A stretch of 64,000 nucleotides of DNA from Ochrobactrum sp. RH2CCR150 (lineage in GTDB: Bacteria > Pseudomonadota > Alphaproteobacteria > Rhizobiales > Rhizobiaceae), in NCBI GenBank assembly GCA_014138095.1, contig JACGXE010000001.1, positions 372,001-436,000 of the forward strand, read 5' to 3'. This document shows, one piece after another, positions 1 to 64,000 of the stretch. A program made the translations under genes and the position numbers. The number at the start of each line of letters is the position of its first letter. Within the stretch, counting starts at the first letter, position 1. The notes beneath the pieces are model-generated. The model worked only from the letters and a program-made list of their open reading frames with translations, was not told the DNA's origin and did no database searches.

Positions 1-1
1 G

Positions 2-805
2 GCAAAGATGATTCTGGAAATCGCCGTGGTGCTTCTTGGCGCATCAATCAGCGTCAGCGCGGTGATCGCGGCAGGTTCCGGCCTTATTCTTGGCATTGCC
101 TGTGTCGTGGTGGTGGCGATAGCCTTGAGCTATGGTATCGGGCGACTGCTGAAGCTGCCGCATCGCATGGCGGTGCTGGTGGCCTGCGGCAATTCGATTT
201 GCGGCAACTCGGCCATTGCGGCAACAGCGCCGGTCATCGGGGCTGAAAGCGAGGATGTTGCCGCCTCCATCGCTTTCACGGCAATTCTTGGTGTGGTCGT
301 GGTGTTGTGCCTACCGCTGCTGGTGCCGCTTCTTGGCTTGTCCCATACTCAGTATGGCGTGCTTGCAGGCTTGACGGTCTATGCCGTGCCGCAGGTGCTG
401 GCCGCGACGGCTCCCGTTGCGACGATTAGTGTGCAACTCGGCACGCTGGTCAAGCTGGTGCGGGTGCTGATGCTCGGTCCGGTTATTCTGGCTCTGGCTG
501 TCCTCGCGGGCAATAAGGACGCAGGCGCAAAGCCGGGCTTTTTCCAATTAGTGCCGTGGTTCATCCTAGGCTTTCTTGCAATGATGGCGTTGCACTCACT
601 GCATCTTATTCCGGAAACATTGCTGCCCGGTATTCAATATGCCTCGACGCTGCTCACCATCATTTCGATGGCCGCGCTTGGTCTTGGTGTTGATGTCCGC
701 TCTGTAGCGCAGGCTGGCGGGCGCGTGACGCTGACGGCGGTTCTTTCGCTCTTATCGCTTGGCATCATCAGTCTGGGACTGATTCATATGCTCGGGGTCA
801 TGTGA
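2..805 (+). CDS. YeiH/UPF0324-family putative sulfate exporter, 5' end outside window
   Basis: Integral membrane protein of the YeiH (UPF0324) family, whose members are annotated as putative sulfate exporters; the substrate is not proven for most of them. The window begins inside the gene: the reading frame is open from base 2, and the first Met (base 8) is internal because family members are about 330-350 residues and only about 267 are visible. Several hydrophobic helices are seen, with the family's GNSICGNSAIAA segment (about residues 63-74 of the visible part) and a glycine-rich C-terminal helix. Its last 40 or so bases recur upstream of the second Omp31-like gene. It converges with the first omp gene across a hairpin. 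Family call is firm; function is inferred. Confidence 0.85.
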   Translation, partial: AKMILEIAVVLLGASISVSAVIAAGSGLILGIACVVVVAIALSYGIGRLLKLPHRMAVLVACGNSICGNSAIAATAPVIGAESEDVAASIAFTAILGVVVVLCLPLLVPLLGLSHTQYGVLAGLTVYAVPQVLAATAPVATISVQLGTLVKLVRVLMLGPVILALAVLAGNKDAGAKPGFFQLVPWFILGFLAMMALHSLHLIPETLLPGIQYASTLLTIISMAALGLGVDVRSVAQAGGRVTLTAVLSLLSLGIISLGLIHMLGVM

Positions 806-819
806 GTTTGCGACGCAAA

Positions 820-855
820 AGATAGCCCTGCCGCAGTAAAATTGGCAGGGCATCT
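820..855. terminator. Hairpin between convergent yeiH-like and omp genes
   Basis: GCCCTGCC (825-832) pairs with GGCAGGGC (844-851), extended by AGAT/ATCT outside with a one-base bulge. It lies between two convergent genes and may terminate both. There is no long T-run on either side, so it is not a textbook intrinsic terminator. Confidence 0.5.
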
Positions 856-883
856 TCTAATGCGATTACAGTTTGTTGATGAA

Positions 884-1576
884 TTAGAATTTGTAGGCCA
901 CACCAAGGCGGATATCGTTGGTGGTTAGTTTTTGCTGGAGGGTCGTGCTGGCCATGCCTGTATCCAGATCGCGCTTACGAAAATCGGTATAGCGATATTC
1001 CAGGCGCAAAATGACATTGTCGGTTGCCGCATAATCGACACCGCCGCCAATCGTCCAGCCAGTCTGTGTTTTCTTTTGCGTCAGCGATCTTTGTGACGAT
1101 GGATTTGTCGACGTCACAGAAAGCGTATCCTTGATACTACCGAAAGCCACGCCGCCAGCGATATAGGGCATGAAGCGATTAATCGCATAACCTATGCGGG
1201 GACGTATGGCGCCCGACCACTGTAGGTCCGTTTTGACCGAGGCAGTTGTGGTCGGATCGCTCCCAATGCCGGTTCTATTGATTTCAGCACCTGAAAAGTC
1301 ACCATCTATGCCCAGAATGACATTGTTCCCGACGTCAAAATTATATCCTGCATAGATGCCTCCTAAAAAGCCCCTGGGGCGCAAATCGCCAATCATCGGC
1401 GAAAATTTGGTCTTCCCAAATCCGTAGCCAACTTGGCCTCCGATATAGCCGCCACTCCAATTGAATGAGCTTAAGATAGGCATTGGTTCAGGCTCGACGA
1501 TAACATCGGCGGCATTGGCGTGAGCAGCCACAATTGTCATTATGCCAGCAATGCCTGTAAGAATTTTTATATTCAT
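884..1576 (-). CDS. Omp25/Omp31-family outer membrane beta-barrel protein (copy 1)
   Basis: Small outer membrane protein (230 residues) of the Brucella/Bartonella Omp25-Omp31 (hemin-binding, porin-like) family. A signal peptide covers about residues 1-22 with cleavage likely after HANA. The mature part begins near ADVIVEPEP and enters a barrel with alternating aromatic and glycine strands (GGYIGGQVGYGF, GFLGGIYAGYNF, RLEYRYTDF). It ends in Phe (GVAYKF), as expected for recognition by the Bam machinery. An AGGAG ribosome-binding site precedes the ATG. A second family member lies about 1.4 kb downstream in the same orientation and shares most strand motifs. Its upstream region is strikingly AT-rich. 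Omp25 versus Omp31 subfamily cannot be fixed without alignment. Confidence 0.88.
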   Translation of the reverse strand: MNIKILTGIAGIMTIVAAHANAADVIVEPEPMPILSSFNWSGGYIGGQVGYGFGKTKFSPMIGDLRPRGFLGGIYAGYNFDVGNNVILGIDGDFSGAEINRTGIGSDPTTTASVKTDLQWSGAIRPRIGYAINRFMPYIAGGVAFGSIKDTLSVTSTNPSSQRSLTQKKTQTGWTIGGGVDYAATDNVILRLEYRYTDFRKRDLDTGMASTTLQQKLTTNDIRLGVAYKF

Positions 1577-2209
1577 TGATATCTCCTAAAATATTACGTT
1601 AAAGCGGAAAGTCCTTTGGTATTTATTCTTTTATTTATGTATAAATAAAAGGTCAATTTGATGATAAATATTTAAAAATGAATAATGTAATAATTGTTTA
1701 TTATTATGATTTTGTTTTATGTTATTATATAATTTGATTTATAAATAATTATTAAGGTATAAAATGCTTTCGTCGGTTTTTTTATTTGTGTTGCGGAAAT
1801 GTATCTAAGTTATTTATATTTACTTAGCATTTATCTAAAGCGCGCATTGCGTGTACAGCATTTTGCCAGCGTTGGTTTGTTCGCATGTGCAGCATTAGAG
1901 CCGCTTCAAAACTGGTAAGGCAGTTTTCGCAGGTCGATATTCGATTGGATAACTTATCAGGCAGATCGTTGTGGAGTGTGGTTTCCCAAGGGTGGGGCAG
2001 TGCTACAGATGGTCCAGATACTTTGGGAAAGTTATCGCTTCTCCGAAACTTGCGCCTACATCGCAAACGTCCGCTTCTTTGATGATTTCGCCGCACAGCA
2101 CAGCGCATTTTCGGGAAATAACCAGGCAGGCGCTTTTATGCGTTTTCACCGCGCACTATCGTCATGGCGAAGGCAGGTGCGTTTATCACGCGATGAAGCT
2201 CCGCGCTCC
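1577..2209. other. Intergenic region, AT-rich then possible decayed sequence
   Basis: Bases 1577-1840 are very AT-rich and hold the promoter region of omp copy 1. Bases 1840-2209 are of ordinary composition and contain only short overlapping open frames with no recognisable domain or good ribosome-binding site. The region ends where the repeated yeiH tail begins. I see no gene that I would defend here; degraded coding sequence from the duplication is possible. Confidence 0.5.
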
Positions 2210-2252
2210 GCATCATCAGTCTGGGACTGATCCATATGCTGGGGGTATGTGA
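2210..2252 (+). repeat. Second copy of the 3' end of the yeiH-like gene
   Basis: GCATCATCAGTCTGGGACTG and the bases after it match the last codons of the yeiH-like gene (762-805) with two substitutions and one deletion, ending at the equivalent stop region. It has the same orientation and the same position relative to an omp gene (79 bp versus 63 bp from the omp stop), so it marks a tandem duplication of the yeiH tail plus omp gene. Confidence 0.85.
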
Positions 2253-2253
2253 C

Positions 2254-2293
2254 GGAAACAGCCCCGCCTCGGTGCGAGGACAGGGCTGTTTCC
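2254..2293 (-). terminator. Strong hairpin downstream of omp copy 2
   Basis: GGAAACAGCCC (2254-2264) pairs perfectly with GGGCTGTTTCC (2283-2293), and CCTC/GAGG can extend the pairing inside the loop. It lies directly beyond the stop codon of the leftward second omp gene and is a probable transcription terminator or 3' stabilising stem. Confidence 0.65.
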
Positions 2294-2314
2294 TGATGCA
2301 GATCAGATGTTCAA

Positions 2315-3022
2315 TCAGAACTTATAAGCGATGCCGAGACGAACATCGTTGGTTGACAGCTTTCCGCTGGCGTTGACGCTGGTATCGCCGACGTTGAAGT
2401 TGCGCTTGCCAAAATCGGTGTAGCGGTATTCAAGGCGCATAATAACATTGTCGGTTACGGCGTAGTCCGCACCGCCGCCAATGGTCCAGCCGGTCTGTAT
2501 TTTAGATTGGGACACAACCTTTTCACCCTGGAAATGCGCCCCGTCCTTTATATTGCCGAAAGCTGCACCGCCCGCGATGTAGGGCATAAAACGGTCAAGC
2601 GCGTAGCCGACACGCGCACGCGCCGCGCCGGACCACTGCAATTGCGTTTTGAAACTGGTGGGCTCATCGCCTCCTGTGGAGCCTGCCCTCTTGATCGCCG
2701 AACCGGCGAAATCACCATCGACACCGAGGATCAGGTTGGTTCCCGTATCAAAATTGTAACCGGCATAAATGCCTCCGAGGAAGCCATTCGAGCTGATTCC
2801 GTTTAATGCCGCTTTTTCCTCTTCTGACCGTGCCGAAAACTTGGAACTTCCCCAACCATAGCCGACCTGTCCGCCGACATAAGCGCCGCCCCAGTTGAAA
2901 GGAGTAGCAATGGGAACTGCCGGTGCGACAGGCGCCTCCGGAACAATGATATCTGTAGCATGAGCACTCGTGGCCATCAGAGCAAAAATGCCAGACGCAA
3001 TCATGGAAATTCTTGTACCCAA
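2315..3022 (-). CDS. Omp25/Omp31-family outer membrane beta-barrel protein (copy 2), TTG start
   Basis: Paralogue of the 884-1576 gene, 235 residues, with a signal peptide to about residue 23 (cleavage after SAHA) and the same barrel signatures (GGAYVGGQVGYGWG, NGFLGGIYAGYNF, RLEYRYTDF) and terminal AYKF. The start is read as TTG at 3022 because AGGAG lies 7 bases upstream of it, matching the position of the ATG in copy 1. The next ATG (3004) is too far from that site and would cut into the signal peptide. The copies differ mostly in loops, as expected for surface-exposed segments. Probably an outer membrane porin-like or hemin-binding protein; the exact role is unknown. Confidence 0.87.
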   Translation of the reverse strand: MGTRISMIASGIFALMATSAHATDIIVPEAPVAPAVPIATPFNWGGAYVGGQVGYGWGSSKFSARSEEEKAALNGISSNGFLGGIYAGYNFDTGTNLILGVDGDFAGSAIKRAGSTGGDEPTSFKTQLQWSGAARARVGYALDRFMPYIAGGAAFGNIKDGAHFQGEKVVSQSKIQTGWTIGGGADYAVTDNVIMRLEYRYTDFGKRNFNVGDTSVNASGKLSTNDVRLGIAYKF

Positions 3023-3154
3023 AATATTTCTCCTAAATATAACAAAGCAAGTATAAGCAACAGCCGCAGATAAAACGAATATAATGAAGAGTCAATTTAA
3101 TTTAAGAACTAATTAAAATAAAACAATTGCGTATAATATTGAAAAACAAAAAGA

Positions 3155-3180
3155 AAAAGCCCGCTATAAAGCGGGCTTTT
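3155..3180 (-). terminator. Intrinsic terminator of rpsA
   Basis: AAAAGCCCGC (3155-3164), a six-base loop TATAAA, then GCGGGCTTTT (3171-3180). Read on the minus strand it is a GC stem followed by a T-run, 27 bp past the rpsA stop. Confidence 0.9.
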
Positions 3181-3206
3181 CCATGTTTGCAAGAAGGGAG
3201 AAAAGA

Positions 3207-4907
3207 TTAGTTCTTTTCCTGCTTCTTCAGAGCGGCACCGAGGATGTCGCCGAGCGAAGCGCCGGAGTCGGTCGAACCGTACTGAGCGACAGCTTCTTTT
3301 TCTTCAGCGATTTCGAGCGCCTTGATCGAGACCTGCAGCTTGCGGGTCTTCTTGTCGAAAGCGATGACGCGAGCGTCAACCTTCTGACCGACCGTGAAGC
3401 GTTCCGGACGCTGTTCTTCGCGATCACGCGAAAGATCCGAACGGCGGATGAAGCTATCCAGGTCGTGATCGACCAGGCGAACTTCGAGGCCACCATCGGT
3501 AACAGCAGTCACTTCGCAGGTTACAACGGCGTTCTTGCGCAGTTCGCCCGAAGCTGCTGCTTCGCCGACCTTGTCGCCGGAAAGCTGCTTGATGCCAAGC
3601 GAGATGCGTTCCTTGTCGATGTCGACGTCGAGAACGACAGCCTTGACCACTTCGCCCTTGTTGTACTCTTCGATAACCTGTTCGCCTGGACGGTTCCAGT
3701 CGAGATCGGAGAGGTGAACCATGCCGTCAACGTCGCCGTCGAGACCAATGAACAGGCCGAATTCGGTCTTGTTCTTGACTTCGCCTTCAACAACGGTGCC
3801 GGTCGGGTACTTCTGAGCGAAGGTCGTCCACGGATTGTCGAGGGTCTGCTTGAGGCCGAGCGAGATACGGCGCTTGACCGGATCAACTTCGAGCACAACG
3901 ACTTCGACTTCCTGAGTGGTGGAGAGAATCTTGCCCGGATGGACATTCTTCTTGGTCCACGACATTTCGGAAACGTGGATGAGGCCTTCGATGCCCGGCT
4001 CGATTTCCACGAATGCACCGTAGTCGGTGATGTTCGTGACAGTGCCGGTGATCTTTTTGCCGATCGGGTACTTCGCGCCGATGCCATCCCAAGGATCGCT
4101 CTCGAGCTGCTTCATGCCGAGCGAGATACGATGGGTTTCCTGGTTGATGCGGATGATCTGCACCTTGACCGTCTGGCCGATGGTGAGGATTTCCGACGGA
4201 TGGTTGACGCGGCGCCATGCCATGTCGGTAACGTGCAGGAGACCGTCGATGCCGCCGAGGTCAACGAACGCACCATAATCGGTGATGTTTTTGACGACGC
4301 CTTCAACGACCTGACCTTCTTCAAGGTTCTGGACGATTTCCGAACGCTGTTCCGCACGGCTCTCTTCAAGAACGGTACGACGCGAGACAACGATGTTGCC
4401 ACGACGCTTGTCCATCTTGAGGATTTCGAACGGCTGCGGGACGTGCATGAGCGGGGTGACGTCGCGGATCGGACGGATGTCGACCTGCGAACGCGGCAGG
4501 AAGGCAACAGCGCCGTCGAGGTCGACGGTGAAACCACCCTTGACCTGATTGAAGATCACGCCGTCGACGCGCTCGCCATTGGCGAACTTCTGCTCGAGCT
4601 TGACCCAGCTTTCTTCACGACGTGCTTTTTCGCGCGAGAGAACAGCTTCGCCGAGAGCGTTTTCGATACGCTCGACGTAAACTTCAACTTCATCGCCCGG
4701 CTTCAGCGTGCCGTCTTTGCCCTTTGCGCCGAATTCCTTCAGCGGTACGCGGCCTTCGACCTTCAGACCGGCGTCGATGATCGCCATGTCCTTTTCGATG
4801 GCGACGATGCGGCCCTTGACGACATAGCCTTCAGCAAGATCGTTTTGCGCGAAGGATTCTGCCAGCAGGGACTCGAAATCTGCGCGGGAGGGGTTGGATT
4901 GAGACAT
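3207..4907 (-). CDS. rpsA: 30S ribosomal protein S1
   Basis: Ribosomal protein S1, 566 residues, which binds mRNA on the 30S subunit and helps start translation of weakly structured or weak-SD messages. Six successive S1 (OB-fold) domains can be followed, with repeated motifs such as VKNITDYGAFVDLGGIDGLL, VTNITDYGAFVEIEPGIEGL and VKNKTEFGLFIGLDGDVDGM. The frame is open further upstream, but the start is set at MSQSNPSRADFESLL (4907), which has AGGAG 9 bases before it and matches the family N-terminus. It lies downstream of aroA-cmk in the same direction, a gene order common in alphaproteobacteria, with 268 bp between cmk and rpsA that contain a degenerate intergenic repeat. Confidence 0.98.
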   Translation of the reverse strand: MSQSNPSRADFESLLAESFAQNDLAEGYVVKGRIVAIEKDMAIIDAGLKVEGRVPLKEFGAKGKDGTLKPGDEVEVYVERIENALGEAVLSREKARREESWVKLEQKFANGERVDGVIFNQVKGGFTVDLDGAVAFLPRSQVDIRPIRDVTPLMHVPQPFEILKMDKRRGNIVVSRRTVLEESRAEQRSEIVQNLEEGQVVEGVVKNITDYGAFVDLGGIDGLLHVTDMAWRRVNHPSEILTIGQTVKVQIIRINQETHRISLGMKQLESDPWDGIGAKYPIGKKITGTVTNITDYGAFVEIEPGIEGLIHVSEMSWTKKNVHPGKILSTTQEVEVVVLEVDPVKRRISLGLKQTLDNPWTTFAQKYPTGTVVEGEVKNKTEFGLFIGLDGDVDGMVHLSDLDWNRPGEQVIEEYNKGEVVKAVVLDVDIDKERISLGIKQLSGDKVGEAAASGELRKNAVVTCEVTAVTDGGLEVRLVDHDLDSFIRRSDLSRDREEQRPERFTVGQKVDARVIAFDKKTRKLQVSIKALEIAEEKEAVAQYGSTDSGASLGDILGAALKKQEKN

Positions 4908-5038
4908 ATATACTCCTGATGCATCCGGAAAATTCATCGGATGCGGCGCCGGGGGTTCGTGTTGTACACTGTCCGACCTCGGCTCCGTCTTTGCAGACAA
5001 CCGGCGCGTGGAACGCGAAGTCAGACTATTCATTATTC

Positions 5039-5086
5039 GGCACGACCTTTCTCGAAAACCGTTTTACAGCTTTCGAGGCCATGTTC
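5039..5086. repeat. Degenerate copy of the CGAAAACCGTTTCACACTTT intergenic repeat
   Basis: CTCGAAAACCGTTTTACAGC followed by TTTCGAGG resembles the better preserved copies at 41189-41236 and 54361-54406, with several substitutions. It lies in the cmk-rpsA spacer. Confidence 0.55.
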
Positions 5087-5175
5087 TATCAGAGCAGCCT
5101 ATATAGGGCCGATCTGGCATTTTTCCAGCATTTCCGGGGCAAATTCAGCTCAAAGAGCCGTAAAAAGCCTGATCA

Positions 5176-7551
<2,376 letters not shown>

Positions 7552-7947
7552 GTGGCAAAAGCTGAACTTGGTACCAAGCGCATCGACCCGGAAACGGGCA
7601 AGAAGTTTTACGATCTGAATCGCGATCCGATCGTTTCGCCTTACACCGGCATCTCCTATCCGCGTTCCTATTTCGACGCGAATGCAGAAGCCCGCGTCGT
7701 TGAAGAGGAAGCCGAAGAGGAAGAACTGGATACGGCAATGGAAAAGCCGGATTTCGTTTCTCTCGAGGATGCCGACGACGAAGCAAAGGGCAGCGGCGAC
7801 GATCTGCCGGATATGGGCGACGACGACGATGACGTCGATCTGGGTGACGACGATGACGACACCTTCCTTGAAGAAGAGGAAGACGAGGACGACGATATGT
7901 CGGGTATCCTCGGCGGTGGCGTCGGCGGCGACGACGAAGAAGGCTGA
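7552..7947 (+). CDS. TIGR02300/FYDLN acid domain protein
   Basis: Conserved alphaproteobacterial protein of unknown function, 131 residues. The N-terminal 45 residues hold the family signature KKFYDLNRDPIVSPYTG, followed by an extremely acidic tail with runs of Asp and Glu (for example GDDDDDVDLGDDDDD) that is probably disordered. The start is GTG at 7552, with GAGG seven bases upstream. A clear intrinsic terminator follows. Its position between aroA (divergent) and tRNA-Ala is the usual context in Brucella and rhizobia. Unusually low-pI proteins of this kind may bind nucleic-acid-binding proteins, but nothing here shows this. Confidence 0.92.
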   Translation: MAKAELGTKRIDPETGKKFYDLNRDPIVSPYTGISYPRSYFDANAEARVVEEEAEEEELDTAMEKPDFVSLEDADDEAKGSGDDLPDMGDDDDDVDLGDDDDDTFLEEEEDEDDDMSGILGGGVGGDDEEG

Positions 7948-7984
7948 TCCTTCGGGAATCGCTTCGAATTTTTGGAATTGCAGA

Positions 7985-8016
7985 AAGGGCAGCCCAGCGG
8001 GCTGCCCTTCTTTTTT
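7985..8016 (+). terminator. Intrinsic terminator after the FYDLN protein
   Basis: AAGGGCAGCCC, a three-base loop AGC, then GGGCTGCCCTT and TCTTTTTT. A perfect 11-bp stem with a T-run, 38 bp after the stop. Confidence 0.95.
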
Positions 8017-8193
8017 GGCGTGGAAGTGGACGCTTTCCACAACCTCCGGCGGCGGATACGGTCATTCGGCAAATTATTTTCGCAGATGTGAAAAGAGTTG
8101 CGATTTAGCTCTTGATCTTCTGGCAAACGCCATTTAATAAGCCGCCACACCGGGCAGCAAGTTCTGCCTGGCCCACCTCGAAAGAGGTCTGAT

Positions 8194-8269
8194 GGGGCCA
8201 TAGCTCAGCTGGGAGAGCGCCTGCATGGCATGCAGGAGGTCAGCGGTTCGATCCCGCTTGGCTCCACCA
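8194..8269 (+). tRNA. tRNA-Ala (anticodon GGC)
   Basis: 76-nt cloverleaf with encoded CCA. The acceptor GGGGCCA pairs with TGGCTCC (one G-T pair), the D arm GCTCAGCTGGGAGAGC is present, and the anticodon stem CCTGC/GCAGG encloses loop ATGGCAT with anticodon GGC. The T arm contains GGTTCGATCC. It reads GCC and GCU alanine codons. Confidence 0.97.
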
Positions 8270-8407
8270 AATTCCCCCTTGAATGAACAATCCGCTATTT
8301 CTTTCCGCCAGCGAAAGTCCTGATGGTCGCGCTGTAATTTTCGTTCAATTTTTGCCCGCAAGTTCAATTCATGCTCGACTTTATCGCGGAAGCATATACT
8401 GACATAT

Positions 8408-9535
8408 ATGTTCGAGTATTTTCGCGATGTCATTCAAATGAAGCGGCTTCCAGATTTCGACGGTCTTCGATTTTTATTGTGTGTGGGAATCGCGATTTTC
8501 CATTATTCTTTTCGGATGCCCATCCGGAACGATGGGATACATTCGGTTATATTAACGTTTACTTATTTTACCGATGTCTTTTTCATCCTGTCTGGATTGT
8601 TCCTTGCATTGCGCTCAAATTATGATTGGAATTCCGTCCGTTACGTATCTTTCGTTGGCAAACGGCTTGCGCGGATTTATCCGTTGCACGTGGCCGCCTT
8701 TTCCTGCTTCGCCCTGATGTCGATCCTTGCGGCGACAGGGCTGTTTCACCCATCGATACCGCCAAACATGAATTGGCGTGACGGGCTGGCTCAATTGCTG
8801 CTCGTGCATAACTGGGGGTTGGGAAAGAGCTTTTCCTATAATTATGTCAGCTGGTCTCTTAGCGCCTTGTTACTGATGTATCTGTGCTTCCCGCTGTTCG
8901 ACAGGCTCTGCAAGCGTTTTGGCGATGGGATGCTTGTTCTGGTCGCTGTGGCTCTGCTTGGCGGTGAATATGTGGCGCGGGTTTTGGACACGCCCTCACT
9001 GACCCGGGTGCAATTTGCCGATCTTGGTGTTTTCCGCGTCTTGCCGTCCTTTCTATTCGGCATGTGGCTGGCGCGGCAGAAGCATGCCAATCTGCCGAAG
9101 ACCTTTATCAAGCTTGCTCTGGCGGCCTGTCTGGTAATCTTCCTGTTTTATCATCCGAAAAGCGGAATACCGGACACCCCAACGCTTGAAGGGCCGTGGC
9201 GGCTCGTCTTTCTCTATTTCAGCGTCTATGTGCTTTTCGCCGCCAGTCGCCAGAATCTCTACACGCCGCTGCAATGGAGCGGCTTTGTGAAGATGTCGCG
9301 CTACAGTTTCGGCATTTTCATTCTTCACCCACTGGTCGGCGTGGTATTTTTCAAGCTGGTTCCTGACGGCTGGGGGCAAACGACCATAAGCGCAATTGTG
9401 CTGATGAGCTTGGCTGTCCTGGCCAGTATCGTTACTGCTGTCGTTGCATGGAATATGTTTGAAAATCCGATCCATCGCTGGGCGGTGCGGCGCATCGATA
9501 TGTGGGCGGACAATAGAACGAAAACACAAGAGTGA
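8408..9535 (+). CDS. Acyltransferase-3 family membrane protein (OafA/YrhL type)
   Basis: Multi-pass inner membrane O-acyltransferase, 375 residues, of the family that acetylates surface polysaccharides, LPS, Nod factors or peptidoglycan. The N-terminus has the family motif around FDGLRFLLCVGIAIFHYSFR, containing the catalytic-type His, and RLARIYPLHVAAF follows near residue 90. About ten hydrophobic helices can be seen. The start may be 8408 or the Met at 8438 just before the FDGLR motif. Base composition is less GC-rich than its neighbours, and it stands alone between tRNA-Ala and the leucine catabolism block, so acquisition by transfer is possible. The acceptor cannot be told from sequence. 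Confidence 0.88.
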   Translation: MFEYFRDVIQMKRLPDFDGLRFLLCVGIAIFHYSFRMPIRNDGIHSVILTFTYFTDVFFILSGLFLALRSNYDWNSVRYVSFVGKRLARIYPLHVAAFSCFALMSILAATGLFHPSIPPNMNWRDGLAQLLLVHNWGLGKSFSYNYVSWSLSALLLMYLCFPLFDRLCKRFGDGMLVLVAVALLGGEYVARVLDTPSLTRVQFADLGVFRVLPSFLFGMWLARQKHANLPKTFIKLALAACLVIFLFYHPKSGIPDTPTLEGPWRLVFLYFSVYVLFAASRQNLYTPLQWSGFVKMSRYSFGIFILHPLVGVVFFKLVPDGWGQTTISAIVLMSLAVLASIVTAVVAWNMFENPIHRWAVRRIDMWADNRTKTQE

Positions 9536-9604
9536 TGCGCTGACACGACGCATGAGTCTGAAAAGCATGGACCTGTCGGGAAGTCTATTTTAGAAAACTC
9601 TGAC

Positions 9605-9635
9605 GACGCAGCCCGCGACCGGCTATGGCTGCGTC
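9605..9635 (+). terminator. Stem-loop between the acyltransferase and aacS genes
   Basis: GACGCAGCC (9605-9613) and GGCTGCGTC (9627-9635) form a 9-bp stem with a 13-base loop, followed by TGTTT. It ends only five bases before the GGGAGG ribosome-binding site of the next gene, so it may terminate the upstream transcript or affect initiation downstream. Confidence 0.45.
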
Positions 9636-9649
9636 TGTTTCAGGGAGGA

Positions 9650-11641
9650 ATGATGAGCACCGAGGCAGTTTCCACGCAGTTTTCGCAGGATCATCCGTTA
9701 TGGCAGCCAGATGCGCAGCGCATCGCAGCCAGCACGCTGGAGCAATTTCGCATTCGCGCTGAACAGCGCACCGGCCTTGATCTGTCGGATTATGCGGCAT
9801 TGCATCGTTGGTCGGTGGAAGATCGCGCGGGATTCTGGACGCTCATCTGGGATTTCTGTGGCGTTATCGGTGAGCGCGGCCAAACGGCTCTTGTCGACAA
9901 GGGACACATGCGCGAGGCGAAATTCTTCCCCGAAGCGCGTCTCAATTTCGCAGAGAATCTTCTCCGTCAGCAGGGGCATGAAGACGCCATTGTGTTTCGC
10001 GGCGAGGACAAGGTCGAGCGCCGCCTGAGCTGGAATGATCTTCACGCGCTGGTTTCAAAGCTCCAGCAATTCATGCTGTCGGAAGGTGTTGAACCCGGCG
10101 ACCGCGTTGCGGGCATGATGCCCAATATGCCGGAAGCGGTTGCGCTAATGCTGGCTGCAAGCTCCATCGGTGCCGTCTGGTCGTCGTGTTCGCCGGATTT
10201 CGGCGTGCAGGGCGTGCTCGACCGTTTCGGCCAGATCGAGCCAAAACTGTTCTTTGCCTGCGATGGCTATTGGTACAATGGCAAACGCATCGACGTGGCC
10301 GACAAGGTTGCGCAGGTCACGGCAAAGCTGCCGGGACTGCGAAAGTCAGTGATCGTGTCCTATCTGGACGAAGCGGAAGCCGTCGCGCAGAAAGCCGAAA
10401 AGGGCATTGCGCTTGACGAAGCACTGAGCGCCTTTGCCGCCAAACCGGTGGAATTCACACGTCTGCCTTTCGATCACCCGATCTATATTCTGTTTTCTTC
10501 CGGCACGACCGGCATTCCAAAATGTATCGTGCACCGCGCCGGTGGGGTGCTGCTGCAGCATCTGAAGGAACAGCAGCTCCATGCGGATATCCGCGAGGGC
10601 GACAAGTTCTTCTATTTCACCACATGCGGCTGGATGATGTGGAACTGGCTTGCCTCAGGCATCGGTTCAGGAGCCACATTGCTGCTCTATGACGGTTCAC
10701 CTTTCTATCCCGATGGCAATGTGCTGTTCGACTATGCCGCTGCCGAAGGCATGACCTATTTCGGCACGTCGGCGAAATTTATCGACGCCGTGTTGAAAGC
10801 CGGTCTGAAGCCGGGTGAAACACACGATCTTTCGGCACTGCGTACAGTATCGTCCACCGGCTCGCCCTTGTCGCCGGAGGGGTTTGCCTTCGTTTATGAC
10901 GCGATCAAGCCGGATGTGCATCTTGCATCCATTTCTGGCGGAACGGATATCGTGTCCTGCTTCGTGCTGGGCGTGCCGACGGAACCTGTTTGGCTGGGCG
11001 AAATTCAGGGCGCGGGACTCGGCATGGCGGTCGATGTCTGGAACGATGACGGTCAGCCGGTGCGCATGCAGAAAGGCGAACTGGTCTGCACGAAGGCGTT
11101 TCCATGCATGCCGCTGCAATTCTGGAACGATCCGGACGGTGCGAAATATCAGGCAGCCTATTTCGAGCGCTTCGACAATATCTGGTGTCACGGCGATTTT
11201 GCCGAATGGACCGAGCATGACGGCATCGTCATCCATGGTCGTTCGGACGCAACGCTGAACCCCGGCGGCGTGCGTATCGGCACGGCGGAAATCTATAATC
11301 AGGTCGAGCAGATGCCGGAGATCGCCGAGGCGCTCTGCATCGGTCAGGACTGGGACAAGGATGTCCGGGTTGTGCTCTTCGTGCGGCTTGCCCAAGGTGT
11401 GACGCTTGATGACGATCTGAAGGCGCGGATCAAGACCAAGATCCGCACCGGCGCGACACCGCGCCATGTTCCGGCAAAGATCGTTGCGGTTGCGGATATT
11501 CCGCGCACCAAATCTGGCAAGATCGTCGAGCTTGCCGTTCGCGATATCGTGCATGGTCGCGACGTGAAAAACCGCGAGGCGCTGGCCAATCCGGAAGCAC
11601 TCGAGCTTTATCGCGACATTGCCGAGCTTCAAGAGGATTGA
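9650..11641 (+). CDS. Acetoacetyl-CoA synthetase (acetoacetate-CoA ligase)
   Basis: Cytosolic ANL-superfamily enzyme, 663 residues, that activates acetoacetate with ATP and CoA. The AMP-binding core motif [20 protein letters not shown] lies near residues 280-299, the adenylate-binding region [10 protein letters not shown] near 427, and the C-terminal [17 protein letters not shown] with the catalytic-type Lys near 620. The N-terminal ACAS-type domain is present. GGGAGGAATG supports the ATG at 9650 or the adjacent one at 9653. Context explains the role: the HMG-CoA lyase encoded downstream releases acetoacetate, and this enzyme returns it to acetoacetyl-CoA, closing leucine breakdown. The related name propionyl- or acetyl-CoA synthetase is less likely given length and neighbours. 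Confidence 0.93.
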
Positions 11642-11666
11642 TCTGATCAACCTCCAACTGCTTGGA

Positions 11667-11709
11667 ATTGCCGGATAACATGCGCAATAAAATTGCGTTA
11701 TCCGGCAAT
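11667..11709 (+). terminator. Long stem-loop after the acetoacetyl-CoA synthetase gene
   Basis: ATTGCCGGATAAC (11667-11679) pairs perfectly with GTTATCCGGCAAT (11697-11709), and inside it CGCAAT-AAA-ATTGCG continues the stem. No T-run follows. Probable terminator or transcript-end stabiliser. Confidence 0.6.
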
Positions 11710-11778
11710 AAATAGCCACAGAACGCCGCGTAAAGCCATTGCCTATTTGGCCGCCACGGGACACTCTGACCGGATATG

Positions 11779-11826
11779 GAGCATTTCCAGCAAAAGTGCG
11801 TAGCGGTTTTGCGCAGGACAATGCGT
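11779..11826. repeat. Intergenic repeat, GCATTTCCAGCAAAAGTGCG type
   Basis: GAGCATTTCCAGCAAAAGTG then CGTAGCGGTTTTGCGCAGGACAATGCG matches, in reverse orientation, the copy at 39861-39907 nearly base for base. Ends GCATT/AATGC are inverted, and the interior AAAAGTGnnnnnCGGTTTT has the same layout as the copies at 41189 and 54361. Confidence 0.8.
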
Positions 11827-11884
11827 CATAAAAATATCTGTCTTTCGAAAGGCGGATACCGGGCAGAACTTGTGGAGGACGAGT

Positions 11885-13048
11885 ATGTTTGCTTCGGGCA
11901 TGAATTTCGGTCTTGGCGAGGAGATCGAAGCCCTTCGTGATACTGTGCGCCGTTTCGCTGAAAGCCGCATTGCGCCGCTTGCCGCCGAAACCGACCGCAA
12001 TAACGCATTTCCCATGCATCTGTGGCGTGAACTGGGTGAGCTGGGCGTGCTCGGCATCACCGCGCCGGAAGAATATGGCGGCGCGGGTCTGGGTTATCTT
12101 GCCCATTGCGTGGCCATGGAAGAGATCAGCCGCGCTTCGGCCTCGATTGGCCTCAGCTACGGGGCCCATTCCAATCTCTGCGTCAATCAGCTCAAGCGCA
12201 ACGGTTCGCCCGAACAGCGCGCGAAATATCTCCCAAAGCTCATTTCCGGCGAACATGTCGGCGCGCTCGCCATGTCTGAGCCGGGGGCCGGTTCCGACGT
12301 TGTTTCGATGAAGCTTCGCGCCGAAAAGCGGGGCGACAGATATGTGCTGAACGGCAACAAAATGTGGATCACCAATGGCCCGGATGCGGATGTGCTGGTG
12401 GTCTATGCCAAGACCGATCCGGCGGCTGGCTCGCGCGGGATGAGCGCCTTCATCGTAGAAAAAGGCTTTGCAGGTTTTTCGACCGCGCAAAAGCTCGACA
12501 AGCTCGGCATGCGCGGCTCCAACACCTGCGAGCTGGTGTTCGAAAATTGCGAAGTTCCAGCTGAAAATCTGCTGGGCGAGGTCGGCAAGGGCGTCAATGT
12601 GCTGATGTCCGGTCTCGACTATGAGCGCGTGGTGCTGGCGGGCGGTCCGCTCGGCATCATGGCGGCCTGTCTCGATGTCGTGGTGCCATATGTGCATGAG
12701 CGCAAGCAGTTCGATCAGCCGATTGGCGAGTTCCAGTTGATGCAGGGCAAGCTTGCCGACATGTATGTGATCTTCAACGCCTCGCGTGCTTATACTTATG
12801 CCGTGGCGGCGGCCTGCGACCGGGGCGAGACGACGCGCAAGGATGCGGCTGGCTGCATTCTCTATACGGCGGAAAATGCGACCCAGATGGCGTTGCAGGC
12901 AATCCAGTCGCTGGGCGGTAACGGCTATATCAATGATTATCCGACCGGGCGTCTGCTGCGCGACGCCAAGCTTTACGAAATCGGTGCAGGCACTTCGGAA
13001 ATCCGGCGTATGCTGATCGGACGGGAATTGTTTCAGGAGACCCGTTAA
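11885..13048 (+). CDS. Isovaleryl-CoA dehydrogenase
   Basis: FAD-dependent acyl-CoA dehydrogenase, 387 residues, oxidising isovaleryl-CoA to 3-methylcrotonyl-CoA in leucine breakdown. Family motifs are seen: [17 protein letters not shown] (about 129-145, substrate/FAD loop), [31 protein letters not shown] (catalytic-Glu helix region near 250 in the IVD subgroup), and the C-terminal [35 protein letters not shown]. The start is [13 protein letters not shown] at 11885 with GGAGG 7 bases upstream; the open frame five codons earlier lacks one. It opens the ivd-mccB-mccA-hmgL-liuC run, whose genes abut or overlap. Assignment to isovaleryl-CoA rather than another short branched acyl-CoA rests on this context. 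Confidence 0.94.
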
Positions 13049-14655
13049 TGCCGGTTCTGAAATCCGAGATATCGACGCGCGGCACTACCTATCAGGCCAA
13101 CCGCAAAGCCATGCTTGAGGCCATCGAGATCGTGGCCGAGGCGTCTCGCCTTGCCATTGATGGCGGCGGTGAGAAAGCGCGCGAACGTCACGTTTCTCGC
13201 GGCAAGCTGCTTCCCCGTGATCGCGTTGCGCAATTGCTGGATCCGGGATCGCCATTTCTGGAAGTCGGATTGACGGCGGGGCACGGCATGTATGGCGGCG
13301 CGGCTCCGTCCGGCGGCATCATCACCGGCATCGGGCGCGTTTCGGGCCGCGAATGTATGATCGTCTGCAACGATGCGACGGTGAAGGGTGGCACCTATTA
13401 TCCCGTGACCGTGAAAAAGCATCTGCGGGCGCAGGAGATCGCGGGCGAGAATCGCTTGCCTTGTATCTATCTGGTTGATTCCGGCGGGGCCAATCTTCCC
13501 AATCAGGACGAGGTATTCCCGGATCGCGACCATTTCGGGCGCATCTTTTATAATCAGGCGCAGATGTCGGCAGCGGGCATTCCGCAGGTCGCGGTGGTCA
13601 TGGGGTCATGCACCGCAGGCGGCGCTTATGTGCCTGCCATGAGCGACGAGACGGTGATCGTGCGCAATCAGGGCACGATCTTTCTGGCAGGTCCGCCACT
13701 TGTCAAGGCCGCAACCGGCGAAGTGGTGACGGCGGAAGATCTCGGCGGCGGCGACGTGCATACAAGGCTCTCCGGCGTGGCCGATCATCTGGCCAATGAC
13801 GACGCCCATGCCTTGCAGATCGCGCGCGCCATCGCGGCCAATCTCAACAGTGAAAAATGCTCCTTTATCCCCAAGGGCGAGGGTGCTGCTCCGCTTTACG
13901 ATCCGGAAGAGCTGCTCGGCGTGGTTTCTGCCGATACGCGCATTCCCTATGATGTGCGCGAAGTGATCGCGCGGTTGGTCGATGGCTCGGATTTCGATGA
14001 GTTCAAGGCGCGATACGGCGCTACGCTGGTTTGCGGCTTTGCCAGCATTTACGGCATGCCGGTCGGGATTATCGCCAATAATGGCGTGCTGTTTTCCGAA
14101 GCGGCCACCAAGGGCGCGCATTTCATCGAGCTTTGCTGCCAGCGCAATATTCCGCTGGTGTTTCTGCAAAATATCACCGGCTTCATGGTCGGGCGCAAAT
14201 ATGAGGCCGAAGGCATCGCCAAGCACGGCGCCAAGCTGGTGACGGCGGTGGCGACGGCCAATGTGCCGAAGCTCACCATGCTGATTGGCGCATCCTATGG
14301 CGCGGGCAATTACGGCATGGCGGGGCGGGCCTATTCGCCGCGCTTCCTGTGGACCTGGCCGAACAGCCGCATTGCGGTGATGGGCGGTGAACAGGCGGCG
14401 GGCGTGCTGGCAACCGTCAAGCGCGACGGGATCGAACGCACCGGCGGAACATGGTCGGCGGAAGAGGAAGCGGAGTTTAAGCGCCCGACACTCGAAATGT
14501 TCGAGCGCCAGAGCCACCCGCTTTATGCCTCTGCGCGACTTTGGGACGATGGTGTCATCGATCCGCGCAAGTGCCGCGAAGTGCTGGGACTGTCGCTTTC
14601 CGCAATGCTGAACGCGCCGGTCGAGCCGACGCGTTTCGGCTTGTTCAGAATGTAG
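13048..14655 (+). CDS. Methylcrotonyl-CoA carboxylase, carboxyltransferase (beta) subunit
   Basis: Carboxyltransferase half of the biotin-dependent 3-methylcrotonyl-CoA carboxylase, 535 residues. Moves the carboxyl group from carboxybiotin to methylcrotonyl-CoA to give 3-methylglutaconyl-CoA. Crotonase-fold signatures include [30 protein letters not shown] (about 150-179), [16 protein letters not shown], and [25 protein letters not shown] near 375. Its ATG shares a base with the stop of the preceding gene (TAATG), indicating translational coupling. The biotin carboxylase subunit is immediately downstream. Homologous propionyl-CoA carboxylase beta is an alternative only if the neighbours are ignored. 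Confidence 0.95.
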
Positions 14656-14667
14656 GGAGGTAATCAG

Positions 14668-16635
14668 ATGTTTGGGAAAATACTGATTGCCAATCGCGGG
14701 GAAATTGCCTGCCGGGTCATGCGCACGGCGCGTGAATTCGGTATCGCCACTGTGGCGATCTATTCGGATGCGGACGCCAATGCGCTGCATGTGGAAATGG
14801 CCGACGAGGCCGTCCGCGTCGGCCCGGCGCTTTCGGCGCAAAGCTATCTCAATATTGAGGCGATCATCAAAGCCGCACTGGAAACCGGTGCCGAGGCAAT
14901 TCATCCGGGCTATGGCTTTCTCTCGGAAAATGCCGGATTTGTCGACGCCGTCGAGGCGGCGGGTCTCACCTTCATAGGCCCATCGGCGAAAGCCATCCGC
15001 GCCATGGGGCTGAAGGATGCCGCCAAGGCGTTGATGGAAAAGGCCGGTGTGCCGGTCGTTCCGGGCTATCACGGCGACAATCAGGATGGCGCTTTCCTTA
15101 AAAGTGAGGCGGACCGGATCGGTTATCCCGTGCTGATCAAGGCACGCGCAGGCGGCGGCGGCAAGGGCATGCGTCGTGTCGATCAGGCGGCGGATTTTGC
15201 GGCGGCGCTGGACAGTGCGCGTCGCGAGGCCGAAGCGTCGTTCGGTGACAGCGCCGTGCTGGTGGAAAAATACATGACCAAGCCGCGCCATATCGAGGTG
15301 CAGGTTTTTGGCGATAATCACGGCAATGCGGTGCATCTTTTCGAGCGCGATTGTTCGCTGCAACGTCGCCACCAGAAGGTGATCGAAGAAGCGCCAGCGC
15401 CCGGCATGACGCCGGACATGCGCGCTGCCATGGGTGAAGCGGCGGTGAAGGCAGCCTTGGCCATCGGCTATTCCGGCGCAGGCACGGTGGAATTCATTGC
15501 CGATGTGTCAGAAGGGCTGCGACCGGACCGGTTCTTCTTCATGGAAATGAACACGCGCTTGCAGGTGGAACATCCGGTGACGGAGGCGATCACCGGTCTC
15601 GATCTGGTCGAGTGGCAATTGCGCGTTGCGTCGGGCGAAACCTTGCCGAAGCGGCAGGATGAGCTTGCCATCCATGGCTGGGCCTTCGAGGCTCGTCTTT
15701 ATGCCGAGGACCCGGCCCGTGACTTTCTGCCTGCGACTGGCAAGCTTGCACTCTTCGCTCCGCCGGAACAGGCGCGCACCGATTCCGGCGTGCGGTCTGG
15801 CGATACGATCACACCGTTCTACGATCCGATGATCGCTAAGATCATCGTCCATGGCCGTAATCGCGACGAAGCGCTGAACCGGCTGGATGCGGCGCTAAGC
15901 AAAACCCGCATTGCCGGTCTTGTCACCAATCGCCAGTTTTTGTCGGCGCTCTGCAAGCTGGATGCTTTTCGCAGCGGCGATGTCGATACCGGGCTGATTG
16001 CGCGGGAAGCGGGGCATTTGTTTGCCCAAGAGCCGCCTTCGGAAATCACTTTTGCACTGGCGGCATTGACGGCGCTCGACCTTCTTGATGCGCCGTTGCA
16101 CGATGATCCATGGTCGAGTCTGCGCGGCTTTCGTCTGTGGGGCGATGCATCGCGGTCGGTCACGCTGGATCATCAGGGTGATCGCCGGGCGATCCGCTTC
16201 ACGATCAATGAACAAGGGCATTTCGGCTTCGACTTCGGCCTGGTCGAAATCCGCAATCACGAAAACGGTGTGGTTCGGTTCAACCTGGATGGCCGCGTGT
16301 CGCAAGCATCCGCTGTTCGGATCGGGCAGGATGTGACCGTGCAGTTCGACGGACGCGACACCATATTTCATCATGTGCTGTCTGCCGGGGCGGAAGATGA
16401 TCTCGCCACCGAAAGCCGCATTCTGGCGCCGATGCCGGGGCTGGTTCGGCTTGTATCCGCCGTGGAGGGGGCAAGCGTCGCCAAAGGCGATCCGCTGGTG
16501 ACGATGGAGGCGATGAAGATGGAACTGTCACTGACCGCGCCGCGCGACGGCAAGGTTGCGACGGTGACGGTCGCAGCAGGCGATCAGATCAATGAAGGCG
16601 CGCTGCTTGTCGAATTGGAGGAAGAACATGGCTGA
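14668..16635 (+). CDS. Methylcrotonyl-CoA carboxylase, biotin carboxylase/carrier (alpha) subunit
   Basis: 655-residue biotin-containing subunit. The N-terminal biotin carboxylase part shows ILIANRGEIACRVMRTAREFG (residues 5-25), ATP-grasp loop IKARAGGGGKGMRRV, the FMEMNTRLQVEHPVTE catalytic region, and RLYAEDPARDFLPATG. A middle linker domain follows, and the C-terminal biotinyl domain carries the biotin-attachment sequence MEAMKMEL near residue 615. The gene starts 12 bp after the beta subunit with AGGGAGG before the ATG. The two form the MCC holoenzyme in the cytosol. Length and gene pairing fit MCC alpha rather than propionyl-CoA carboxylase. Confidence 0.95.
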   Translation: MFGKILIANRGEIACRVMRTAREFGIATVAIYSDADANALHVEMADEAVRVGPALSAQSYLNIEAIIKAALETGAEAIHPGYGFLSENAGFVDAVEAAGLTFIGPSAKAIRAMGLKDAAKALMEKAGVPVVPGYHGDNQDGAFLKSEADRIGYPVLIKARAGGGGKGMRRVDQAADFAAALDSARREAEASFGDSAVLVEKYMTKPRHIEVQVFGDNHGNAVHLFERDCSLQRRHQKVIEEAPAPGMTPDMRAAMGEAAVKAALAIGYSGAGTVEFIADVSEGLRPDRFFFMEMNTRLQVEHPVTEAITGLDLVEWQLRVASGETLPKRQDELAIHGWAFEARLYAEDPARDFLPATGKLALFAPPEQARTDSGVRSGDTITPFYDPMIAKIIVHGRNRDEALNRLDAALSKTRIAGLVTNRQFLSALCKLDAFRSGDVDTGLIAREAGHLFAQEPPSEITFALAALTALDLLDAPLHDDPWSSLRGFRLWGDASRSVTLDHQGDRRAIRFTINEQGHFGFDFGLVEIRNHENGVVRFNLDGRVSQASAVRIGQDVTVQFDGRDTIFHHVLSAGAEDDLATESRILAPMPGLVRLVSAVEGASVAKGDPLVTMEAMKMELSLTAPRDGKVATVTVAAGDQINEGALLVELEEEHG

Positions 16636-17491
16636 CCATGTCGAAATCGTTGAAATGGCGGCACGTGACGGGCTGCAAAATGAGAAGCGCTTTGTGCCGA
16701 CGGCTGACAAGATCGCGCTGATCGACCGCCTGTCCGGTTGCGGTTATGCCCGCATCGAGGCGACGAGTTTCGTCAGCCCGAAATGGGTGCCGCAACTGGC
16801 CGATGCGGCAGAGGTGATGGCGGGCATTCGTCGCGCCGACAGTGTGCGCTATTCGGTGCTCGTACCGAACATGAAGGGCTATGAGGCCGCGGCAGCAGCC
16901 AATGTCGATGAAGTCGCGGTTTTCATTTCCGCTTCGGAAGGCTTTTCGAAAGCCAATATCAACTGCACGATTGCCGAGAGCACTGAACGTCTGTCGCCGG
17001 TTATCGGTGCTGCGATCAATGACGGCCTGGCCATTCGCGGCTATGTCAGCTGCGTCGTCGAATGCCCCTATGACGGGCCGACCGCGCCGCAGGCCGTTGC
17101 CGATGTCACCGAGCAACTCTTCTCGCTCGGTTGCCATGAGGTGAGCCTTGGCGACACGATTGGGCGCGGTACGCCGGACAAGGTCGCGGCCATGCTGGAT
17201 GCGGTGCTGGCCATTGCGCCTGCGCATAGTCTGGCGGGCCATTATCACGACACGGGCGGTCGTGCGCTCGACAATATCCGTGTCAGTCTGGAAAAGGGCT
17301 TGCGGGTTTTCGATGCGTCGGTCGGCGGTCTGGGTGGATGCCCGTTTGCGCCGGGCGCCAAGGGCAATGTCGATACCGTTTCCGTTGTCGAAATGCTGCA
17401 TGAAATGGGTTTTGAAACCGGGCTTGATCTGGATAAGCTGCGGTCGGCGGCATTGTTCGCGCAGGCACTGCGTCAGGATAAAGCTGCATGA
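16628..17491 (+). CDS. Hydroxymethylglutaryl-CoA lyase
   Basis: Cleaves HMG-CoA to acetoacetate and acetyl-CoA, the final step of leucine catabolism. 287 residues, TIM-barrel of the DRE-TIM family. AARDGLQNEKRFVPT (about 11-25) holds the catalytic Arg-Asp pair, EVSLGDTIGRGTP lies near 166, the metal-binding HYHDTGGRALDNI near 205, and the cysteine-bearing loop VGGLGGCPFAPGAKGN near 232. The start ATG at 16628 lies inside the end of the mcc alpha gene (8-bp overlap), with a GGAGGAAG ribosome-binding site. The stop overlaps the next start by 4 bp. Confidence 0.96.
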   Translation: MADHVEIVEMAARDGLQNEKRFVPTADKIALIDRLSGCGYARIEATSFVSPKWVPQLADAAEVMAGIRRADSVRYSVLVPNMKGYEAAAAANVDEVAVFISASEGFSKANINCTIAESTERLSPVIGAAINDGLAIRGYVSCVVECPYDGPTAPQAVADVTEQLFSLGCHEVSLGDTIGRGTPDKVAAMLDAVLAIAPAHSLAGHYHDTGGRALDNIRVSLEKGLRVFDASVGGLGGCPFAPGAKGNVDTVSVVEMLHEMGFETGLDLDKLRSAALFAQALRQDKAA

Positions 17492-18285
17492 GCGATTTTG
17501 AGACCATCGGTGTTTCAATTGACGCACGCGGCGTTGCAACGCTGACGCTGAACCGGCCTGAGCAGCATAATGTGCTGTCCGGCCTGATGATCGATGAACT
17601 GACCACCGCGACGCTGCACCTCACCGATAATGCGGCGGTCAGGATTGTTGTTCTGACCGGCGCAGGCAAAAGCTTTTGTGCGGGCGGCGATCTGGGCTGG
17701 ATGCGGGCGCAGGTAAATGCCAGTCGCGCGCAACGGATTGAAGAAGCGCGCAAGCTCGCTTTGATGCTGAAGGCGCTCCGCGATCTGCCAAAGCCGCTGA
17801 TCGGGCGCGTCAACGGTCAGGCCTATGGCGGCGGTATCGGCCTTATCAGCGTTTGTGATGCCGCCATCGGCGTCGCTGGCGCGCGCTTCGGGTTGACCGA
17901 GACAAAGCTCGGCCTGATACCTGCAACCATCAGCCCCTATGTCGTGGCGCGCATCGGGCAGGCGAATGCCCTGCGCACATTTACCTCTGCCAGATTGTTC
18001 GACACGCAGGAGGCAATGCGCATCGGCCTGCTGCATGATGTAGTCGAACCCGAACAGCTGGACGCGACAGTGGAAGCGGAAATCAAACCGTATTTTTCCA
18101 CCGCACCGGCAGCGGTTGCGGCGTCGAAACGGCTCGTTCACGCGCTGGTCGCGCCGATTGACGAAGCCGTCATCGATATGACGCTGACCCGTCTTGCAGA
18201 CACTTGGGAAACACCGGAGGCCGCGGAAGGGATCGCGGCCTTTTTTGCGAAACAATCACCATCATGGAAGGGAGGGAACGCATAA
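17488..18285 (+). CDS. Enoyl-CoA hydratase/isomerase, probable methylglutaconyl-CoA hydratase
   Basis: Crotonase-family protein of 265 residues. Motifs are TLNRPEQHNVLSGLMIDEL, VLTGAGKSFCAGGDLGWMR (oxyanion-hole segment) and GRVNGQAYGGGIGLISVCDAAIG. It starts by ATGA overlap with the HMG-CoA lyase gene and is the last gene of the run. Hydration of 3-methylglutaconyl-CoA to HMG-CoA is the one leucine-pathway step otherwise missing here, so that role is assigned by context; the family itself is broad. Confidence 0.9.
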   Translation: MSDFETIGVSIDARGVATLTLNRPEQHNVLSGLMIDELTTATLHLTDNAAVRIVVLTGAGKSFCAGGDLGWMRAQVNASRAQRIEEARKLALMLKALRDLPKPLIGRVNGQAYGGGIGLISVCDAAIGVAGARFGLTETKLGLIPATISPYVVARIGQANALRTFTSARLFDTQEAMRIGLLHDVVEPEQLDATVEAEIKPYFSTAPAAVAASKRLVHALVAPIDEAVIDMTLTRLADTWETPEAAEGIAAFFAKQSPSWKGGNA

Positions 18286-18620
18286 AAGGGAGGAGCCGAT
18301 TTTCGTTGTAATTGTGGGTACTTGGCCCCTTGCAATCGAAAGCCGGAAATGCATTCTTAGCACATCACGAAAGCGGCTCCCGTTTTGGAGCAGTTTTCCG
18401 AAACCGCCGAGGCTGTTTTGGATAATATTATGGCTCCAGTCCCTTTTTGGGTGCGGTGCGGCGCGCTTTTGGATCGACCCTTTGAAATCGTAAGATGAAA
18501 CAAAAGGGAGGGCCCGGTCATTCGCCAGCTTATCAGCGTGGAGAATTGGCCGGATGGGTTGCCATCATGGGTTAGATGAGGGCGCGTCCCCGGACGGCGC
18601 CCCACCAAAGGAGAAAAAGA
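18286..18620. promoter_or_regulatory. Upstream region of the amino-acid binding protein gene
   Basis: 335 bp without a credible gene. It presumably holds the promoter of the binding-protein gene. Just before its ribosome-binding site a GC-rich hairpin can form (18581-18603, GGGCGCGTCC with GGACGGCGCC, imperfect). No known riboswitch was recognised. Confidence 0.35.
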
Positions 18621-19727
18621 ATGAACCTGAAACTTCTGTCCAGCGTAGCTTTCGCAGCTACACTCGGTTTTGCCAGCGCCGCTTATGCGGACATCACCAT
18701 TGGCGTTGTTGCACCGCTGACGGGTCCGGTTGCCGCTTTCGGCGATCAGGTGAAGAAGGGCGCAGAAACCGCTGCCGAAGTCATCAACAAGGCTGGCGGC
18801 ATCAAGGGCGAGAAAATCGTTCTGAAGTTCGCCGACGATGCCGGTGAGCCGAAGCAGGGCGTTTCCGCCGCCAACCAGATTGTCGGCGACGGCATCAAGT
18901 TTGTTGTTGGTCCTGTCACGACCGGCGTTGCCATTCCAGTATCCGACGTTTTCTCGGAAAACGGCGTTCTGATGGTCACCCCGACCGCTACCGGCCCGGA
19001 CCTGACCGCACGCAAGCTGGAAAACGTGTTCCGCACCTGCGGCCGTGACGACCAGCAGGCTGAAGTCATGGCTGATTTTGTCCTGAAGACCATGAAGGAC
19101 AAGAAGGTCGCCGTGATCCACGACAAGGGCGCTTACGGCAAGGGTCTGGCCGACGCTTTCAAGGCTGCGATCAACAAGGGCGGCATTACGGAAGTTCATT
19201 ACGACTCCGTCACGCCGGGCGACAAGGATTTCAGCGCACTGGTTACCAAGCTGAAGTCGGCAGGCGCAGAAGTCGTTTACTTCGGCGGCTACCATGCTGA
19301 AGGCGGTCTGCTGTCGCGTCAGCTGCATGACGCTGGCATGCAGGCACTGGTTCTCGGCGGAGAAGGCCTGTCCAACACCGAATATTGGGCAATCGGCGGC
19401 ACCAACGCGCAGGGCACGCTGTTCACCAACGCCAAGGACGCCACGAAGAACCCGGCTTCCAAGGACGCTATCGAAGCGCTTAAGGCCAAGGGCATTCCGG
19501 CTGAAGCCTTCACCATGAACGCCTATGCTGCTGTTGAAGTCATCAAGGCTGGCATCGAAAGCGCCGGTTCGGCTGATGATTCGGCTGCCGTTGCCAAGGC
19601 TCTCCATGACGGCAAGCCGATCGAAACCGCAATCGGCACGCTGACCTATGGCGAAAACGGCGACCTTAGCTCGCCGAGCTTCGACATCTTCAAGTGGGAT
19701 GACGGCAAGATCGTCGGCCTCGAATAA
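18621..19727 (+). CDS. Branched-chain amino-acid ABC transporter substrate-binding protein
   Basis: Periplasmic binding protein of the LivJ/BraC type (type I fold, Peripla_BP_6), 368 residues. Signal peptide residues 1-23 ([20 protein letters not shown], cut near AYA-DIT). The mature protein starts [20 protein letters not shown], typical of Leu/Ile/Val-binding proteins, with the ligand-contact segment [16 protein letters not shown] and [16 protein letters not shown] further on. The start at 18621 has AAGGAG at a good distance; the frame extends upstream but without a signal. It is a single gene with its own terminator; the permease and ATPase genes are not in this window. Its position next to leucine catabolism genes suggests uptake of the same amino acids. 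Confidence 0.93.
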
Positions 19728-19747
19728 GACTTTATCGAGCAAATAAG

Positions 19748-19775
19748 AAAACGCCGGGCTTGTCCCGGCGTTTTT
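19748..19775 (+). terminator. Intrinsic terminator after the binding-protein gene
   Basis: AAAACGCCGGG, loop CTTGT, CCCGGCGTTTTT. Perfect stem with a T-run, 20 bp past the stop. Confidence 0.95.
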
Positions 19776-19805
19776 GTATTCAGAATCTGGTTAAACGGCG
19801 AACCG

Positions 19806-20399
19806 TCAGGAATCGGGAAATCCGAGCGCCGGTTCCAGCTCTTCGAAAGTGTCTTCCATCGCGTGGGTTGGGCTACCCGGAAAACCGAAATGCCCATAGG
19901 CAATCGACATCTGCTGTTCCGCCTTGCGTTCACCGCCCTTGGAGACGGCTGCTATATAAAGCGCCGCAGCAAGACCTGTGCGATCCGAACCTGACTTGCA
20001 ATGAATGAGGATCGGCTTTTCTGCACTCTGCATCAGCGCAATCAATTCCCGCGCGCGCTGGGGCGTCAGTCGTTTGCTGGCCGACATTTCAAAATCAACA
20101 TGCTGGATGCCAAGAGCATCGGAGGTTTCGACTTCCTTGTCGTACCAGGGAGAGCCGGTTTCGGGGCCGCGCAGATTGATGATGGTCTTGATACCATAGG
20201 CCTTTTGCAGCGCCGCAATTCGCGCCGGATCGGGCTGATTTGAGCGGTAGGCCTGTCCCGGCACTATCGTGTGGACATTGCCGTTATACTGGATCGTATA
20301 GAGATAACCGCCCAACAGACTTGCGCTCGCCAAAGCAGCGAGGCCACCAAGTTTGGTGCTGTTGAACGACCAACGGGCGTATGTTTTGAAAAAAGTCAT
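19806..20399 (-). CDS. Membrane-anchored tyrosine/dual-specificity phosphatase family protein
   Basis: 197 residues. A hydrophobic segment at about 17-37 (LGGLAALASASLLGGYLYTI) suggests an N-terminal anchor or uncleaved signal. The phosphatase domain carries the cysteine-phosphatase loop HCKSGSDRTG with catalytic Cys134 and Arg140 (C-x5-R), preceded by IINLRGPETGSPWYDKE, which probably holds the general acid. A substrate cannot be predicted; relatives act on phosphotyrosine, phosphoinositides or lipid phosphates. It is transcribed alone and leftward, and its 3' end faces the terminator of the amino-acid binding protein gene. Confidence 0.85.
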   Translation of the reverse strand: MTFFKTYARWSFNSTKLGGLAALASASLLGGYLYTIQYNGNVHTIVPGQAYRSNQPDPARIAALQKAYGIKTIINLRGPETGSPWYDKEVETSDALGIQHVDFEMSASKRLTPQRARELIALMQSAEKPILIHCKSGSDRTGLAAALYIAAVSKGGERKAEQQMSIAYGHFGFPGSPTHAMEDTFEELEPALGFPDS

Positions 20400-20701
20400 G
20401 TGAACGCTTTAAAAGAGTTATATGAAATAAATACCATCGCCAGTTTTTGCTTGGATTTGTCGAAACATAGAGTAAGAATGAGACTTATTCTTGTTCGGTC
20501 TGACTATATTCTGACCGTTTTTAAAGCGTGCATTTCATAATTCATATTGGGCGACGGCGATAAGTCGTCAGGGGTAAATATTAGCGTCAGTTGCGTGGTG
20601 TCGGTCAAAGTTGCGTAAGGTTTCCGTGGCTTAAGCCTCGGTTAACCATAAGTGTCTAGTCTGAAATCATGATGAGCTGGGGCAGATAGCGGAGCAGGTT
20701 T
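20400..20701. other. Intergenic region, no gene seen
   Basis: 302 bp between divergent genes (phosphatase leftward, 20702 rightward). It is AT-rich near the phosphatase start and must carry both promoters. No hairpin, repeat or riboswitch was recognised. Confidence 0.4.
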
Positions 20702-20902
20702 ATGCAGCGCTACAGATTTGACGATAAAATGATTCTGACGGAAGCGATTGTCGAGCTTCTCAACCGTGGTGTTGAGCGCGATGATCTTGATCTGGTCTTG
20801 AGCCGGATTGGTCCGGTCGATCTCGACTTGATGCATCAGTGTCTGGTCGAGGTTTGGAACTATAATCATCCGGAATATGCCGAAACGGCGATGGCGGCCT
20901 GA
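20702..20902 (+). CDS. Small conserved-looking hypothetical protein (66 aa)
   Basis: 66 residues, acidic, with two likely helices (DKMILTEAIVELLNRGVERDD and DLDLMHQCLVEVWNYNH). No signal peptide or membrane segment. A weak GGAGCAGG lies upstream of the ATG. I recognise no named family. Coding is supported by a balanced amino-acid composition and wobble-position GC like that of neighbouring genes. It stands alone before a region that may encode an RNA. Confidence 0.65.
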   Translation: MQRYRFDDKMILTEAIVELLNRGVERDDLDLVLSRIGPVDLDLMHQCLVEVWNYNHPEYAETAMAA

Positions 20903-20959
20903 TATCACGCGGCTTGCCTCGGCAGGTGATTTTCTACCTGATGGTAGAAATCTCCGGGA

Positions 20960-21090
20960 TGTCACAAACTTGAAACGGAGAGGGCCTATATCTACCTCCG
21001 TATCGGGAATTCACTTGGGAAGACGACCGCGGATGAACCGGCGTCAACTCAGGTGAAAGCGGAAGGTCGGGTTCATCCCGGCCTTTTTCG
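20960..21090 (+). ncRNA. Candidate structured RNA ending in an intrinsic terminator
   Basis: Between two small genes, about 130 bases hold CGGAG...CTCCG (about 20975-21000) and a G/A-rich stretch, and end in GGTCGGG-TTCAT-CCCGGCC followed by five T (21065-21088), a good rho-independent terminator. The terminator is 160 bp from the upstream stop codon, which is long for a simple 3' end. A small RNA or long 3' UTR is possible; no known family was recognised. Confidence 0.35.
21065..21088 (+). terminator. Intrinsic terminator
   Basis: GGTCGGG (21065-21071), loop TTCAT, CCCGGCC (21077-21083) with one G-T pair, then TTTTT. Confidence 0.85.
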
Positions 21091-21180
21091 TTTTTGAGCA
21101 TTCTTGTCGTTGGCCTTTTTGCTTTTCCGTCCGGTGCAAACTGGCGTAAGAAACACTGTTTCCAAACAACGGTGAACCTC

Positions 21181-21489
21181 ATGATACGCCACATCGTTCT
21201 TATCAAGTTCAAGCCGGAACTCGACGGCGCAGCCATTGATCAGGCGCTGGCTTCGGTCGTTGCTCTCAAGGGCAAGATCGACGGCATCATTTCTGTCGCG
21301 GCTGGCACCAACAACAGCCCCGAAGGGCTGGAAAAAGGCCTTCGCCACGGCTTTGTGGTGGATTTTACTGATGCTGCGGCACGCGATGCCTATCTCCCGC
21401 ATCCAGAACACGTGAAGGTTGGCACAGGTCTCGTCGAAGCTGCCGAAGGCGGTCTTGATGGCATTCTGGTCTTCGATTACGAAATCTAA
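21181..21489 (+). CDS. Dabb family stress-responsive alpha/beta-barrel protein
   Basis: 102 residues of the Dabb (dimeric alpha-beta barrel, PF07876) family. It begins MIRHIVLIKFKPEL, the strand-1 signature, and contains GLEKGLRHGFVVDFTDAAARDAYLPHPEHV, the central family motif with the conserved His-Pro. Cytosolic and probably dimeric; the biochemical role of bacterial members is generally unknown. The start is ATG 21181 rather than the upstream open frame, because the family N-terminus lies exactly there. Confidence 0.88.
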   Translation: MIRHIVLIKFKPELDGAAIDQALASVVALKGKIDGIISVAAGTNNSPEGLEKGLRHGFVVDFTDAAARDAYLPHPEHVKVGTGLVEAAEGGLDGILVFDYEI

Positions 21490-21493
21490 TACT

Positions 21494-21534
21494 GCTTGTT
21501 ACAGCCCGGCATTACGAAGAATGCAACTGTAGTG
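21494..21534. repeat. Half copy of the ACTGTAGTG palindromic element
   Basis: CGGCATTACGAAGAATGCAA then CTGTAGTG matches the right end of the 143-bp element at 50798-50940 with few changes. It lies directly beyond the stop codon of the leftward molybdopterin-binding gene. Confidence 0.8.
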
Positions 21535-21543
21535 CTGAGCGAT

Positions 21544-22509
21544 CTACAACAATAGACCGCCCACGCCCATGCGGGACAGGTCTGTTGAGCTGAGGTCCAT
21601 GCCTGCCATCAGGCGGTCGAGCACCCAGTCGAGGCTGTTTTCCCGCATGCTGCGGGCGGACCCGGGCGCGGCGACGATATATTTTTCGTCGCGCTTTCCC
21701 AACACAAGCAGATTGCCGGGGTCGACCGGCATGCCAACGCGCAAAATTTGTCCGCCACTTTGCAGGATCGAGCGCGGCACGATGTCGGTGGCGTCGGCAA
21801 CTGCCGATGCACTGAAAATCACGAGGATATCGCAGCTGTTGCTCAGGTCCGCTATGGCGTCGCCAAGCGCTTCCGTCTCGTGGGCGACGCGCTTTTCGGC
21901 GATCAATGTGCCGCCGTTGCGCGCCGCGCGTTTTTCCATCAGCTCACGCGTCTTGTCGAGTACGGTCTCGCGGATCGAGGGGAGGCGCGACTGGATCAGG
22001 CCGATACGCAGCGGACGAAACGCCTTGACCTCCATCGCCCGGTCTCCAAGGAGCAAAGGGCATATGTCGTCGATCAGACTTTTCGGTACGGCAAAGGGAA
22101 TGATCTTGACGGTCGCGACCATCTGGCCGGCTTCCACACGCATATGATTGCGGATGGTCGCAAGAGAAATGCGCGCATCATGCGCATTGACGGCGTCGAT
22201 CCGGGACGCATCGACGCAAAAGACACCATCTTCACTGGCGAACAGGTTGATCCGTCCGGTGGTCGCTGCGCCGGTACGGATCGTGCAGGAGGCGAGTGTG
22301 GCCCCGATTGCCTGTGCGGCTTCGTCTTCGCCGATATCGCCCGGTTCGAAACGGGCAGCGAGAACGCTTGTGAGACCCGCTTGTTGCAAGGCTGCGCAAT
22401 AATCGCTGTTCAGCACCGTCCCCTTGCGCAGGACGAGCGCACCTGCCGTTACCGCATAGGCGAGTACGGCGCCTTCGGCTTCATCGAGCGGCAAGTCTGC
22501 GAAAATCAT
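21544..22509 (-). CDS. Molybdopterin-binding (MoeA/MoaB-fold) protein lacking a C-terminal transferase domain
   Basis: 321 residues. In many rhizobia a related protein of about 530 residues joins this molybdopterin-binding half to a MobA-like nucleotidyltransferase half. The N-terminus here, FADLPLDEAEGAVLAYAVTA, and the DILVIFSASAVADATDIVPRS segment of the MoCF/MogA-type fold match the first half. The protein stops at SRMGVGGLLL, near where I would expect the linker to the second domain. A half copy of an intergenic repeat follows 10 bp after the stop. Either a single-domain version or a truncated fusion; the comparison rests on memory of the family. Probable role in molybdenum cofactor maturation. 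Confidence 0.75.
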   Translation of the reverse strand: MIFADLPLDEAEGAVLAYAVTAGALVLRKGTVLNSDYCAALQQAGLTSVLAARFEPGDIGEDEAAQAIGATLASCTIRTGAATTGRINLFASEDGVFCVDASRIDAVNAHDARISLATIRNHMRVEAGQMVATVKIIPFAVPKSLIDDICPLLLGDRAMEVKAFRPLRIGLIQSRLPSIRETVLDKTRELMEKRAARNGGTLIAEKRVAHETEALGDAIADLSNSCDILVIFSASAVADATDIVPRSILQSGGQILRVGMPVDPGNLLVLGKRDEKYIVAAPGSARSMRENSLDWVLDRLMAGMDLSSTDLSRMGVGGLLL

Positions 22510-23062
22510 GGGGCCCCTTTCTCACTATCCAGATTGTCTTAGTCGGGGCTTGGCGACTTCACAATGTTGTTTGTTGTCTCGCCGCAGGGTGGAAAAGCCG
22601 GGTTTTATCCATTGGTCGTACTTGCACGCGGGGAGAAGAGCGGTTAATTCACCGCCGCGTCGGTGCTGCAGGGGTTCCATTCCCCGCGATCAGACGCTTG
22701 CGGAGATGCCTGTTTCCGCCAATTGGAGTCCGTTTTGCGGGGTTTTGACCGCGACATTACGATCCAGCACAAATCTCGCCAGACAGGTGACAAACGGAAT
22801 TATTCGATATAACGGTACTTTTGGAATTTTCAGAATTTACCGAAAACTGAAAAACGACATACGTGCCGGATTTGACGCTTGCGACATGATGAACCTCTGC
22901 GGTTCCTCTGTCAGGGCAGCCTGGAAGGGATTTCAGGTTCAAAACCACACTGACGACGAAATCGCTCTGGTGCGATCTGAAGAACTGAGACGCCTGACCG
23001 CAATCATCCGCGGCAGCGGGTTTCAGATTTTCAGATCGCATCGGTGCAGGATGGAAAGACAA
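22510..23062. promoter_or_regulatory. Long upstream region of the cyo operon
   Basis: 553 bp between divergent genes. The cyoA frame happens to be open through all of it, but there is no start signal or protein-like segment before MKLGTPRT, and the composition is noncoding-like. It should contain the cyo promoter and any respiratory regulator sites. GAATTTTCAGAATTTACCGA and neighbouring AT-rich bases (22820-22860) are the most promoter-like stretch. Nothing else recognised. Confidence 0.45.
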
Positions 23063-24064
23063 ATGAAACTCGGCACCCCTCGGACGATCGCTTCGTTCGC
23101 CGTACTGGCCCTGACTGCGTTTCTTGCCGGCTGCGAGAACCAGGTTCTTCTTTCTCCAAAGGGAGAGGTCGGCGTGGCAGAACGCGATCTCATCCTTTTT
23201 GCGACCGGCCTCATGCTGCTCGTCGTGCTGCCCGTCATCTTCATGACGCTGTTCTTCGCCTGGAAGTACCGCGCCACGAATGAAAAGGCGGATTACCAGC
23301 CCGACTGGCACCACTCGACGAAGATCGAACTGGGCGTCTGGCTCGTCCCTCTGGCGATCATCGTGGTTCTCGGCTCGGTTACCTGGATCAGCACGCATAA
23401 GCTTGATCCGTACCGCCCGCTGGAATCCAGCGTGAAGCCGATCAATGTCGAAGTGGTCGCGCTCGACTGGAAATGGCTTTTCATCTATCCCGATCTGGGC
23501 GTCGCCAGCGTCAATGAAATGGCCATGCCCGTCGATGTTCCGGTCAACTTCAAGCTGACCTCCAGCAACATCATGAACTCCTTCTTCATTCCGGCCTTGG
23601 GCAGCATGGTCTACACCATGCCGAGCATGCAGACGAAGCTGCATCTCGTCGCCAACCATGAAGGCGAGTTCGACGGTATTTCCGCCAATTACAGCGGTCA
23701 GGGCTTTGCCCAGATGCGCTTCAAGGCGCATTCCTACAATCAGGCCGACTTCGACAAATGGGTTGCCGACGTGAAGGCCAAGGGCGAAGAACTGGGCCGT
23801 GATCGCTATGCATCGCTGGTTCAGCCGAGCGAAAAGCATGCGGTGCAATTCTTCACCTATAATGACCAGACGCTGTTCCACGACATCGTGAACCGCTGCT
23901 GGGACGGCAAGTCCGTCTGCATGGATGACGAAATGCACCGTCAGCAGATGATCCGCGAAGCACGCGCAAACCTGCGCAAGTCTTCGCCTGTCGATTTCAG
24001 CCAGTGGGCGAGCGACATCATCTGTGCAGTCGCGCCGCAGCGTCTGTCGCAGCTCGAAAACTGA
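23063..24064 (+). CDS. cyoA: Cytochrome bo3 quinol oxidase subunit II
   Basis: Subunit II of the bo3-type ubiquinol oxidase, 333 residues, anchored in the inner membrane. The lipoprotein-type signal has lipobox FLAGC (about residues 18-22). Two transmembrane helices follow (about 40-65 and 85-105), then the periplasmic cupredoxin domain with VVALDWKWLFIYPD and LTSSNIMNSFFIPALGSMVY. The Cu-A ligands are absent, as in quinol oxidases. The start is ATG 23063, preceded by GGAAAG; an ATG at 23051 is possible but its spacing is worse. First gene of cyoABCD. Confidence 0.95.
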   Translation: MKLGTPRTIASFAVLALTAFLAGCENQVLLSPKGEVGVAERDLILFATGLMLLVVLPVIFMTLFFAWKYRATNEKADYQPDWHHSTKIELGVWLVPLAIIVVLGSVTWISTHKLDPYRPLESSVKPINVEVVALDWKWLFIYPDLGVASVNEMAMPVDVPVNFKLTSSNIMNSFFIPALGSMVYTMPSMQTKLHLVANHEGEFDGISANYSGQGFAQMRFKAHSYNQADFDKWVADVKAKGEELGRDRYASLVQPSEKHAVQFFTYNDQTLFHDIVNRCWDGKSVCMDDEMHRQQMIREARANLRKSSPVDFSQWASDIICAVAPQRLSQLEN

Positions 24065-24191
24065 TCTGCCTTTGCGCCGTGATCTCGCCTGAGGTCGCGG
24101 CCATTCGCATTCAATCTTTTGTTTCACGCGGTTCCGGAATGAAAGCCGTCACTGGCTTTACCGGAATTGCTCCAATCGAAGCGTGATAAAA

Positions 24192-26171
24192 ATGTTCGGA
24201 AAACTTACGCTGGAAGCGATCCCGTACCACGAGCCGATCATCATGGTCACATTGACCGCGGTGGCTGGCGGTGCGCTCGCTATTCTGGCAGCCATCACCT
24301 ACTACGGAAAATGGGTCCCGCTCTGGAAAGACTGGCTGACGTCGGTCGATCACAAGCGTATCGGCATCATGTACATCATTCTGGCTTTCGTGATGCTGTT
24401 CCGCGGCTTCTCGGACGCCGTGATGATGCGTGCGCAGCAGGCTCTTGCCTCGGGCGCGAATGAAGGCTTTCTCCCGCCGCATCACTACGACCAGGTCTTC
24501 ACTGCTCATGGCGTGATCATGATCTTCTTCGTGGCGATGCCTTTCGTCGTCGGTCTGATGAACTTTGCTGTTCCGCTTCAGATCGGTGCACGCGACGTTG
24601 CTTTCCCGTACCTCAACTCGCTGAGCTTCTGGCTCACGGTCGCCGGTGCGGTTCTGATCAACCTCTCGCTCGGTATCGGCGAATTCGCCAAGACCGGCTG
24701 GCTTGCTTATCCGCCGCTGTCCGGCAAGGAATTCAGCCCGGATGTCGGCGTGGATTACTATATCTGGGCCTTGCAGATTTCCGGTATGGGTACGCTGCTT
24801 TCCGGCGTCAACCTGATCACCACGATCATCAAGATGCGCGCGCCCGGCATGGGCATGATGCAGGTTCCGGTCTTCACCTGGACCGCGCTCTGCTCGAACG
24901 TGCTGATCGTCGCGGCCTTCCCGATCCTCACCGTCACGCTGGCCCTGCTTTCGCTGGACCGTTATCTGGATTTCCACTTCTTCACCAATGATGCTGGTGG
25001 CAATCCGATGATGTATGTGAACCTGATCTGGATCTGGGGTCACCCGGAAGTCTACATCCTCATCCTGCCTGCTTTCGGTGTCTTTTCCGAAATCATCGCG
25101 ACCTTCTCCGGCAAGCGTCTCTTCGGCTACAAGTCGATGGTCTACGCAACCGTTGCCATCACGGTCCTGTCGTTCCTCGTCTGGGTGCACCACTTCTTCA
25201 CCATGGGTGGCGGTGCCAACGTCAATGCCTTCTTCGGCGTGGCGACGATGATCATCTCGATCCCGACAGGGGCGAAGGTCTTCAACTGGCTGTTCACGAT
25301 GTATAAGGGCCGCGTCCGCATGGAAACGCCGGTTCTGTGGACCATCGGCTTCATGTGCACCTTCGTGGTTGGCGGTATGACGGGCGTTCTGCTTGCTGTT
25401 CCGCCTGCGGATTTCGTGCTGCACAACTCGGTGTTCCTGATCGCCCACTTCCACAATGTGATCATCTCGGGCGTGCTGTTCGGCTGCTTCGCCGGTCTCG
25501 TCTACTGGTGGCCGAAGGCTTTCGGCTTCAAGCTGAACGAACGTCTGGGCCGCAACGCGTTCTGGTGCTGGCTGGTCGGCTTCATCATGGCCTTCATGCC
25601 GCTCTACGTACTCGGCCTGATGGGCATGACCCGTCGTCTGAACCACACCGAAAATCCGGCATGGCACATCTATCTGATCATCGCCGCCGTCGGCGTTGCC
25701 ATCATCATGTGCGGTATCGTGTTCCAGGTTCTGCAGATCGCCGTTTCGATCCGTGACCGCGAAAAGCTGCGCGACAACAATGGCGACAGCTGGGGTACGG
25801 GCCGTACGCTGGAATGGTCGCTGGCTTCGCCGCCTGCATTCTACAACTTCGCTGAAGTGCCGCATGTCCGCGATCACGACAGCTGGTGGGATATGAAGCA
25901 GAACGGTTATGTGCGCCGCACGGAAAAGTTCGCCCGCATTCACATGCCGAAGAACACCGGTACCGGCTTCATCATCGGTATCATGACCATTCCGCTTGGT
26001 TTCGCTCTGATCTGGCATATCTGGTGGCTGGCGATTGCTTCTGCCGTGGGTGTGCTGGCCGTTGCGATCTTCCACTCGTTCAACAATGACAGAGACTATT
26101 ACGTCTCGGCCGAAGAAGTGCAGAGCGTCGAAGACCTTCGCACCCGGCAACTGACGGCTCAGGAGGCTTGA
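24192..26171 (+). CDS. cyoB: Cytochrome bo3 quinol oxidase subunit I
   Basis: Catalytic heme-copper subunit, 659 residues, about 15 transmembrane helices. It reduces O2 to water with electrons from ubiquinol and pumps protons. Seen are [12 protein letters not shown] near the N-terminus, the D-channel region, [16 protein letters not shown] with the Cu-B His and cross-linked Tyr motif, HHFFTMG, and [13 protein letters not shown] with the heme-ligand histidines near 410. The start is set at ATG 24192 ([15 protein letters not shown], as in the E. coli subunit); a GTG three codons earlier is also open. Confidence 0.98.
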
Positions 26172-26174
26172 TCC

Positions 26175-26804
26175 ATGAGCGCTAGCATTTCAACTGCTGG
26201 TCCATTCAAGGGCGGCAACGAGCATCCTGCTCACGAGGACCATCACGATGCAGGGTCGACCACGCTGGTCGGCTTCTGGATCTACCTGATGAGCGACTGC
26301 GTCCTGTTCTCGGGCCTGTTTGCAACCTACGCCGTTCTGGCGCACCAGTTCGCGGGCGGCCCGACCGGCCGTGAACTCTTCGATCTGCAGTTTGTGTTGA
26401 CTGAAACCATGCTGCTGCTGGTGTCGTCGCTGACCTACGGTCTGGCGACGCTCTCCATGTACAAGAAGAACCGTGCAGGCGTGCTGTTCTGGCTGGGCGT
26501 AACGTTCCTGCTGGGCGCTGCGTTCCTCGTGATGGAAGTCTATGAATTCCATCACCTGATCCTCGAAGATGCCGGTCCGAGCCGCAGCGCGTTCCTTTCG
26601 GCCTTCTTTGCGCTGGTCGGAACCCACGGTCTTCACATCACGTCCGGCCTGATCTGGATTCTGGTGCTTTCCGCCCAGCTTCTGCGTGACGGTCTGACGG
26701 AAAAGAACCAGACGCGCGTGATGTGCCTTAGCCTCTTCTGGCACTTCCTGGACATCATCTGGATTGGCGTCTTTACCCTTGTCTATCTGCTGGGTGTACT
26801 GTGA
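26175..26804 (+). CDS. cyoC: Cytochrome bo3 quinol oxidase subunit III
   Basis: 209 residues with five membrane helices, typical of Cyo[53 protein letters not shown] and the C-terminal [22 protein letters not shown] match the family. It starts 3 bp after cyoB with AGGAGG, and its stop overlaps the cyoD start. Confidence 0.97.
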
Positions 26805-27169
26805 TGAGTTCTGCACACGAAACACACGATCATGCCGCGCATGGCAGCCTGAAGTCCTATCTGATCGGCTTCGTGCTGGCGGTTATTCTCACCGTCGTTC
26901 CATTCCTTCTGGCGATGAACGGCTATTTCACGCCTGCCACGACTGCGGCCGTTGTTCTCGGCATCGCAGTCGTCCAGATTCTGGTGCATCTGGTTTACTT
27001 CCTGCACCTCGATCCGAAGTCGGAAGGTGGCTGGAATATTCTGGCGCTCATCTTCACGGTCATCATTCTGGCCATCGTGCTTGCAGGCTCCATCTGGGTC
27101 ATGCATCACCTCGATACCAATATGATGCCGATGTACATGTCGCCTGATGATGTGCGCAACCTGCCTTAA
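26804..27169 (+). CDS. cyoD: Cytochrome bo3 quinol oxidase subunit IV
   Basis: 121 residues with a His-rich N-terminus (SSAHETHDHAAHGSLKSYLIG) and three helices; VQILVHLVYFLHLDPKSEGGWN is the family motif. Its ATG overlaps the cyoC stop by one base (a GTG at 26801 would overlap by 4). It is the last gene of the operon. Heme O synthase (cyoE), which often follows cyoD, is not here. Confidence 0.95.
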   Translation: MSSAHETHDHAAHGSLKSYLIGFVLAVILTVVPFLLAMNGYFTPATTAAVVLGIAVVQILVHLVYFLHLDPKSEGGWNILALIFTVIILAIVLAGSIWVMHHLDTNMMPMYMSPDDVRNLP

Positions 27170-27578
27170 ATAGTTCGCGCCTGGCGGGGTTGGTCTTTGA
27201 CATGTCCCCGCTGAGCTACCGTTTCTCCCGTGCGCCGGACCTTGGTCCGCGCACGGTTTGAATCGCGGCTTTATCCTCCCTCTCTCCCCCCAAAGCCGCG
27301 TGGCGCTCCGGTTCCCTCCGGAGCGCCTTCCTTTTTTAAAACCTCTTCAAATTTTGCATTTTCCAGCGCGAGCTATGTGTCTCTTGCGACCAAGCGTTGC
27401 GTAAAGCTGTGGTAACGTTAACACTCCTTTGACTGAATCCGTTCATATCTAGAGACTAATCTTTAGGTTGTTGCTTGGCCCCCCGGCCTCCCTATGGTAA
27501 TCCCTAAATCGTCCTGGGTGGGGAATAAACGGGACGCTGCCAGGCGACCGCAAAGACAGGAACCGGACAGTAGCGCGT
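27170..27578. other. Intergenic region between cyoD and tamA
   Basis: 409 bp without a gene. It holds the imperfect stem GTGCGCCGGACC/GGTCCGCGCAC (about 27231-27256), the strong terminator listed separately, and the leader of tamA. The stretch TTGCGTAAAGCTGTGGTAAC (about 27389-27410) is AT-richer and may be promoter. Confidence 0.4.
27302..27337 (+). terminator. Intrinsic terminator of the cyo operon
   Basis: GGCGCTCCGG, loop TTCCCT, CCGGAGCGCC (27302-27327), then TTCCTTTTTT. Perfect 10-bp GC stem. Confidence 0.92.
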
Positions 27579-29540
27579 ATGATTTGGAGTAACAGGACGA
27601 TACAGGGAAAAGGCATCGCCATGCTTTTGCTGGCGGCTCATTTTTCCTCCTTTACAGTGTCGCCCGCTTTGGCGTTTGAGCTTTTTGGCGTCCGTCTTTG
27701 GGGCGAAGACAAGAAAACCGATCCAGATATCATCGATCCGAAGACCTATGAGGTCGAGGTTGCCACAACCGGTAATCGCAAAAATGCGGATGGCACCGAA
27801 GCCGATCTGAAATCAGTCGTCGAAGGTGCATCCGGTCTGGTTACAGATGCGGACAAGCCCGCGTCGGGTTCTGCTGGTCTGCTTGCCAAGGCGCGCGGTG
27901 ATTATCGGCGTATTCTGGCGGCCCTTTATGGCGAAGGCCGCTATGGTGGCACGATCTCGATTCTGGTCGATGGCCGCGAAGCGAACGATATTCCGCCGGA
28001 TGCCGATATTCCCAACAATGCGAAAGTGGCGATCTCGGTCGATCCGGGTCCGCAATTCCTGTTTTCGCGCACCGCCATTTCCAATATCGCCCCGCCTGCC
28101 ACGGACAAGCGCGATATCGTGCAATCGCCCGAGGATGCAGGTTTTGCGCCCGGTAAGGTGGCGCGGTCTGGGACAATCATCAAGGCCGAGCGTCTTGCCG
28201 TAGAGGCATGGCGGCAGCAAGGCTATCCCAAGGCGCGGGTGACCGGCGAGGATGTGGTCGCCGACCATGATGGCAATACGGTTGCCGCCGATGTTTCGCT
28301 CGATCCGGGCCGCAAGGCGCATTACGGTCCGGTCAGCGTGGTTGGCACCGCACGTATGGACCCGCAATTCGTCGCCTGGATGACGGGACTGACACCCGAT
28401 AAGGAATATGACCCCGACGACATCGAAAAGGCCAAGAAGCGTCTTGGCCGCATGGAAGTGTTCCGTGCGATGAGTTTCGAGGAAGCGGAAACCATTGAGC
28501 CGGACGGCAGCCTGCCGATGACGCTCAATGTGCAGGAGCGTAAGCCCCGCCGTTTCGGCTTCGGTGCGGAATATTCGACCATCGACGGCTTTGGTGTCAC
28601 CGGCTACTGGATGCACCGCAATCTGTTCGGCAAGGGCGAAAACCTGCGTTTCGACGCCAAGGTCAGCGGTATCGGCGGGTCGCAGGATAATTCGTTCAGC
28701 CCGCAAAACTATTCCTATCTTCTTGGCGGTACGTTCAAGAAGCCGGGCGTTTATACGCCTGATACGGATTTCGTTTTGTCGCTTGATGCCAAGCGCGAAG
28801 TGCTGGACGCCTATACCGAGACGTCGATCAACGGCAAGACCGGTTTCACGCAGATATTCAGCGATGAACTGTCGGGCGCGATCTATGCCAAGGCAAGTCA
28901 GGGCCGCTACACGGATTATCCTTTCGGTCCCCGCGACTTCACGACTGCGGGTCTGGAAGGCAGTGTGCTTTACGACAGCCGCAACAACAAACCGGACCCG
29001 AGTTCGGGTTTTTATCTGGAAGGCAATATCCAGCCCTTCTACGAATTCCATTATGGCAATTTCGCCACCCGCTTCACCGCAGAAGGCCGCACCTATTACG
29101 GCATCGGCGCAAAGGATCGCGTGGTTCTGGCGGGGCGCGTGAAGGTGGGGTCGATCGTTGGCGCTTCCATCGAAGACCTGCCGCCGAGCCTGTCGTTCCT
29201 TGCGGGCGGTGGTGGCTCGGTGCGCGGCTATGCTTATCGCAATATCGGCGTCGATGCCGGAAACGGCAACATTGTCGGCGGTCGGTCGCTGGTGGAGGCT
29301 TCGGGCGAAGTGCGCACCCGCATTACCGATTCCATCGGTGCAGTCGCCTTTGTCGATGCGGGTTATGTCGGCGAAAAATCGTTCCCGGATTTCTCCGAAC
29401 AAATGCGCGTGGGTGCGGGTGGCGGTCTGCGCTATCTGACCGGCCTCGGGCCGATCCGCCTCGACGTCGCCATACCGCTTAACCGCCGCTCGGGTGATCC
29501 GAGCTATGCATTCTACGTGGGCATAGGACAGGCGTTTTGA
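27579..29540 (+). CDS. tamA: TamA-type outer membrane assembly protein (Omp85 family)
   Basis: 653 residues, Omp85 superfamily. A signal peptide ends near residue 36 (SPALA-FELFG). Three POTRA-like repeats cover roughly 50-330 (for example ARGDYRRILAALYGEGRYGG and TIIKAERLAVEAWRQQGYPKA). The C-terminal 16-strand barrel includes FLAGGGGSVRGYAYRNIG, the conserved VRGY motif of loop 6, and ends VGIGQAF with terminal Phe. With the TamB-type protein downstream it forms the translocation and assembly module spanning the envelope, used for autotransporters and lipid transport. Start could be 27579 or the Met at 27621, which leaves a shorter signal peptide. Confidence 0.93.
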   Translation: MIWSNRTIQGKGIAMLLLAAHFSSFTVSPALAFELFGVRLWGEDKKTDPDIIDPKTYEVEVATTGNRKNADGTEADLKSVVEGASGLVTDADKPASGSAGLLAKARGDYRRILAALYGEGRYGGTISILVDGREANDIPPDADIPNNAKVAISVDPGPQFLFSRTAISNIAPPATDKRDIVQSPEDAGFAPGKVARSGTIIKAERLAVEAWRQQGYPKARVTGEDVVADHDGNTVAADVSLDPGRKAHYGPVSVVGTARMDPQFVAWMTGLTPDKEYDPDDIEKAKKRLGRMEVFRAMSFEEAETIEPDGSLPMTLNVQERKPRRFGFGAEYSTIDGFGVTGYWMHRNLFGKGENLRFDAKVSGIGGSQDNSFSPQNYSYLLGGTFKKPGVYTPDTDFVLSLDAKREVLDAYTETSINGKTGFTQIFSDELSGAIYAKASQGRYTDYPFGPRDFTTAGLEGSVLYDSRNNKPDPSSGFYLEGNIQPFYEFHYGNFATRFTAEGRTYYGIGAKDRVVLAGRVKVGSIVGASIEDLPPSLSFLAGGGGSVRGYAYRNIGVDAGNGNIVGGRSLVEASGEVRTRITDSIGAVAFVDAGYVGEKSFPDFSEQMRVGAGGGLRYLTGLGPIRLDVAIPLNRRSGDPSYAFYVGIGQAF

Positions 29541-32500
29541 CCAGATTTATCGCAGTTTTCCTTTTCCTGATTCTCGCCGCTGTGGCCGCCGTGCTGGCCA
29601 TACCAGGCGCATGGGTTACGCTTGTCGGCGTGGATACGCAGACCACGGCATCGATTGTCGCGCCCGCACAGGCGCAGGATCAGAGCCAGAGCACGCAGCA
29701 GGCCGAAGCGTCTGAAAGCAACGAAGAGCAAAAGTCCTATTTCCTGTCTTTCGTTGAAAGCCAGCTCTCCGCGCCGAACCGCCGCATTTCACTGTCGGGC
29801 ATCAGCGGTGTTCTGTCGTCGGAAGCTTCCATCGGCTCGATCACCATTGCCGACCGTGAAGGCGTCTGGCTGCGCATTGAAAATGCAAAGCTGAACTGGA
29901 GCCGCACCGCGTTGCTGCTCGGTCGCCTCAGCATCCAGTCACTGAGCGCGGAACGGATCGATATCGCCCGCAAACCGCTGCCGGACAACAGCCTGCCGTC
30001 GCCGGAATCGTCAAGCTTCAGCCTGCCCGAACTGCCGATTTCCATCAGTCTCGATCAGCTCGACGTGGCGCGCCTGCATTTCGGACCGGAGATTTTCGGC
30101 CTCGAATCGGAAGTCTCTGCAACCGGCAGTCTTTCGCTTGCCGACGGCTCGCTCAATTCGACCTTCGACATCAAGCGCCTTGACGGCCCGGGCGGCAGTT
30201 TTGCCCTGCGCGCGGCCTATGCCAATGCCGATCAGAAGGTCGATCTTGATCTGAAAGTTGCCGAACCGGCCAATGGCATCGTGGCCAACCTGCTCAATAT
30301 TGATGGCCGCCCGCCCGTTGATCTCACTTTGACGGGCGCTGGCCCGCTCGATGAATTGAAGGTGGATCTGGCGCTCGACACCAATGGCAGCCGCACGCTG
30401 ACCGGCGCATTCACGCTCAACCGTCAGGGCGAAGCGCCCAATGGCGGACGTGTTTTTGCCGCCCGTTTCAATGGGCCGATTGCTGTTCTGGTGCCGCCGG
30501 TTTTCCGCGACTTCTTCGGTGCTGAAACCGTGCTTTCCGCCGATGGCTTCCTGAAGGATGCGGGCGGGTTCCGTCTTGACGATCTGGCGCTGACAAGCGC
30601 CGCATTGAAGCTGAAGGCCGCTGCCGAATCCGGCAATGATCATTTTCTGAACAAGCTCAGCATCGACGCGTCGATTGCCGATGAAAGCAAAGGCCGCGTC
30701 CTGCTGCCGGTCAAGGGCGCCGAAACCTATATCGACAATGCGCGGTTTCAGGTTTCCTACGGCGACCGTCCGACCAATGACTGGACGGGCAAGCTCGCCG
30801 TCAATGGCTTGAAGAATGCAACCATTTCCGCCTCCAGCGTAGCGCTGGATATGGGCGGCGTTGCCGAAAACCTTAACGATGCCGCAAACCGCCACATCAC
30901 TTTCAAGGTGACTGGCGGCATGGATGGCATTTCGTCACCGCGCGCGGAATTGGCCGAAGCATTGGGCACCAAGATTGCGCTTCTCATCGATGGCGGCTGG
31001 CGCGCCGGTTCTCCAGTGGAGCTTGCACAGGCCAATATCGAAGGCAACGGGCTCAGCCTCGATCTCAAGGGCAATATTGACGACTTCGTCTTCAATGGCG
31101 ATATCGCCGCCAAGGTCGCAAGCCTTGCGCCGTTCGGCGCGTTGGCTGACAAGGAACTGGCTGGCAGTATCGACGTCAAGGCCAAGGGTACGGTTCGTCC
31201 GATCAGCGGCGCATTCTATCTCGACCTTGACGGCACGGCGCAGAACATGCGCACGGGCACTGAGGCGATCGATAATATTCTCGACGGCGAAGTGCGTCTG
31301 GCTGGTGCAGTCGGTCGTAGCGCCGAAGGTTTCTCTGCCCGTGACTTCCGGATCGGCAATGCGCTGACCGAAATCACGGCCAATGGCTCTTTCGCATCGG
31401 ACAAGGCGAATTTTGATTTCGGCGTGATGCTGTCCGATCTGAAGCTGGTTTCGAAACAGGCCTCCGGTCGCATGACGATCAAGGGCAGTGCGCGCGGCGA
31501 CGACAAGTTGATCGCGCTTGCGCTGCGCGCCGATGCGCCGCAGGGCACACTGGCTGGCCGCAAGCTTGCCGATGCGGGTCTTGATTTCAACGCCATGCTC
31601 GACGGCAACGCCACCACGGGCGCAGCTTTGTCGGGCAAACTGGCGGGCAATGCCTTCCTCAACGGTGAGCGCATCGAACTTGGCACGCTGATCGACATCG
31701 TCAATGACGAGAAGCGCCTGACCAATCTCCTGTTCAATGCTGGCGGGGCGCATCTCTCCGGCAATGTCACGCAGACTCCTAAGGGCTTGCTCAATGGCGC
31801 GCTGAAGCTCGACGCGCCGGATATCTCCACTGCCGCCGCGCTGTTTCTTGCTGAAGCAACCGGTGCTGCCAATGCCGATATAGCGCTGCAAGCCGATGGC
31901 GACCGTCAGAATGCGACCGTCTCTGCCGACGCCAAGAGCGTGAAGGTCAATGGCAACCATATTGCGTCTGCCAATATTGCGCTGACCGCGCAGGATCTGT
32001 TTGGCGTGCCGGTCGTGGACGGTAATGCTGCCGCGCGCGATATCATGGTGGGAACATTCGGCATCGACACTTTTGACGCCAAGGCCAATGCTACCGGCAC
32101 CAAGACCGATTTCAGCGCCAATACGAAGCTCAAGATCGGCACGGTGGCCAATGCCGCCGGTTCGCTTGAGCCGAAAGATGGCGGTTTTGAGCTGGGCCTC
32201 GCATCCGCTGATGTAACGCAGGGCGCACTGCGCGCCAATCTGGCTGCGCCGGCAAATATCGTCATGAAGGGCAGCGAGATTTCCTTTGGCGATATCGTCA
32301 TCAACACCGGCGCCAATGGCACCGAAGGTCAGGTCAAGCTCAACGGCTCTGTCGATGAAAAGCTTGATCTGTCGGTGGCGCTGTCCAATCTACCGCTGGC
32401 GCTTGCCAACACCTTCAAGCCGGACCTCGGCCTTGGCGGCACTGTCAACGGCACGGCGCGTCTGACTGGCTCCCGCGAAGCGCCCAATGTCGCTTTCGAT

Positions 32501-34318
32501 ATGACGGCGCGTGGCGTGACAGCAGCGGAACTCAAGAAACAGGGCATTGCCGCGCTGAATGCCGACGCCAAGGGCACCTCTGCCAATGACCGGCTCAACA
32601 TCGACGCCCGGGTCACCGGGGGTGCAGCAAGCGGCAATGGTATCGACGTCACAGCGAAAGGCGGCGTGCCGCTCGGCAAGGGCGATCTTGCTGTCGACGT
32701 GACGCTGGCCAATCTGCCGCTCGGTATTCTCAACGGCGCTGTCAAGGGGCAGGACCTCGCAGGTAACGTCACCGGCACGGCGCGCGTGACAGGCCCGCTG
32801 ACCAATCCTGCCGCGACCTTCAATCTCAAGGGCTCCGGTCTTGCTGCCAAGCCGCTGCGCGACAACGGCCTTGCCCCGCTCAGCTTGCAGGCAGCAGGCA
32901 GCTATGCCGCCAAGGCAGTCGATATCTCATCGCTGACGGTGGACGGTCCGCAAGGCCTCAATGTCACGGCGAGCGGCAAGGTGCCGTTCTCCGGTCAGGG
33001 GCTCGGCGTTAACGTCAACGGCAACATCCCGCTGGCGCTTGCCAATCGCTTCCTGGCGGATCGCGGTGCGCAGGCCAGTGGTACACTGACGCTGACCGCA
33101 AGTGTTTCCGGTGGTTTCGATCGTCCGCAATTGCGCGGCATGTTCTCCACCAGCAGCGCGACTTTCATCGATCCAGAAACCAATGTCCGTGTGAATAACA
33201 TCAACATCATGGGCAGCATGGACGGCGAAACCATCACGCTGCGGCAGGTCAATGCTGCATTTGGCAGCGGCGGTTCCGTGTCGGCAAGCGGCACGATCTC
33301 CACCAATGCGGCGGCGAATTTCCCAGCTGATATCAATATCAAGCTCGACCGCGCACGTTATGCCGATGGCAAGCTGGTCGTCGCAACGGTCAATGGCGGC
33401 ATTACGATCACAGGACCGCTGGCGGGCGATATGCTGATCGGCGGCCGCATCGATGTGGAACGTGCGGAAATCTCGGTTCCTGAAAATCTCGGCGGCGGCG
33501 CAACCTATGTGCCCGTCGAGCACAAGAATACGCCGAAGAATGTCGCGAAGACGCTGGAACGCGCCAAGGTCGAAACCCGCAAGGGCAAGGCCAAGTCGGT
33601 GGCGCGGACAAATTCCGCCGGACCGCGCCTCGATGTCGTCGTTAATGCGCCGAACCAGATATTCGTACGCGGTCGTGGTCTCGATACGGAACTGGGCGGT
33701 CGCGTGCGGCTCACCGGACCGGTCAGCGATATCAAGCCAGTCGGTTCCTTTGACCTGATCCGTGGTCGTATTGGCATTCTCGGCCAGCGCATCACCTTCG
33801 ATGAAGGCCATGTCACGCTGGTCGGCGATCTCAATCCGCAGCTCAATTTCGTGGCCAGTTCGGAAGGCAATGAAATCACAGCTATCGTAACGGTCACGGG
33901 TACGGTCGATAATCTCAACATCGTCTTCTCCTCGTCGCCCGAACTGCCGCAGGATGAAGTGCTGGCGCAGCTGATCTTCAAGCGCTCCATCAGCGAATTG
34001 TCGGCATTCCAGATCGCACAGCTCGCGGCGGCTGCAGCGGAACTTGCTGGCGGTCCCGGCGGGAATTCGCTTATGAACAAGCTGCGTGCCGGAACCGGGC
34101 TGGACGATCTTGACGTCGTGACCGACAGCAACGGACAGACTGCCGTTCGCGCCGGGCGCTATATCCGCGACAATATCTATCTCGGTGTGGAAGCGGGTTC
34201 TGGCGGCTCGACCAAGGGAACCGTCAATCTCGATATCACGCGAAACCTCAAAGCGAAGGGTGCGCTTGGTGCAGAGGGCGATTCCAGCGGCGGTATCTTC
34301 TACGAAAAAGACTACTGA
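29537..34318 (+). CDS. tamB: TamB-type translocation and assembly module protein (AsmA-like)
   Basis: 1593-residue AsmA-like protein with an N-terminal membrane anchor (FIAVFLFLILAAVAAVLAIPG, residues 4-24) and a very long repetitive beta-rich periplasmic body, expected to form a hydrophobic-groove bridge to the outer membrane. The C-terminal DUF490/TamB domain (about 1250-1593) has GSFDLIRGRIGILGQRITFDEGHVTLVGD and ELPQDEVLAQLIFKRSISELSAFQIAQLAAAAAEL, both diagnostic. The start is TTG, overlapping the tamA stop (TTGA), with AGGACAGG upstream, so translation is coupled. Acts with TamA. Confidence 0.95.
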   Translation: MTRFIAVFLFLILAAVAAVLAIPGAWVTLVGVDTQTTASIVAPAQAQDQSQSTQQAEASESNEEQKSYFLSFVESQLSAPNRRISLSGISGVLSSEASIGSITIADREGVWLRIENAKLNWSRTALLLGRLSIQSLSAERIDIARKPLPDNSLPSPESSSFSLPELPISISLDQLDVARLHFGPEIFGLESEVSATGSLSLADGSLNSTFDIKRLDGPGGSFALRAAYANADQKVDLDLKVAEPANGIVANLLNIDGRPPVDLTLTGAGPLDELKVDLALDTNGSRTLTGAFTLNRQGEAPNGGRVFAARFNGPIAVLVPPVFRDFFGAETVLSADGFLKDAGGFRLDDLALTSAALKLKAAAESGNDHFLNKLSIDASIADESKGRVLLPVKGAETYIDNARFQVSYGDRPTNDWTGKLAVNGLKNATISASSVALDMGGVAENLNDAANRHITFKVTGGMDGISSPRAELAEALGTKIALLIDGGWRAGSPVELAQANIEGNGLSLDLKGNIDDFVFNGDIAAKVASLAPFGALADKELAGSIDVKAKGTVRPISGAFYLDLDGTAQNMRTGTEAIDNILDGEVRLAGAVGRSAEGFSARDFRIGNALTEITANGSFASDKANFDFGVMLSDLKLVSKQASGRMTIKGSARGDDKLIALALRADAPQGTLAGRKLADAGLDFNAMLDGNATTGAALSGKLAGNAFLNGERIELGTLIDIVNDEKRLTNLLFNAGGAHLSGNVTQTPKGLLNGALKLDAPDISTAAALFLAEATGAANADIALQADGDRQNATVSADAKSVKVNGNHIASANIALTAQDLFGVPVVDGNAAARDIMVGTFGIDTFDAKANATGTKTDFSANTKLKIGTVANAAGSLEPKDGGFELGLASADVTQGALRANLAAPANIVMKGSEISFGDIVINTGANGTEGQVKLNGSVDEKLDLSVALSNLPLALANTFKPDLGLGGTVNGTARLTGSREAPNVAFDMTARGVTAAELKKQGIAALNADAKGTSANDRLNIDARVTGGAASGNGIDVTAKGGVPLGKGDLAVDVTLANLPLGILNGAVKGQDLAGNVTGTARVTGPLTNPAATFNLKGSGLAAKPLRDNGLAPLSLQAAGSYAAKAVDISSLTVDGPQGLNVTASGKVPFSGQGLGVNVNGNIPLALANRFLADRGAQASGTLTLTASVSGGFDRPQLRGMFSTSSATFIDPETNVRVNNINIMGSMDGETITLRQVNAAFGSGGSVSASGTISTNAAANFPADINIKLDRARYADGKLVVATVNGGITITGPLAGDMLIGGRIDVERAEISVPENLGGGATYVPVEHKNTPKNVAKTLERAKVETRKGKAKSVARTNSAGPRLDVVVNAPNQIFVRGRGLDTELGGRVRLTGPVSDIKPVGSFDLIRGRIGILGQRITFDEGHVTLVGDLNPQLNFVASSEGNEITAIVTVTGTVDNLNIVFSSSPELPQDEVLAQLIFKRSISELSAFQIAQLAAAAAELAGGPGGNSLMNKLRAGTGLDDLDVVTDSNGQTAVRAGRYIRDNIYLGVEAGSGGSTKGTVNLDITRNLKAKGALGAEGDSSGGIFYEKDY

Positions 34319-34338
34319 TCGTTCTCATGATTTGACTG

Positions 34339-34368
34339 AAAAGCCGGGCGTTTCGTCCGGTTTTTTCT
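34339..34368 (+). terminator. Intrinsic terminator of tamAB
   Basis: AAGCCGGGCG-TTTC-GTCCGGTT followed by TTTTCTTTT, 20 bp past the tamB stop. The stem contains G-T pairs. Confidence 0.85.
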
Positions 34369-34532
34369 TTTCAAATGCTGCATCCCTCGGTTGAAATTTC
34401 GCGCTTGTGCTATTCTTTTCTAAGTATCGAAGCGCTTAGTTTAACGGTTCCTCAACCATAAGACTGCAAATTACGGTTAATACCGAGCGGCATGATGCCT
34501 GCTCCCTGTCACCTGTGTTTTGGGCGTTTTGC

Positions 34533-35252
34533 ATGTCAAAGTTGAGTGATGATCTGAGCCGCCGCCGTTTTCTGCTTGGCACCGGGGCCGTCGTTCTGAG
34601 TGGTGTTGCAGGCTGCTCGCAGACGATGGACATGTCTGCCTTCCAGGTAGATACGATGTCGACGGGCGGCATCTCGCCGATGCGTCCGCAGATCAGTGTC
34701 GACCGCGCCATCACGACGCCGGATGTCATGTATGCATCTGTGCAGGAGGGGCCCTATGCGCTGCCTGCCATTCCTTATGACAAAGTGCCGAAGCAATTCC
34801 GCCGCCAGATCGTACCGGATCCGACCGGTCAGGCGCCGGGCACCATCGTCGTCAGCCTGAAAGACCATTACCTCTATTATGTTCTGCCGGGCGGCGAAGC
34901 GCTACGCTATGGCGTCGGCATCGGCAAGGCGGGCTTTGAATGGCAGGGCCGCGCCAATGTGCAATACAAGAAGCAGTGGCCGCGCTGGACGCCGCCACCG
35001 GAAATGATCCAGCGCAAGCCGGAACTCGAAAAATACCGCAATGGTCAGGAGCCGGGTCCGCAGAACCCGCTCGGCGCACGCGCGCTTTATATTTTCCAGA
35101 ATGGTCGCGACACCGGCTATCGTATCCATGGCTCGCCGGAATGGTGGTCCATCGGACAGTCCATGTCGTCCGGCTGTATCCGCCTGATGAATCAGGACAT
35201 TATCGACCTGTATAATCGCGTACAGGGGCAGGCGCCGATTGTCGTCGGCTAA
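34533..35252 (+). CDS. L,D-transpeptidase (YkuD domain) lipoprotein with Tat-like signal
   Basis: 239 residues. The N-terminus has twin arginines in LSRRRFLLGTGAVVLSGVAG followed by Cys28 in a lipobox (VAGC), so export through Tat and lipidation are both plausible. The catalytic YkuD domain covers about 105-239: VSLKDHYLYYVLPGGEALRYGVGIG, then YRIHGSPEWWSIGQSMSSGC with the nucleophilic Cys of SSGCIRL. Such enzymes make 3-3 peptidoglycan cross-links or, in Brucella and rhizobia, attach outer membrane proteins to peptidoglycan. The start is MSKLSDD at 34533 because the upstream frame would bury the signal. Confidence 0.92.
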   Translation: MSKLSDDLSRRRFLLGTGAVVLSGVAGCSQTMDMSAFQVDTMSTGGISPMRPQISVDRAITTPDVMYASVQEGPYALPAIPYDKVPKQFRRQIVPDPTGQAPGTIVVSLKDHYLYYVLPGGEALRYGVGIGKAGFEWQGRANVQYKKQWPRWTPPPEMIQRKPELEKYRNGQEPGPQNPLGARALYIFQNGRDTGYRIHGSPEWWSIGQSMSSGCIRLMNQDIIDLYNRVQGQAPIVVG

Positions 35253-35279
35253 CCGGCCCGTCGAGATATATGCTTAAAC

Positions 35280-35306
35280 AAAAGGCCGTCAGAGACGGCC
35301 TTTTTT
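35280..35306. terminator. Intrinsic terminator after the L,D-transpeptidase gene
   Basis: AAAAGGCCGTC, loop AGA, GACGGCCTTTTTT. Perfect stem with T-runs in both directions; it also lies just past the stop of the leftward 71-codon gene, so it can serve both. Confidence 0.93.
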
Positions 35307-35311
35307 GTATT

Positions 35312-35527
35312 CTATTCGTAGCGGACTGACTTTGGCATTGCTTCGCCAAGCCTGACGAAATGACGGAACTCGGCGCGCAATGTGTCGGCAGAAGCCATAT
35401 GAATCTGCTTCTGTGGCGCGAAGTCGTTTTGCGCAATCTGGGTGGATACGCCCGGCATGACAAATGCTGCTGCGGTCAGTACGAGGGCAGCGGCAATGCC
35501 GAGGCGTCGTTCGGTTCTGGCCTGCAT
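35312..35527 (-). CDS. Small exported protein of unknown function (71 aa)
   Basis: 71 residues. Basic N-terminus (QARTERR) followed by a hydrophobic stretch LGIAAALVLTAAAFVMPGVS ending near residue 29, likely a signal peptide or anchor. The remaining 40 residues contain no cysteine and no recognised motif. AAGGAG is 7 bases before the ATG, which supports real translation. Same strand as the Cys-rich protein gene upstream. Confidence 0.65.
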   Translation of the reverse strand: MQARTERRLGIAAALVLTAAAFVMPGVSTQIAQNDFAPQKQIHMASADTLRAEFRHFVRLGEAMPKSVRYE

Positions 35528-35605
35528 TTCTATCTCCTTGCGCCGCGTCGCGACGACTTAAAAATCAGAATCGTTATTATTCACAAAGGGTTCGACTTGT
35601 TCAGA

Positions 35606-36115
35606 TCAGTGAAAAGTCGCGCGATGCGTAATGTTCAAAGCGGTGTCGATGGCGTGAATCGGTATTGGCAGCAAAGTCTGGCCGAAATCGGCCAAAGCTT
35701 CGGCAAAATTGCTTGCCGCGGCTGCCACATCGTCGCAGCGCCGTTTGCAGGCAATGGCTTCAAGACACGTGTCGAGCAACAGAGCGTCCTGATTATGCAG
35801 GCCGGAAATCAGCCCCAATGTCAGGCATTCCTCGCGGCAGACATGATGCGAGTCGAACGGGAAAGCGCGCAACTGGCAGCTTGCACAATGACGCAGCACG
35901 CGGATGAAGTGCGAAAGCTCGCCGACAGCGCGCTTTGCCTCCGATGGTCCGAGCACTTCCGAATAGAGACCCCAGGTCATCTCCCACGGGATGATCGAGC
36001 CAGTCTCGAAACCCGCAGTCCAGCGACGATAACCTTCCAGCACCAGTTTTTCCGGCAGGCGGTCGAAATAGCCTGCGGTATTGGCGCCGTTCAGCTGCGA
36101 TATACGCATATTCAT
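35606..36115 (-). CDS. Cysteine-rich cytosolic protein of unknown function
   Basis: 169 residues from MNMRISQLNG; GGAGG stands 5 bases before this ATG, which fixes the start over one five codons upstream. No signal peptide. Seven cysteines, including Cys77-x2-Cys80 and Cys93-x3-Cys97 with two histidines between them (HCASCQLRAFPFDSHHVCRE), then Cys117, 123 and 127. This layout looks like a metal or iron-sulfur binding site. I do not recognise the family. It is encoded downstream of, and on the same strand as, the copper-chaperone-like gene, so metal handling is a reasonable guess only. Confidence 0.7.
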   Translation of the reverse strand: MNMRISQLNGANTAGYFDRLPEKLVLEGYRRWTAGFETGSIIPWEMTWGLYSEVLGPSEAKRAVGELSHFIRVLRHCASCQLRAFPFDSHHVCREECLTLGLISGLHNQDALLLDTCLEAIACKRRCDDVAAAASNFAEALADFGQTLLPIPIHAIDTALNITHRATFH

Positions 36116-36563
36116 GTGCGCCTCCACGATAAAATATCGGAAGATGCATTCGAGGCAAAAGACTTGCCCTGTTTGCGCTGAACGGGACGTTCCGTTTCAC
36201 CGCGAATATTGCAGTATCCGGTCGGCAAGAGACTGAGCTGCCAGGGCAGGCCGTCGATATTTGCGGACCGGCATTCGCCGAGACCAACCATTGGGTCCTC
36301 CAATCGAACGGGTTCAAGGCCCAGACATCAAAGGTGCGCAGGATTGCGCGAAGGGTATAAAAGCCGCAAATTGATCTGGAGTCAATTAGTCAACTTTTAA
36401 AAAGCTTAGATATTTCAATACTGTAGAATTATTCTAGACTAGAATAGTCATGTTTACAGCATTTGAATGATTACGCAACCGCTGTGGGGGAGCAGCGGTT
36501 GCGGCAAACGGGCGCAATGCCGGTGGAGGGGGGAGAGAAGCACTGCGCCCCATGCTCCGGGAA
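36116..36563. promoter_or_regulatory. Intergenic region with an AT-rich palindrome
   Basis: 448 bp without a credible gene. The part 36380-36460 is AT-rich and contains the perfect palindrome TATTCTA-GAC-TAGAATA (36430-36446), a possible operator for the leftward Cys-rich protein gene about 315 bp away. A GC-rich hairpin near 36476-36503 follows the copper-chaperone gene. Confidence 0.45.
36476..36503 (-). terminator. Hairpin downstream of the YcnI-PCuAC gene
   Basis: GCAACCGCT (36476-36484) and AGCGGTTGC (36495-36503) form a 9-bp stem 60 bp past the stop of the leftward gene. No T-run follows, so it is only a likely terminator. Confidence 0.5.
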
Positions 36564-37571
36564 TTAGTGACCGGAATGCTCGCCCATCTGGCCATTCTGG
36601 GCCGTGACGGGGAAGTTGATCTCGACCTTGCCAGCCTTTTCGAATTCGAGCGTGACTGGCACGGTTTCACCTTCGGTGTAAGGCTTTTCCGGCTGGATGA
36701 ACATGAGGTGATAACCGCCGGACTTCAGTTCGACGGTTTCGCCCGCAGGCACGTCGAGACCGCCATCAAGCTTGCGCATCTTCATCACGTTGTTTTCCAT
36801 GCTCATTTCATGGACTTCCACGCGCTTCACGCCTGTAGTCGTGACCGATACGAGCTTGTCGGCATCCTTGCCGGCATTGGCGATGGTCAGGAAACCGCCA
36901 GCCACCTTGGCGCCGGGCACCATGGCGCGAACCGAAGGTGACGTGATGGTGAGGTCACCGAGTTTCACCGGCTCGGCTGCATGACTGCCGTGCGCGTCAC
37001 CATGGTCACCATGGCCGCCGTGGCCTGCATGCTCGTCAGAGCCGGTCGCGGCCAGCACGAGAAGCTGCGGTGCGGGGTATTCGAGTTCGTGCGGGTTCTG
37101 TCCGTCCTTGGCAATCTCTGTCCAGGCGACGGAGGCGTCGCTACCGCAGACCTGCGTTACCGGGAAAGACAGCGTGGTGTCCTTGTCGAACTTGGCCAAC
37201 TGGCCGACGACGGTGAACTCGTCATAGAACTCGCCCGGCAGATTGCCCGCGGTGAAGCGCACTTCCTTGACGCCGGAGGTGACATCCTTGCCATGCACTT
37301 TGTAGGTCTTGGCATAATCACCCTTGGTGGTTTCGATTTTCCAGCCAGCCTTGGCTTGCGGCTGCGCGGCGATAAAGCCTTCCGGAAGCTCCACTTTCAC
37401 TTCAGTTGTGGCCTTGCCGTCGCAGCCATGTGGAATGCGGAACGTGGCCTTGTAGAAGCTGCCAGCCTTGGCTTCGCTCTGGTCGAGCGACGAATGGGCG
37501 TTGGCCATGCCAGCGGAAATGCAAAGGGCTGCCAGCGAAATTGCGGACGCAAAAAGACGATAGTTTTTCAT
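36564..37571 (-). CDS. YcnI (DUF1775) - PCu(A)C copper chaperone fusion, exported
   Basis: 335 residues. Signal peptide 1-25 (cut after MANA-HSSLD, which exposes an N-terminal His, the copper ligand of YcnI domains). Residues 26-180 form the DUF1775/YcnI domain (FRIPHGCDGKATTEVKVELP). A His/Gly/Asp-rich linker (HAGHGGHGDHGDAHGSHA) follows. Residues about 205-330 are a PCu(A)C domain with the Cu(I) site pattern H-x-M...M...H-x-M: VEVHEMSMENNVMKMR and GGYHLMFIQPEKPY. It probably carries copper in the periplasm to cytochrome oxidase or detoxifies it. Natural fusions of these domains are known in alphaproteobacteria. Confidence 0.93.
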   Translation of the reverse strand: MKNYRLFASAISLAALCISAGMANAHSSLDQSEAKAGSFYKATFRIPHGCDGKATTEVKVELPEGFIAAQPQAKAGWKIETTKGDYAKTYKVHGKDVTSGVKEVRFTAGNLPGEFYDEFTVVGQLAKFDKDTTLSFPVTQVCGSDASVAWTEIAKDGQNPHELEYPAPQLLVLAATGSDEHAGHGGHGDHGDAHGSHAAEPVKLGDLTITSPSVRAMVPGAKVAGGFLTIANAGKDADKLVSVTTTGVKRVEVHEMSMENNVMKMRKLDGGLDVPAGETVELKSGGYHLMFIQPEKPYTEGETVPVTLEFEKAGKVEINFPVTAQNGQMGEHSGH

Positions 37572-37645
37572 ATTGAATTACCTGAATAGTCGTGAGGAAG
37601 ACGCGCCAGCTTTTTGTCAGGCGCATTCGTTCAAACGGGACGTGT

Positions 37646-38044
37646 TCAGGCGAGAGGCGGTGCTTGCGGCGGTGCCGAAGGCGGATAGACAGCACGGCGT
37701 AAAACCGGCTGTGGCGGCACAACGCCATCGGCCATCGCGATATGCGGCGACGGGCCGGTCGAGCTGTCAGGCGTTGGGCACAGGAAACCTGAGGCGATAC
37801 GGCAGGCCTCGCAGCTTTCGCTGCTCAGATGCTTGTCATGGCCGTGATGATCCTGATTTTCACCCTGATCGCTGATGCAGATGACAGGATAGGTTCCATC
37901 AGGCAGCTGGTATTGCGCCAGCTGAAAACTGTCGAGAGCATTCAGGTCGACGGGCTTATGCGCGAATGCCACGAGCATCAAAGCCAATACGCTCAACAGG
38001 CGTATTGCAAGACTGCTCCGAAACTGGCGCGCGCTGAACTTCAA
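37646..38044 (-). CDS. Putative periplasmic Cys/His protein, DUF2946-like
   Basis: 132 residues if TTG at 38044 is used (MKFSARQFRSSLAIRLLSVL, a basic then hydrophobic signal-like start with GGGAG upstream). A longer frame from ATG 38110 begins only five bases from a hairpin and lacks a ribosome-binding site. The later part has DQGENQDHHGHDKH and SESCEACRIASGFLCPTP, a His-rich stretch and a C-x2-C plus third Cys, resembling DUF2946 proteins often found with copper genes. It lies 74 bp upstream of the YcnI-PCuAC gene and is probably cotranscribed. The family assignment is tentative. Confidence 0.6.
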   Translation of the reverse strand: MKFSARQFRSSLAIRLLSVLALMLVAFAHKPVDLNALDSFQLAQYQLPDGTYPVICISDQGENQDHHGHDKHLSSESCEACRIASGFLCPTPDSSTGPSPHIAMADGVVPPQPVLRRAVYPPSAPPQAPPLA

Positions 38045-38114
38045 CCTACGGCATCTCCCTGTGTCGCAGAGCCTATCTAGTCTAAACGCTGCATCTTTGC
38101 CAAGCGCCAAACGA

Positions 38115-38141
38115 AACCGGCGCGAATTGGTCGCGCCGGTT
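38115..38141 (-). terminator. Hairpin after the GMC dehydrogenase gene
   Basis: AACCGGCGCG, loop AATTGGT, CGCGCCGGTT. Perfect 10-bp stem, 39 bp past the stop of the leftward GMC gene, with no clear T-run. Confidence 0.6.
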
Positions 38142-38179
38142 CTGCTTGCTGCGGTCAGGGGAGAATGTTTGCTGTCTGA

Positions 38180-39751
38180 CTAGATCGTCCGCTTTTTCAT
38201 CTGCTCCGCAATGTAGTCCGCCTGACGGATGGCAAGCGCCACAATGGTCAGGGTTGGATTTTCGGCAGCGCCGCTTGTGAACTGGCTACCGTCCGACACG
38301 AACAGGTTCTTGATGTCATGTGTCTGCCCATGCTTGTTCACCACGCCGTCCTTCGGCTTATCGCTCATGCGATTTGTGCCGAGATTATGCGTTGAAGGGT
38401 AGGGCGGCGTCGGGAAGGTACGAACGGCCCCCACCGCTTCATAGAGCGCCTTGCCCTGCGCATAGGCATGCGTGCGCATCGCAACATCGTTGGGATGATC
38501 GCTATAATGCACATCCGGCACAGGCAGGCCGTGCTCGTCTTTCACATCCTTGCTCAATGTGATGCGGTTGTTCTCCTGCGGCATGTCCTCGCCGACGATC
38601 CAGAGGCCTGCCATATTGACGTAATCATCCAGCGCTGAGGTAAAGCTGCGGCCCCAGCCGCCCGGATTGAGGAACGCCGCCATGAAGGGAAGCCCGAGCG
38701 AAATGGTCTCCATTTCATAACCGCCGACAAAGCCGCGCTTCGGATCGTGGATCGCTTCGTCGCGGATGATGCCAGCCATGGTCGTGCCGCGATACATGTG
38801 AACCGGCTTTTCAAACGAGGCGTAAACCGAGCCGGTCGTGTGGCGCATGTAATTGCGCCCGACCTGCCCCGATGAATTGGCAAGTCCGTCCGGAAATTTG
38901 GATGAAGCCGAGTTGAGCAACAGGCGTGGGCTTTCGATCGAATTGCCCGCAACGCAGACAACGCGCGCTTTTTGCAGATGCTGCTTGCCGTCCTTGTCGG
39001 CATAGAGCACGCCCGTCACCTTGCCAGCCGCATCGTGCTCGATTTTCAGCGCAGTGGATTCAGGACGGACTTCCAGCTTGCCGGTCTCTTCGCCCTTTGG
39101 AATTTCGGTGTAAAGCGTCGACCATTTCGCGCCCCATTTGCAGCCTTGGAAGCAGAAGCCGGTCTGCTGACAGCCCATGCGGTCATCGCGTGGCGCGGAA
39201 TTAATGGCCATGCGACCGGTATGGCATTCCTTGTAGCCGAGCTTGTCGGCACCGGCTTTCATCACCTTGAAATTGTTGTTGCCGGGCAGGCCTTCAATAC
39301 CGTTGGTGCGCGTCACGCCCATCTTGTCCTCGGCCTTGGTATAATAAGGCTCCAGATCGGCAAGGGTGATCGGCCAGTCGAGCAGGTTTGCGCCTTCCAA
39401 CTTGCCGTAATTGGTCAGCGTGTGGAATTCGTGTTCCTGAAAACGCAACGATGCGCCAGCCCAGTGAGTGGTGGTGCCGCCCACTGCCTTGACGATCCAT
39501 GCGGGCAGATTCGGGAAGTCCTTCGCAACCCGCCAGTCACCTGATGTGGTGCGCTTGTCCAGCCAGGCAAGCTGCGCGAAGCTGTCCCATTCTTCATTGA
39601 TGAAATCTTCGAATTCGTGGCGCTTTCCGGCTTCCAGAATAACGACGTCGATGCCTTTTTGCGCCAGCTCGTTGCCGAGCGTGCCGCCGCCAGCACCGGA
39701 ACCGATGATGACGACGACCTTGTCGTCCTTGAGATCATATGGAGCAGCCAT
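38180..39751 (-). CDS. GMC family oxidoreductase, large FAD subunit
   Basis: 523 residues from MAAPYDLKDDKVVVI; GGGAGGAAAC precedes this ATG, whereas the longer frame runs into an intergenic repeat. FAD-binding Rossmann motif VVVIIGSGAGGGTLGNELA (about 13-31) and the C-terminal GMC signature KNLFVSDGSQFTSGAAENPT, with the usual His-Asn region just before (STHNLGTNRMSD). It resembles the dehydrogenase subunit of membrane-bound gluconate/2-ketogluconate- or sorbitol-type dehydrogenases. The Tat-exported small subunit gene lies immediately upstream. The cytochrome c subunit common in these complexes is not seen here. Substrate unknown. Confidence 0.9.
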   Translation of the reverse strand: MAAPYDLKDDKVVVIIGSGAGGGTLGNELAQKGIDVVILEAGKRHEFEDFINEEWDSFAQLAWLDKRTTSGDWRVAKDFPNLPAWIVKAVGGTTTHWAGASLRFQEHEFHTLTNYGKLEGANLLDWPITLADLEPYYTKAEDKMGVTRTNGIEGLPGNNNFKVMKAGADKLGYKECHTGRMAINSAPRDDRMGCQQTGFCFQGCKWGAKWSTLYTEIPKGEETGKLEVRPESTALKIEHDAAGKVTGVLYADKDGKQHLQKARVVCVAGNSIESPRLLLNSASSKFPDGLANSSGQVGRNYMRHTTGSVYASFEKPVHMYRGTTMAGIIRDEAIHDPKRGFVGGYEMETISLGLPFMAAFLNPGGWGRSFTSALDDYVNMAGLWIVGEDMPQENNRITLSKDVKDEHGLPVPDVHYSDHPNDVAMRTHAYAQGKALYEAVGAVRTFPTPPYPSTHNLGTNRMSDKPKDGVVNKHGQTHDIKNLFVSDGSQFTSGAAENPTLTIVALAIRQADYIAEQMKKRTI

Positions 39752-39860
39752 GGTTTCCTCCCAATGCTTCGCCGTTTCCGCAAAGCGCATGGCGCTTGCC
39801 GGACGGTGATGCCGCTGTGAAATTGGTTCGGTTGAGCTTGATCCGGCTCTTTTGTTTTTA

Positions 39861-39907
39861 CGCATTATCCTACGCAAAACCGCTACGCACTTTTGCTGGA
39901 AATGCTC
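39861..39907. repeat. Intergenic repeat, GCATTTCCAGCAAAAGTGCG type
   Basis: Reverse-complement copy of 11779-11826, nearly identical. It sits between the two dehydrogenase subunit genes and touches the stop codon of the upstream one. Confidence 0.8.
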
Positions 39908-40461
39908 TAAAGCCACTCGATATCGTCGAAGCCGCGCTTGATGTAACCGCCCTTGGAATAGGACTCGCCTTCGTAGCCGAAGAGCGGCCAGATATCCTTC
40001 TGGTTATAAAGGCCGGTCACAAGTCCGCTGCGCACCTTCTGGAAGAAGGGGCTTTCTTCGATATCGTGCAGGATCGCCACGCGCTCTTCCTCCCAGCCCA
40101 GACCCAGATATCCTCCGGCTCCGGCCCGTTTGTTCAGATCGGCAACACCGTCCTCGATCAGCTTTTTCAGCGTTTCATCCTTGGCGGAATCCGCGTCATA
40201 GGGTTTGATGGCAATGGCGTAAAACCGGTCGGGAAGCTTGTCATGCGGATAGATATCGCGTGCGAGCTGGATCAGCGTCGCCATGGTCTCGGGCTTGAGC
40301 GTCGTTGTTTCAAGCGCCCATGCAAATTGCGGGCAGATAACGGCATTGCCGCTGATGACCAGCATGGCCCCAAGGCTCAGGCCCGCACCGCGCTTCAAGA
40401 GGTCGCGGCGGGAGAGCTTCTTCTTTTCGTGGGTGGAAAGACCGTCGAAAACGGTTGTCAT
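39907..40461 (-). CDS. Tat-exported small subunit, gluconate 2-dehydrogenase subunit 3 family-like
   Basis: 184 residues. The Tat signal has LSRRDLLKRGAGLSLGAML (about 17-35). The rest contains LIQLARDIYPHDKLPDRFYA and KVRSGLVTGLYNQKDIWPLFGYEG with the terminal YIKRGFDDIEWL, typical of the small subunit of GMC-type gluconate/alcohol dehydrogenases. The start is MTTVFDGLS at 40461 with AAGGAGG upstream; the longer open frame is noncoding leader. It probably helps export and maturation of the large subunit, which has no signal of its own and would be carried through Tat with it. Confidence 0.87.
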   Translation of the reverse strand: MTTVFDGLSTHEKKKLSRRDLLKRGAGLSLGAMLVISGNAVICPQFAWALETTTLKPETMATLIQLARDIYPHDKLPDRFYAIAIKPYDADSAKDETLKKLIEDGVADLNKRAGAGGYLGLGWEEERVAILHDIEESPFFQKVRSGLVTGLYNQKDIWPLFGYEGESYSKGGYIKRGFDDIEWL

Positions 40462-40545
40462 TCGGTTCTCCTCCTTTGCTTGCCCATCCGGAATGGATGG
40501 ACTGGCTGCGCGCCCCCGGCGAATTGTCGCCACCGGGAACGCTGG

Positions 40546-40582
40546 CGTCTGTCGTGGCCGCTCCTCTCGGCCATGACAGACG
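40546..40582 (-). terminator. Stem-loop between gloA-like and dehydrogenase genes
   Basis: CGTCTGTCGTGGCCG (40546-40560) pairs with CGGCCATGACAGACG (40568-40582) with one G-T pair, loop CTCCTCT. A 15-bp stem without T-run, so an attenuator, processing site or REP-like element as much as a terminator. Confidence 0.5.
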
Positions 40583-40600
40583 ATACTGGCGCCGGGCGGC

Positions 40601-40996
40601 TTACCGGTAACGGCCGCCGCGCTGCAGAATTTCGATCTTGTAGCCGTCCGGGTCTTCGGCAAAGAAGAAACGGGCAAGCTGCACGCCGTTATTCTTGAAA
40701 TCGACAAGCTTGCCGACCTTGAAGCCAAGCGCGGTGAAGCGCGCATGTTCGGCGTCGACATCGTCCACGACCACAGCAAGATGACCGTAACCGTCGCCCA
40801 GATTGTAGGGTTCGGTGCGGCCCTTGTTGACGGTCAGCTCGACTTCGAAGTCGGCTTCTGCATTGCGCAGATAAATCAGCGTGAATGTTTCGAAATCAAT
40901 GCGTTCTGCAATGTCGAGCTTGAAGGCTTGGTGGTAGAAGGAAACGGATTTTTCCTCGTCGAGAACGCGGATCATCGAATGAATGGCTTTAGCCAC
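40601..40996 (-). CDS. Lactoylglutathione lyase family protein (glyoxalase I)
   Basis: 131-residue VOC metalloenzyme. MAKAIHSMIRVLDEEKSVSF supplies the first metal His; YLRNAEADFEVELTVN carries a Glu, GYGHLAVVVDDVDAEHA the second His, and FFAEDPDGYKIEIL the last Glu, the pattern of glyoxalase I. It converts the hemithioacetal of methylglyoxal and glutathione to S-lactoylglutathione. AGGAGT precedes the ATG. It is upstream of the dehydrogenase pair on the same strand. Confidence 0.9.
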   Translation of the reverse strand: MAKAIHSMIRVLDEEKSVSFYHQAFKLDIAERIDFETFTLIYLRNAEADFEVELTVNKGRTEPYNLGDGYGHLAVVVDDVDAEHARFTALGFKVGKLVDFKNNGVQLARFFFAEDPDGYKIEILQRGGRYR

Positions 40997-41188
40997 AAGT
41001 GACTCCTATTTCTTGCATGTCATTTTTGGCAGCGCTTCAGCAAAAGCGGCTTGCGATTGTCTCACTGGTTGTCGATTATGAAAGAAAAAACGACGGCGTG
41101 GTGGCAATCGGCTACCACAGCGCAGTTCGTGCTCTCGAGGGAGCGCTTTTCAATCTGGAAACAGATCGGCGCTCTGAAGTTTATTTCT

Positions 41189-41236
41189 GCGCACATCTTT
41201 TCCGAAAACCGTTTCACACTTTTCGGGATGTGCTCT
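41189..41236. repeat. Intergenic repeat, CCGAAAACCGTTTCACACTT type
   Basis: GCGCACATCTTTTCCGAAAA then CCGTTTCACACTTTTCGGGATGTGCT. Matches the reverse complement of 54361-54406. Ends GCACATC/GATGTGC are inverted. Confidence 0.8.
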
Positions 41237-41251
41237 GTAATGGAGGAACCC

Positions 41252-41545
41252 ATGTGCAAGGTTTTCGCCGAGCAGGACCCGGAAGGCTACCGGCAGATCA
41301 ATCGCTCCGTGCGCATTGGCGGGCATTCCACCAGCATTCAGCTGGAGGCGACATTCTGGCGTCTGCTGGATGAAATCGCAGCCAGCCAGAATCTGACCAC
41401 GCCGCGCTTCATCTCGACACTCTATGATGAAGCACTGGAGGCCAATGGCGCGATCCCGAATTTCGCCTCCATGCTGCGCACCACCTGCGCGCTTTATCTC
41501 ATGGGACATCGCCCCGAATCTGCCGTCTGCGAGGAAGCGGCCTGA
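41252..41545 (+). CDS. Ribbon-helix-helix domain protein (RHH_4-like)
   Basis: 97 residues from MCKVFAEQDPEGY; GGAGGAACCC precedes this ATG. It begins with the MCKVFAEQDP motif of the rhizobial RHH_4 family, followed by RSVRIGGHSTSIQLEATFWRLLDEIA, the ribbon strand and helices of a DNA-binding ribbon-helix-helix domain. Probably a small dimeric regulator; the target is unknown. The upstream open frame runs through the intergenic repeat and is not real. An octamer array follows its stop. Confidence 0.85.
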   Translation: MCKVFAEQDPEGYRQINRSVRIGGHSTSIQLEATFWRLLDEIAASQNLTTPRFISTLYDEALEANGAIPNFASMLRTTCALYLMGHRPESAVCEEAA

Positions 41546-41571
41546 ATGAGGTATTGGCCTCTTGGTGAAAT

Positions 41572-41660
41572 GGGAATAGGGGAGTAGGGAAATAGGGCAG
41601 TAGGGCAGTAGGGCAATATGTTTTATACATACTCACTTACTCCCCTATTCCCTTACTGCC
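41572..41660. repeat. Octanucleotide array in inverted arrangement upstream of mrp
   Basis: Six imperfect 8-bp units of type GGNANTAG (41572-41619: GGGAATAG, GGGAGTAG, GGAAATAG, GGCAGTAG twice, GGCAATAT), a short AT spacer, then three units in the opposite orientation (41637-41660: TTACTCCC, CTATTCCC, TTACTGCC). The two halves can pair. Read in another phase, two units are AGGGCAGT, the octamer of Brucella HOOF-Print loci. Confidence 0.88.
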
Positions 41661-41678
41661 TTCACTAAAGGAATCGAA

Positions 41679-42851
41679 ATGGCAAGCGTAACGCGCGAAC
41701 AGGTTCTGGAGCGGCTGAAGACCGTGACGGGACCGGACTTCGAAAGCGATGTTGTGTCGCTCGGACTGGTATCGGATATCTTTATTGCCGACGGCAAGGT
41801 CTTCTTCTCCATCACGGTTCCGGCGGAACGCGCAGACGGGCTGGAACCCATGCGGGTTGCAGCGGAAAAGGCCGTGAAGGAAATCCCCGGCGTTTCCGGC
41901 GCACTGGTCACGCTGACAGCGGAAAAGCGAGGCGGTCGCACCAGCGACGACGCTCCGCCGCCGCCAAAGCCGCAACCACGCCCTGCTGCTGCCGCACCTG
42001 CGCAGCATCGCCATCCCTCGCCACCGCAACGTGCGGCGCAAAAGCCCGGTATTCCGGGCGTCGGCGCGATCATCGCTGTCGCATCGGGCAAGGGCGGCGT
42101 TGGCAAGTCCACCACAGCGGTCAATCTGGCGCTCGGTCTGCAGGCCAATGGCTTGAAGGTCGGCATTCTCGATGCCGATATTTACGGCCCGTCCATGCCG
42201 CGTCTTCTGGGCCTTACCGGTCGTCCGGAAACGATTGAAGGCCGCATCCTGAAGCCGATGGAAAATTACGGCCTCAAGGTCATGTCCATGGGCTTCATGG
42301 TCGATGAGGAAACGCCGATGATCTGGCGCGGGCCGATGGTCATGTCGGCGCTGACGCAGATGCTGCGCGAAGTGGCTTGGGGCGAGCTGGATGTTCTCGT
42401 CGTCGACATGCCTCCGGGCACCGGCGATGCGCAATTGACGATGGCGCAACAGGTGCCGCTCGCTGGCGCGGTTGTCGTTTCGACGCCACAGGATCTGGCG
42501 CTGATCGATGCGCGCAAGGGCTTGTCCATGTTCCGCAAGGTGGATGTGCCGTTGCTCGGCATCGTCGAGAATATGAGCTACTTCATCGCACCGGATACCG
42601 GCAAGCGCTACGATATTTTCGGTCACGGCGGCGCGCGCAGGGAGGCCGAGCGCCTCAATGTGCCGTTCCTCGGCGAAGTGCCGCTGCATATGGATATCCG
42701 CGCGCATTCGGATAATGGCACGCCGGTCACGGTGGTCGAGCCGGACAGCGAACACGCGAAAATCTACCGCGATATCGCCTCCAAGGTCTGGGAAAACATG
42801 AAGGGCGGCAACGGCGCTGGCAGGCCAGCCCCGGCGATTGTCTTCGATTAA
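41679..42851 (+). CDS. mrp: Mrp/ApbC-type iron-sulfur cluster carrier ATPase
   Basis: 390 residues. N-terminal MIP18/DUF59 domain (about 1-85, VTGPDFESDVVSLGLVSDIF), a Pro/Ala-rich linker (about 90-120), then the ParA/MinD-like ATPase with deviant Walker A SGKGGVGKSTTAVNLALG (about 133-150) and VVDMPPGTGDAQLTM. It probably assembles or transfers Fe-S clusters in the cytosol. In the place where many Mrp/NBP35 proteins have a C-x2-C pair, this one reads ENMSYFIAPDTGKRYDIF with no cysteine. The gene is flanked on both sides by octamer arrays, the downstream one beginning within two bases of the stop codon. Confidence 0.93.
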   Translation: MASVTREQVLERLKTVTGPDFESDVVSLGLVSDIFIADGKVFFSITVPAERADGLEPMRVAAEKAVKEIPGVSGALVTLTAEKRGGRTSDDAPPPPKPQPRPAAAAPAQHRHPSPPQRAAQKPGIPGVGAIIAVASGKGGVGKSTTAVNLALGLQANGLKVGILDADIYGPSMPRLLGLTGRPETIEGRILKPMENYGLKVMSMGFMVDEETPMIWRGPMVMSALTQMLREVAWGELDVLVVDMPPGTGDAQLTMAQQVPLAGAVVVSTPQDLALIDARKGLSMFRKVDVPLLGIVENMSYFIAPDTGKRYDIFGHGGARREAERLNVPFLGEVPLHMDIRAHSDNGTPVTVVEPDSEHAKIYRDIASKVWENMKGGNGAGRPAPAIVFD

Positions 42852-42852
42852 G

Positions 42853-42884
42853 GGGGTAGGGGAGTAAGGCAGTAGGGGAATAAG
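42853..42884 (+). repeat. Forward octamer units directly after mrp
   Basis: Four imperfect units GGGGGTAG, GGGAGTAA, GGCAGTAG, GGGAATAA, starting two bases after the mrp stop. They are in inverted orientation to the CTATTCCC array that follows 38 bp later. Confidence 0.8.
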
Positions 42885-42922
42885 TGAAGAGAGCGCTTGA
42901 ACAAGGTTTCGGCCTTACTAGC

Positions 42923-43002
42923 CTATTCCCCTATTCCCCTATTCCCCTATTCCCCTATTCCCCTATTCCCCTATTCCCCTATTCCCCTATTCCCCTATTC
43001 CC
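42923..43002. repeat. Perfect (CTATTCCC)10 tandem array between mrp and pgm
   Basis: Ten exact, contiguous copies of CTATTCCC, followed by a partial unit CTA and, eight bases on, the pgm stop codon. Reverse complement of GGGAATAG, the commonest unit of the array upstream of mrp. A perfect array of this length is expected to vary in copy number by slipped-strand replication. Confidence 0.97.
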
Positions 43003-43010
43003 CTAACTGA

Positions 43011-44974
<1,964 letters not shown>

Positions 44975-47692
44975 TTAGTATTTGTTGGAAAAAATTGCAT
45001 CACCCATAAATAGGCTGGTGACACCCGTCATGGCCCCAACCATTTCGTTTCCGCTTAGTCCGAAATCTGTTCTGATGCCAGCAATCTCGACCTCCTTCCG
45101 CACTTGATGCAGAATATCCATACCGTCTAACCCAAGGGTTCGTGCAAGGTAATAATCCGCCATCATTCCGTGGCAGATGCCGTGAGAAGAGCGTATTTCA
45201 CCAAGCCGCGCAGTTACGATGGCCATATCGGAGTCATAGGTTTCGGCGGGTATATATGGGCGGCAATGCAATCTTGAGTAGCCGATGCCGACTGTACCAT
45301 GGCACCAGGATGTGCTGTAGACGTTGTCTTTTCCAATACGGGGCCATCCCAGCTCTGTGCGGTATCTGGTCTCTCGCTCAAGATTGCGCAATATGACTGA
45401 AAGCGCCTCATCATCTTCTTGCTGGAAATAGGTCATGTACTCAGCAAGTACCGCCGACACGCCCGCCGTTCCGTGAGCAAAGCCCAGTGACGTGGTTTGG
45501 TCGTCAACCAGAGATCCGGCTTTGCGTTTCAAGAGATTGAATGAAAAATCAGCTAGCCTGGCGATTTTCTCTGCAATTGGATAATCGCGGAACTGTTGGT
45601 GTAGCCTCAGCAACATGCTTAAAGTGCCCCCAATGCCGCTCACAAACTCGATCTGCTCGTAATGCTCCACTGTCTCTGTTAGCAAGCAATAAGAAATTTT
45701 ACTCAGTTCACGATCAATAATAGGCAGAAGCTTGATCAGGCGCGCATTGTTTATGACACCGAGGCTCCACAGAGTTCCCGCCGTGCCGCTCAATGCACCG
45801 AGTTCAGCCGAAGACGTGTCTTGGAGCTGTTCGATAGTCTGGTCGGAAATCCTGCCAGCGAATTCCGTGAAACGGGGACAAGACAAACGCTGACCGGTAA
45901 TATGGAAGGCCAAAGCAATGCCGGAAATGCCTTGATAAAGGTCAATTCCACTCAAACCCGCATGAATTATATCGTCTTTTATGTGGATTGTACGCCAATT
46001 GATTTTTTCGTCGATCATCAGCGCGCAGTCCATAACCTTGCTCATTGCAAAATAAGCCAGTTTATCGATCCATTGCTCGGTGGATACCGCCTCTTGCGCT
46101 TCATCTTCATAAATTGTTTTTCTCGCGACCCATTTCTCCCCTTTCCTCAAGCGATAAACGAGGAATGCCTGCTCGGCGTCCTCCATGACCTGTTGGATAA
46201 AGGCAGGTGTTAGTCGCGAGAACTGGCTCTCGAGTTTTTGCCGGGGCGATTGATGAATGATCGTTGGGAGCTTCTCTCCAAATCCATTGAGCAGAACAGA
46301 AGAATCGAACGGCATAGAAAAATAAGGAACGTCGCCGCGAGTCAGTTCTAGTAGCTCTGACTCCATAATATTTGTATCCCGGCTCGGATCGCAAAGAGCG
46401 AGCAGCTCTTGCGCTGCACTATCCTTTTTCAAAGAACTGGGATGGCCGCAATTATATAGTATCTTTGTATATTCTTCTGTTGATTGCTTGATGATGCGAA
46501 TAGGAGCGCGACCAATATTGTCCCGTATAGCCCGGAGAACCTCGTCTCGGTTCTCGTGGACGAAAATTAGGGTTTCCCGTATCCCGTAAAGGATATCGCT
46601 CTCGTGTTGAATAAAATCGACTACATTTCCATTGAAGATAACTTGGCTTTGGTATTCCCCTGTATGTAGTTTTCTCCGTTCCATTTTAAGGGAGGAAACG
46701 CGTTTTTGGGGATTCACCAGAATGTCGATATTCGTTTGAACGTTCGATTGGGCGCTCAATGCGCTTATTTCCAGTTCATCATACAACGTCTCTGTGGGCA
46801 AAAGCAGCGAGCTGTACAGGTGATTATTCGTTGGATTGTGTCGTTCTGATTCCAAGGTACATGAGAAAAGCGTCTCCAGGTCGACAAGGATCGGATATTC
46901 GCCACAGGCGATGATGTTTTCCATATGAAGGTCGGTCGAGGAACAGAGATGAGCGAGCGCTATTAATGAACCATAGCGGCGATAAAAGTTTTTCACTTGT
47001 TCCGCAGTTTGGCATTCCTTCGGAACAATCGCTTCAGCCCAGCCGTAGTTTCCCTTGTTGATTGCACGCGGGAGAACATGATCAATTGGTGAGTGCTTGT
47101 TCCACCATGCAATGAAGTTGTAGTAGCCTTCATCTATGGCGATACTACGCGGTTTATAATAAAGTAAACGGCTGCGGCCTTCCTCATTTATGTACTCAAG
47201 CCGCGCGGTTTGCTGCATCCCTCGGTGAGGGTCGCCTATCATACGGATATCATTAATTCTCGTAATTGCATTATCGCTATGGAAATACTTCGCGGCCACG
47301 TTCAGATCCGTCTCGATACGGTCCATGAACTGTTGCAAAGAAATCGAAAAAATACTTATCTCTTGCTGCCACGTCGACCATAGTCTGGGATATTTTTCGC
47401 AAAGCGCCGACAAATTTTCTTGCTTGCAAACCTCTCGGATAAAAAATGCAAACCGGACGTTCTCTGTGTCCCCTTGCAGTAATCCGTCTTCGTCTGCAAA
47501 GTTCATCTCCAGTATCAGTACCCTTTCCCATTTTCTTTTGAATATTGGGAATAACGCTTCTTCCGCGATTTTACCGAATAATTTATTAGATATAATTTTA
47601 TTATCAATCTCTTTGATTTTTAGAATAATTCCGTCAGTGATATTTTTGTATACGTAATAAAACACGTCATCTTTTATACATTTGCAGTTCAT
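44975..47692 (-). CDS. Class II lanthipeptide synthetase (LanM)
   Basis: 905-residue bifunctional LanM enzyme. The N-terminal dehydratase domain (DUF4135, about 90-500) phosphorylates and eliminates Ser/Thr of the precursor; kinase-like residues are visible as Lys180 in LLYYKPRSIAID, Asp254/His256/Asn259 in STDLHMENI and Asp271/Glu273 in LVDLETLF. The C-terminal LanC-like cyclase (about 570-905) has AHGTAGVSAVLAEY and the zinc ligands Cys797 (STSWCHGTVGIG) and Cys840-His841 (SHGICHGMMADY), so it should form thioether rings. Less GC-rich than its neighbours. The small precursor gene lies 85 bp upstream on the same strand. No LanT, LanP or immunity gene adjoins it. Length is normal for LanM and no frameshift is seen. 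Confidence 0.95.
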   Translation of the reverse strand: MNCKCIKDDVFYYVYKNITDGIILKIKEIDNKIISNKLFGKIAEEALFPIFKRKWERVLILEMNFADEDGLLQGDTENVRFAFFIREVCKQENLSALCEKYPRLWSTWQQEISIFSISLQQFMDRIETDLNVAAKYFHSDNAITRINDIRMIGDPHRGMQQTARLEYINEEGRSRLLYYKPRSIAIDEGYYNFIAWWNKHSPIDHVLPRAINKGNYGWAEAIVPKECQTAEQVKNFYRRYGSLIALAHLCSSTDLHMENIIACGEYPILVDLETLFSCTLESERHNPTNNHLYSSLLLPTETLYDELEISALSAQSNVQTNIDILVNPQKRVSSLKMERRKLHTGEYQSQVIFNGNVVDFIQHESDILYGIRETLIFVHENRDEVLRAIRDNIGRAPIRIIKQSTEEYTKILYNCGHPSSLKKDSAAQELLALCDPSRDTNIMESELLELTRGDVPYFSMPFDSSVLLNGFGEKLPTIIHQSPRQKLESQFSRLTPAFIQQVMEDAEQAFLVYRLRKGEKWVARKTIYEDEAQEAVSTEQWIDKLAYFAMSKVMDCALMIDEKINWRTIHIKDDIIHAGLSGIDLYQGISGIALAFHITGQRLSCPRFTEFAGRISDQTIEQLQDTSSAELGALSGTAGTLWSLGVINNARLIKLLPIIDRELSKISYCLLTETVEHYEQIEFVSGIGGTLSMLLRLHQQFRDYPIAEKIARLADFSFNLLKRKAGSLVDDQTTSLGFAHGTAGVSAVLAEYMTYFQQEDDEALSVILRNLERETRYRTELGWPRIGKDNVYSTSWCHGTVGIGYSRLHCRPYIPAETYDSDMAIVTARLGEIRSSHGICHGMMADYYLARTLGLDGMDILHQVRKEVEIAGIRTDFGLSGNEMVGAMTGVTSLFMGDAIFSNKY

Positions 47693-47728
47693 TTGAATAC
47701 TTCAATAATATAGTTTAAATAATTTGTG

Positions 47729-47759
47729 TGCATTGGGCCCTATCTGCGGGCCCAATGCA
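47729..47759 (-). promoter_or_regulatory. 12-bp perfect stem-loop between precursor and lanM
   Basis: TGCATTGGGCCC (47729-47740), loop TATCTGC, GGGCCCAATGCA (47748-47759). It lies between the precursor stop and the lanM start. In lantibiotic operons such a hairpin commonly limits read-through so that precursor mRNA exceeds enzyme mRNA. There is no T-run, so processing or stabilisation is as likely as termination. Confidence 0.75.
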
Positions 47760-47777
47760 TACATTATAATATAAATA

Positions 47778-47903
47778 TTAAATGCAAACTTGGTAGCAGC
47801 ATGTGCAGAAGCTTGTGTAGTGGTTTGATTTTGTTGGATTGACTTTTGTCGTCGTTCCAACGATTTTATCGACTTTGTCGCTGTGGAATTTCTTAGAGAT
47901 CAT
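47778..47903 (-). CDS. Candidate lanthipeptide precursor peptide (LanA)
   Basis: 41 residues: MISKKFHSDKVDKIVG (charged leader-like part), then TTTKVNPTKSNHYTSF and CTCCYQVCI. Four cysteines (33, 35, 36, 40) sit at the C-terminus, preceded by Thr17-19, Thr24, Ser26, Thr30, Ser31 and Thr34, giving enough Ser/Thr donors for thioether rings. The start ATG at 47903 has TTGGAG 8 bases upstream, an excellent site; the frame continues upstream but without one. Its place directly before lanM, on the same strand, is the usual lanA position. The CTCC motif recalls Cys-Cys ends of lacticin-481-like peptides. The leader is short (about 16 residues if cut after Gly16). AT-rich. Confidence 0.82.
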   Translation of the reverse strand: MISKKFHSDKVDKIVGTTTKVNPTKSNHYTSFCTCCYQVCI

Positions 47904-47967
47904 CTTTATTCTCCAAAAATACAGGTTGGTTTTAATTTCAATATAAAGCTGTAGTGTTTTAATTTTT

Positions 47968-47995
47968 GCCATCAATAATTATAGATTCTGATGGC
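47968..47995. promoter_or_regulatory. Inverted repeat upstream of the lanthipeptide precursor gene
   Basis: GCCATCA (47968-47974) and TGATGGC (47989-47995), 14-base AT-rich spacer, about 65 bp before the precursor start in an AT-rich promoter-like stretch. Possible operator; not matched to a known regulator. Confidence 0.4.
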
Positions 47996-48149
47996 TTTAT
48001 AATTAAAGCATAAAATTATTAATCCGTTTATCCCAAATAATAAAGAATTTTATTCCATTTTAATTGGGGTGGATGAAATACGGGGCGTGTGAGTTCTTTC
48101 AGGCGACGTCAGGATTCTATACAAAATGCAATTTTTGAGTTTGTGGGCG

Positions 48150-49442
48150 CTAGCCTGCATCCTTGAACAGCACACTCTGGTCGAACAGATAGCGGTTGGA
48201 AAGCGGCAGGCTTGCGGCACCCATGGCCTTGGCGTGGACGCCGACCTTGCCCTCGATGATTTCCGGCGCACTGAGCCCCTGAAGATCGAGGCGGGAAAGT
48301 TCGGCCCGCGTCGCTTCGACAATGCGATGGCGAACGCCTTCCGGTAGCCATCCATCGATAATGGCTGCAGGGAAATCGATGATCGATGCTGCCGCAACCG
48401 CCGCATGGGCAAGCCCGCGTGCGGCGAGTGCAATCCAGGCATCCAGTGGTTCGCCGAAATTGTGCCAGCTTTCGGGGGAAAGCCAGAGATCGTCGGACGA
48501 AATATTCTGCTCCTGCAACAGCCGCTCCAGCACGAAAAGAGAGGCGGTATCGATCAGCTGCAATGTCGCGCGGCCGTCTTCGGCGCTGCGCATGCGCATC
48601 GGCATGGAACCAAGCGCACCGGCATTGCCCGTCCGGCCCGGATAGAGCGTATTGTTCAGCACCACGCCGCCGCCAATGAACGAGCCGATGAAGAAATAGA
48701 CGAAATCGGTGAATTCCGGCCCGCGCCCGAAGGTCAGTTCCGCGCCACAGGCCGCCGTGCCGTCATTCTGGAGAAACACCGGGAACGGAAAGACTGCGCC
48801 GAAATCGTCGACGAGATCGGCATCGAGCCACGCATTCATGTCGGCAGCGGGCGCACCCACTTCCTCGACCCAGTTCCACAGCTCGAAAGGCAACGCGATG
48901 CCGAGACCCGCAATGCGATCGCGCTTGTCCGGATCGAGTGCGGCGGTGAAAGCGGCAATGCTGTCAAAGGCGAAACGACGAATTTCGTCGGGCACCGGCC
49001 AGCGATAGGTGATGTGCCTGCGTTCACGGATCGCGCCCAGAAAATCCATCAATATGATTTCCGCGCTGCGTCGTCCGATCTTGAGGCCGAAGGAGAAAAC
49101 GCCGTCGGCTGCAAGCCGCATCGGCATGGAAGGCTGGCCGACGCGTCCGCGCACGCGCTCGCCTTGGGTGATCAACCCATCTTTCTCCAGCGCGCGAATG
49201 ATGACGGAAACGGTCTGTGCCGAAAGGCCGGTCAGGCGCGCAATATCGGCTCGGGCCAGTGCGCCATGCCTGCGAACGAGCGCCAGAACCAGCCGCTCAT
49301 TATAGGCGCGCACGCCGATCTGGTTGGAACCGCGATTGATGTTCGCGCCCGGTTCGGCAAATTTCTGCATGGCAGGGCCGGGCGAACCTGCCGGTCCGTC
49401 CCTCGGCTCGGAAACGTCCTGTTCCGGATGATGCCTGACCAT
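48150..49442 (-). CDS. frcR: ROK family transcriptional regulator, probable FrcR
   Basis: 430 residues from ATG 49442, with GGGAG before it. The N-terminal winged helix-turn-helix (RLVLALVRRHGALARADIARLTGLSAQTVSVIIRALEKDGLI) is followed by a ROK sugar-kinase-like domain with LNNTLYPGRTGNAGALGSMPM. It is divergent from frcBCAK. In Sinorhizobium meliloti a ROK gene of this kind adjoins the fructose ABC transporter, so control of the frc genes is likely. It probably represses frcB through the palindrome at 49629-49655. The gene name is by context and similarity recalled from memory. Confidence 0.85.
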   Translation of the reverse strand: MVRHHPEQDVSEPRDGPAGSPGPAMQKFAEPGANINRGSNQIGVRAYNERLVLALVRRHGALARADIARLTGLSAQTVSVIIRALEKDGLITQGERVRGRVGQPSMPMRLAADGVFSFGLKIGRRSAEIILMDFLGAIRERRHITYRWPVPDEIRRFAFDSIAAFTAALDPDKRDRIAGLGIALPFELWNWVEEVGAPAADMNAWLDADLVDDFGAVFPFPVFLQNDGTAACGAELTFGRGPEFTDFVYFFIGSFIGGGVVLNNTLYPGRTGNAGALGSMPMRMRSAEDGRATLQLIDTASLFVLERLLQEQNISSDDLWLSPESWHNFGEPLDAWIALAARGLAHAAVAAASIIDFPAAIIDGWLPEGVRHRIVEATRAELSRLDLQGLSAPEIIEGKVGVHAKAMGAASLPLSNRYLFDQSVLFKDAG

Positions 49443-49730
49443 TCTCTCTCCCAGATGCCGTGCATATGGCACGGCGAGGTTCCTAACCCATTCATCGCAG
49501 GAGAAAAAGCCCTCTTCTTTGGGATATGAAATAAAAACAAAAGCTTATGCGGCAAGATGCTCGCCCTTTTGAGGGCGGCCTCCAGCCTCCCATGGCTCTC
49601 TCCTCCGGGGCCGAGAGTGACACAGCACATTAATAAATCAAGTGGATTTATTAATTGACTCTGTTTCAAAGCCGTGTTTTCCTCATTGCATGCCGGGGGA
49701 AAAGGACCGGTTACTTTCTGGGAGGAGTTC
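49443..49730. promoter_or_regulatory. frcR-frcB divergent control region
   Basis: 288 bp. GCCGTGC-ATATG-GCACGGC (49457-49475) lies just before the frcR start and may form an operator or mRNA hairpin. The larger AT-rich palindrome near frcB is listed separately. Confidence 0.55.
49629..49655. promoter_or_regulatory. Candidate FrcR operator
   Basis: ATTAATAAATC (49629-49639), spacer AAGTG, GATTTATTAAT (49645-49655): perfect 11-bp inverted repeat. It abuts TTGACT (49655-49660), a likely -35 element of frcB with a weak -10 (TTTCCT) 17 bp later, so a bound repressor would block RNA polymerase. Confidence 0.7.
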
Positions 49731-50753
49731 ATGAAGAAGACAGTTCTGTCGGCGGCCTTTGCTGCCTTCGCGCTTGGTGTTGCCGCAATGCCTGCGCATG
49801 CCGCCGATGTCGGCGCGTGCCTCATTACCAAGACCGACACCAATCCCTTTTTCGTCAAGATGAAAGAAGGCGCTGTCGCCAAGGCCAAGGAGCTGGGCGT
49901 CAACCTCAAGACCTATGCGGGCAAGATCGACGGCGATTCCGAAAGTCAGGTTGCGGCGGTCGAAACCTGCATCGCCGATGGCGCCAAGGGCATTCTCATC
50001 ACGGCTTCCGACACCAAGGGCATCGTGCCGACGCTGCAAAAGGCGCGTGACGCTGGTCTTCTGATCATCGCGCTCGACACGCCGCTGGAACCGGCAGATG
50101 CGGCAGATGCGACCTTTGCGACCGATAATTTTATGGCGGGTGAACTGGTCGGCAAATGGGCTGCGTCAACGCTTGGCGACAAGGCCAAGGACGCGCGCGT
50201 CGCCTTCCTCAACCTGACCGCGTCGCAGCCAAGCGTCGACGTGTTGCGCGATCAGGGCTTTGATGTCGGTTTCGGTATCGACCCGAAGGACAAGAGCAAG
50301 CTTGGCGATGAGGACGATCCGCGCATTGCCGGTCGCGATCTGACCGATGGCAATGAAGAAGGCGGTCGTCGCGCCATGGAAAACCTTCTCCAGAAGGACC
50401 CGACGATCAATGTCGTGCACACGATCAACGAACCTGCCGCTGCTGGCGCTTATGAAGCGCTGAAGGCAGTGGGGCGTGAGAAGGACGTGCTGATTGTTTC
50501 CATCGACGGCGGCTGCCCCGGCGTGAAGAACGTTGCGGCTGGCGTGATCGGCGCAACCTCGCAGCAATATCCGTTGCAGATGGCGTCGCTCGGCATCGAG
50601 GCGATCAAGAAGTTTGCCGATACCGGCGAAAAGCCAAAGCCGACCGAAGGCAAAACCTTCGTCGATACGGGCGTGACACTCGTCACCGACAAGCCTGTCG
50701 ATGGTGTTCCGTCGATCGATACCAAGACGGCGCTCGGCAAGTGCTGGGGTTGA
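49731..50753 (+). CDS. frcB: Fructose-type ABC transporter substrate-binding protein
   Basis: 340-residue periplasmic binding protein (Peripla_BP_4 type). Signal peptide 1-24 ([13 protein letters not shown]). Mature motifs: [35 protein letters not shown] and [20 protein letters not shown]. It closely resembles the S. meliloti fructose-binding protein FrcB as I recall it. The start is ATG 49731, with GGGAGGAG upstream. It is first of frcBCAK, under the likely FrcR operator. Ribose and mannose are further possible ligands, since the rhizobial system transports them as well. Confidence 0.93.
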
Positions 50754-50797
50754 TCCGTCGTTGAAACGTCGGGAAATGCCGGCCTGGCGGGTCTTTG

Positions 50798-50940
50798 CAC
50801 TACAGTTGCAAATTCGTCAGGCCGTGGCGAAACGAGTGATTTTCGAGCACCGGAGCGGAGCGTACTTTTGGGTACGTGAGCACCGGAGCACAGGAAATTG
50901 CTCGTTGCAGACCGGCATCACGAAGAATGCAACTGTAGTG
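50798..50940. repeat. 143-bp palindromic intergenic element in the frcB-frcC spacer
   Basis: The ends CACTACAGTTGCA (50798-50810) and TGCAACTGTAGTG (50928-50940) are perfect 13-bp inverted repeats. Inside, CGAGCACCGGAGCGGAGCGT and GTGAGCACCGGAGCACAGG surround ACTTTTGGGTACG. It contains no open frame. Partial copies lie at 21494-21534 and 57160-57255. It looks like a non-autonomous or REP/MITE-like unit, and is carried within the frc transcript. Confidence 0.85.
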
Positions 50941-50984
50941 TCAGATTTGCCGGACAGTTCTGCGGGCGAGAGCAGGAGACAATC

Positions 50985-52079
50985 ATGAGTGAGCCACAGG
51001 CGGCTTCCGCTGCACAAAAACCGTCGATCCAGGCGTTTGAAACAACCCTGTCGCAAAGCGCATCCGACGTCGCCTCCTTCGATTCAGGCGATCGGTCGAC
51101 CGTTTACCGCATCCGCCAGTTCCTGCATCACAATCCGGCAGCCGTGCCGCTGATCGTGCTGGTTCTGTCGCTGGTGGTGTTCGGCGTCACATTGGGCGGC
51201 AAATTCTTCTCCGCCTTTGCGCTTACGCTCATTCTCCAGCAGGTCGCCATCACCGGCATTATTGCCGTGGCACAAACGCTCGTCATCCTCACCGCCGGTA
51301 TCGATCTTTCGGTCGGCGCGATCATGGTGCTGTCATCGGTGGTGATGGGCCAGTTCACTTTCCGCTATGGCCTGCCGGCCGAGCTTTCCATCGTGCTTGG
51401 CTTTGCAACCGGCGCGCTTTGCGGCTTCATCAACGGCTTTCTTGTCGCTTATGTCCGCCTGCCGCCCTTCATCGTCACGCTCGGCATGTGGCAGGTGATT
51501 CTGGCCACGAATTTTCTGTATTCAGCGAATGAAACCATCCGCGCGCAGGAAATCACTGCGCAAGCGCCTATCCTGCAATTTTTCGGCGAAAGCATTCGTG
51601 TCGGCGGCGCTGTGTTTACCTACGGCGTGATCGCCATGGTGCTACTGGTGTTGCTGCTCTGGTATGTGCTGAACCACACCGCCTGGGGTCGCCATGTCTA
51701 TGCCATTGGCGATGATCCGGAGGCGGCAAAGCTCTCAGGTGTTTCGGTCAAGCCGATCCTGATGTCGGTCTATGTTCTGGCCGGTATCATCTGTGCTCTG
51801 GCCGGTTGGGCAATGATTGGTCGCCTCGGTTCCGTGTCACCGACCGCAGGCCAGTTCGCCAATATCGAATCCATCACAGCTGTGGTGATCGGCGGCATCT
51901 CGCTCTTCGGCGGGCGCGGCTCGATCCTCGGCACCATGTTCGGCGCGCTGATCGTCGGCGTGTTCTCGCTGGGCCTGCGTCTGTGGGGCACCGATCCGCA
52001 ATGGACCTATCTCCTGATCGGCGTTCTCATCATCGCCGCTGTCGCCATCGACCAATGGATCAGAAAGGCTGCCGCATGA
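50985..52079 (+). CDS. frcC: Fructose-type ABC transporter permease
   Basis: 364-residue inner membrane permease of the ribose/fructose (BPD_transp_2) family with 8-10 helices. Family motifs: QTLVILTAGIDLSVGAIMVLSSVVM (about 129-153), LPPFIVTLGMWQVILATNF, GRHVYAIGDDPEAAKLSGVSV and IGGISLFGGRGSILGTMFGALI. The cytosolic N-terminal stretch of about 50 residues is longer than in RbsC. The start is ATG 50985 (MSEPQAASAAQK), with GGAGAC upstream. Its end overlaps the ATPase gene by 4 bp. Confidence 0.94.
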   Translation: MSEPQAASAAQKPSIQAFETTLSQSASDVASFDSGDRSTVYRIRQFLHHNPAAVPLIVLVLSLVVFGVTLGGKFFSAFALTLILQQVAITGIIAVAQTLVILTAGIDLSVGAIMVLSSVVMGQFTFRYGLPAELSIVLGFATGALCGFINGFLVAYVRLPPFIVTLGMWQVILATNFLYSANETIRAQEITAQAPILQFFGESIRVGGAVFTYGVIAMVLLVLLLWYVLNHTAWGRHVYAIGDDPEAAKLSGVSVKPILMSVYVLAGIICALAGWAMIGRLGSVSPTAGQFANIESITAVVIGGISLFGGRGSILGTMFGALIVGVFSLGLRLWGTDPQWTYLLIGVLIIAAVAIDQWIRKAAA

Positions 52080-52858
52080 CAAACTCGGCTACACCTGTTC
52101 TCTCGGCAAAGGGTCTGGTCAAGCGTTATGGGCGTGTTACCGCGCTCGACCATGCCGATTTCGATCTCTATCCTGGCGAAATCCTCGCCGTTATCGGTGA
52201 CAATGGCGCGGGTAAATCATCGCTCATCAAGGCGCTGTCCGGCGCGATCAAGCCCGACGAAGGTGAAATCCAGCTCGACGGCAAGCCGGTCAGCTTCCAT
52301 TCGCCGATGGAAGCCCGGCATGCCGGAATTGAGACGGTTTATCAGAACCTCGCTCTGTCGCCGGCGCTTTCCATTGCCGACAACCTGTTTCTCGGGCGGG
52401 AGATCCGCCGCAAGGGACCGCTCGGTTCGGTATTCCGTATGCTTGACCGAGGCGCGATGGAGAAAATCGCCCGCGACAAGCTGACGGAACTGGGCCTGAT
52501 GACTATCCAGAATATCGGTCAGGCGGTGGAGACGCTATCCGGCGGGCAGCGTCAGGGTGTTGCGGTGGCGCGCGCAGCCGCTTTCGGGTCCAAGGTCGTG
52601 ATCATGGATGAGCCGACGGCAGCGCTCGGCGTCAAGGAATCGCGCCGTGTGCTGGAACTGATTCAGGACGTCAAGGCGCGAGGCATGCCGATCGTGCTCA
52701 TCTCGCATAACATGCCGCATGTGTTCGAAGTGGCCGACCGCATTCATATTCACCGGCTCGGACGCCGCCTGACGGTTATTGATCCGAAGGAATATTCTAT
52801 GTCTGACGCCGTGGCGTTGATGACCGGCGCAATGCGACCGAAGGCCGAGGCCGCATAG
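52076..52858 (+). CDS. frcA: Fructose-type ABC transporter ATP-binding protein
   Basis: 260-residue single-domain ABC ATPase. Walker A GDNGAGKSSLIKALSG (about 42-57), Q-loop in YQNLALSPALS, signature LSGGQRQGVAVARAAAF (about 154-170), Walker B VVIMDEPTAALG, and switch His in LISHNMPHVFE. One ABC cassette instead of the double RbsA type, as in FrcA. It starts by ATGA overlap with frcC. Confidence 0.95.
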   Translation: MTNSATPVLSAKGLVKRYGRVTALDHADFDLYPGEILAVIGDNGAGKSSLIKALSGAIKPDEGEIQLDGKPVSFHSPMEARHAGIETVYQNLALSPALSIADNLFLGREIRRKGPLGSVFRMLDRGAMEKIARDKLTELGLMTIQNIGQAVETLSGGQRQGVAVARAAAFGSKVVIMDEPTAALGVKESRRVLELIQDVKARGMPIVLISHNMPHVFEVADRIHIHRLGRRLTVIDPKEYSMSDAVALMTGAMRPKAEAA

Positions 52859-52922
52859 TTTTCTTGAGTGGACCGCTCGAATCGGGACATCTGTCCGCAC
52901 GACCACGAAACGGAAACCGGAC

Positions 52923-53564
52923 ATGACGCCTATCGAGCGCGAAGCCCTGCCTTCAGAAATTCTTGCGAGGCTTGCCAGGGATGACAGCCGGTTGATCGTC
53001 GCCATTGCCGGTCCTCCGGGTGCAGGCAAGTCCACCATCTCTGAACAACTGTGCGTCGCGCTTAACAAGGGTGAAAACGCGCCGTCCATCGTGGTGCCGA
53101 TGGACGGGTTTCACCTCGATGACGTGATCCTCGATCAGCGCGGTTTGCGTAGTCGCAAAGGATCGCCACCGACTTTCGATTGCGCCGGGTTTGCGGCCCT
53201 GCTCGACCGGTTGAAACACGCGCGGGAGGAAGTGTTCATTCCTGTGTTCGACCGTTCACTGGAGCTTTCCCGCGCGGCGGCCTCGGTGGTCGGTCCCGAG
53301 CACCGCGTGCTTCTGGTGGAAGGCAATTATCTGCTGCTCGATCAGGAGCCATGGTCGAGACTGGCGCCGTTTTTCGACATGACGATCCGCCTTGATGTGC
53401 CTTTTCCGGTGCTGGAGCGCCGATTGATCGACCGCTGGCTCTCCTTTGGTTTCGATGAGGAAACGGCGCGCAGCCGCGCACTTTCCAACGACATTCCCAA
53501 TGCCCGGCTCGTCGTGGAACAATCGCGCCAGGCGGATTTTGTCGTGGTCTCGGACGGGCGATAA
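52923..53564 (+). CDS. frcK: P-loop kinase of the uridine-kinase-like family, FrcK-type
   Basis: 213 residues, P-loop AIAGPPGAGKSTISEQL (about 29-45), substrate loop PMDGFHLDDVILDQRG (about 60-75) and LVEGNYLLLDQEPW. Belongs to the nucleoside/pantothenate-kinase-like group often annotated as putative fructose transport kinase. In S. meliloti frcK is the last gene of the fructose operon and is not essential for transport. Here it begins 64 bp after frcA and probably shares the transcript. Its substrate is unproven. Confidence 0.88.
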   Translation: MTPIEREALPSEILARLARDDSRLIVAIAGPPGAGKSTISEQLCVALNKGENAPSIVVPMDGFHLDDVILDQRGLRSRKGSPPTFDCAGFAALLDRLKHAREEVFIPVFDRSLELSRAAASVVGPEHRVLLVEGNYLLLDQEPWSRLAPFFDMTIRLDVPFPVLERRLIDRWLSFGFDEETARSRALSNDIPNARLVVEQSRQADFVVVSDGR

Positions 53565-53663
53565 CGGGGAATTGCTGCTTTCAAGGGTTGCGAGGATGCG
53601 CTTGCGTCTGCATGATGGGGGCAATTCATAGTCACCTGCAATTTCCGATCGGAATAATCCCCA

Positions 53664-54353
53664 ATGACCGATTATGTCTTCGCGCCACGCCCGCAGCCCT
53701 TTCTGCCCGTGAAGGGAACGGACGCGCTTTTTCCCGTGCATCGCATCTATTGCGTCGGTCAGAATTATGCCGATCACGCCATTGAAATGGGTGGTGATCC
53801 GACCCGCAATCCTCCGTTTTTCTTCCAGAAGAATCCGGACAATCTGGTGATCAATGGCGGCGATTTTCCCTATCCGCCCAAGACCGAGGATGTGCATCAC
53901 GAGATCGAGCTGGTGATCGCATTGAAGAGTGGCGGCACCGACATTCCGGTCGAGCAGGCGCTGGATCACGTTTACGGCTATGCGGTCGGGATCGACATGA
54001 CGCGGCGCGACCTGCAAGCGGTCGCTAAAAAGGCCGGTCGCCCTTGGGAAGTCGCCAAGGCTTTCGAACATTCCGCACCGTGCTCGGCCATTGCGCCTGT
54101 GTCAGATGTAGGCCATCCGCAATCGGCGTCGATTTCGCTGTCCATCAATGGTGAGACGCGCCAGTCCGGCGACCTTAACCAGATGATCTGGAAAGTGGCC
54201 GAAACGATTTCCTATCTTTCGTCGCTCTTTGAGCTGCAGCCGGGCGATCTTATATTCACAGGCACGCCCGCAGGCGTTGGTCCCGTGCAGCGCGGTGACC
54301 GTCTCGTGGGCAAGGTGGATGGTGTCGGCAGCCTGTCCGTAACGGTTGCCTGA
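53664..54353 (+). CDS. Fumarylacetoacetate hydrolase family protein
   Basis: 229 residues. FAH fold with FPVHRIYCVGQNYADHAIEMG (about 23-43), FFFQKNPDNLV, the metal-binding HHEIELVIALKSGG (about 78-91) and LIFTGTPAGVGPVQRGD near the C-terminus. Typical members act on acylpyruvates, fumarylpyruvate or oxaloacetate. The substrate is unclear. Codon use and spacing suggest a separate transcript from frcK, 99 bp upstream. Confidence 0.9.
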   Translation: MTDYVFAPRPQPFLPVKGTDALFPVHRIYCVGQNYADHAIEMGGDPTRNPPFFFQKNPDNLVINGGDFPYPPKTEDVHHEIELVIALKSGGTDIPVEQALDHVYGYAVGIDMTRRDLQAVAKKAGRPWEVAKAFEHSAPCSAIAPVSDVGHPQSASISLSINGETRQSGDLNQMIWKVAETISYLSSLFELQPGDLIFTGTPAGVGPVQRGDRLVGKVDGVGSLSVTVA

Positions 54354-54360
54354 TTTTATT

Positions 54361-54406
54361 AAGCGCATCCCGAAAAGTGTGAAACGGTTTTCGGACAAGA
54401 TGCGCG
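54361..54406. repeat. Intergenic repeat, CCGAAAAGTGTGAAACGGTT type
   Basis: GCGCATCCCGAAAAGTGTGA then AACGGTTTTCGGACAAGATGCGC. Near-identical to the reverse complement of 41189-41236; ends GCGCATC/GATGCGC inverted. Confidence 0.85.
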
Positions 54407-54419
54407 TTCTATCAAACAG

Positions 54420-54462
54420 TTAGAGCGCCGATCTGATCCAACCAGATCGAAACGCGCTCTAA
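54420..54462. repeat. Two-part palindromic intergenic element
   Basis: TTAGAGCGC (54420-54428) pairs with GCGCTCTAA at the right end, and within it CGATCTG pairs with CAGATCG around ATCCAAC. It directly follows the previous repeat, so the two form a mosaic. It lies just upstream of the ribosome-binding site of the next small gene. Confidence 0.8.
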
Positions 54463-54476
54463 GCGGAGGAGGCAGA

Positions 54477-54668
54477 ATGAGCACCTATCTTCCCGATGAT
54501 GTGCATGATGCTTTGGAGCGCGTCATCGCTGAGAAGCATCCGAATCTGAACCTGACAGAGGCCATAACGCTGATTTTGCGCAAGTGGCTGGTCCATGAAG
54601 GCTATCTGCCGACGGCGCCGGAACATGGCACGCCGCCGGAAGAACTGAATGCGACCAATGATGATTAG
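54477..54668 (+). CDS. Small RHH-like conserved protein (63 aa)
   Basis: 63 residues: MSTYLPDDVHDALERVIAEK, then HPNLNLTEAITLILRKWLV, resembling a short strand-helix-helix. It could be a DNA-binding ribbon-helix-helix fragment. GGAGGAGG lies 6 bases before the ATG, a very strong site. No signal or membrane segment. Function unknown. Confidence 0.65.
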   Translation: MSTYLPDDVHDALERVIAEKHPNLNLTEAITLILRKWLVHEGYLPTAPEHGTPPEELNATNDD

Positions 54669-54716
54669 CGCGTCCAATATCACGCCGAAGCACCAGAGCC
54701 GGGGCGACAAGTGACG

Positions 54717-54929
54717 ATGGCCAAGCATTCAAAGCAGGGGGCGGGCCGCAAGGCGGCGCTCGGCAAACGCCTTTTGATTCTCACGATTCTGGCCATTTTG
54801 CTGGTCATAGCACTTATCTGGATGAGCATTTATCTCTTCGATCCGAACGGGGGGCTGGACTTCGACGATCTTGGGATTTTTGCCTTGGATTTCAACGTGA
54901 TAGATACAATGCTGCCGCGCATTCTTTGA
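54717..54929 (+). CDS. Small single-span membrane protein (70 aa)
   Basis: 70 residues with a basic N-terminus (AKHSKQGAGRKAALGKR) and one hydrophobic helix, LLILTILAILLVIALIWMSIYLF (about 19-41), followed by an acidic tail with GGLDFDDLGIFALDFN. Probably an inner membrane protein with N-in topology. GTG at 54711 is an alternative start. No known family. Confidence 0.6.
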   Translation: MAKHSKQGAGRKAALGKRLLILTILAILLVIALIWMSIYLFDPNGGLDFDDLGIFALDFNVIDTMLPRIL

Positions 54930-55091
54930 GCGCGTTAATCCTTTTGTTACCATTTGAAATATTCATTTTGGCGCGCCCCCGACGTTTAGCGCTTCCGTTT
55001 TTCGTCTTTTGCGTGGTACAGAACTGTCATCGACCGAAAGAATATTGACTGCAACGGGCTTCCTGGAGGCCGTTAAGCCAAGAGGATCTGG

Positions 55092-55280
55092 ATGGCATTC
55101 GAGGACATCAAGGCGGAAATTGCGCTGCTGTTTGAGCAAATGGTGAATCAGCCGCAGGACGCCCATGAAATCCGCGAAACGGTTCGCGAAAAGCTGAATG
55201 CGCTCCGTGCGAACGGTTTGCCGTTGCCTGACGATCTGGTCGAGCTTGAAAAACGCATCGAAAAAGATTTCGATTCCTGA
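55092..55280 (+). CDS. Small acidic helical protein (62 aa)
   Basis: 62 residues, almost wholly helical in appearance: AFEDIKAEIALLFEQMVNQP, HEIRETVREKLNALRANGLP, LPDDLVELEKRIEKDFDS. AGAGGA stands 6 bases before the ATG. No named family recognised. It is 14 bp upstream of the lytic transglycosylase gene, so they may be cotranscribed. Confidence 0.68.
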   Translation: MAFEDIKAEIALLFEQMVNQPQDAHEIRETVREKLNALRANGLPLPDDLVELEKRIEKDFDS

Positions 55281-55294
55281 GAACGGATCCAGCT

Positions 55295-56326
55295 ATGCGT
55301 TTCGCGCTTTTTTCTTCTGCATCCGCTTCCCTTGCACGCAAGGGTGTCCTGCTTTTGGGCTGCGCCGTGGCGCTGAGCGCTTGCAATACCACCAATGATG
55401 GCAAGCCGGTCAAAACGGCTCTGATTTCTCCAGCCGATACCGCACCGCAGACGAGTGCAGCGGGTGCCGCTGTCGGCGCTACTGCTGCGCCGCAGGCTGT
55501 TGCTGGTACACCTGCCGCCGCCGCTGGTGCTGCGACGGTTCCGGGCGCTACGCCTGCCGCTGATGCGGCTGTCGGCACGACTGCTACGGCCATGGCTGCC
55601 GGTCCGGCTGCAACCGGCGGTGCTGCCGCTATTGCCGCAGCCACCGCAACGGACGGCACTGCCGTTCCCGGTGTGCCCGCAGCGGATGCAGAAGCAGTTG
55701 CTTCTGCCGAACCTGCCCTGCCAGCTGTCGTTCCCATTCCGGGAGAACGTGGTGTTTCGCAGCCGATGATGGCCTATGCTGGCGCACGCGCTGCGGCTTC
55801 GCCTGCCTCGGTTGCCGCCAATATGGCTTTTGAGACGCCGGAGCATGCGCCGAAAGATATCGACGCGCTGATTGCCAAATATTCCGTCGCTTATGATGTG
55901 CCTGAGCGGCTGGTGCGCCGGGTCGTGCATCGCGAGAGCCGCTTCAATCCTGGTGCGCGCAATGGACCTTATTGGGGTCTGATGCAGATCAGCCATCCGA
56001 CGGCACGCGGCATGGGTTATAAAGGCGCGCCGAAGGGCTTGCTCGATGCCGAAACCAACCTGAAATATGCGGTTCGCTATCTGTCGGGCGCGTATAAGGT
56101 TGCGGGCGGCAATGAAAGCCAGGCCGTGCGTTACTATGCACGCGGCTATTATTACGACGCCAAGCGTCAGGGCATGCTGGAAGAAACCGGCATGGACGGC
56201 GGTTTCCGCAGTGGCCCGACGCGTGATGCCGCAGCTTCTATCGAGCCGGTTTCCCTGCCAAGCGGTTCTTCGGCCCCGTTGCCGGGTGTTGCGCCGATTC
56301 AGGCCTCTTACGCACCCGCACAATAA
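55295..56326 (+). CDS. Lytic transglycosylase lipoprotein with low-complexity linker
   Basis: 343 residues. Lipoprotein signal with LSAC lipobox (Cys near residue 29). Residues about 45-150 are an Ala/Thr/Val/Pro/Gly-rich low-complexity stretch, likely disordered and used to reach the peptidoglycan. The SLT domain (about 185-300) has VPERLVRRVVHRESRFNPGA with the catalytic Glu, then NGPYWGLMQISHPTARGMGY. It cleaves peptidoglycan glycan strands to 1,6-anhydro ends. C-terminal tail Pro/Ser-rich. Confidence 0.9.
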   Translation: MRFALFSSASASLARKGVLLLGCAVALSACNTTNDGKPVKTALISPADTAPQTSAAGAAVGATAAPQAVAGTPAAAAGAATVPGATPAADAAVGTTATAMAAGPAATGGAAAIAAATATDGTAVPGVPAADAEAVASAEPALPAVVPIPGERGVSQPMMAYAGARAAASPASVAANMAFETPEHAPKDIDALIAKYSVAYDVPERLVRRVVHRESRFNPGARNGPYWGLMQISHPTARGMGYKGAPKGLLDAETNLKYAVRYLSGAYKVAGGNESQAVRYYARGYYYDAKRQGMLEETGMDGGFRSGPTRDAAASIEPVSLPSGSSAPLPGVAPIQASYAPAQ

Positions 56327-56375
56327 GCTTCTCCCGGCGGCGTTTGGTCGCCGGTTTAATTCCCGATATCGACTG

Positions 56376-56419
56376 ACGCATCGGCCCAAAAATCGGAATC
56401 GATTTTTGGGCCGATGCGT
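56376..56419. terminator. 20-bp perfect palindrome after the lytic transglycosylase gene
   Basis: ACGCATCGGCCCAAAAATCG (56376-56395), loop GAAT, and its exact reverse complement (56400-56419), then TTTAAC. An exceptionally long perfect stem, 50 bp past the stop. Probable terminator or processed 3' end. Confidence 0.75.
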
Positions 56420-56487
56420 TTAACTGTCATCTTGACGCTGCAGAGCAATGGCAGTTTGCTGTCTGAAGATCGGACAGGGCGAAGACT

Positions 56488-57138
56488 ATGAAACTGCCAG
56501 ATACAATCAAATGGCACTACGACAGGGCGGAGCTCTGGGCGGATGGGGTCATCCATGTGCTCGGCGTGGCGCTGGCCTTTGCTGGTGCAATCGCCATGCT
56601 GATCTATTTCCTGCCGAACAGTCCTGCGGCGACATCGATTTCCTCCAGTGTCTATCTGGCATGCCTTCTGGGTGCGCTCGGCATTTCGGCGGTCTATAAT
56701 ATCTGGCCGGTCTCGCCGACCAAATGGTTCCTGCGCCGGTTCGATCACTCGGCCATTTATCTGCTGATTGCCGGAACCTACACGCCTTTCGCGATGCATA
56801 TGGGCGACCGCGCCGTGCCGCTTTTGCTCTTCGTATGGGGTGTGGCTTTTGTCGGCATCATGCTGAAGCTTTTTCTGCCCGGTCGTTTCGACCGGCTGTC
56901 GATCCTGCTTTATCTGGCGCTCGGATGGAGCGGCATGATGGTTTACGACACGATTGTGCAGTCGCTGCCGCCGACCGTGTTCTGGCTGATCGCAGCAGGC
57001 GGCATCGTTTACTCGCTGGGTGTGATCTTTCACGTCTGGCAGCGGTTGCGTTTCCAGAACGCTATCTGGCATGGCTTTGTCGTGGTCGGGGCGATGCTGC
57101 ATTATTGTGCTGTGTTCTTCGTCGGCGCGTGGAACTGA
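56488..57138 (+). CDS. Hemolysin III / PAQR family membrane protein
   Basis: 216 residues, seven hydrophobic helices. MKLPDTIKWHYDRAELWADG at the start, the conserved RRFDHSAIYLLIAGTYTPF with its His, and HGFVVVGAMLHYCAVFFVGAWN at the end form the usual His-based metal site of the YqfA/PAQR family. Despite its name it is not established as a toxin; lipid hydrolase activity is known in eukaryotic members. Confidence 0.92.
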   Translation: MKLPDTIKWHYDRAELWADGVIHVLGVALAFAGAIAMLIYFLPNSPAATSISSSVYLACLLGALGISAVYNIWPVSPTKWFLRRFDHSAIYLLIAGTYTPFAMHMGDRAVPLLLFVWGVAFVGIMLKLFLPGRFDRLSILLYLALGWSGMMVYDTIVQSLPPTVFWLIAAGGIVYSLGVIFHVWQRLRFQNAIWHGFVVVGAMLHYCAVFFVGAWN

Positions 57139-57159
57139 AGCCCGCTCTATTTCGGTTCT

Positions 57160-57255
57160 GACGGTCTGCAAACGGCGCAGTTCTGCGCTTCCGGTGCTCA
57201 TGTACCCTAAAGTACACTCCGCTCCGGTTCTCGAATTGCACCATTTTCGCCGTGT
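57160..57255. repeat. Internal fragment of the 143-bp palindromic element
   Basis: CTTCCGGTGCTCATGTACCC then TAAAGTACACTCCGCTCCGGTTCTCGA corresponds to the reverse complement of the middle of 50798-50940, more diverged and without clean ends. It lies between the convergent hemolysin-III and dnaE2 genes. Confidence 0.75.
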
Positions 57256-57296
57256 CATAACCAAAATAGCGAACGGGCTTCCGAGCGCGTAATTGT

Positions 57297-60200
57297 TCAA
57301 TGGAAGTCTCGCGACTTCGGCATGATCCGCACATTTCTGGGGTGATGTGCCATTTGTGACGGCGCGACGAGGCGTTGCGCTTCGCGCCCGCTCAGATCCA
57401 GCAAGGCACCGGAGCGGTCCTCGATCTTGGCCGCCACCACATGCACCACGCCTTCCGGGCTTCGCTGGACGCGACCTTCGATGCGGACCAGACGCGCGCC
57501 CATCACCTCGCGACGAAATGCTTTCATGATCTTCGGCCAGACGACGATATTGGCGATGCCAGTCTCGTCTTCGATGGTGAGAAACACAACGCCCTTCGCG
57601 CTGCCGGGGCGCTGCCGCACCGTCACGATACCTGCCACCTTCATGCGGCGGCTATCGGTGCCTTCCTGCACGGCGCGACAGGTGGAAACGCCTTCCGCTG
57701 CCAGCCCCTCGCGCAAATATTGCAGCGGATGCCCTTTCAGCGAAAGCCGGGTCGTCTCGTAATCGGCAATGACATGTTCGGCGGCGGCCATTTCGGGCAG
57801 CTTCGTGCGCGGTTCTTCCGCCAGTTCGCTTGTGGCCGCAGCCCGAAACAGCGGCAAGGTCTCATCATTGGGCAGGCGGCGCACAGCCCAGAGTGCTGCA
57901 CGACGGTCGATATCGAGCGAGCCGAAAGCATCCGCATCGGCGAGCGCGGTGAAAGCGCGCCGGTCGAGGCGCAGGCGGCGATGCATATCCTCAATGGTGC
58001 GATAAGGCTCATGCCGGTCGGCAAGCAGCAGCTTTGTGTCATCCTTGGAAAAGCCGTCGATCTGGCGGAAGCCAAGCCGTACAGCTGGATATGGTCCGGT
58101 AATGTCTTCCAGCAGATTATCCCACTGGCTGAAATTCACATCGACCGGCAGAACCGTCACGCCATGCTCACGCGCATCGCGCACGATCTGCGCTGGCGCA
58201 TAAAAACCCATCGGCTGCGAGTTGAGCAGCGCGGCGGCAAAGACTTCCGGGTGGTGATGTTTGATCCATGCGGAAATATAGACCAGATGCGCAAAGCTTG
58301 CCGCATGGCTTTCCGGGAAACCATATTCACCGAAACCCTTGATCTGGTTGAAGCAATTCTCGGCGAAGGTCCGGTCATAGCCGCGTTTCACCATGCCGTC
58401 GATCATCTTTTCCTGCATGGTGTGGATGGTGCCCATCTTGCGGAAAGTCGCCATGGCGCGGCGCAGCTGGTTGGCTTCGTCGGGCGTGAACTTTGCCGCC
58501 TCGATGGCAATACGCATCGCCTGTTCCTGAAACAGCGGCACGCCTTTGGTCTTGTCCAATATCTGTTGCAGCTCGTCCGGCGGGCCATGCTCGGGGGCGG
58601 GCGACGGCAGGGTGCAAGGCTCCTCATTGTTTCGCCGTCTCAGATAAGGATGCACCATATCGCCCTGAATAGGACCGGGGCGCACAATGGCGACCTGGAT
58701 GACCAGATCGTAGAACTTCTTCGGTTTCAGACGCGGCAGCATGTTCATCTGCGCGCGGCTTTCCACCTGAAACACGCCGAGCGAATCCCCCTTGCAGAGC
58801 ATGTCATAGACGGCTTCATCTTTGCGCGGCAGATTGGCGAGGGTCATTTTTTGCCCGCCATAAAGCTGCGGCTTGTGCTGGTGAATGAGGTCGAAAGCCT
58901 TGCGAATGCAGGTCAGCATGCCGAGCGACAGCACATCCACTTTCATCAGCCCCACTTCATCAATGTCATCCTTGTCCCATTCGATGAAGTAGCGGTCTTC
59001 CATGGCCGCCGGGCCGATGGGCACAGTCTCGTCCAGACGGTCGCGTGTGAGCACAAAGCCCCCCACATGCTGCGACAGGTGGCGCGGAAAGCTGATCAGC
59101 TCTATGGCCAGTTCCACAGCGCGCCGGATGACTGGATTTTCCGGATCGAGGCCCGCCTGACGAATATGTTCTTTGTCGATGCCGCCGCCGGATATGCCCC
59201 AGACCGTATTGGCAAGCGCCGCCGTCACATCTTCGGTCAGTCCCAGCGCCTTGCCGACATCACGGATCGCACTGCGGGAACGATAGCTGATGACGGTCGC
59301 GACAATTGCCGCGCGATCGGTGGTGTAACGATTATAGACATATTGCATCACCTCCTCGCGCCGCTCATGCTCGAAATCGACGTCGATATCCGGCGGTTCC
59401 TGGCGCTCGGCGGAGATGAAACGCTCGAACAGCAGGTCCACTTCGGTCGGGTCCACACCGGTCACGCCAAGGCAAAAGCAGACGACGGAGTTGGCCGCCG
59501 AACCGCGCCCCTGACACAAGATGCCTTTGGATATAGCAAACTGAACAATGTCATGGACGGTCAGGAAATAGGCCGCATATTGCAGCTTTTCGATCAGCGC
59601 CAGTTCCTTGACGATCAGCCCCTTTACCTTTTCCGGAATAGTATCCGCGCCGTAATGTCGGGCAGCACCTTCCCAGGCCAGATCATGCAGGTGCTGTTGC
59701 GGCGTCTTTCCCGGCGGCACGGGCTCGTCGGGATAATCATATTTCAACTCATCGAGCTGGAAGGTGATGGGCGCGGTGAAATCGGCGGTCGCGGCAATCG
59801 CCTGCGAATAGGCGCGGAAAAGCCGGACCATTTCCCGCGCTGGCTTCAGATGACGCTCGGCGTTTTTTTTCAGCAGCCGCCCGGCGGCAAAAACCGTGCT
59901 GTGATGGCGGGTCGCCGTCAGCACATCCTGAAGCGCACGGCGGTCGGGGTGGTGATAGAGCACATCATTGGTGGCGAGAAGCGGCACGCCCGCGTCTGCT
60001 GCAAAACGGGCGATGCGCTCGGCCCGGCGTCCATCATGTCCCTGATGCGGCATGGCCAGCGCCAGCCAGACGCAGCCTTGTGCCGCCGTGGCAATTTCCG
60101 ACAGGCGCGCCGGAAAGTCAGGATCGTTGTCTTCCGGGGGCATGACGGCGATCTGAAACTGTCGGGCGCGAAACAACAGGTCGGCCCAGAGCAGATGGCA

Positions 60201-60560
60201 TTCGCCCTTGATGGCAGCGCGCCTTTTGCCCTCGGTCAGGAGGCGGCACAATTGGCCATAAGCAGGCCGGTCGCGCGGATAGACGACCATATCCGGCGTG
60301 CCGTCGATGAAGGACAGGCGGCAGCCGATGAACAGCCGGAAGGTGCTTTTGTCGCGAAAATCCTTCCAGGCGGCATGCGCCCGCACCACCCCGGCCAGCG
60401 TGTTGCGATCGGCAATGCCGATGCCGGTCAGGCCAAGTTCATGGGCGCGTAACACCAGTTCCTGCGGATGCGATGCGCCGCACAGGAAGGAGAAATTGCT
60501 GGCGACAGCCATTTCATAATAAGCGGGGTTTTTGCCGATATGGGTCATAGCGCGGGTCAT
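57297..60560 (-). CDS. dnaE2: Error-prone DNA polymerase DnaE2 (ImuC)
   Basis: 1087-residue C-family polymerase for SOS mutagenesis. N-terminal PHP domain (YYEMAVASNFSFLCGASHPQ), polymerase core with GRGSAANSVVCFCLGVTGVDP and DIDVDFEHERREEVMQYVY carrying the catalytic aspartates, and a helix-hairpin-helix/OB-fold C-terminus. The start ATG overlaps the imuB stop (TGATG), so translation is coupled. Works with ImuA and ImuB under LexA control. Confidence 0.96.
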   Translation of the reverse strand: MTRAMTHIGKNPAYYEMAVASNFSFLCGASHPQELVLRAHELGLTGIGIADRNTLAGVVRAHAAWKDFRDKSTFRLFIGCRLSFIDGTPDMVVYPRDRPAYGQLCRLLTEGKRRAAIKGECHLLWADLLFRARQFQIAVMPPEDNDPDFPARLSEIATAAQGCVWLALAMPHQGHDGRRAERIARFAADAGVPLLATNDVLYHHPDRRALQDVLTATRHHSTVFAAGRLLKKNAERHLKPAREMVRLFRAYSQAIAATADFTAPITFQLDELKYDYPDEPVPPGKTPQQHLHDLAWEGAARHYGADTIPEKVKGLIVKELALIEKLQYAAYFLTVHDIVQFAISKGILCQGRGSAANSVVCFCLGVTGVDPTEVDLLFERFISAERQEPPDIDVDFEHERREEVMQYVYNRYTTDRAAIVATVISYRSRSAIRDVGKALGLTEDVTAALANTVWGISGGGIDKEHIRQAGLDPENPVIRRAVELAIELISFPRHLSQHVGGFVLTRDRLDETVPIGPAAMEDRYFIEWDKDDIDEVGLMKVDVLSLGMLTCIRKAFDLIHQHKPQLYGGQKMTLANLPRKDEAVYDMLCKGDSLGVFQVESRAQMNMLPRLKPKKFYDLVIQVAIVRPGPIQGDMVHPYLRRRNNEEPCTLPSPAPEHGPPDELQQILDKTKGVPLFQEQAMRIAIEAAKFTPDEANQLRRAMATFRKMGTIHTMQEKMIDGMVKRGYDRTFAENCFNQIKGFGEYGFPESHAASFAHLVYISAWIKHHHPEVFAAALLNSQPMGFYAPAQIVRDAREHGVTVLPVDVNFSQWDNLLEDITGPYPAVRLGFRQIDGFSKDDTKLLLADRHEPYRTIEDMHRRLRLDRRAFTALADADAFGSLDIDRRAALWAVRRLPNDETLPLFRAAATSELAEEPRTKLPEMAAAEHVIADYETTRLSLKGHPLQYLREGLAAEGVSTCRAVQEGTDSRRMKVAGIVTVRQRPGSAKGVVFLTIEDETGIANIVVWPKIMKAFRREVMGARLVRIEGRVQRSPEGVVHVVAAKIEDRSGALLDLSGREAQRLVAPSQMAHHPRNVRIMPKSRDFH

Positions 60561-62131
60561 CAGGCAAACAACCCATGCAGAAACCAGCGTGGATGATTGG
60601 CGCCGTCATAAAGCCCTTCGCGGAAAATCCAGAAACGCTGGCCGTTCTCATCTTCCACCCGGTAATAATCGCGCAACTCCGGTACGTCATGGCCGATGGA
60701 AAGCCACCATTCCGGCTCGATCCGCTCCGGTCCTTCGGCAAGGCGAATATGATGGCGAACCCGCCGCCACAAGAAGAACGAGGGCGGGCTGTCAGGCACT
60801 TCCGCCACGCTTTCGATGGGCTGCGGCGGACGAAACAGTTTTATGGGACGCGCTGGCGGATCGCCGGCCAGAACCGGTCCGCTTTCATATTCGGTCTCGT
60901 TTGCGTGGCTGCCATGTAGGGCAGGGCGCAGGCCAAAAGCGCGCTCCGGCATATGCGTATCGCGCGCGAAGGGCACCAGCACGCGTTCCGGCCCCAGACG
61001 CGCCGAAAGCCGGTCGATCAGCTGGCTGAAACCGGCATCGTCTTCCTCATGCTGGTCCAGCCCGGTCTGGCGTTGTGCGACAGCGGCGCTGCGCAAGGCG
61101 GCAAGCCTGATCATGTCGAAACCGAATCCGGCATCTAGCGGATCGGTGAGAGCGTTGAGCCTTTCACGCGCAAGGCGCAGAAAAACCCTGTCGTCGCGCA
61201 GAGGCTGGCCGGTTTCGATATGGATATGGCGTATTGCGCCATCGACCCGGAAGAATGACGCTTCGATCAGAAGCGCACCTTTGCCTTCCGTTTCAAGCCG
61301 GGCGAACAGCTCCAGCGCCAGTTCCTGCAAGATGCGCTCCACCAGTTCCATGGCGGTCAGAGGCTCGGACAGGCGGCGTTCAGTCGTTGCAAGCGGCACC
61401 ATGCGCAGCGGCGAGATCGGCGCGCGCTCTTGTCGTGTCAGGCGACCGAGACGGGTGGCTAGATCTGGGCCGAAGCGGGCGGTGAGTGCGGCACGCGGCA
61501 GCGCCATCACATCGCCGATCCGTTTCAGGCCTGCACGCTTGAGGCCGGTCTCGGCTGTATTGGCCAGTTCGAGTGCGGAAAGCGGCAGGCGCGGCAAAAC
61601 GGCGTCGGCCTGCGCCTTGTCGAAGACGCCGCCTCTCGTGCCACGGGCGAGAAGCCGCGCAGCAAAGCTGTTATCGGCAATCGCCGCCTGTATGTGCAGA
61701 CCGGCGCGCTCTATGCGCCGGATCACATCGGCATGCATGGCGGCCAATCCGCCGAACAGATGCGCGCAACCGGTAATGTCCAGCATCAGCCCGTGCGGCG
61801 GATCGAAGGCGACAAGCGGCGTATAGCGTTCGCACCAATGGGCCATGCTGTTGAGCAGGGCGGCATCGCTCTCCGGCTCGGCATTGGCCACATCAAGTCT
61901 TTCCACGCGCGCTCGCGCATCGGTCAGCGCCATGCCGGGATAAAGCCCGAGCTTGGCGGCCTTGACGTCGATGGCCGTCAGCCGCAGGGCATTGGCGGTG
62001 CGCTCGGTAATGACAAGCGGCAGTGCGTCGGGTGCTTGCCCGGAAGGTGCATCAGATCGCCCGGCGCGGTGCAGCCTGTCCGTTGGCAGGAACGGAAACC
62101 ACAGCGCCATGAACGTCATGGAGGACGCCAT
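60560..62131 (-). CDS. imuB: ImuB, inactive Y-family polymerase subunit of the mutasome
   Basis: About 523 residues from Met 62131 (MASSMTFMALWFPFLPTDRL); starts at 62119 and 62110 are also open and no site clearly decides. The Y-family fold is seen in GLYPGMALTDARARVERLDV and DITGCAHLFGGLAAMHADVI, while the catalytic acidic residues of true polymerases are not evident, as expected for ImuB. Its start lies about 80 bp inside the imuA gene. It bridges ImuA, DnaE2 and the sliding clamp. Confidence 0.92.
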   Translation of the reverse strand: MASSMTFMALWFPFLPTDRLHRAGRSDAPSGQAPDALPLVITERTANALRLTAIDVKAAKLGLYPGMALTDARARVERLDVANAEPESDAALLNSMAHWCERYTPLVAFDPPHGLMLDITGCAHLFGGLAAMHADVIRRIERAGLHIQAAIADNSFAARLLARGTRGGVFDKAQADAVLPRLPLSALELANTAETGLKRAGLKRIGDVMALPRAALTARFGPDLATRLGRLTRQERAPISPLRMVPLATTERRLSEPLTAMELVERILQELALELFARLETEGKGALLIEASFFRVDGAIRHIHIETGQPLRDDRVFLRLARERLNALTDPLDAGFGFDMIRLAALRSAAVAQRQTGLDQHEEDDAGFSQLIDRLSARLGPERVLVPFARDTHMPERAFGLRPALHGSHANETEYESGPVLAGDPPARPIKLFRPPQPIESVAEVPDSPPSFFLWRRVRHHIRLAEGPERIEPEWWLSIGHDVPELRDYYRVEDENGQRFWIFREGLYDGANHPRWFLHGLFA

Positions 62132-62969
62132 GGATACCGGCGCTGCCGCTTCCTTCCCGTTCTCTGATGCCGAATTCAAGGGTTTCATTGTTCCATTCCA
62201 TGATCCACTGGCCGCATGTGCCATGACGGTTACGCTCCAGAACGGCCAGGAAAGCCGGTTTTCCGGGCGCATTGGCTCCGCTGGAGCGCGAAGGTGCAGG
62301 GGCCACACGCCATCGGCTGACGGCAGCGCTTTGCACGCCGGTGCGATGACTTCGAAGCAGGATGACCGGCAGTTGCGCTGTCTCCGCTGCCAGCAGCAGA
62401 CGGCGCGAGGCCGTCAGGTCGAGGCATTTCGGCTGGCCGGTCATCGAGGCAACGATGCCGGAAACGAGATGCGAAGCCTTGCCGCCGGTTCCTGCTTCCA
62501 GCACATCATTGGCCGCCTTCAGTACATCCTGCGCATTCGGACAGCGCACGATCAGCAGCCGGTGCGGATCGATGCCGAAAGCATGCAATCCCGGCGGGTA
62601 GAGCCCCCCATATTCGCTTGTCGCCGTTTCCTCCTCGATCCAGATGATCGGTCGCTGCTTTTGTGTAGCTCGCAATGCCATGGCGAGCGCAAAGCCCGTT
62701 GCCGCCATATGTGCACCGGGATTTTCAGCGAAAACCTCATGCAAGGCATCGCCAGCAAGTCCATGCGGAAAGGCTGCGTCCGCCGCCGCGTGGCCCAGTG
62801 CGAAGCTGTTTGTGCTCCCGAAACCGGCACTTGTATCGCCAGCAAAGTTTCCTTGCGGATCGTTGCCTTCAATGGCGGTAACCATGCGCCGCAACGTCGC
62901 GATGTCGATGCCGCTCACGTCGAAATTCCCGTAATCTGTCTGTGTTTGATTGCGCGGTTCCGGAGGCAA
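62052..62969 (-). CDS. imuA: ImuA, RecA-like mutasome protein
   Basis: 305 residues if the TTG at 62969 is used; GTG at 62918 is another possible start and would begin with SGIDIATLRRMVTAIEG, typical of the family. Contains GLAGDALHEVFAENPGAHMA and IIWIEEE, then LLAAETAQLPVILLRSHRTG, a RecA/SulA-like layout without a clear Walker A. First gene of imuA-imuB-dnaE2, and 33-50 bp downstream of a LexA box. Confidence 0.9.
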   Translation of the reverse strand: MPPEPRNQTQTDYGNFDVSGIDIATLRRMVTAIEGNDPQGNFAGDTSAGFGSTNSFALGHAAADAAFPHGLAGDALHEVFAENPGAHMAATGFALAMALRATQKQRPIIWIEEETATSEYGGLYPPGLHAFGIDPHRLLIVRCPNAQDVLKAANDVLEAGTGGKASHLVSGIVASMTGQPKCLDLTASRRLLLAAETAQLPVILLRSHRTGVQSAAVSRWRVAPAPSRSSGANAPGKPAFLAVLERNRHGTCGQWIMEWNNETLEFGIREREGSGSAGIHGVLHDVHGAVVSVPANGQAAPRRAI

Positions 62970-63001
62970 GCCTGCCTGCCGGTTTTACCGAAGTCGCTTT
63001 C

Positions 63002-63016
63002 GTTCTCTATTTGTTC
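63002..63016. promoter_or_regulatory. LexA (SOS) box of the imu operon
   Basis: GTTC-TCTATTT-GTTC, an exact match to the alphaproteobacterial LexA consensus GTTC-N7-GTTC, located 33 bp upstream of the imuA start. Confidence 0.93.
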
Positions 63017-63112
63017 TAGTATTGAATCGACTCTGAAAAGAGTCAAGCAGGGAAACGTTCGATCCCTGTGGGCACGTCGGATTCTTCATAGAAAAGAAAA
63101 TTCAGGACAAAG

Positions 63113-63142
63113 AAAAACGCCCTCCAATGAGGGAGGGCGTTT
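63113..63142 (-). terminator. Intrinsic terminator of argG
   Basis: AAACGCCCTCC, loop AATGAG, GGAGGGCGTTT. On the minus strand the stem is followed by TTTTTC, 24 bp past the argG stop. Confidence 0.92.
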
Positions 63143-63165
63143 CATATTCTCAATAGTGGGTCTGC

Positions 63166-64000
63166 TTATTTGCGGTCGCGTGCAGCCAGCGTGCGCAGGC
63201 GCAGTGCGTTGAGCTTGATGAAGCCCGCTGCATCCTTCTGGTCGTAAGCGCCCTGATCGTCTTCGAAGGTGACGAGCTTGTCGGAATAAAGCGACTTGTC
63301 CGATTCGCGGCCGATCACCATCACATTGCCCTTGTAGAGCTTGAGAGTGACTTCGCCTTCGACGTTTTTCTGGCTGAGATCGATTGCGGCCTGAAGCATT
63401 TCGCGTTCCGGCGAGAACCAGAAGCCGTAATAGATCAGCTCCGCATAGCGAGGCATCAGCTCATCCTTGAGATGAGCAGCACCTCGGTCGAGCGTGATCG
63501 ATTCGATGGCGCGGTGAGCTGCCAGCAGGATCGTGCCGCCCGGCGTTTCGTAGACGCCACGCGACTTCATGCCGACGAAGCGGTTTTCCACGAGGTCGAG
63601 ACGACCGATGCCGTTGTCACGGCCATATTCATTGAGCTTGGCAAGAAGCGTAGCAGGCGAAAGACGCTCGCCATTGATCGAAACGGCGTCGCCCTTTTCA
63701 AAGCCGATCTTGATGATCGTTGCCTTGTCGGGTGCTGCTTCCGGCGAAATGGTGCGCATATGCACATATTCTGGAGCTTCCAGTGCCGGATCTTCCAGAA
63801 CCTTGCCCTCGGACGAGGAGTGCAGCAGGTTGGCGTCGACGGAGAACGGCGCTTCGCCCTTCTTGTCCTTCGCAACCGGAATCTGGTGCTGTTCGGCGAA
63901 TTCGAGCAGATGCGTGCGGCTCTTGAACGACCAGTCGCGCCATGGAGCGATGATCTTTATGTCCGGGTTCAGCGCATAAGCGGAAAGCTCGAAGCGAACC
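63166..64000 (-). CDS. argG: Argininosuccinate synthase, N-terminal part outside window
   Basis: The C-terminal ~277 residues of ArgG, which joins citrulline and aspartate in arginine synthesis. The frame stays open to the window edge. Seen are [37 protein letters not shown], the [20 protein letters not shown] segment and [20 protein letters not shown]. Family length is about 405 residues, so roughly 130 are missing. The gene stands alone with its own terminator. Confidence 0.97.

What the first reader, a model, noticed from the sequence alone, without database searches (positions are those of the whole stretch)
44975..47903. Minimal class II lanthipeptide locus (lanA-lanM) between frcR and pgm in a Brucella/Ochrobactrum-like genome
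A 905-residue LanM with intact-looking kinase-like (K180, D254/H256/N259, D271/E273) and zinc (C797, C840-H841) residues lies just downstream of a 41-codon Cys-rich gene with an excellent ribosome-binding site. Both are AT-rich relative to neighbours. No LanT/LanP, immunity or regulator gene is nearby, so maturation and export would have to be done elsewhere, or the product may stay unexported. Lanthipeptides from Brucellaceae are, as far as I know, little studied, so the peptide may be new.
Basis: partly seen in the sequence, partly recalled or inferred. Interest (0 to 1): 0.88.

Follow-up and report, generated by a model that had tools for sequence, protein, structure and literature searches.

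The report
Two-gene lanthipeptide cassette without exporter
A small mobile pair of genes, one for a short peptide and one for the enzyme that should staple it into rings, sits in a Brucella/Ochrobactrum-type genome; relatives suggest that the peptide belongs to a small family with an unusually short leader and no matching export protease.

Summary
44975-47692 (-) encodes a 905-aa LanM (TIGR03897 458 bits, cut-off 304) whose CylM-type catalytic residues and zinc ligands are kept. Upstream is a 41-codon gene (47778-47903, -). The pair fills an AT-rich insert of about 3.4 kb between pgm and frcR. Of 29 relatives fetched, 5 have no gene there, 9 have araC-DUF2000 and 15 are unresolved.

All 9 clade loci carry a homologous short precursor: conserved leader with [VI]-Gly at 15-16, no conserved Gly-Gly site, variable core with 1-5 Cys. 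Leave-one-out searches rank it first in 10 of 10 loci. A hairpin follows the first precursor in 8 of 9. Four of 9 also encode a hot-dog-fold protein before lanM, absent from the window genome. No C39 peptidase was found in the window genome or four other clade genomes, two of them incomplete.

Most likely: a horizontally moved class II lanthipeptide cassette without dedicated LanT. Product, leader removal, export and activity are unknown. New variant of a known kind.

The parts
47778..47903 (-). lanA-like precursor gene, 41 aa; leader about residues 1-22, core after it (border inferred, set by eye)
   Evidence: ribosome-binding site, homologous leader at all 9 clade loci, leave-one-out E 0.001
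47911..47914 (-). Shine-Dalgarno GGAG, 7 nt before ATG
   Evidence: read from sequence
47729..47759 (-). 12-bp perfect stem with 7-nt loop between lanA and lanM
   Evidence: -29.4 kcal/mol for the 88-nt interval, z -5.86, 0 of 200 shuffles as stable
44975..47692 (-). lanM, class II lanthipeptide synthetase, 905 aa
44755..48144 (.). extent of the AT-rich insert between pgm and frcR (ends good to several nt)
   Evidence: in relatives L042, L045, L048 the DNA matching up to 44754 and from 48145-48152 lies 6-10 nt apart
43011..44642 (-). flanking gene, phosphoglucomutase (pgm); not part of the cassette

Best explanation
This is a horizontally acquired two-gene class II lanthipeptide cassette. The 41-aa precursor is bound through its short N-terminal leader; the LanM kinase-like half phosphorylates and dehydrates Ser/Thr of the C-terminal core, and the zinc-bearing LanC half adds Cys thiols to make thioether rings. 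The hairpin after lanA probably raises lanA mRNA over lanM mRNA. Shown by sequence: both genes, kept catalytic residues, a leader family linked to this LanM clade, the insertion, and no C39 peptidase match in the genome. Inferred: that LanM modifies this peptide, the leader/core border, the hairpin's role, the transfer. Not known: ring pattern, leader removal (a host protease, or none), export (a general transporter, or none) and activity. I favour a small secreted or envelope-acting antibacterial or signalling peptide released by general host proteases and transporters, but only weakly.
For: LanM family hits; CylM residues kept; the precursor family is present at 9 of 9 clade lanM loci and ranks first in leave-one-out tests at 10 of 10 loci (three of the loci, L011, L012 and L013, have near-alike precursors, so these are not fully independent); with the border set by eye at residue 22, 0 Cys in 12 of 12 leaders and 1-5 Cys plus 3-8 Ser/Thr in 12 of 12 cores; hairpin after the first precursor in 8 of 9 loci; gene-free sites and a different cargo at the same spot in relatives; in the LanM tree Phyllobacterium salinisoli joins the window and Falsochrobactrum (100/99), not P. 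leguminum.
Against: No product, expression or modification data. The window precursor has the weakest leave-one-out score of the family (E 0.001, 15.5 bits). The Paenochrobactrum MAG core has a single Cys, so only one ring is possible. The distribution is patchy: 5 of 35 genus genomes, 8 of 297 family genomes, of which the window and four others are of this clade. One lanM is interrupted by an IS66 element and G083 keeps precursors without lanM nearby; both also fit a dispensable or decaying gene pair. Some forks of the tree are open.
Confidence: 0.85

Rival explanations
1. The peptide stays in the cell, or is never released from its leader: an intracellular ringed peptide with a regulatory role rather than a secreted one.
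For: No further gene of this kind in the insert; no C39 peptidase match in 5 of the 9 clade lanM genomes (G000, G017, G025, and the incomplete G008 and G190), and in the other four the C39 match lies on a contig other than lanM's; no conserved Gly-Gly site, the residue after Gly16 varies.
Against: Variable Cys-bearing cores look like products aimed at outside targets (inference); general proteases and ABC exporters are expected in every genome (recalled); an ABC transporter gene (ABC_membrane_2; SbmA_BacA 23.4 bits, just under its cut-off of 24) sits beside the Falsochrobactrum locus.
Confidence: 0.3
2. The cassette is a remnant: lanA/lanM came by transfer with a larger cluster whose exporter, protease and (where once present) hot-dog genes were lost, and it no longer makes a product.
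For: Hot-dog gene in 4 of 9 clade loci and not in the window genome; IS66 interruption in Brucella oryzae; precursors without lanM nearby in G083; patchy distribution.
Against: LanM is full length with the catalytic residues kept in the 8 uninterrupted copies, at down to 41% identity to the window's, which argues for selection; the form with precursor directly before lanM recurs in four loci (window, L010, L014, L023).
Confidence: 0.12
3. The small gene is not the LanM substrate, and LanM acts on another peptide elsewhere in the genome.
For: No direct modification data; LanM enzymes of some cyanobacteria act in trans (recalled).
Against: In the window genome the next-best hit of the precursor profile has E 0.20 (the gene itself, E 2.5e-10, is part of the profile), and in all 9 loci a family member lies upstream of lanM, in four of them with the hot-dog gene between.
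Confidence: 0.05

Closest known systems
LicM2 (PDB 6st5) and CylM (PDB 5dzt), class II lanthipeptide synthetases
   Same: LanM architecture; catalytic and zinc residues align.
   Different: Matched only at a distance (189 and 103 bits); LanMs outside the clade that were listed are 21-34% identical over the matched segments; the clade sits on a long stem, at least 1.95 changes per site with a midpoint root; its precursors have short leaders without a conserved Gly-Gly.
Class II precursors with Gly-Gly leaders cut by a C39 LanT (mersacidin, lacticin 481, NHLP and Nif11 types; recalled)
   Same: Leader plus Ser/Thr/Cys core; the precursor sits near lanM.
   Different: No Gly-Gly site in the window peptide, leader of about 22 residues, no C39 match in the genome; no Pfam or NCBIfam lanthipeptide precursor model matches.
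Acylated lanthipeptides (lipolanthines, recalled; nostolysamides, PMC13060382, start of abstract seen in the listing)
   Same: A possible functional parallel for the hot-dog gene of relatives, since many hot-dog enzymes handle acyl thioesters (recalled).
   Different: The third gene is a hot-dog protein, not the acyltransferase or polyketide/fatty-acid enzymes recalled for those; it is not found in the window genome.

Membership tests
Class II lanthipeptide synthetase (LanM) | DUF4135 dehydratase fused to LanC-like cyclase, above curated cut-offs | tested here: met
Class II lanthipeptide synthetase (LanM) | Phosphorylation and phosphate-elimination residues of CylM | tested here: met
   D154, H156, K180, D254, H256, N259, D271, R399, T405
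Class II lanthipeptide synthetase (LanM) | Zinc ligands Cys, Cys-His of the cyclase | tested here: met
   C797, C840, H841 invariant in the 8 LanMs aligned, on the CHG motifs of LicM2
Class II lanthipeptide (product) | Dehydrated Ser/Thr and thioether rings in the peptide | not testable with these tools
   needs mass spectrometry
Class II lanthipeptide precursor | Precursor gene near lanM with conserved leader and variable Ser/Thr/Cys core | tested here: met
Gly-Gly leader / C39 LanT system | Gly-Gly, Gly-Ala or Gly-Ser at the leader end | tested here: not met
   the window peptide has one Gly only, G16, followed by Thr; among 12 peptides L014 alone has Gly-Gly at 16-17
Gly-Gly leader / C39 LanT system | C39-peptidase ABC transporter in the genome | tested here: not met
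   0 matches at E up to 0.001 in the window genome (99.99% complete); 4 of the 9 clade lanM genomes do have one, away from lanM
Named precursor families (Pfam, NCBIfam) | Match to a curated model | tested here: not met
   0 of 11 in NCBIfam at E up to 1; in Pfam three weak hits (best E 0.055, one member each), none a lanthipeptide family
Hot-dog fold proteins (FabZ/thioesterase superfamily), relatives only | Hot-dog fold | tested here: met
FabZ dehydratase, relatives only | Catalytic His and helix Glu/Asp | tested here: inconclusive
   D56, R57 and Q60 invariant at the start of the central helix, no invariant His in the 4 sequences; the correspondence to FabZ residues is recalled, not aligned residue by residue

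The most novel reading that the evidence does not exclude
A separate lineage of class II lanthipeptides, so far seen only in the Brucella-Phyllobacterium group, built on a leader of about 16-22 residues without a protease site and working without any dedicated exporter; in its three-gene form a hot-dog protein puts on or trims an acyl group, or acts as a peptide chaperone for LanM, giving a kind of lanthipeptide not yet described, of which the window holds a streamlined two-gene form.
Probability: 0.2. Interest if true: 0.65.

Novelty: new variant of a known kind. Interest (0 to 1): 0.5.

Why it matters
Class II lanthipeptide pathways are usually described with a C39 LanT that cuts and exports (recalled); a clade in which well-covered genomes show no C39 match asks how such peptides are finished and whether they leave the cell. 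The very short leader would make a compact test system for how LanM recognises substrates. The hot-dog gene of the relatives is a candidate partner for LanM that I found in no paper or family library searched here. The main texts of two lanthipeptide surveys (PMC7268733, PMC11251773; term search and passages only) do not contain the words Brucella or Ochrobactrum.

Tried and rejected
Window precursor against Pfam and NCBIfam: no match. A genome-contig scan with the single LanM found nothing; with the alignment it found 18 loci, 7 of this clade, missing G024. LanM in viral contigs: none. LanM in plasmids: 191 records, all under 60% identity; the 25 listed are 22-26%. Hot-dog protein in plasmids: none; hot-dog profile in the PDB by sequence: none. 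Considered and rejected: a stray ORF (leader family and leave-one-out test argue against it); a pseudogene lanM (frame and residues kept).

Papers: lanthipeptide with Brucella (15 papers), Ochrobactrum (7) and Phyllobacterium (3), and lantipeptide with Ochrobactrum and antiSMASH (3), were seen as listings only; no title or shown abstract start describes this system, and those papers were not opened. Class II lanthipeptide with hotdog, lanthipeptide with hot-dog fold, and a four-term search with Alphaproteobacteria gave 0. (1, 3 and 23 papers, 12 of the last listed) named nothing on it in what was shown. Papers outside the library and all supplements are not covered.

Promoter and terminator scans were at chance level. 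Rows dropped: G205/L025, a distant LanM with a nitrile-hydratase-like leader (label recalled), and G309 and G141 were left out of the clade counts; the interrupted G008 lanM was left out of alignment A1 and of the tree. G008 and G190 are incomplete genomes (69% and 89%), so absences there are weak. The hairpin z-scores are not corrected for the 11 stretches folded, and in L065 10 of 200 shuffles were as stable.

Full report
What is there. The frame 44975-47692 (-) is a 905-aa LanM: PF13575 matches over 1-377 of 378 and PF05147 over 5-281 of 350, and NCBIfam calls it type 2 lanthipeptide synthetase LanM at 458 bits against a cut-off of 304. In the phmmer alignment to CylM the residues that eLife.07607 (passages seen) names for phosphorylation and phosphate elimination fall on Asp154/His156, Lys180, Asp254/His256/Asn259, Asp271, Arg399 and Thr405. 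Cys797 and Cys840-His841 fall on the CHG motifs of LicM2. These are invariant in the 8 LanMs of the clade that were aligned (the interrupted ninth was not).

The small gene 47778-47903 (-) has GGAG 7 nt before ATG. Seen alone it matches no family model. Its standing comes from relatives. This LanM is found in 5 of 35 genomes of the genus, the window included, and in 8 of 297 of the family, of which the window and four others (58, 50, 49 and 42% identical) belong to this clade; the rest are distant. Together that makes nine clade loci. A named search places seven of them: Falsochrobactrum shanghaiense, Phyllobacterium salinisoli, P. leguminum, a Paenochrobactrum MAG, a Rhizobiales isolate, Brucella sp. 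21LCYQ03 and B. oryzae. At each of the nine loci a short gene near lanM encodes a peptide that starts like the window's: roughly MISxKYDxxxAxxVVG, then a variable core. [VI]15-Gly16 is present in 12 of 12 peptides (11 from the nine loci, one from G083), once the extra first residue of L024 is taken off. With the border set by eye at residue 22, leaders have no Cys in 12 of 12, and cores have 1-5 Cys and 3-8 Ser/Thr. With each locus left out of training in turn, the precursor frame ranks first in 10 of 10 loci; for the window it is the best of 1381 frames at E 0.001, the next at 0.22. The precursors of L011, L012 and L013 are near-alike, so the ten tests are not fully independent. In the nine lanM genomes every hit under E 0.09 lies near lanM.

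Surroundings. Between lanA and lanM lies a 12-bp perfect stem with a 7-nt loop (z -5.9). Stems of unrelated sequence follow the first precursor in 8 of 9 loci (window; L064, L065, L066, L067, L069, L070; L012, long and imperfect; z from -2.0 to -5.9), and not in L068. The stretch after the second precursor of L066 and the second half of the L012 interval show none. I read this as lanA transcript protection or partial termination, by inference.

The pair lies in an AT-rich insert. Of the 35 genus genomes all hold the pgm DNA; 30 stretches were fetched, the window's own and 29 of relatives. In 14 of those 29 frcR shows within the stretch: in L042, L045 and L048 pgm-side and frcR-side DNA lie 6-10 nt apart, in L052 and L061 only a short spacer of up to about 160 nt is left, and in nine (L035-L039, L041, L043, L046, L047) about 1.3 kb with an AraC-type regulator and a DUF2000 protein lies between (Pfam names checked in L037 only; in L047 the AraC frame is in two pieces). 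The other 15 did not show frcR in the stretch and are unresolved. In Falsochrobactrum (G017) lanM lies on another contig than pgm. In the LanM tree P. salinisoli joins the window and Falsochrobactrum (100/99) rather than P. leguminum, and the clade sits on a long stem (at least 1.95 changes per site, midpoint root; several forks are open and outgroup branches long). This is what transfer of a small cassette would give.

How it may work. LanM dehydrates and cyclises the core; that is established for the family and inferred here. The usual C39 LanT is not found: no Peptidase_C39 match in the window genome, nor in G017, G025, G008 and G190, the last two incomplete; G024, G290, G174 and G202 have one on a contig other than lanM's, and G290's lanM contig is only 5 kb. 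The window leader has no Gly-Gly. So leader removal and export, if they occur, would use other enzymes. The locus of Falsochrobactrum has an ABC transporter gene running away from the precursor (ABC_membrane_2; SbmA_BacA just under its cut-off), seen only there. Neighbouring genes of relatives were Pfam-scanned only in part, so another exporter is not excluded.

Against my reading: no product is shown; the window precursor scores weakest of the family; the Paenochrobactrum core has one Cys only; B. oryzae lanM is split by an IS66 element; G083 keeps two precursor relatives, one with a stop inside, beside other genes, with no lanM in the 19 kb fetched and none reported in the family search. Decay has thus happened in some lineages, while the window copy looks intact.

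Novelty. The enzyme kind is known. The precursor family, its link to a LanM clade, the lack of a C39 match and the hot-dog partner were found under no name in the libraries and paper searches listed. I file it as a new variant of a known kind.

Noticed in passing
window 42922-43005: 10.5 perfect copies of the 8-mer CCTATTCC between an Mrp/ApbC-like gene and pgm, with a less regular array of an 8-mer at 41575-41618.
   Followed up: no
window 44755-48144 and relatives L035-L063: The pgm-frcR interval is a variable spot: no gene in five relatives, AraC plus DUF2000 in nine, lanA-lanM in the window, 15 of 29 unresolved.
   Followed up: partly
L111 (G083) 2380-9600: Two relatives of the precursor (one with a stop inside) without LanM nearby; the last codons of the open one hold the likely ribosome-binding site of a deoxyhypusine-synthase-like gene, followed by a 2-hydroxyacid dehydrogenase, a SAM-decarboxylase/spermidine-synthase frame and an ABC ATPase. 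A recombination junction, or another pathway using the same leader.
   Followed up: partly
L013 10377-12840: IS66-family transposase genes interrupt lanM in Brucella oryzae.
   Followed up: yes
L012 7675-7839: G024 has a second precursor-family gene downstream of lanM with a good ribosome-binding site.
   Followed up: partly
L025: A distant LanM in G205 goes with a long precursor that looks like the nitrile-hydratase-leader type, unlike this clade (label recalled).
   Followed up: no
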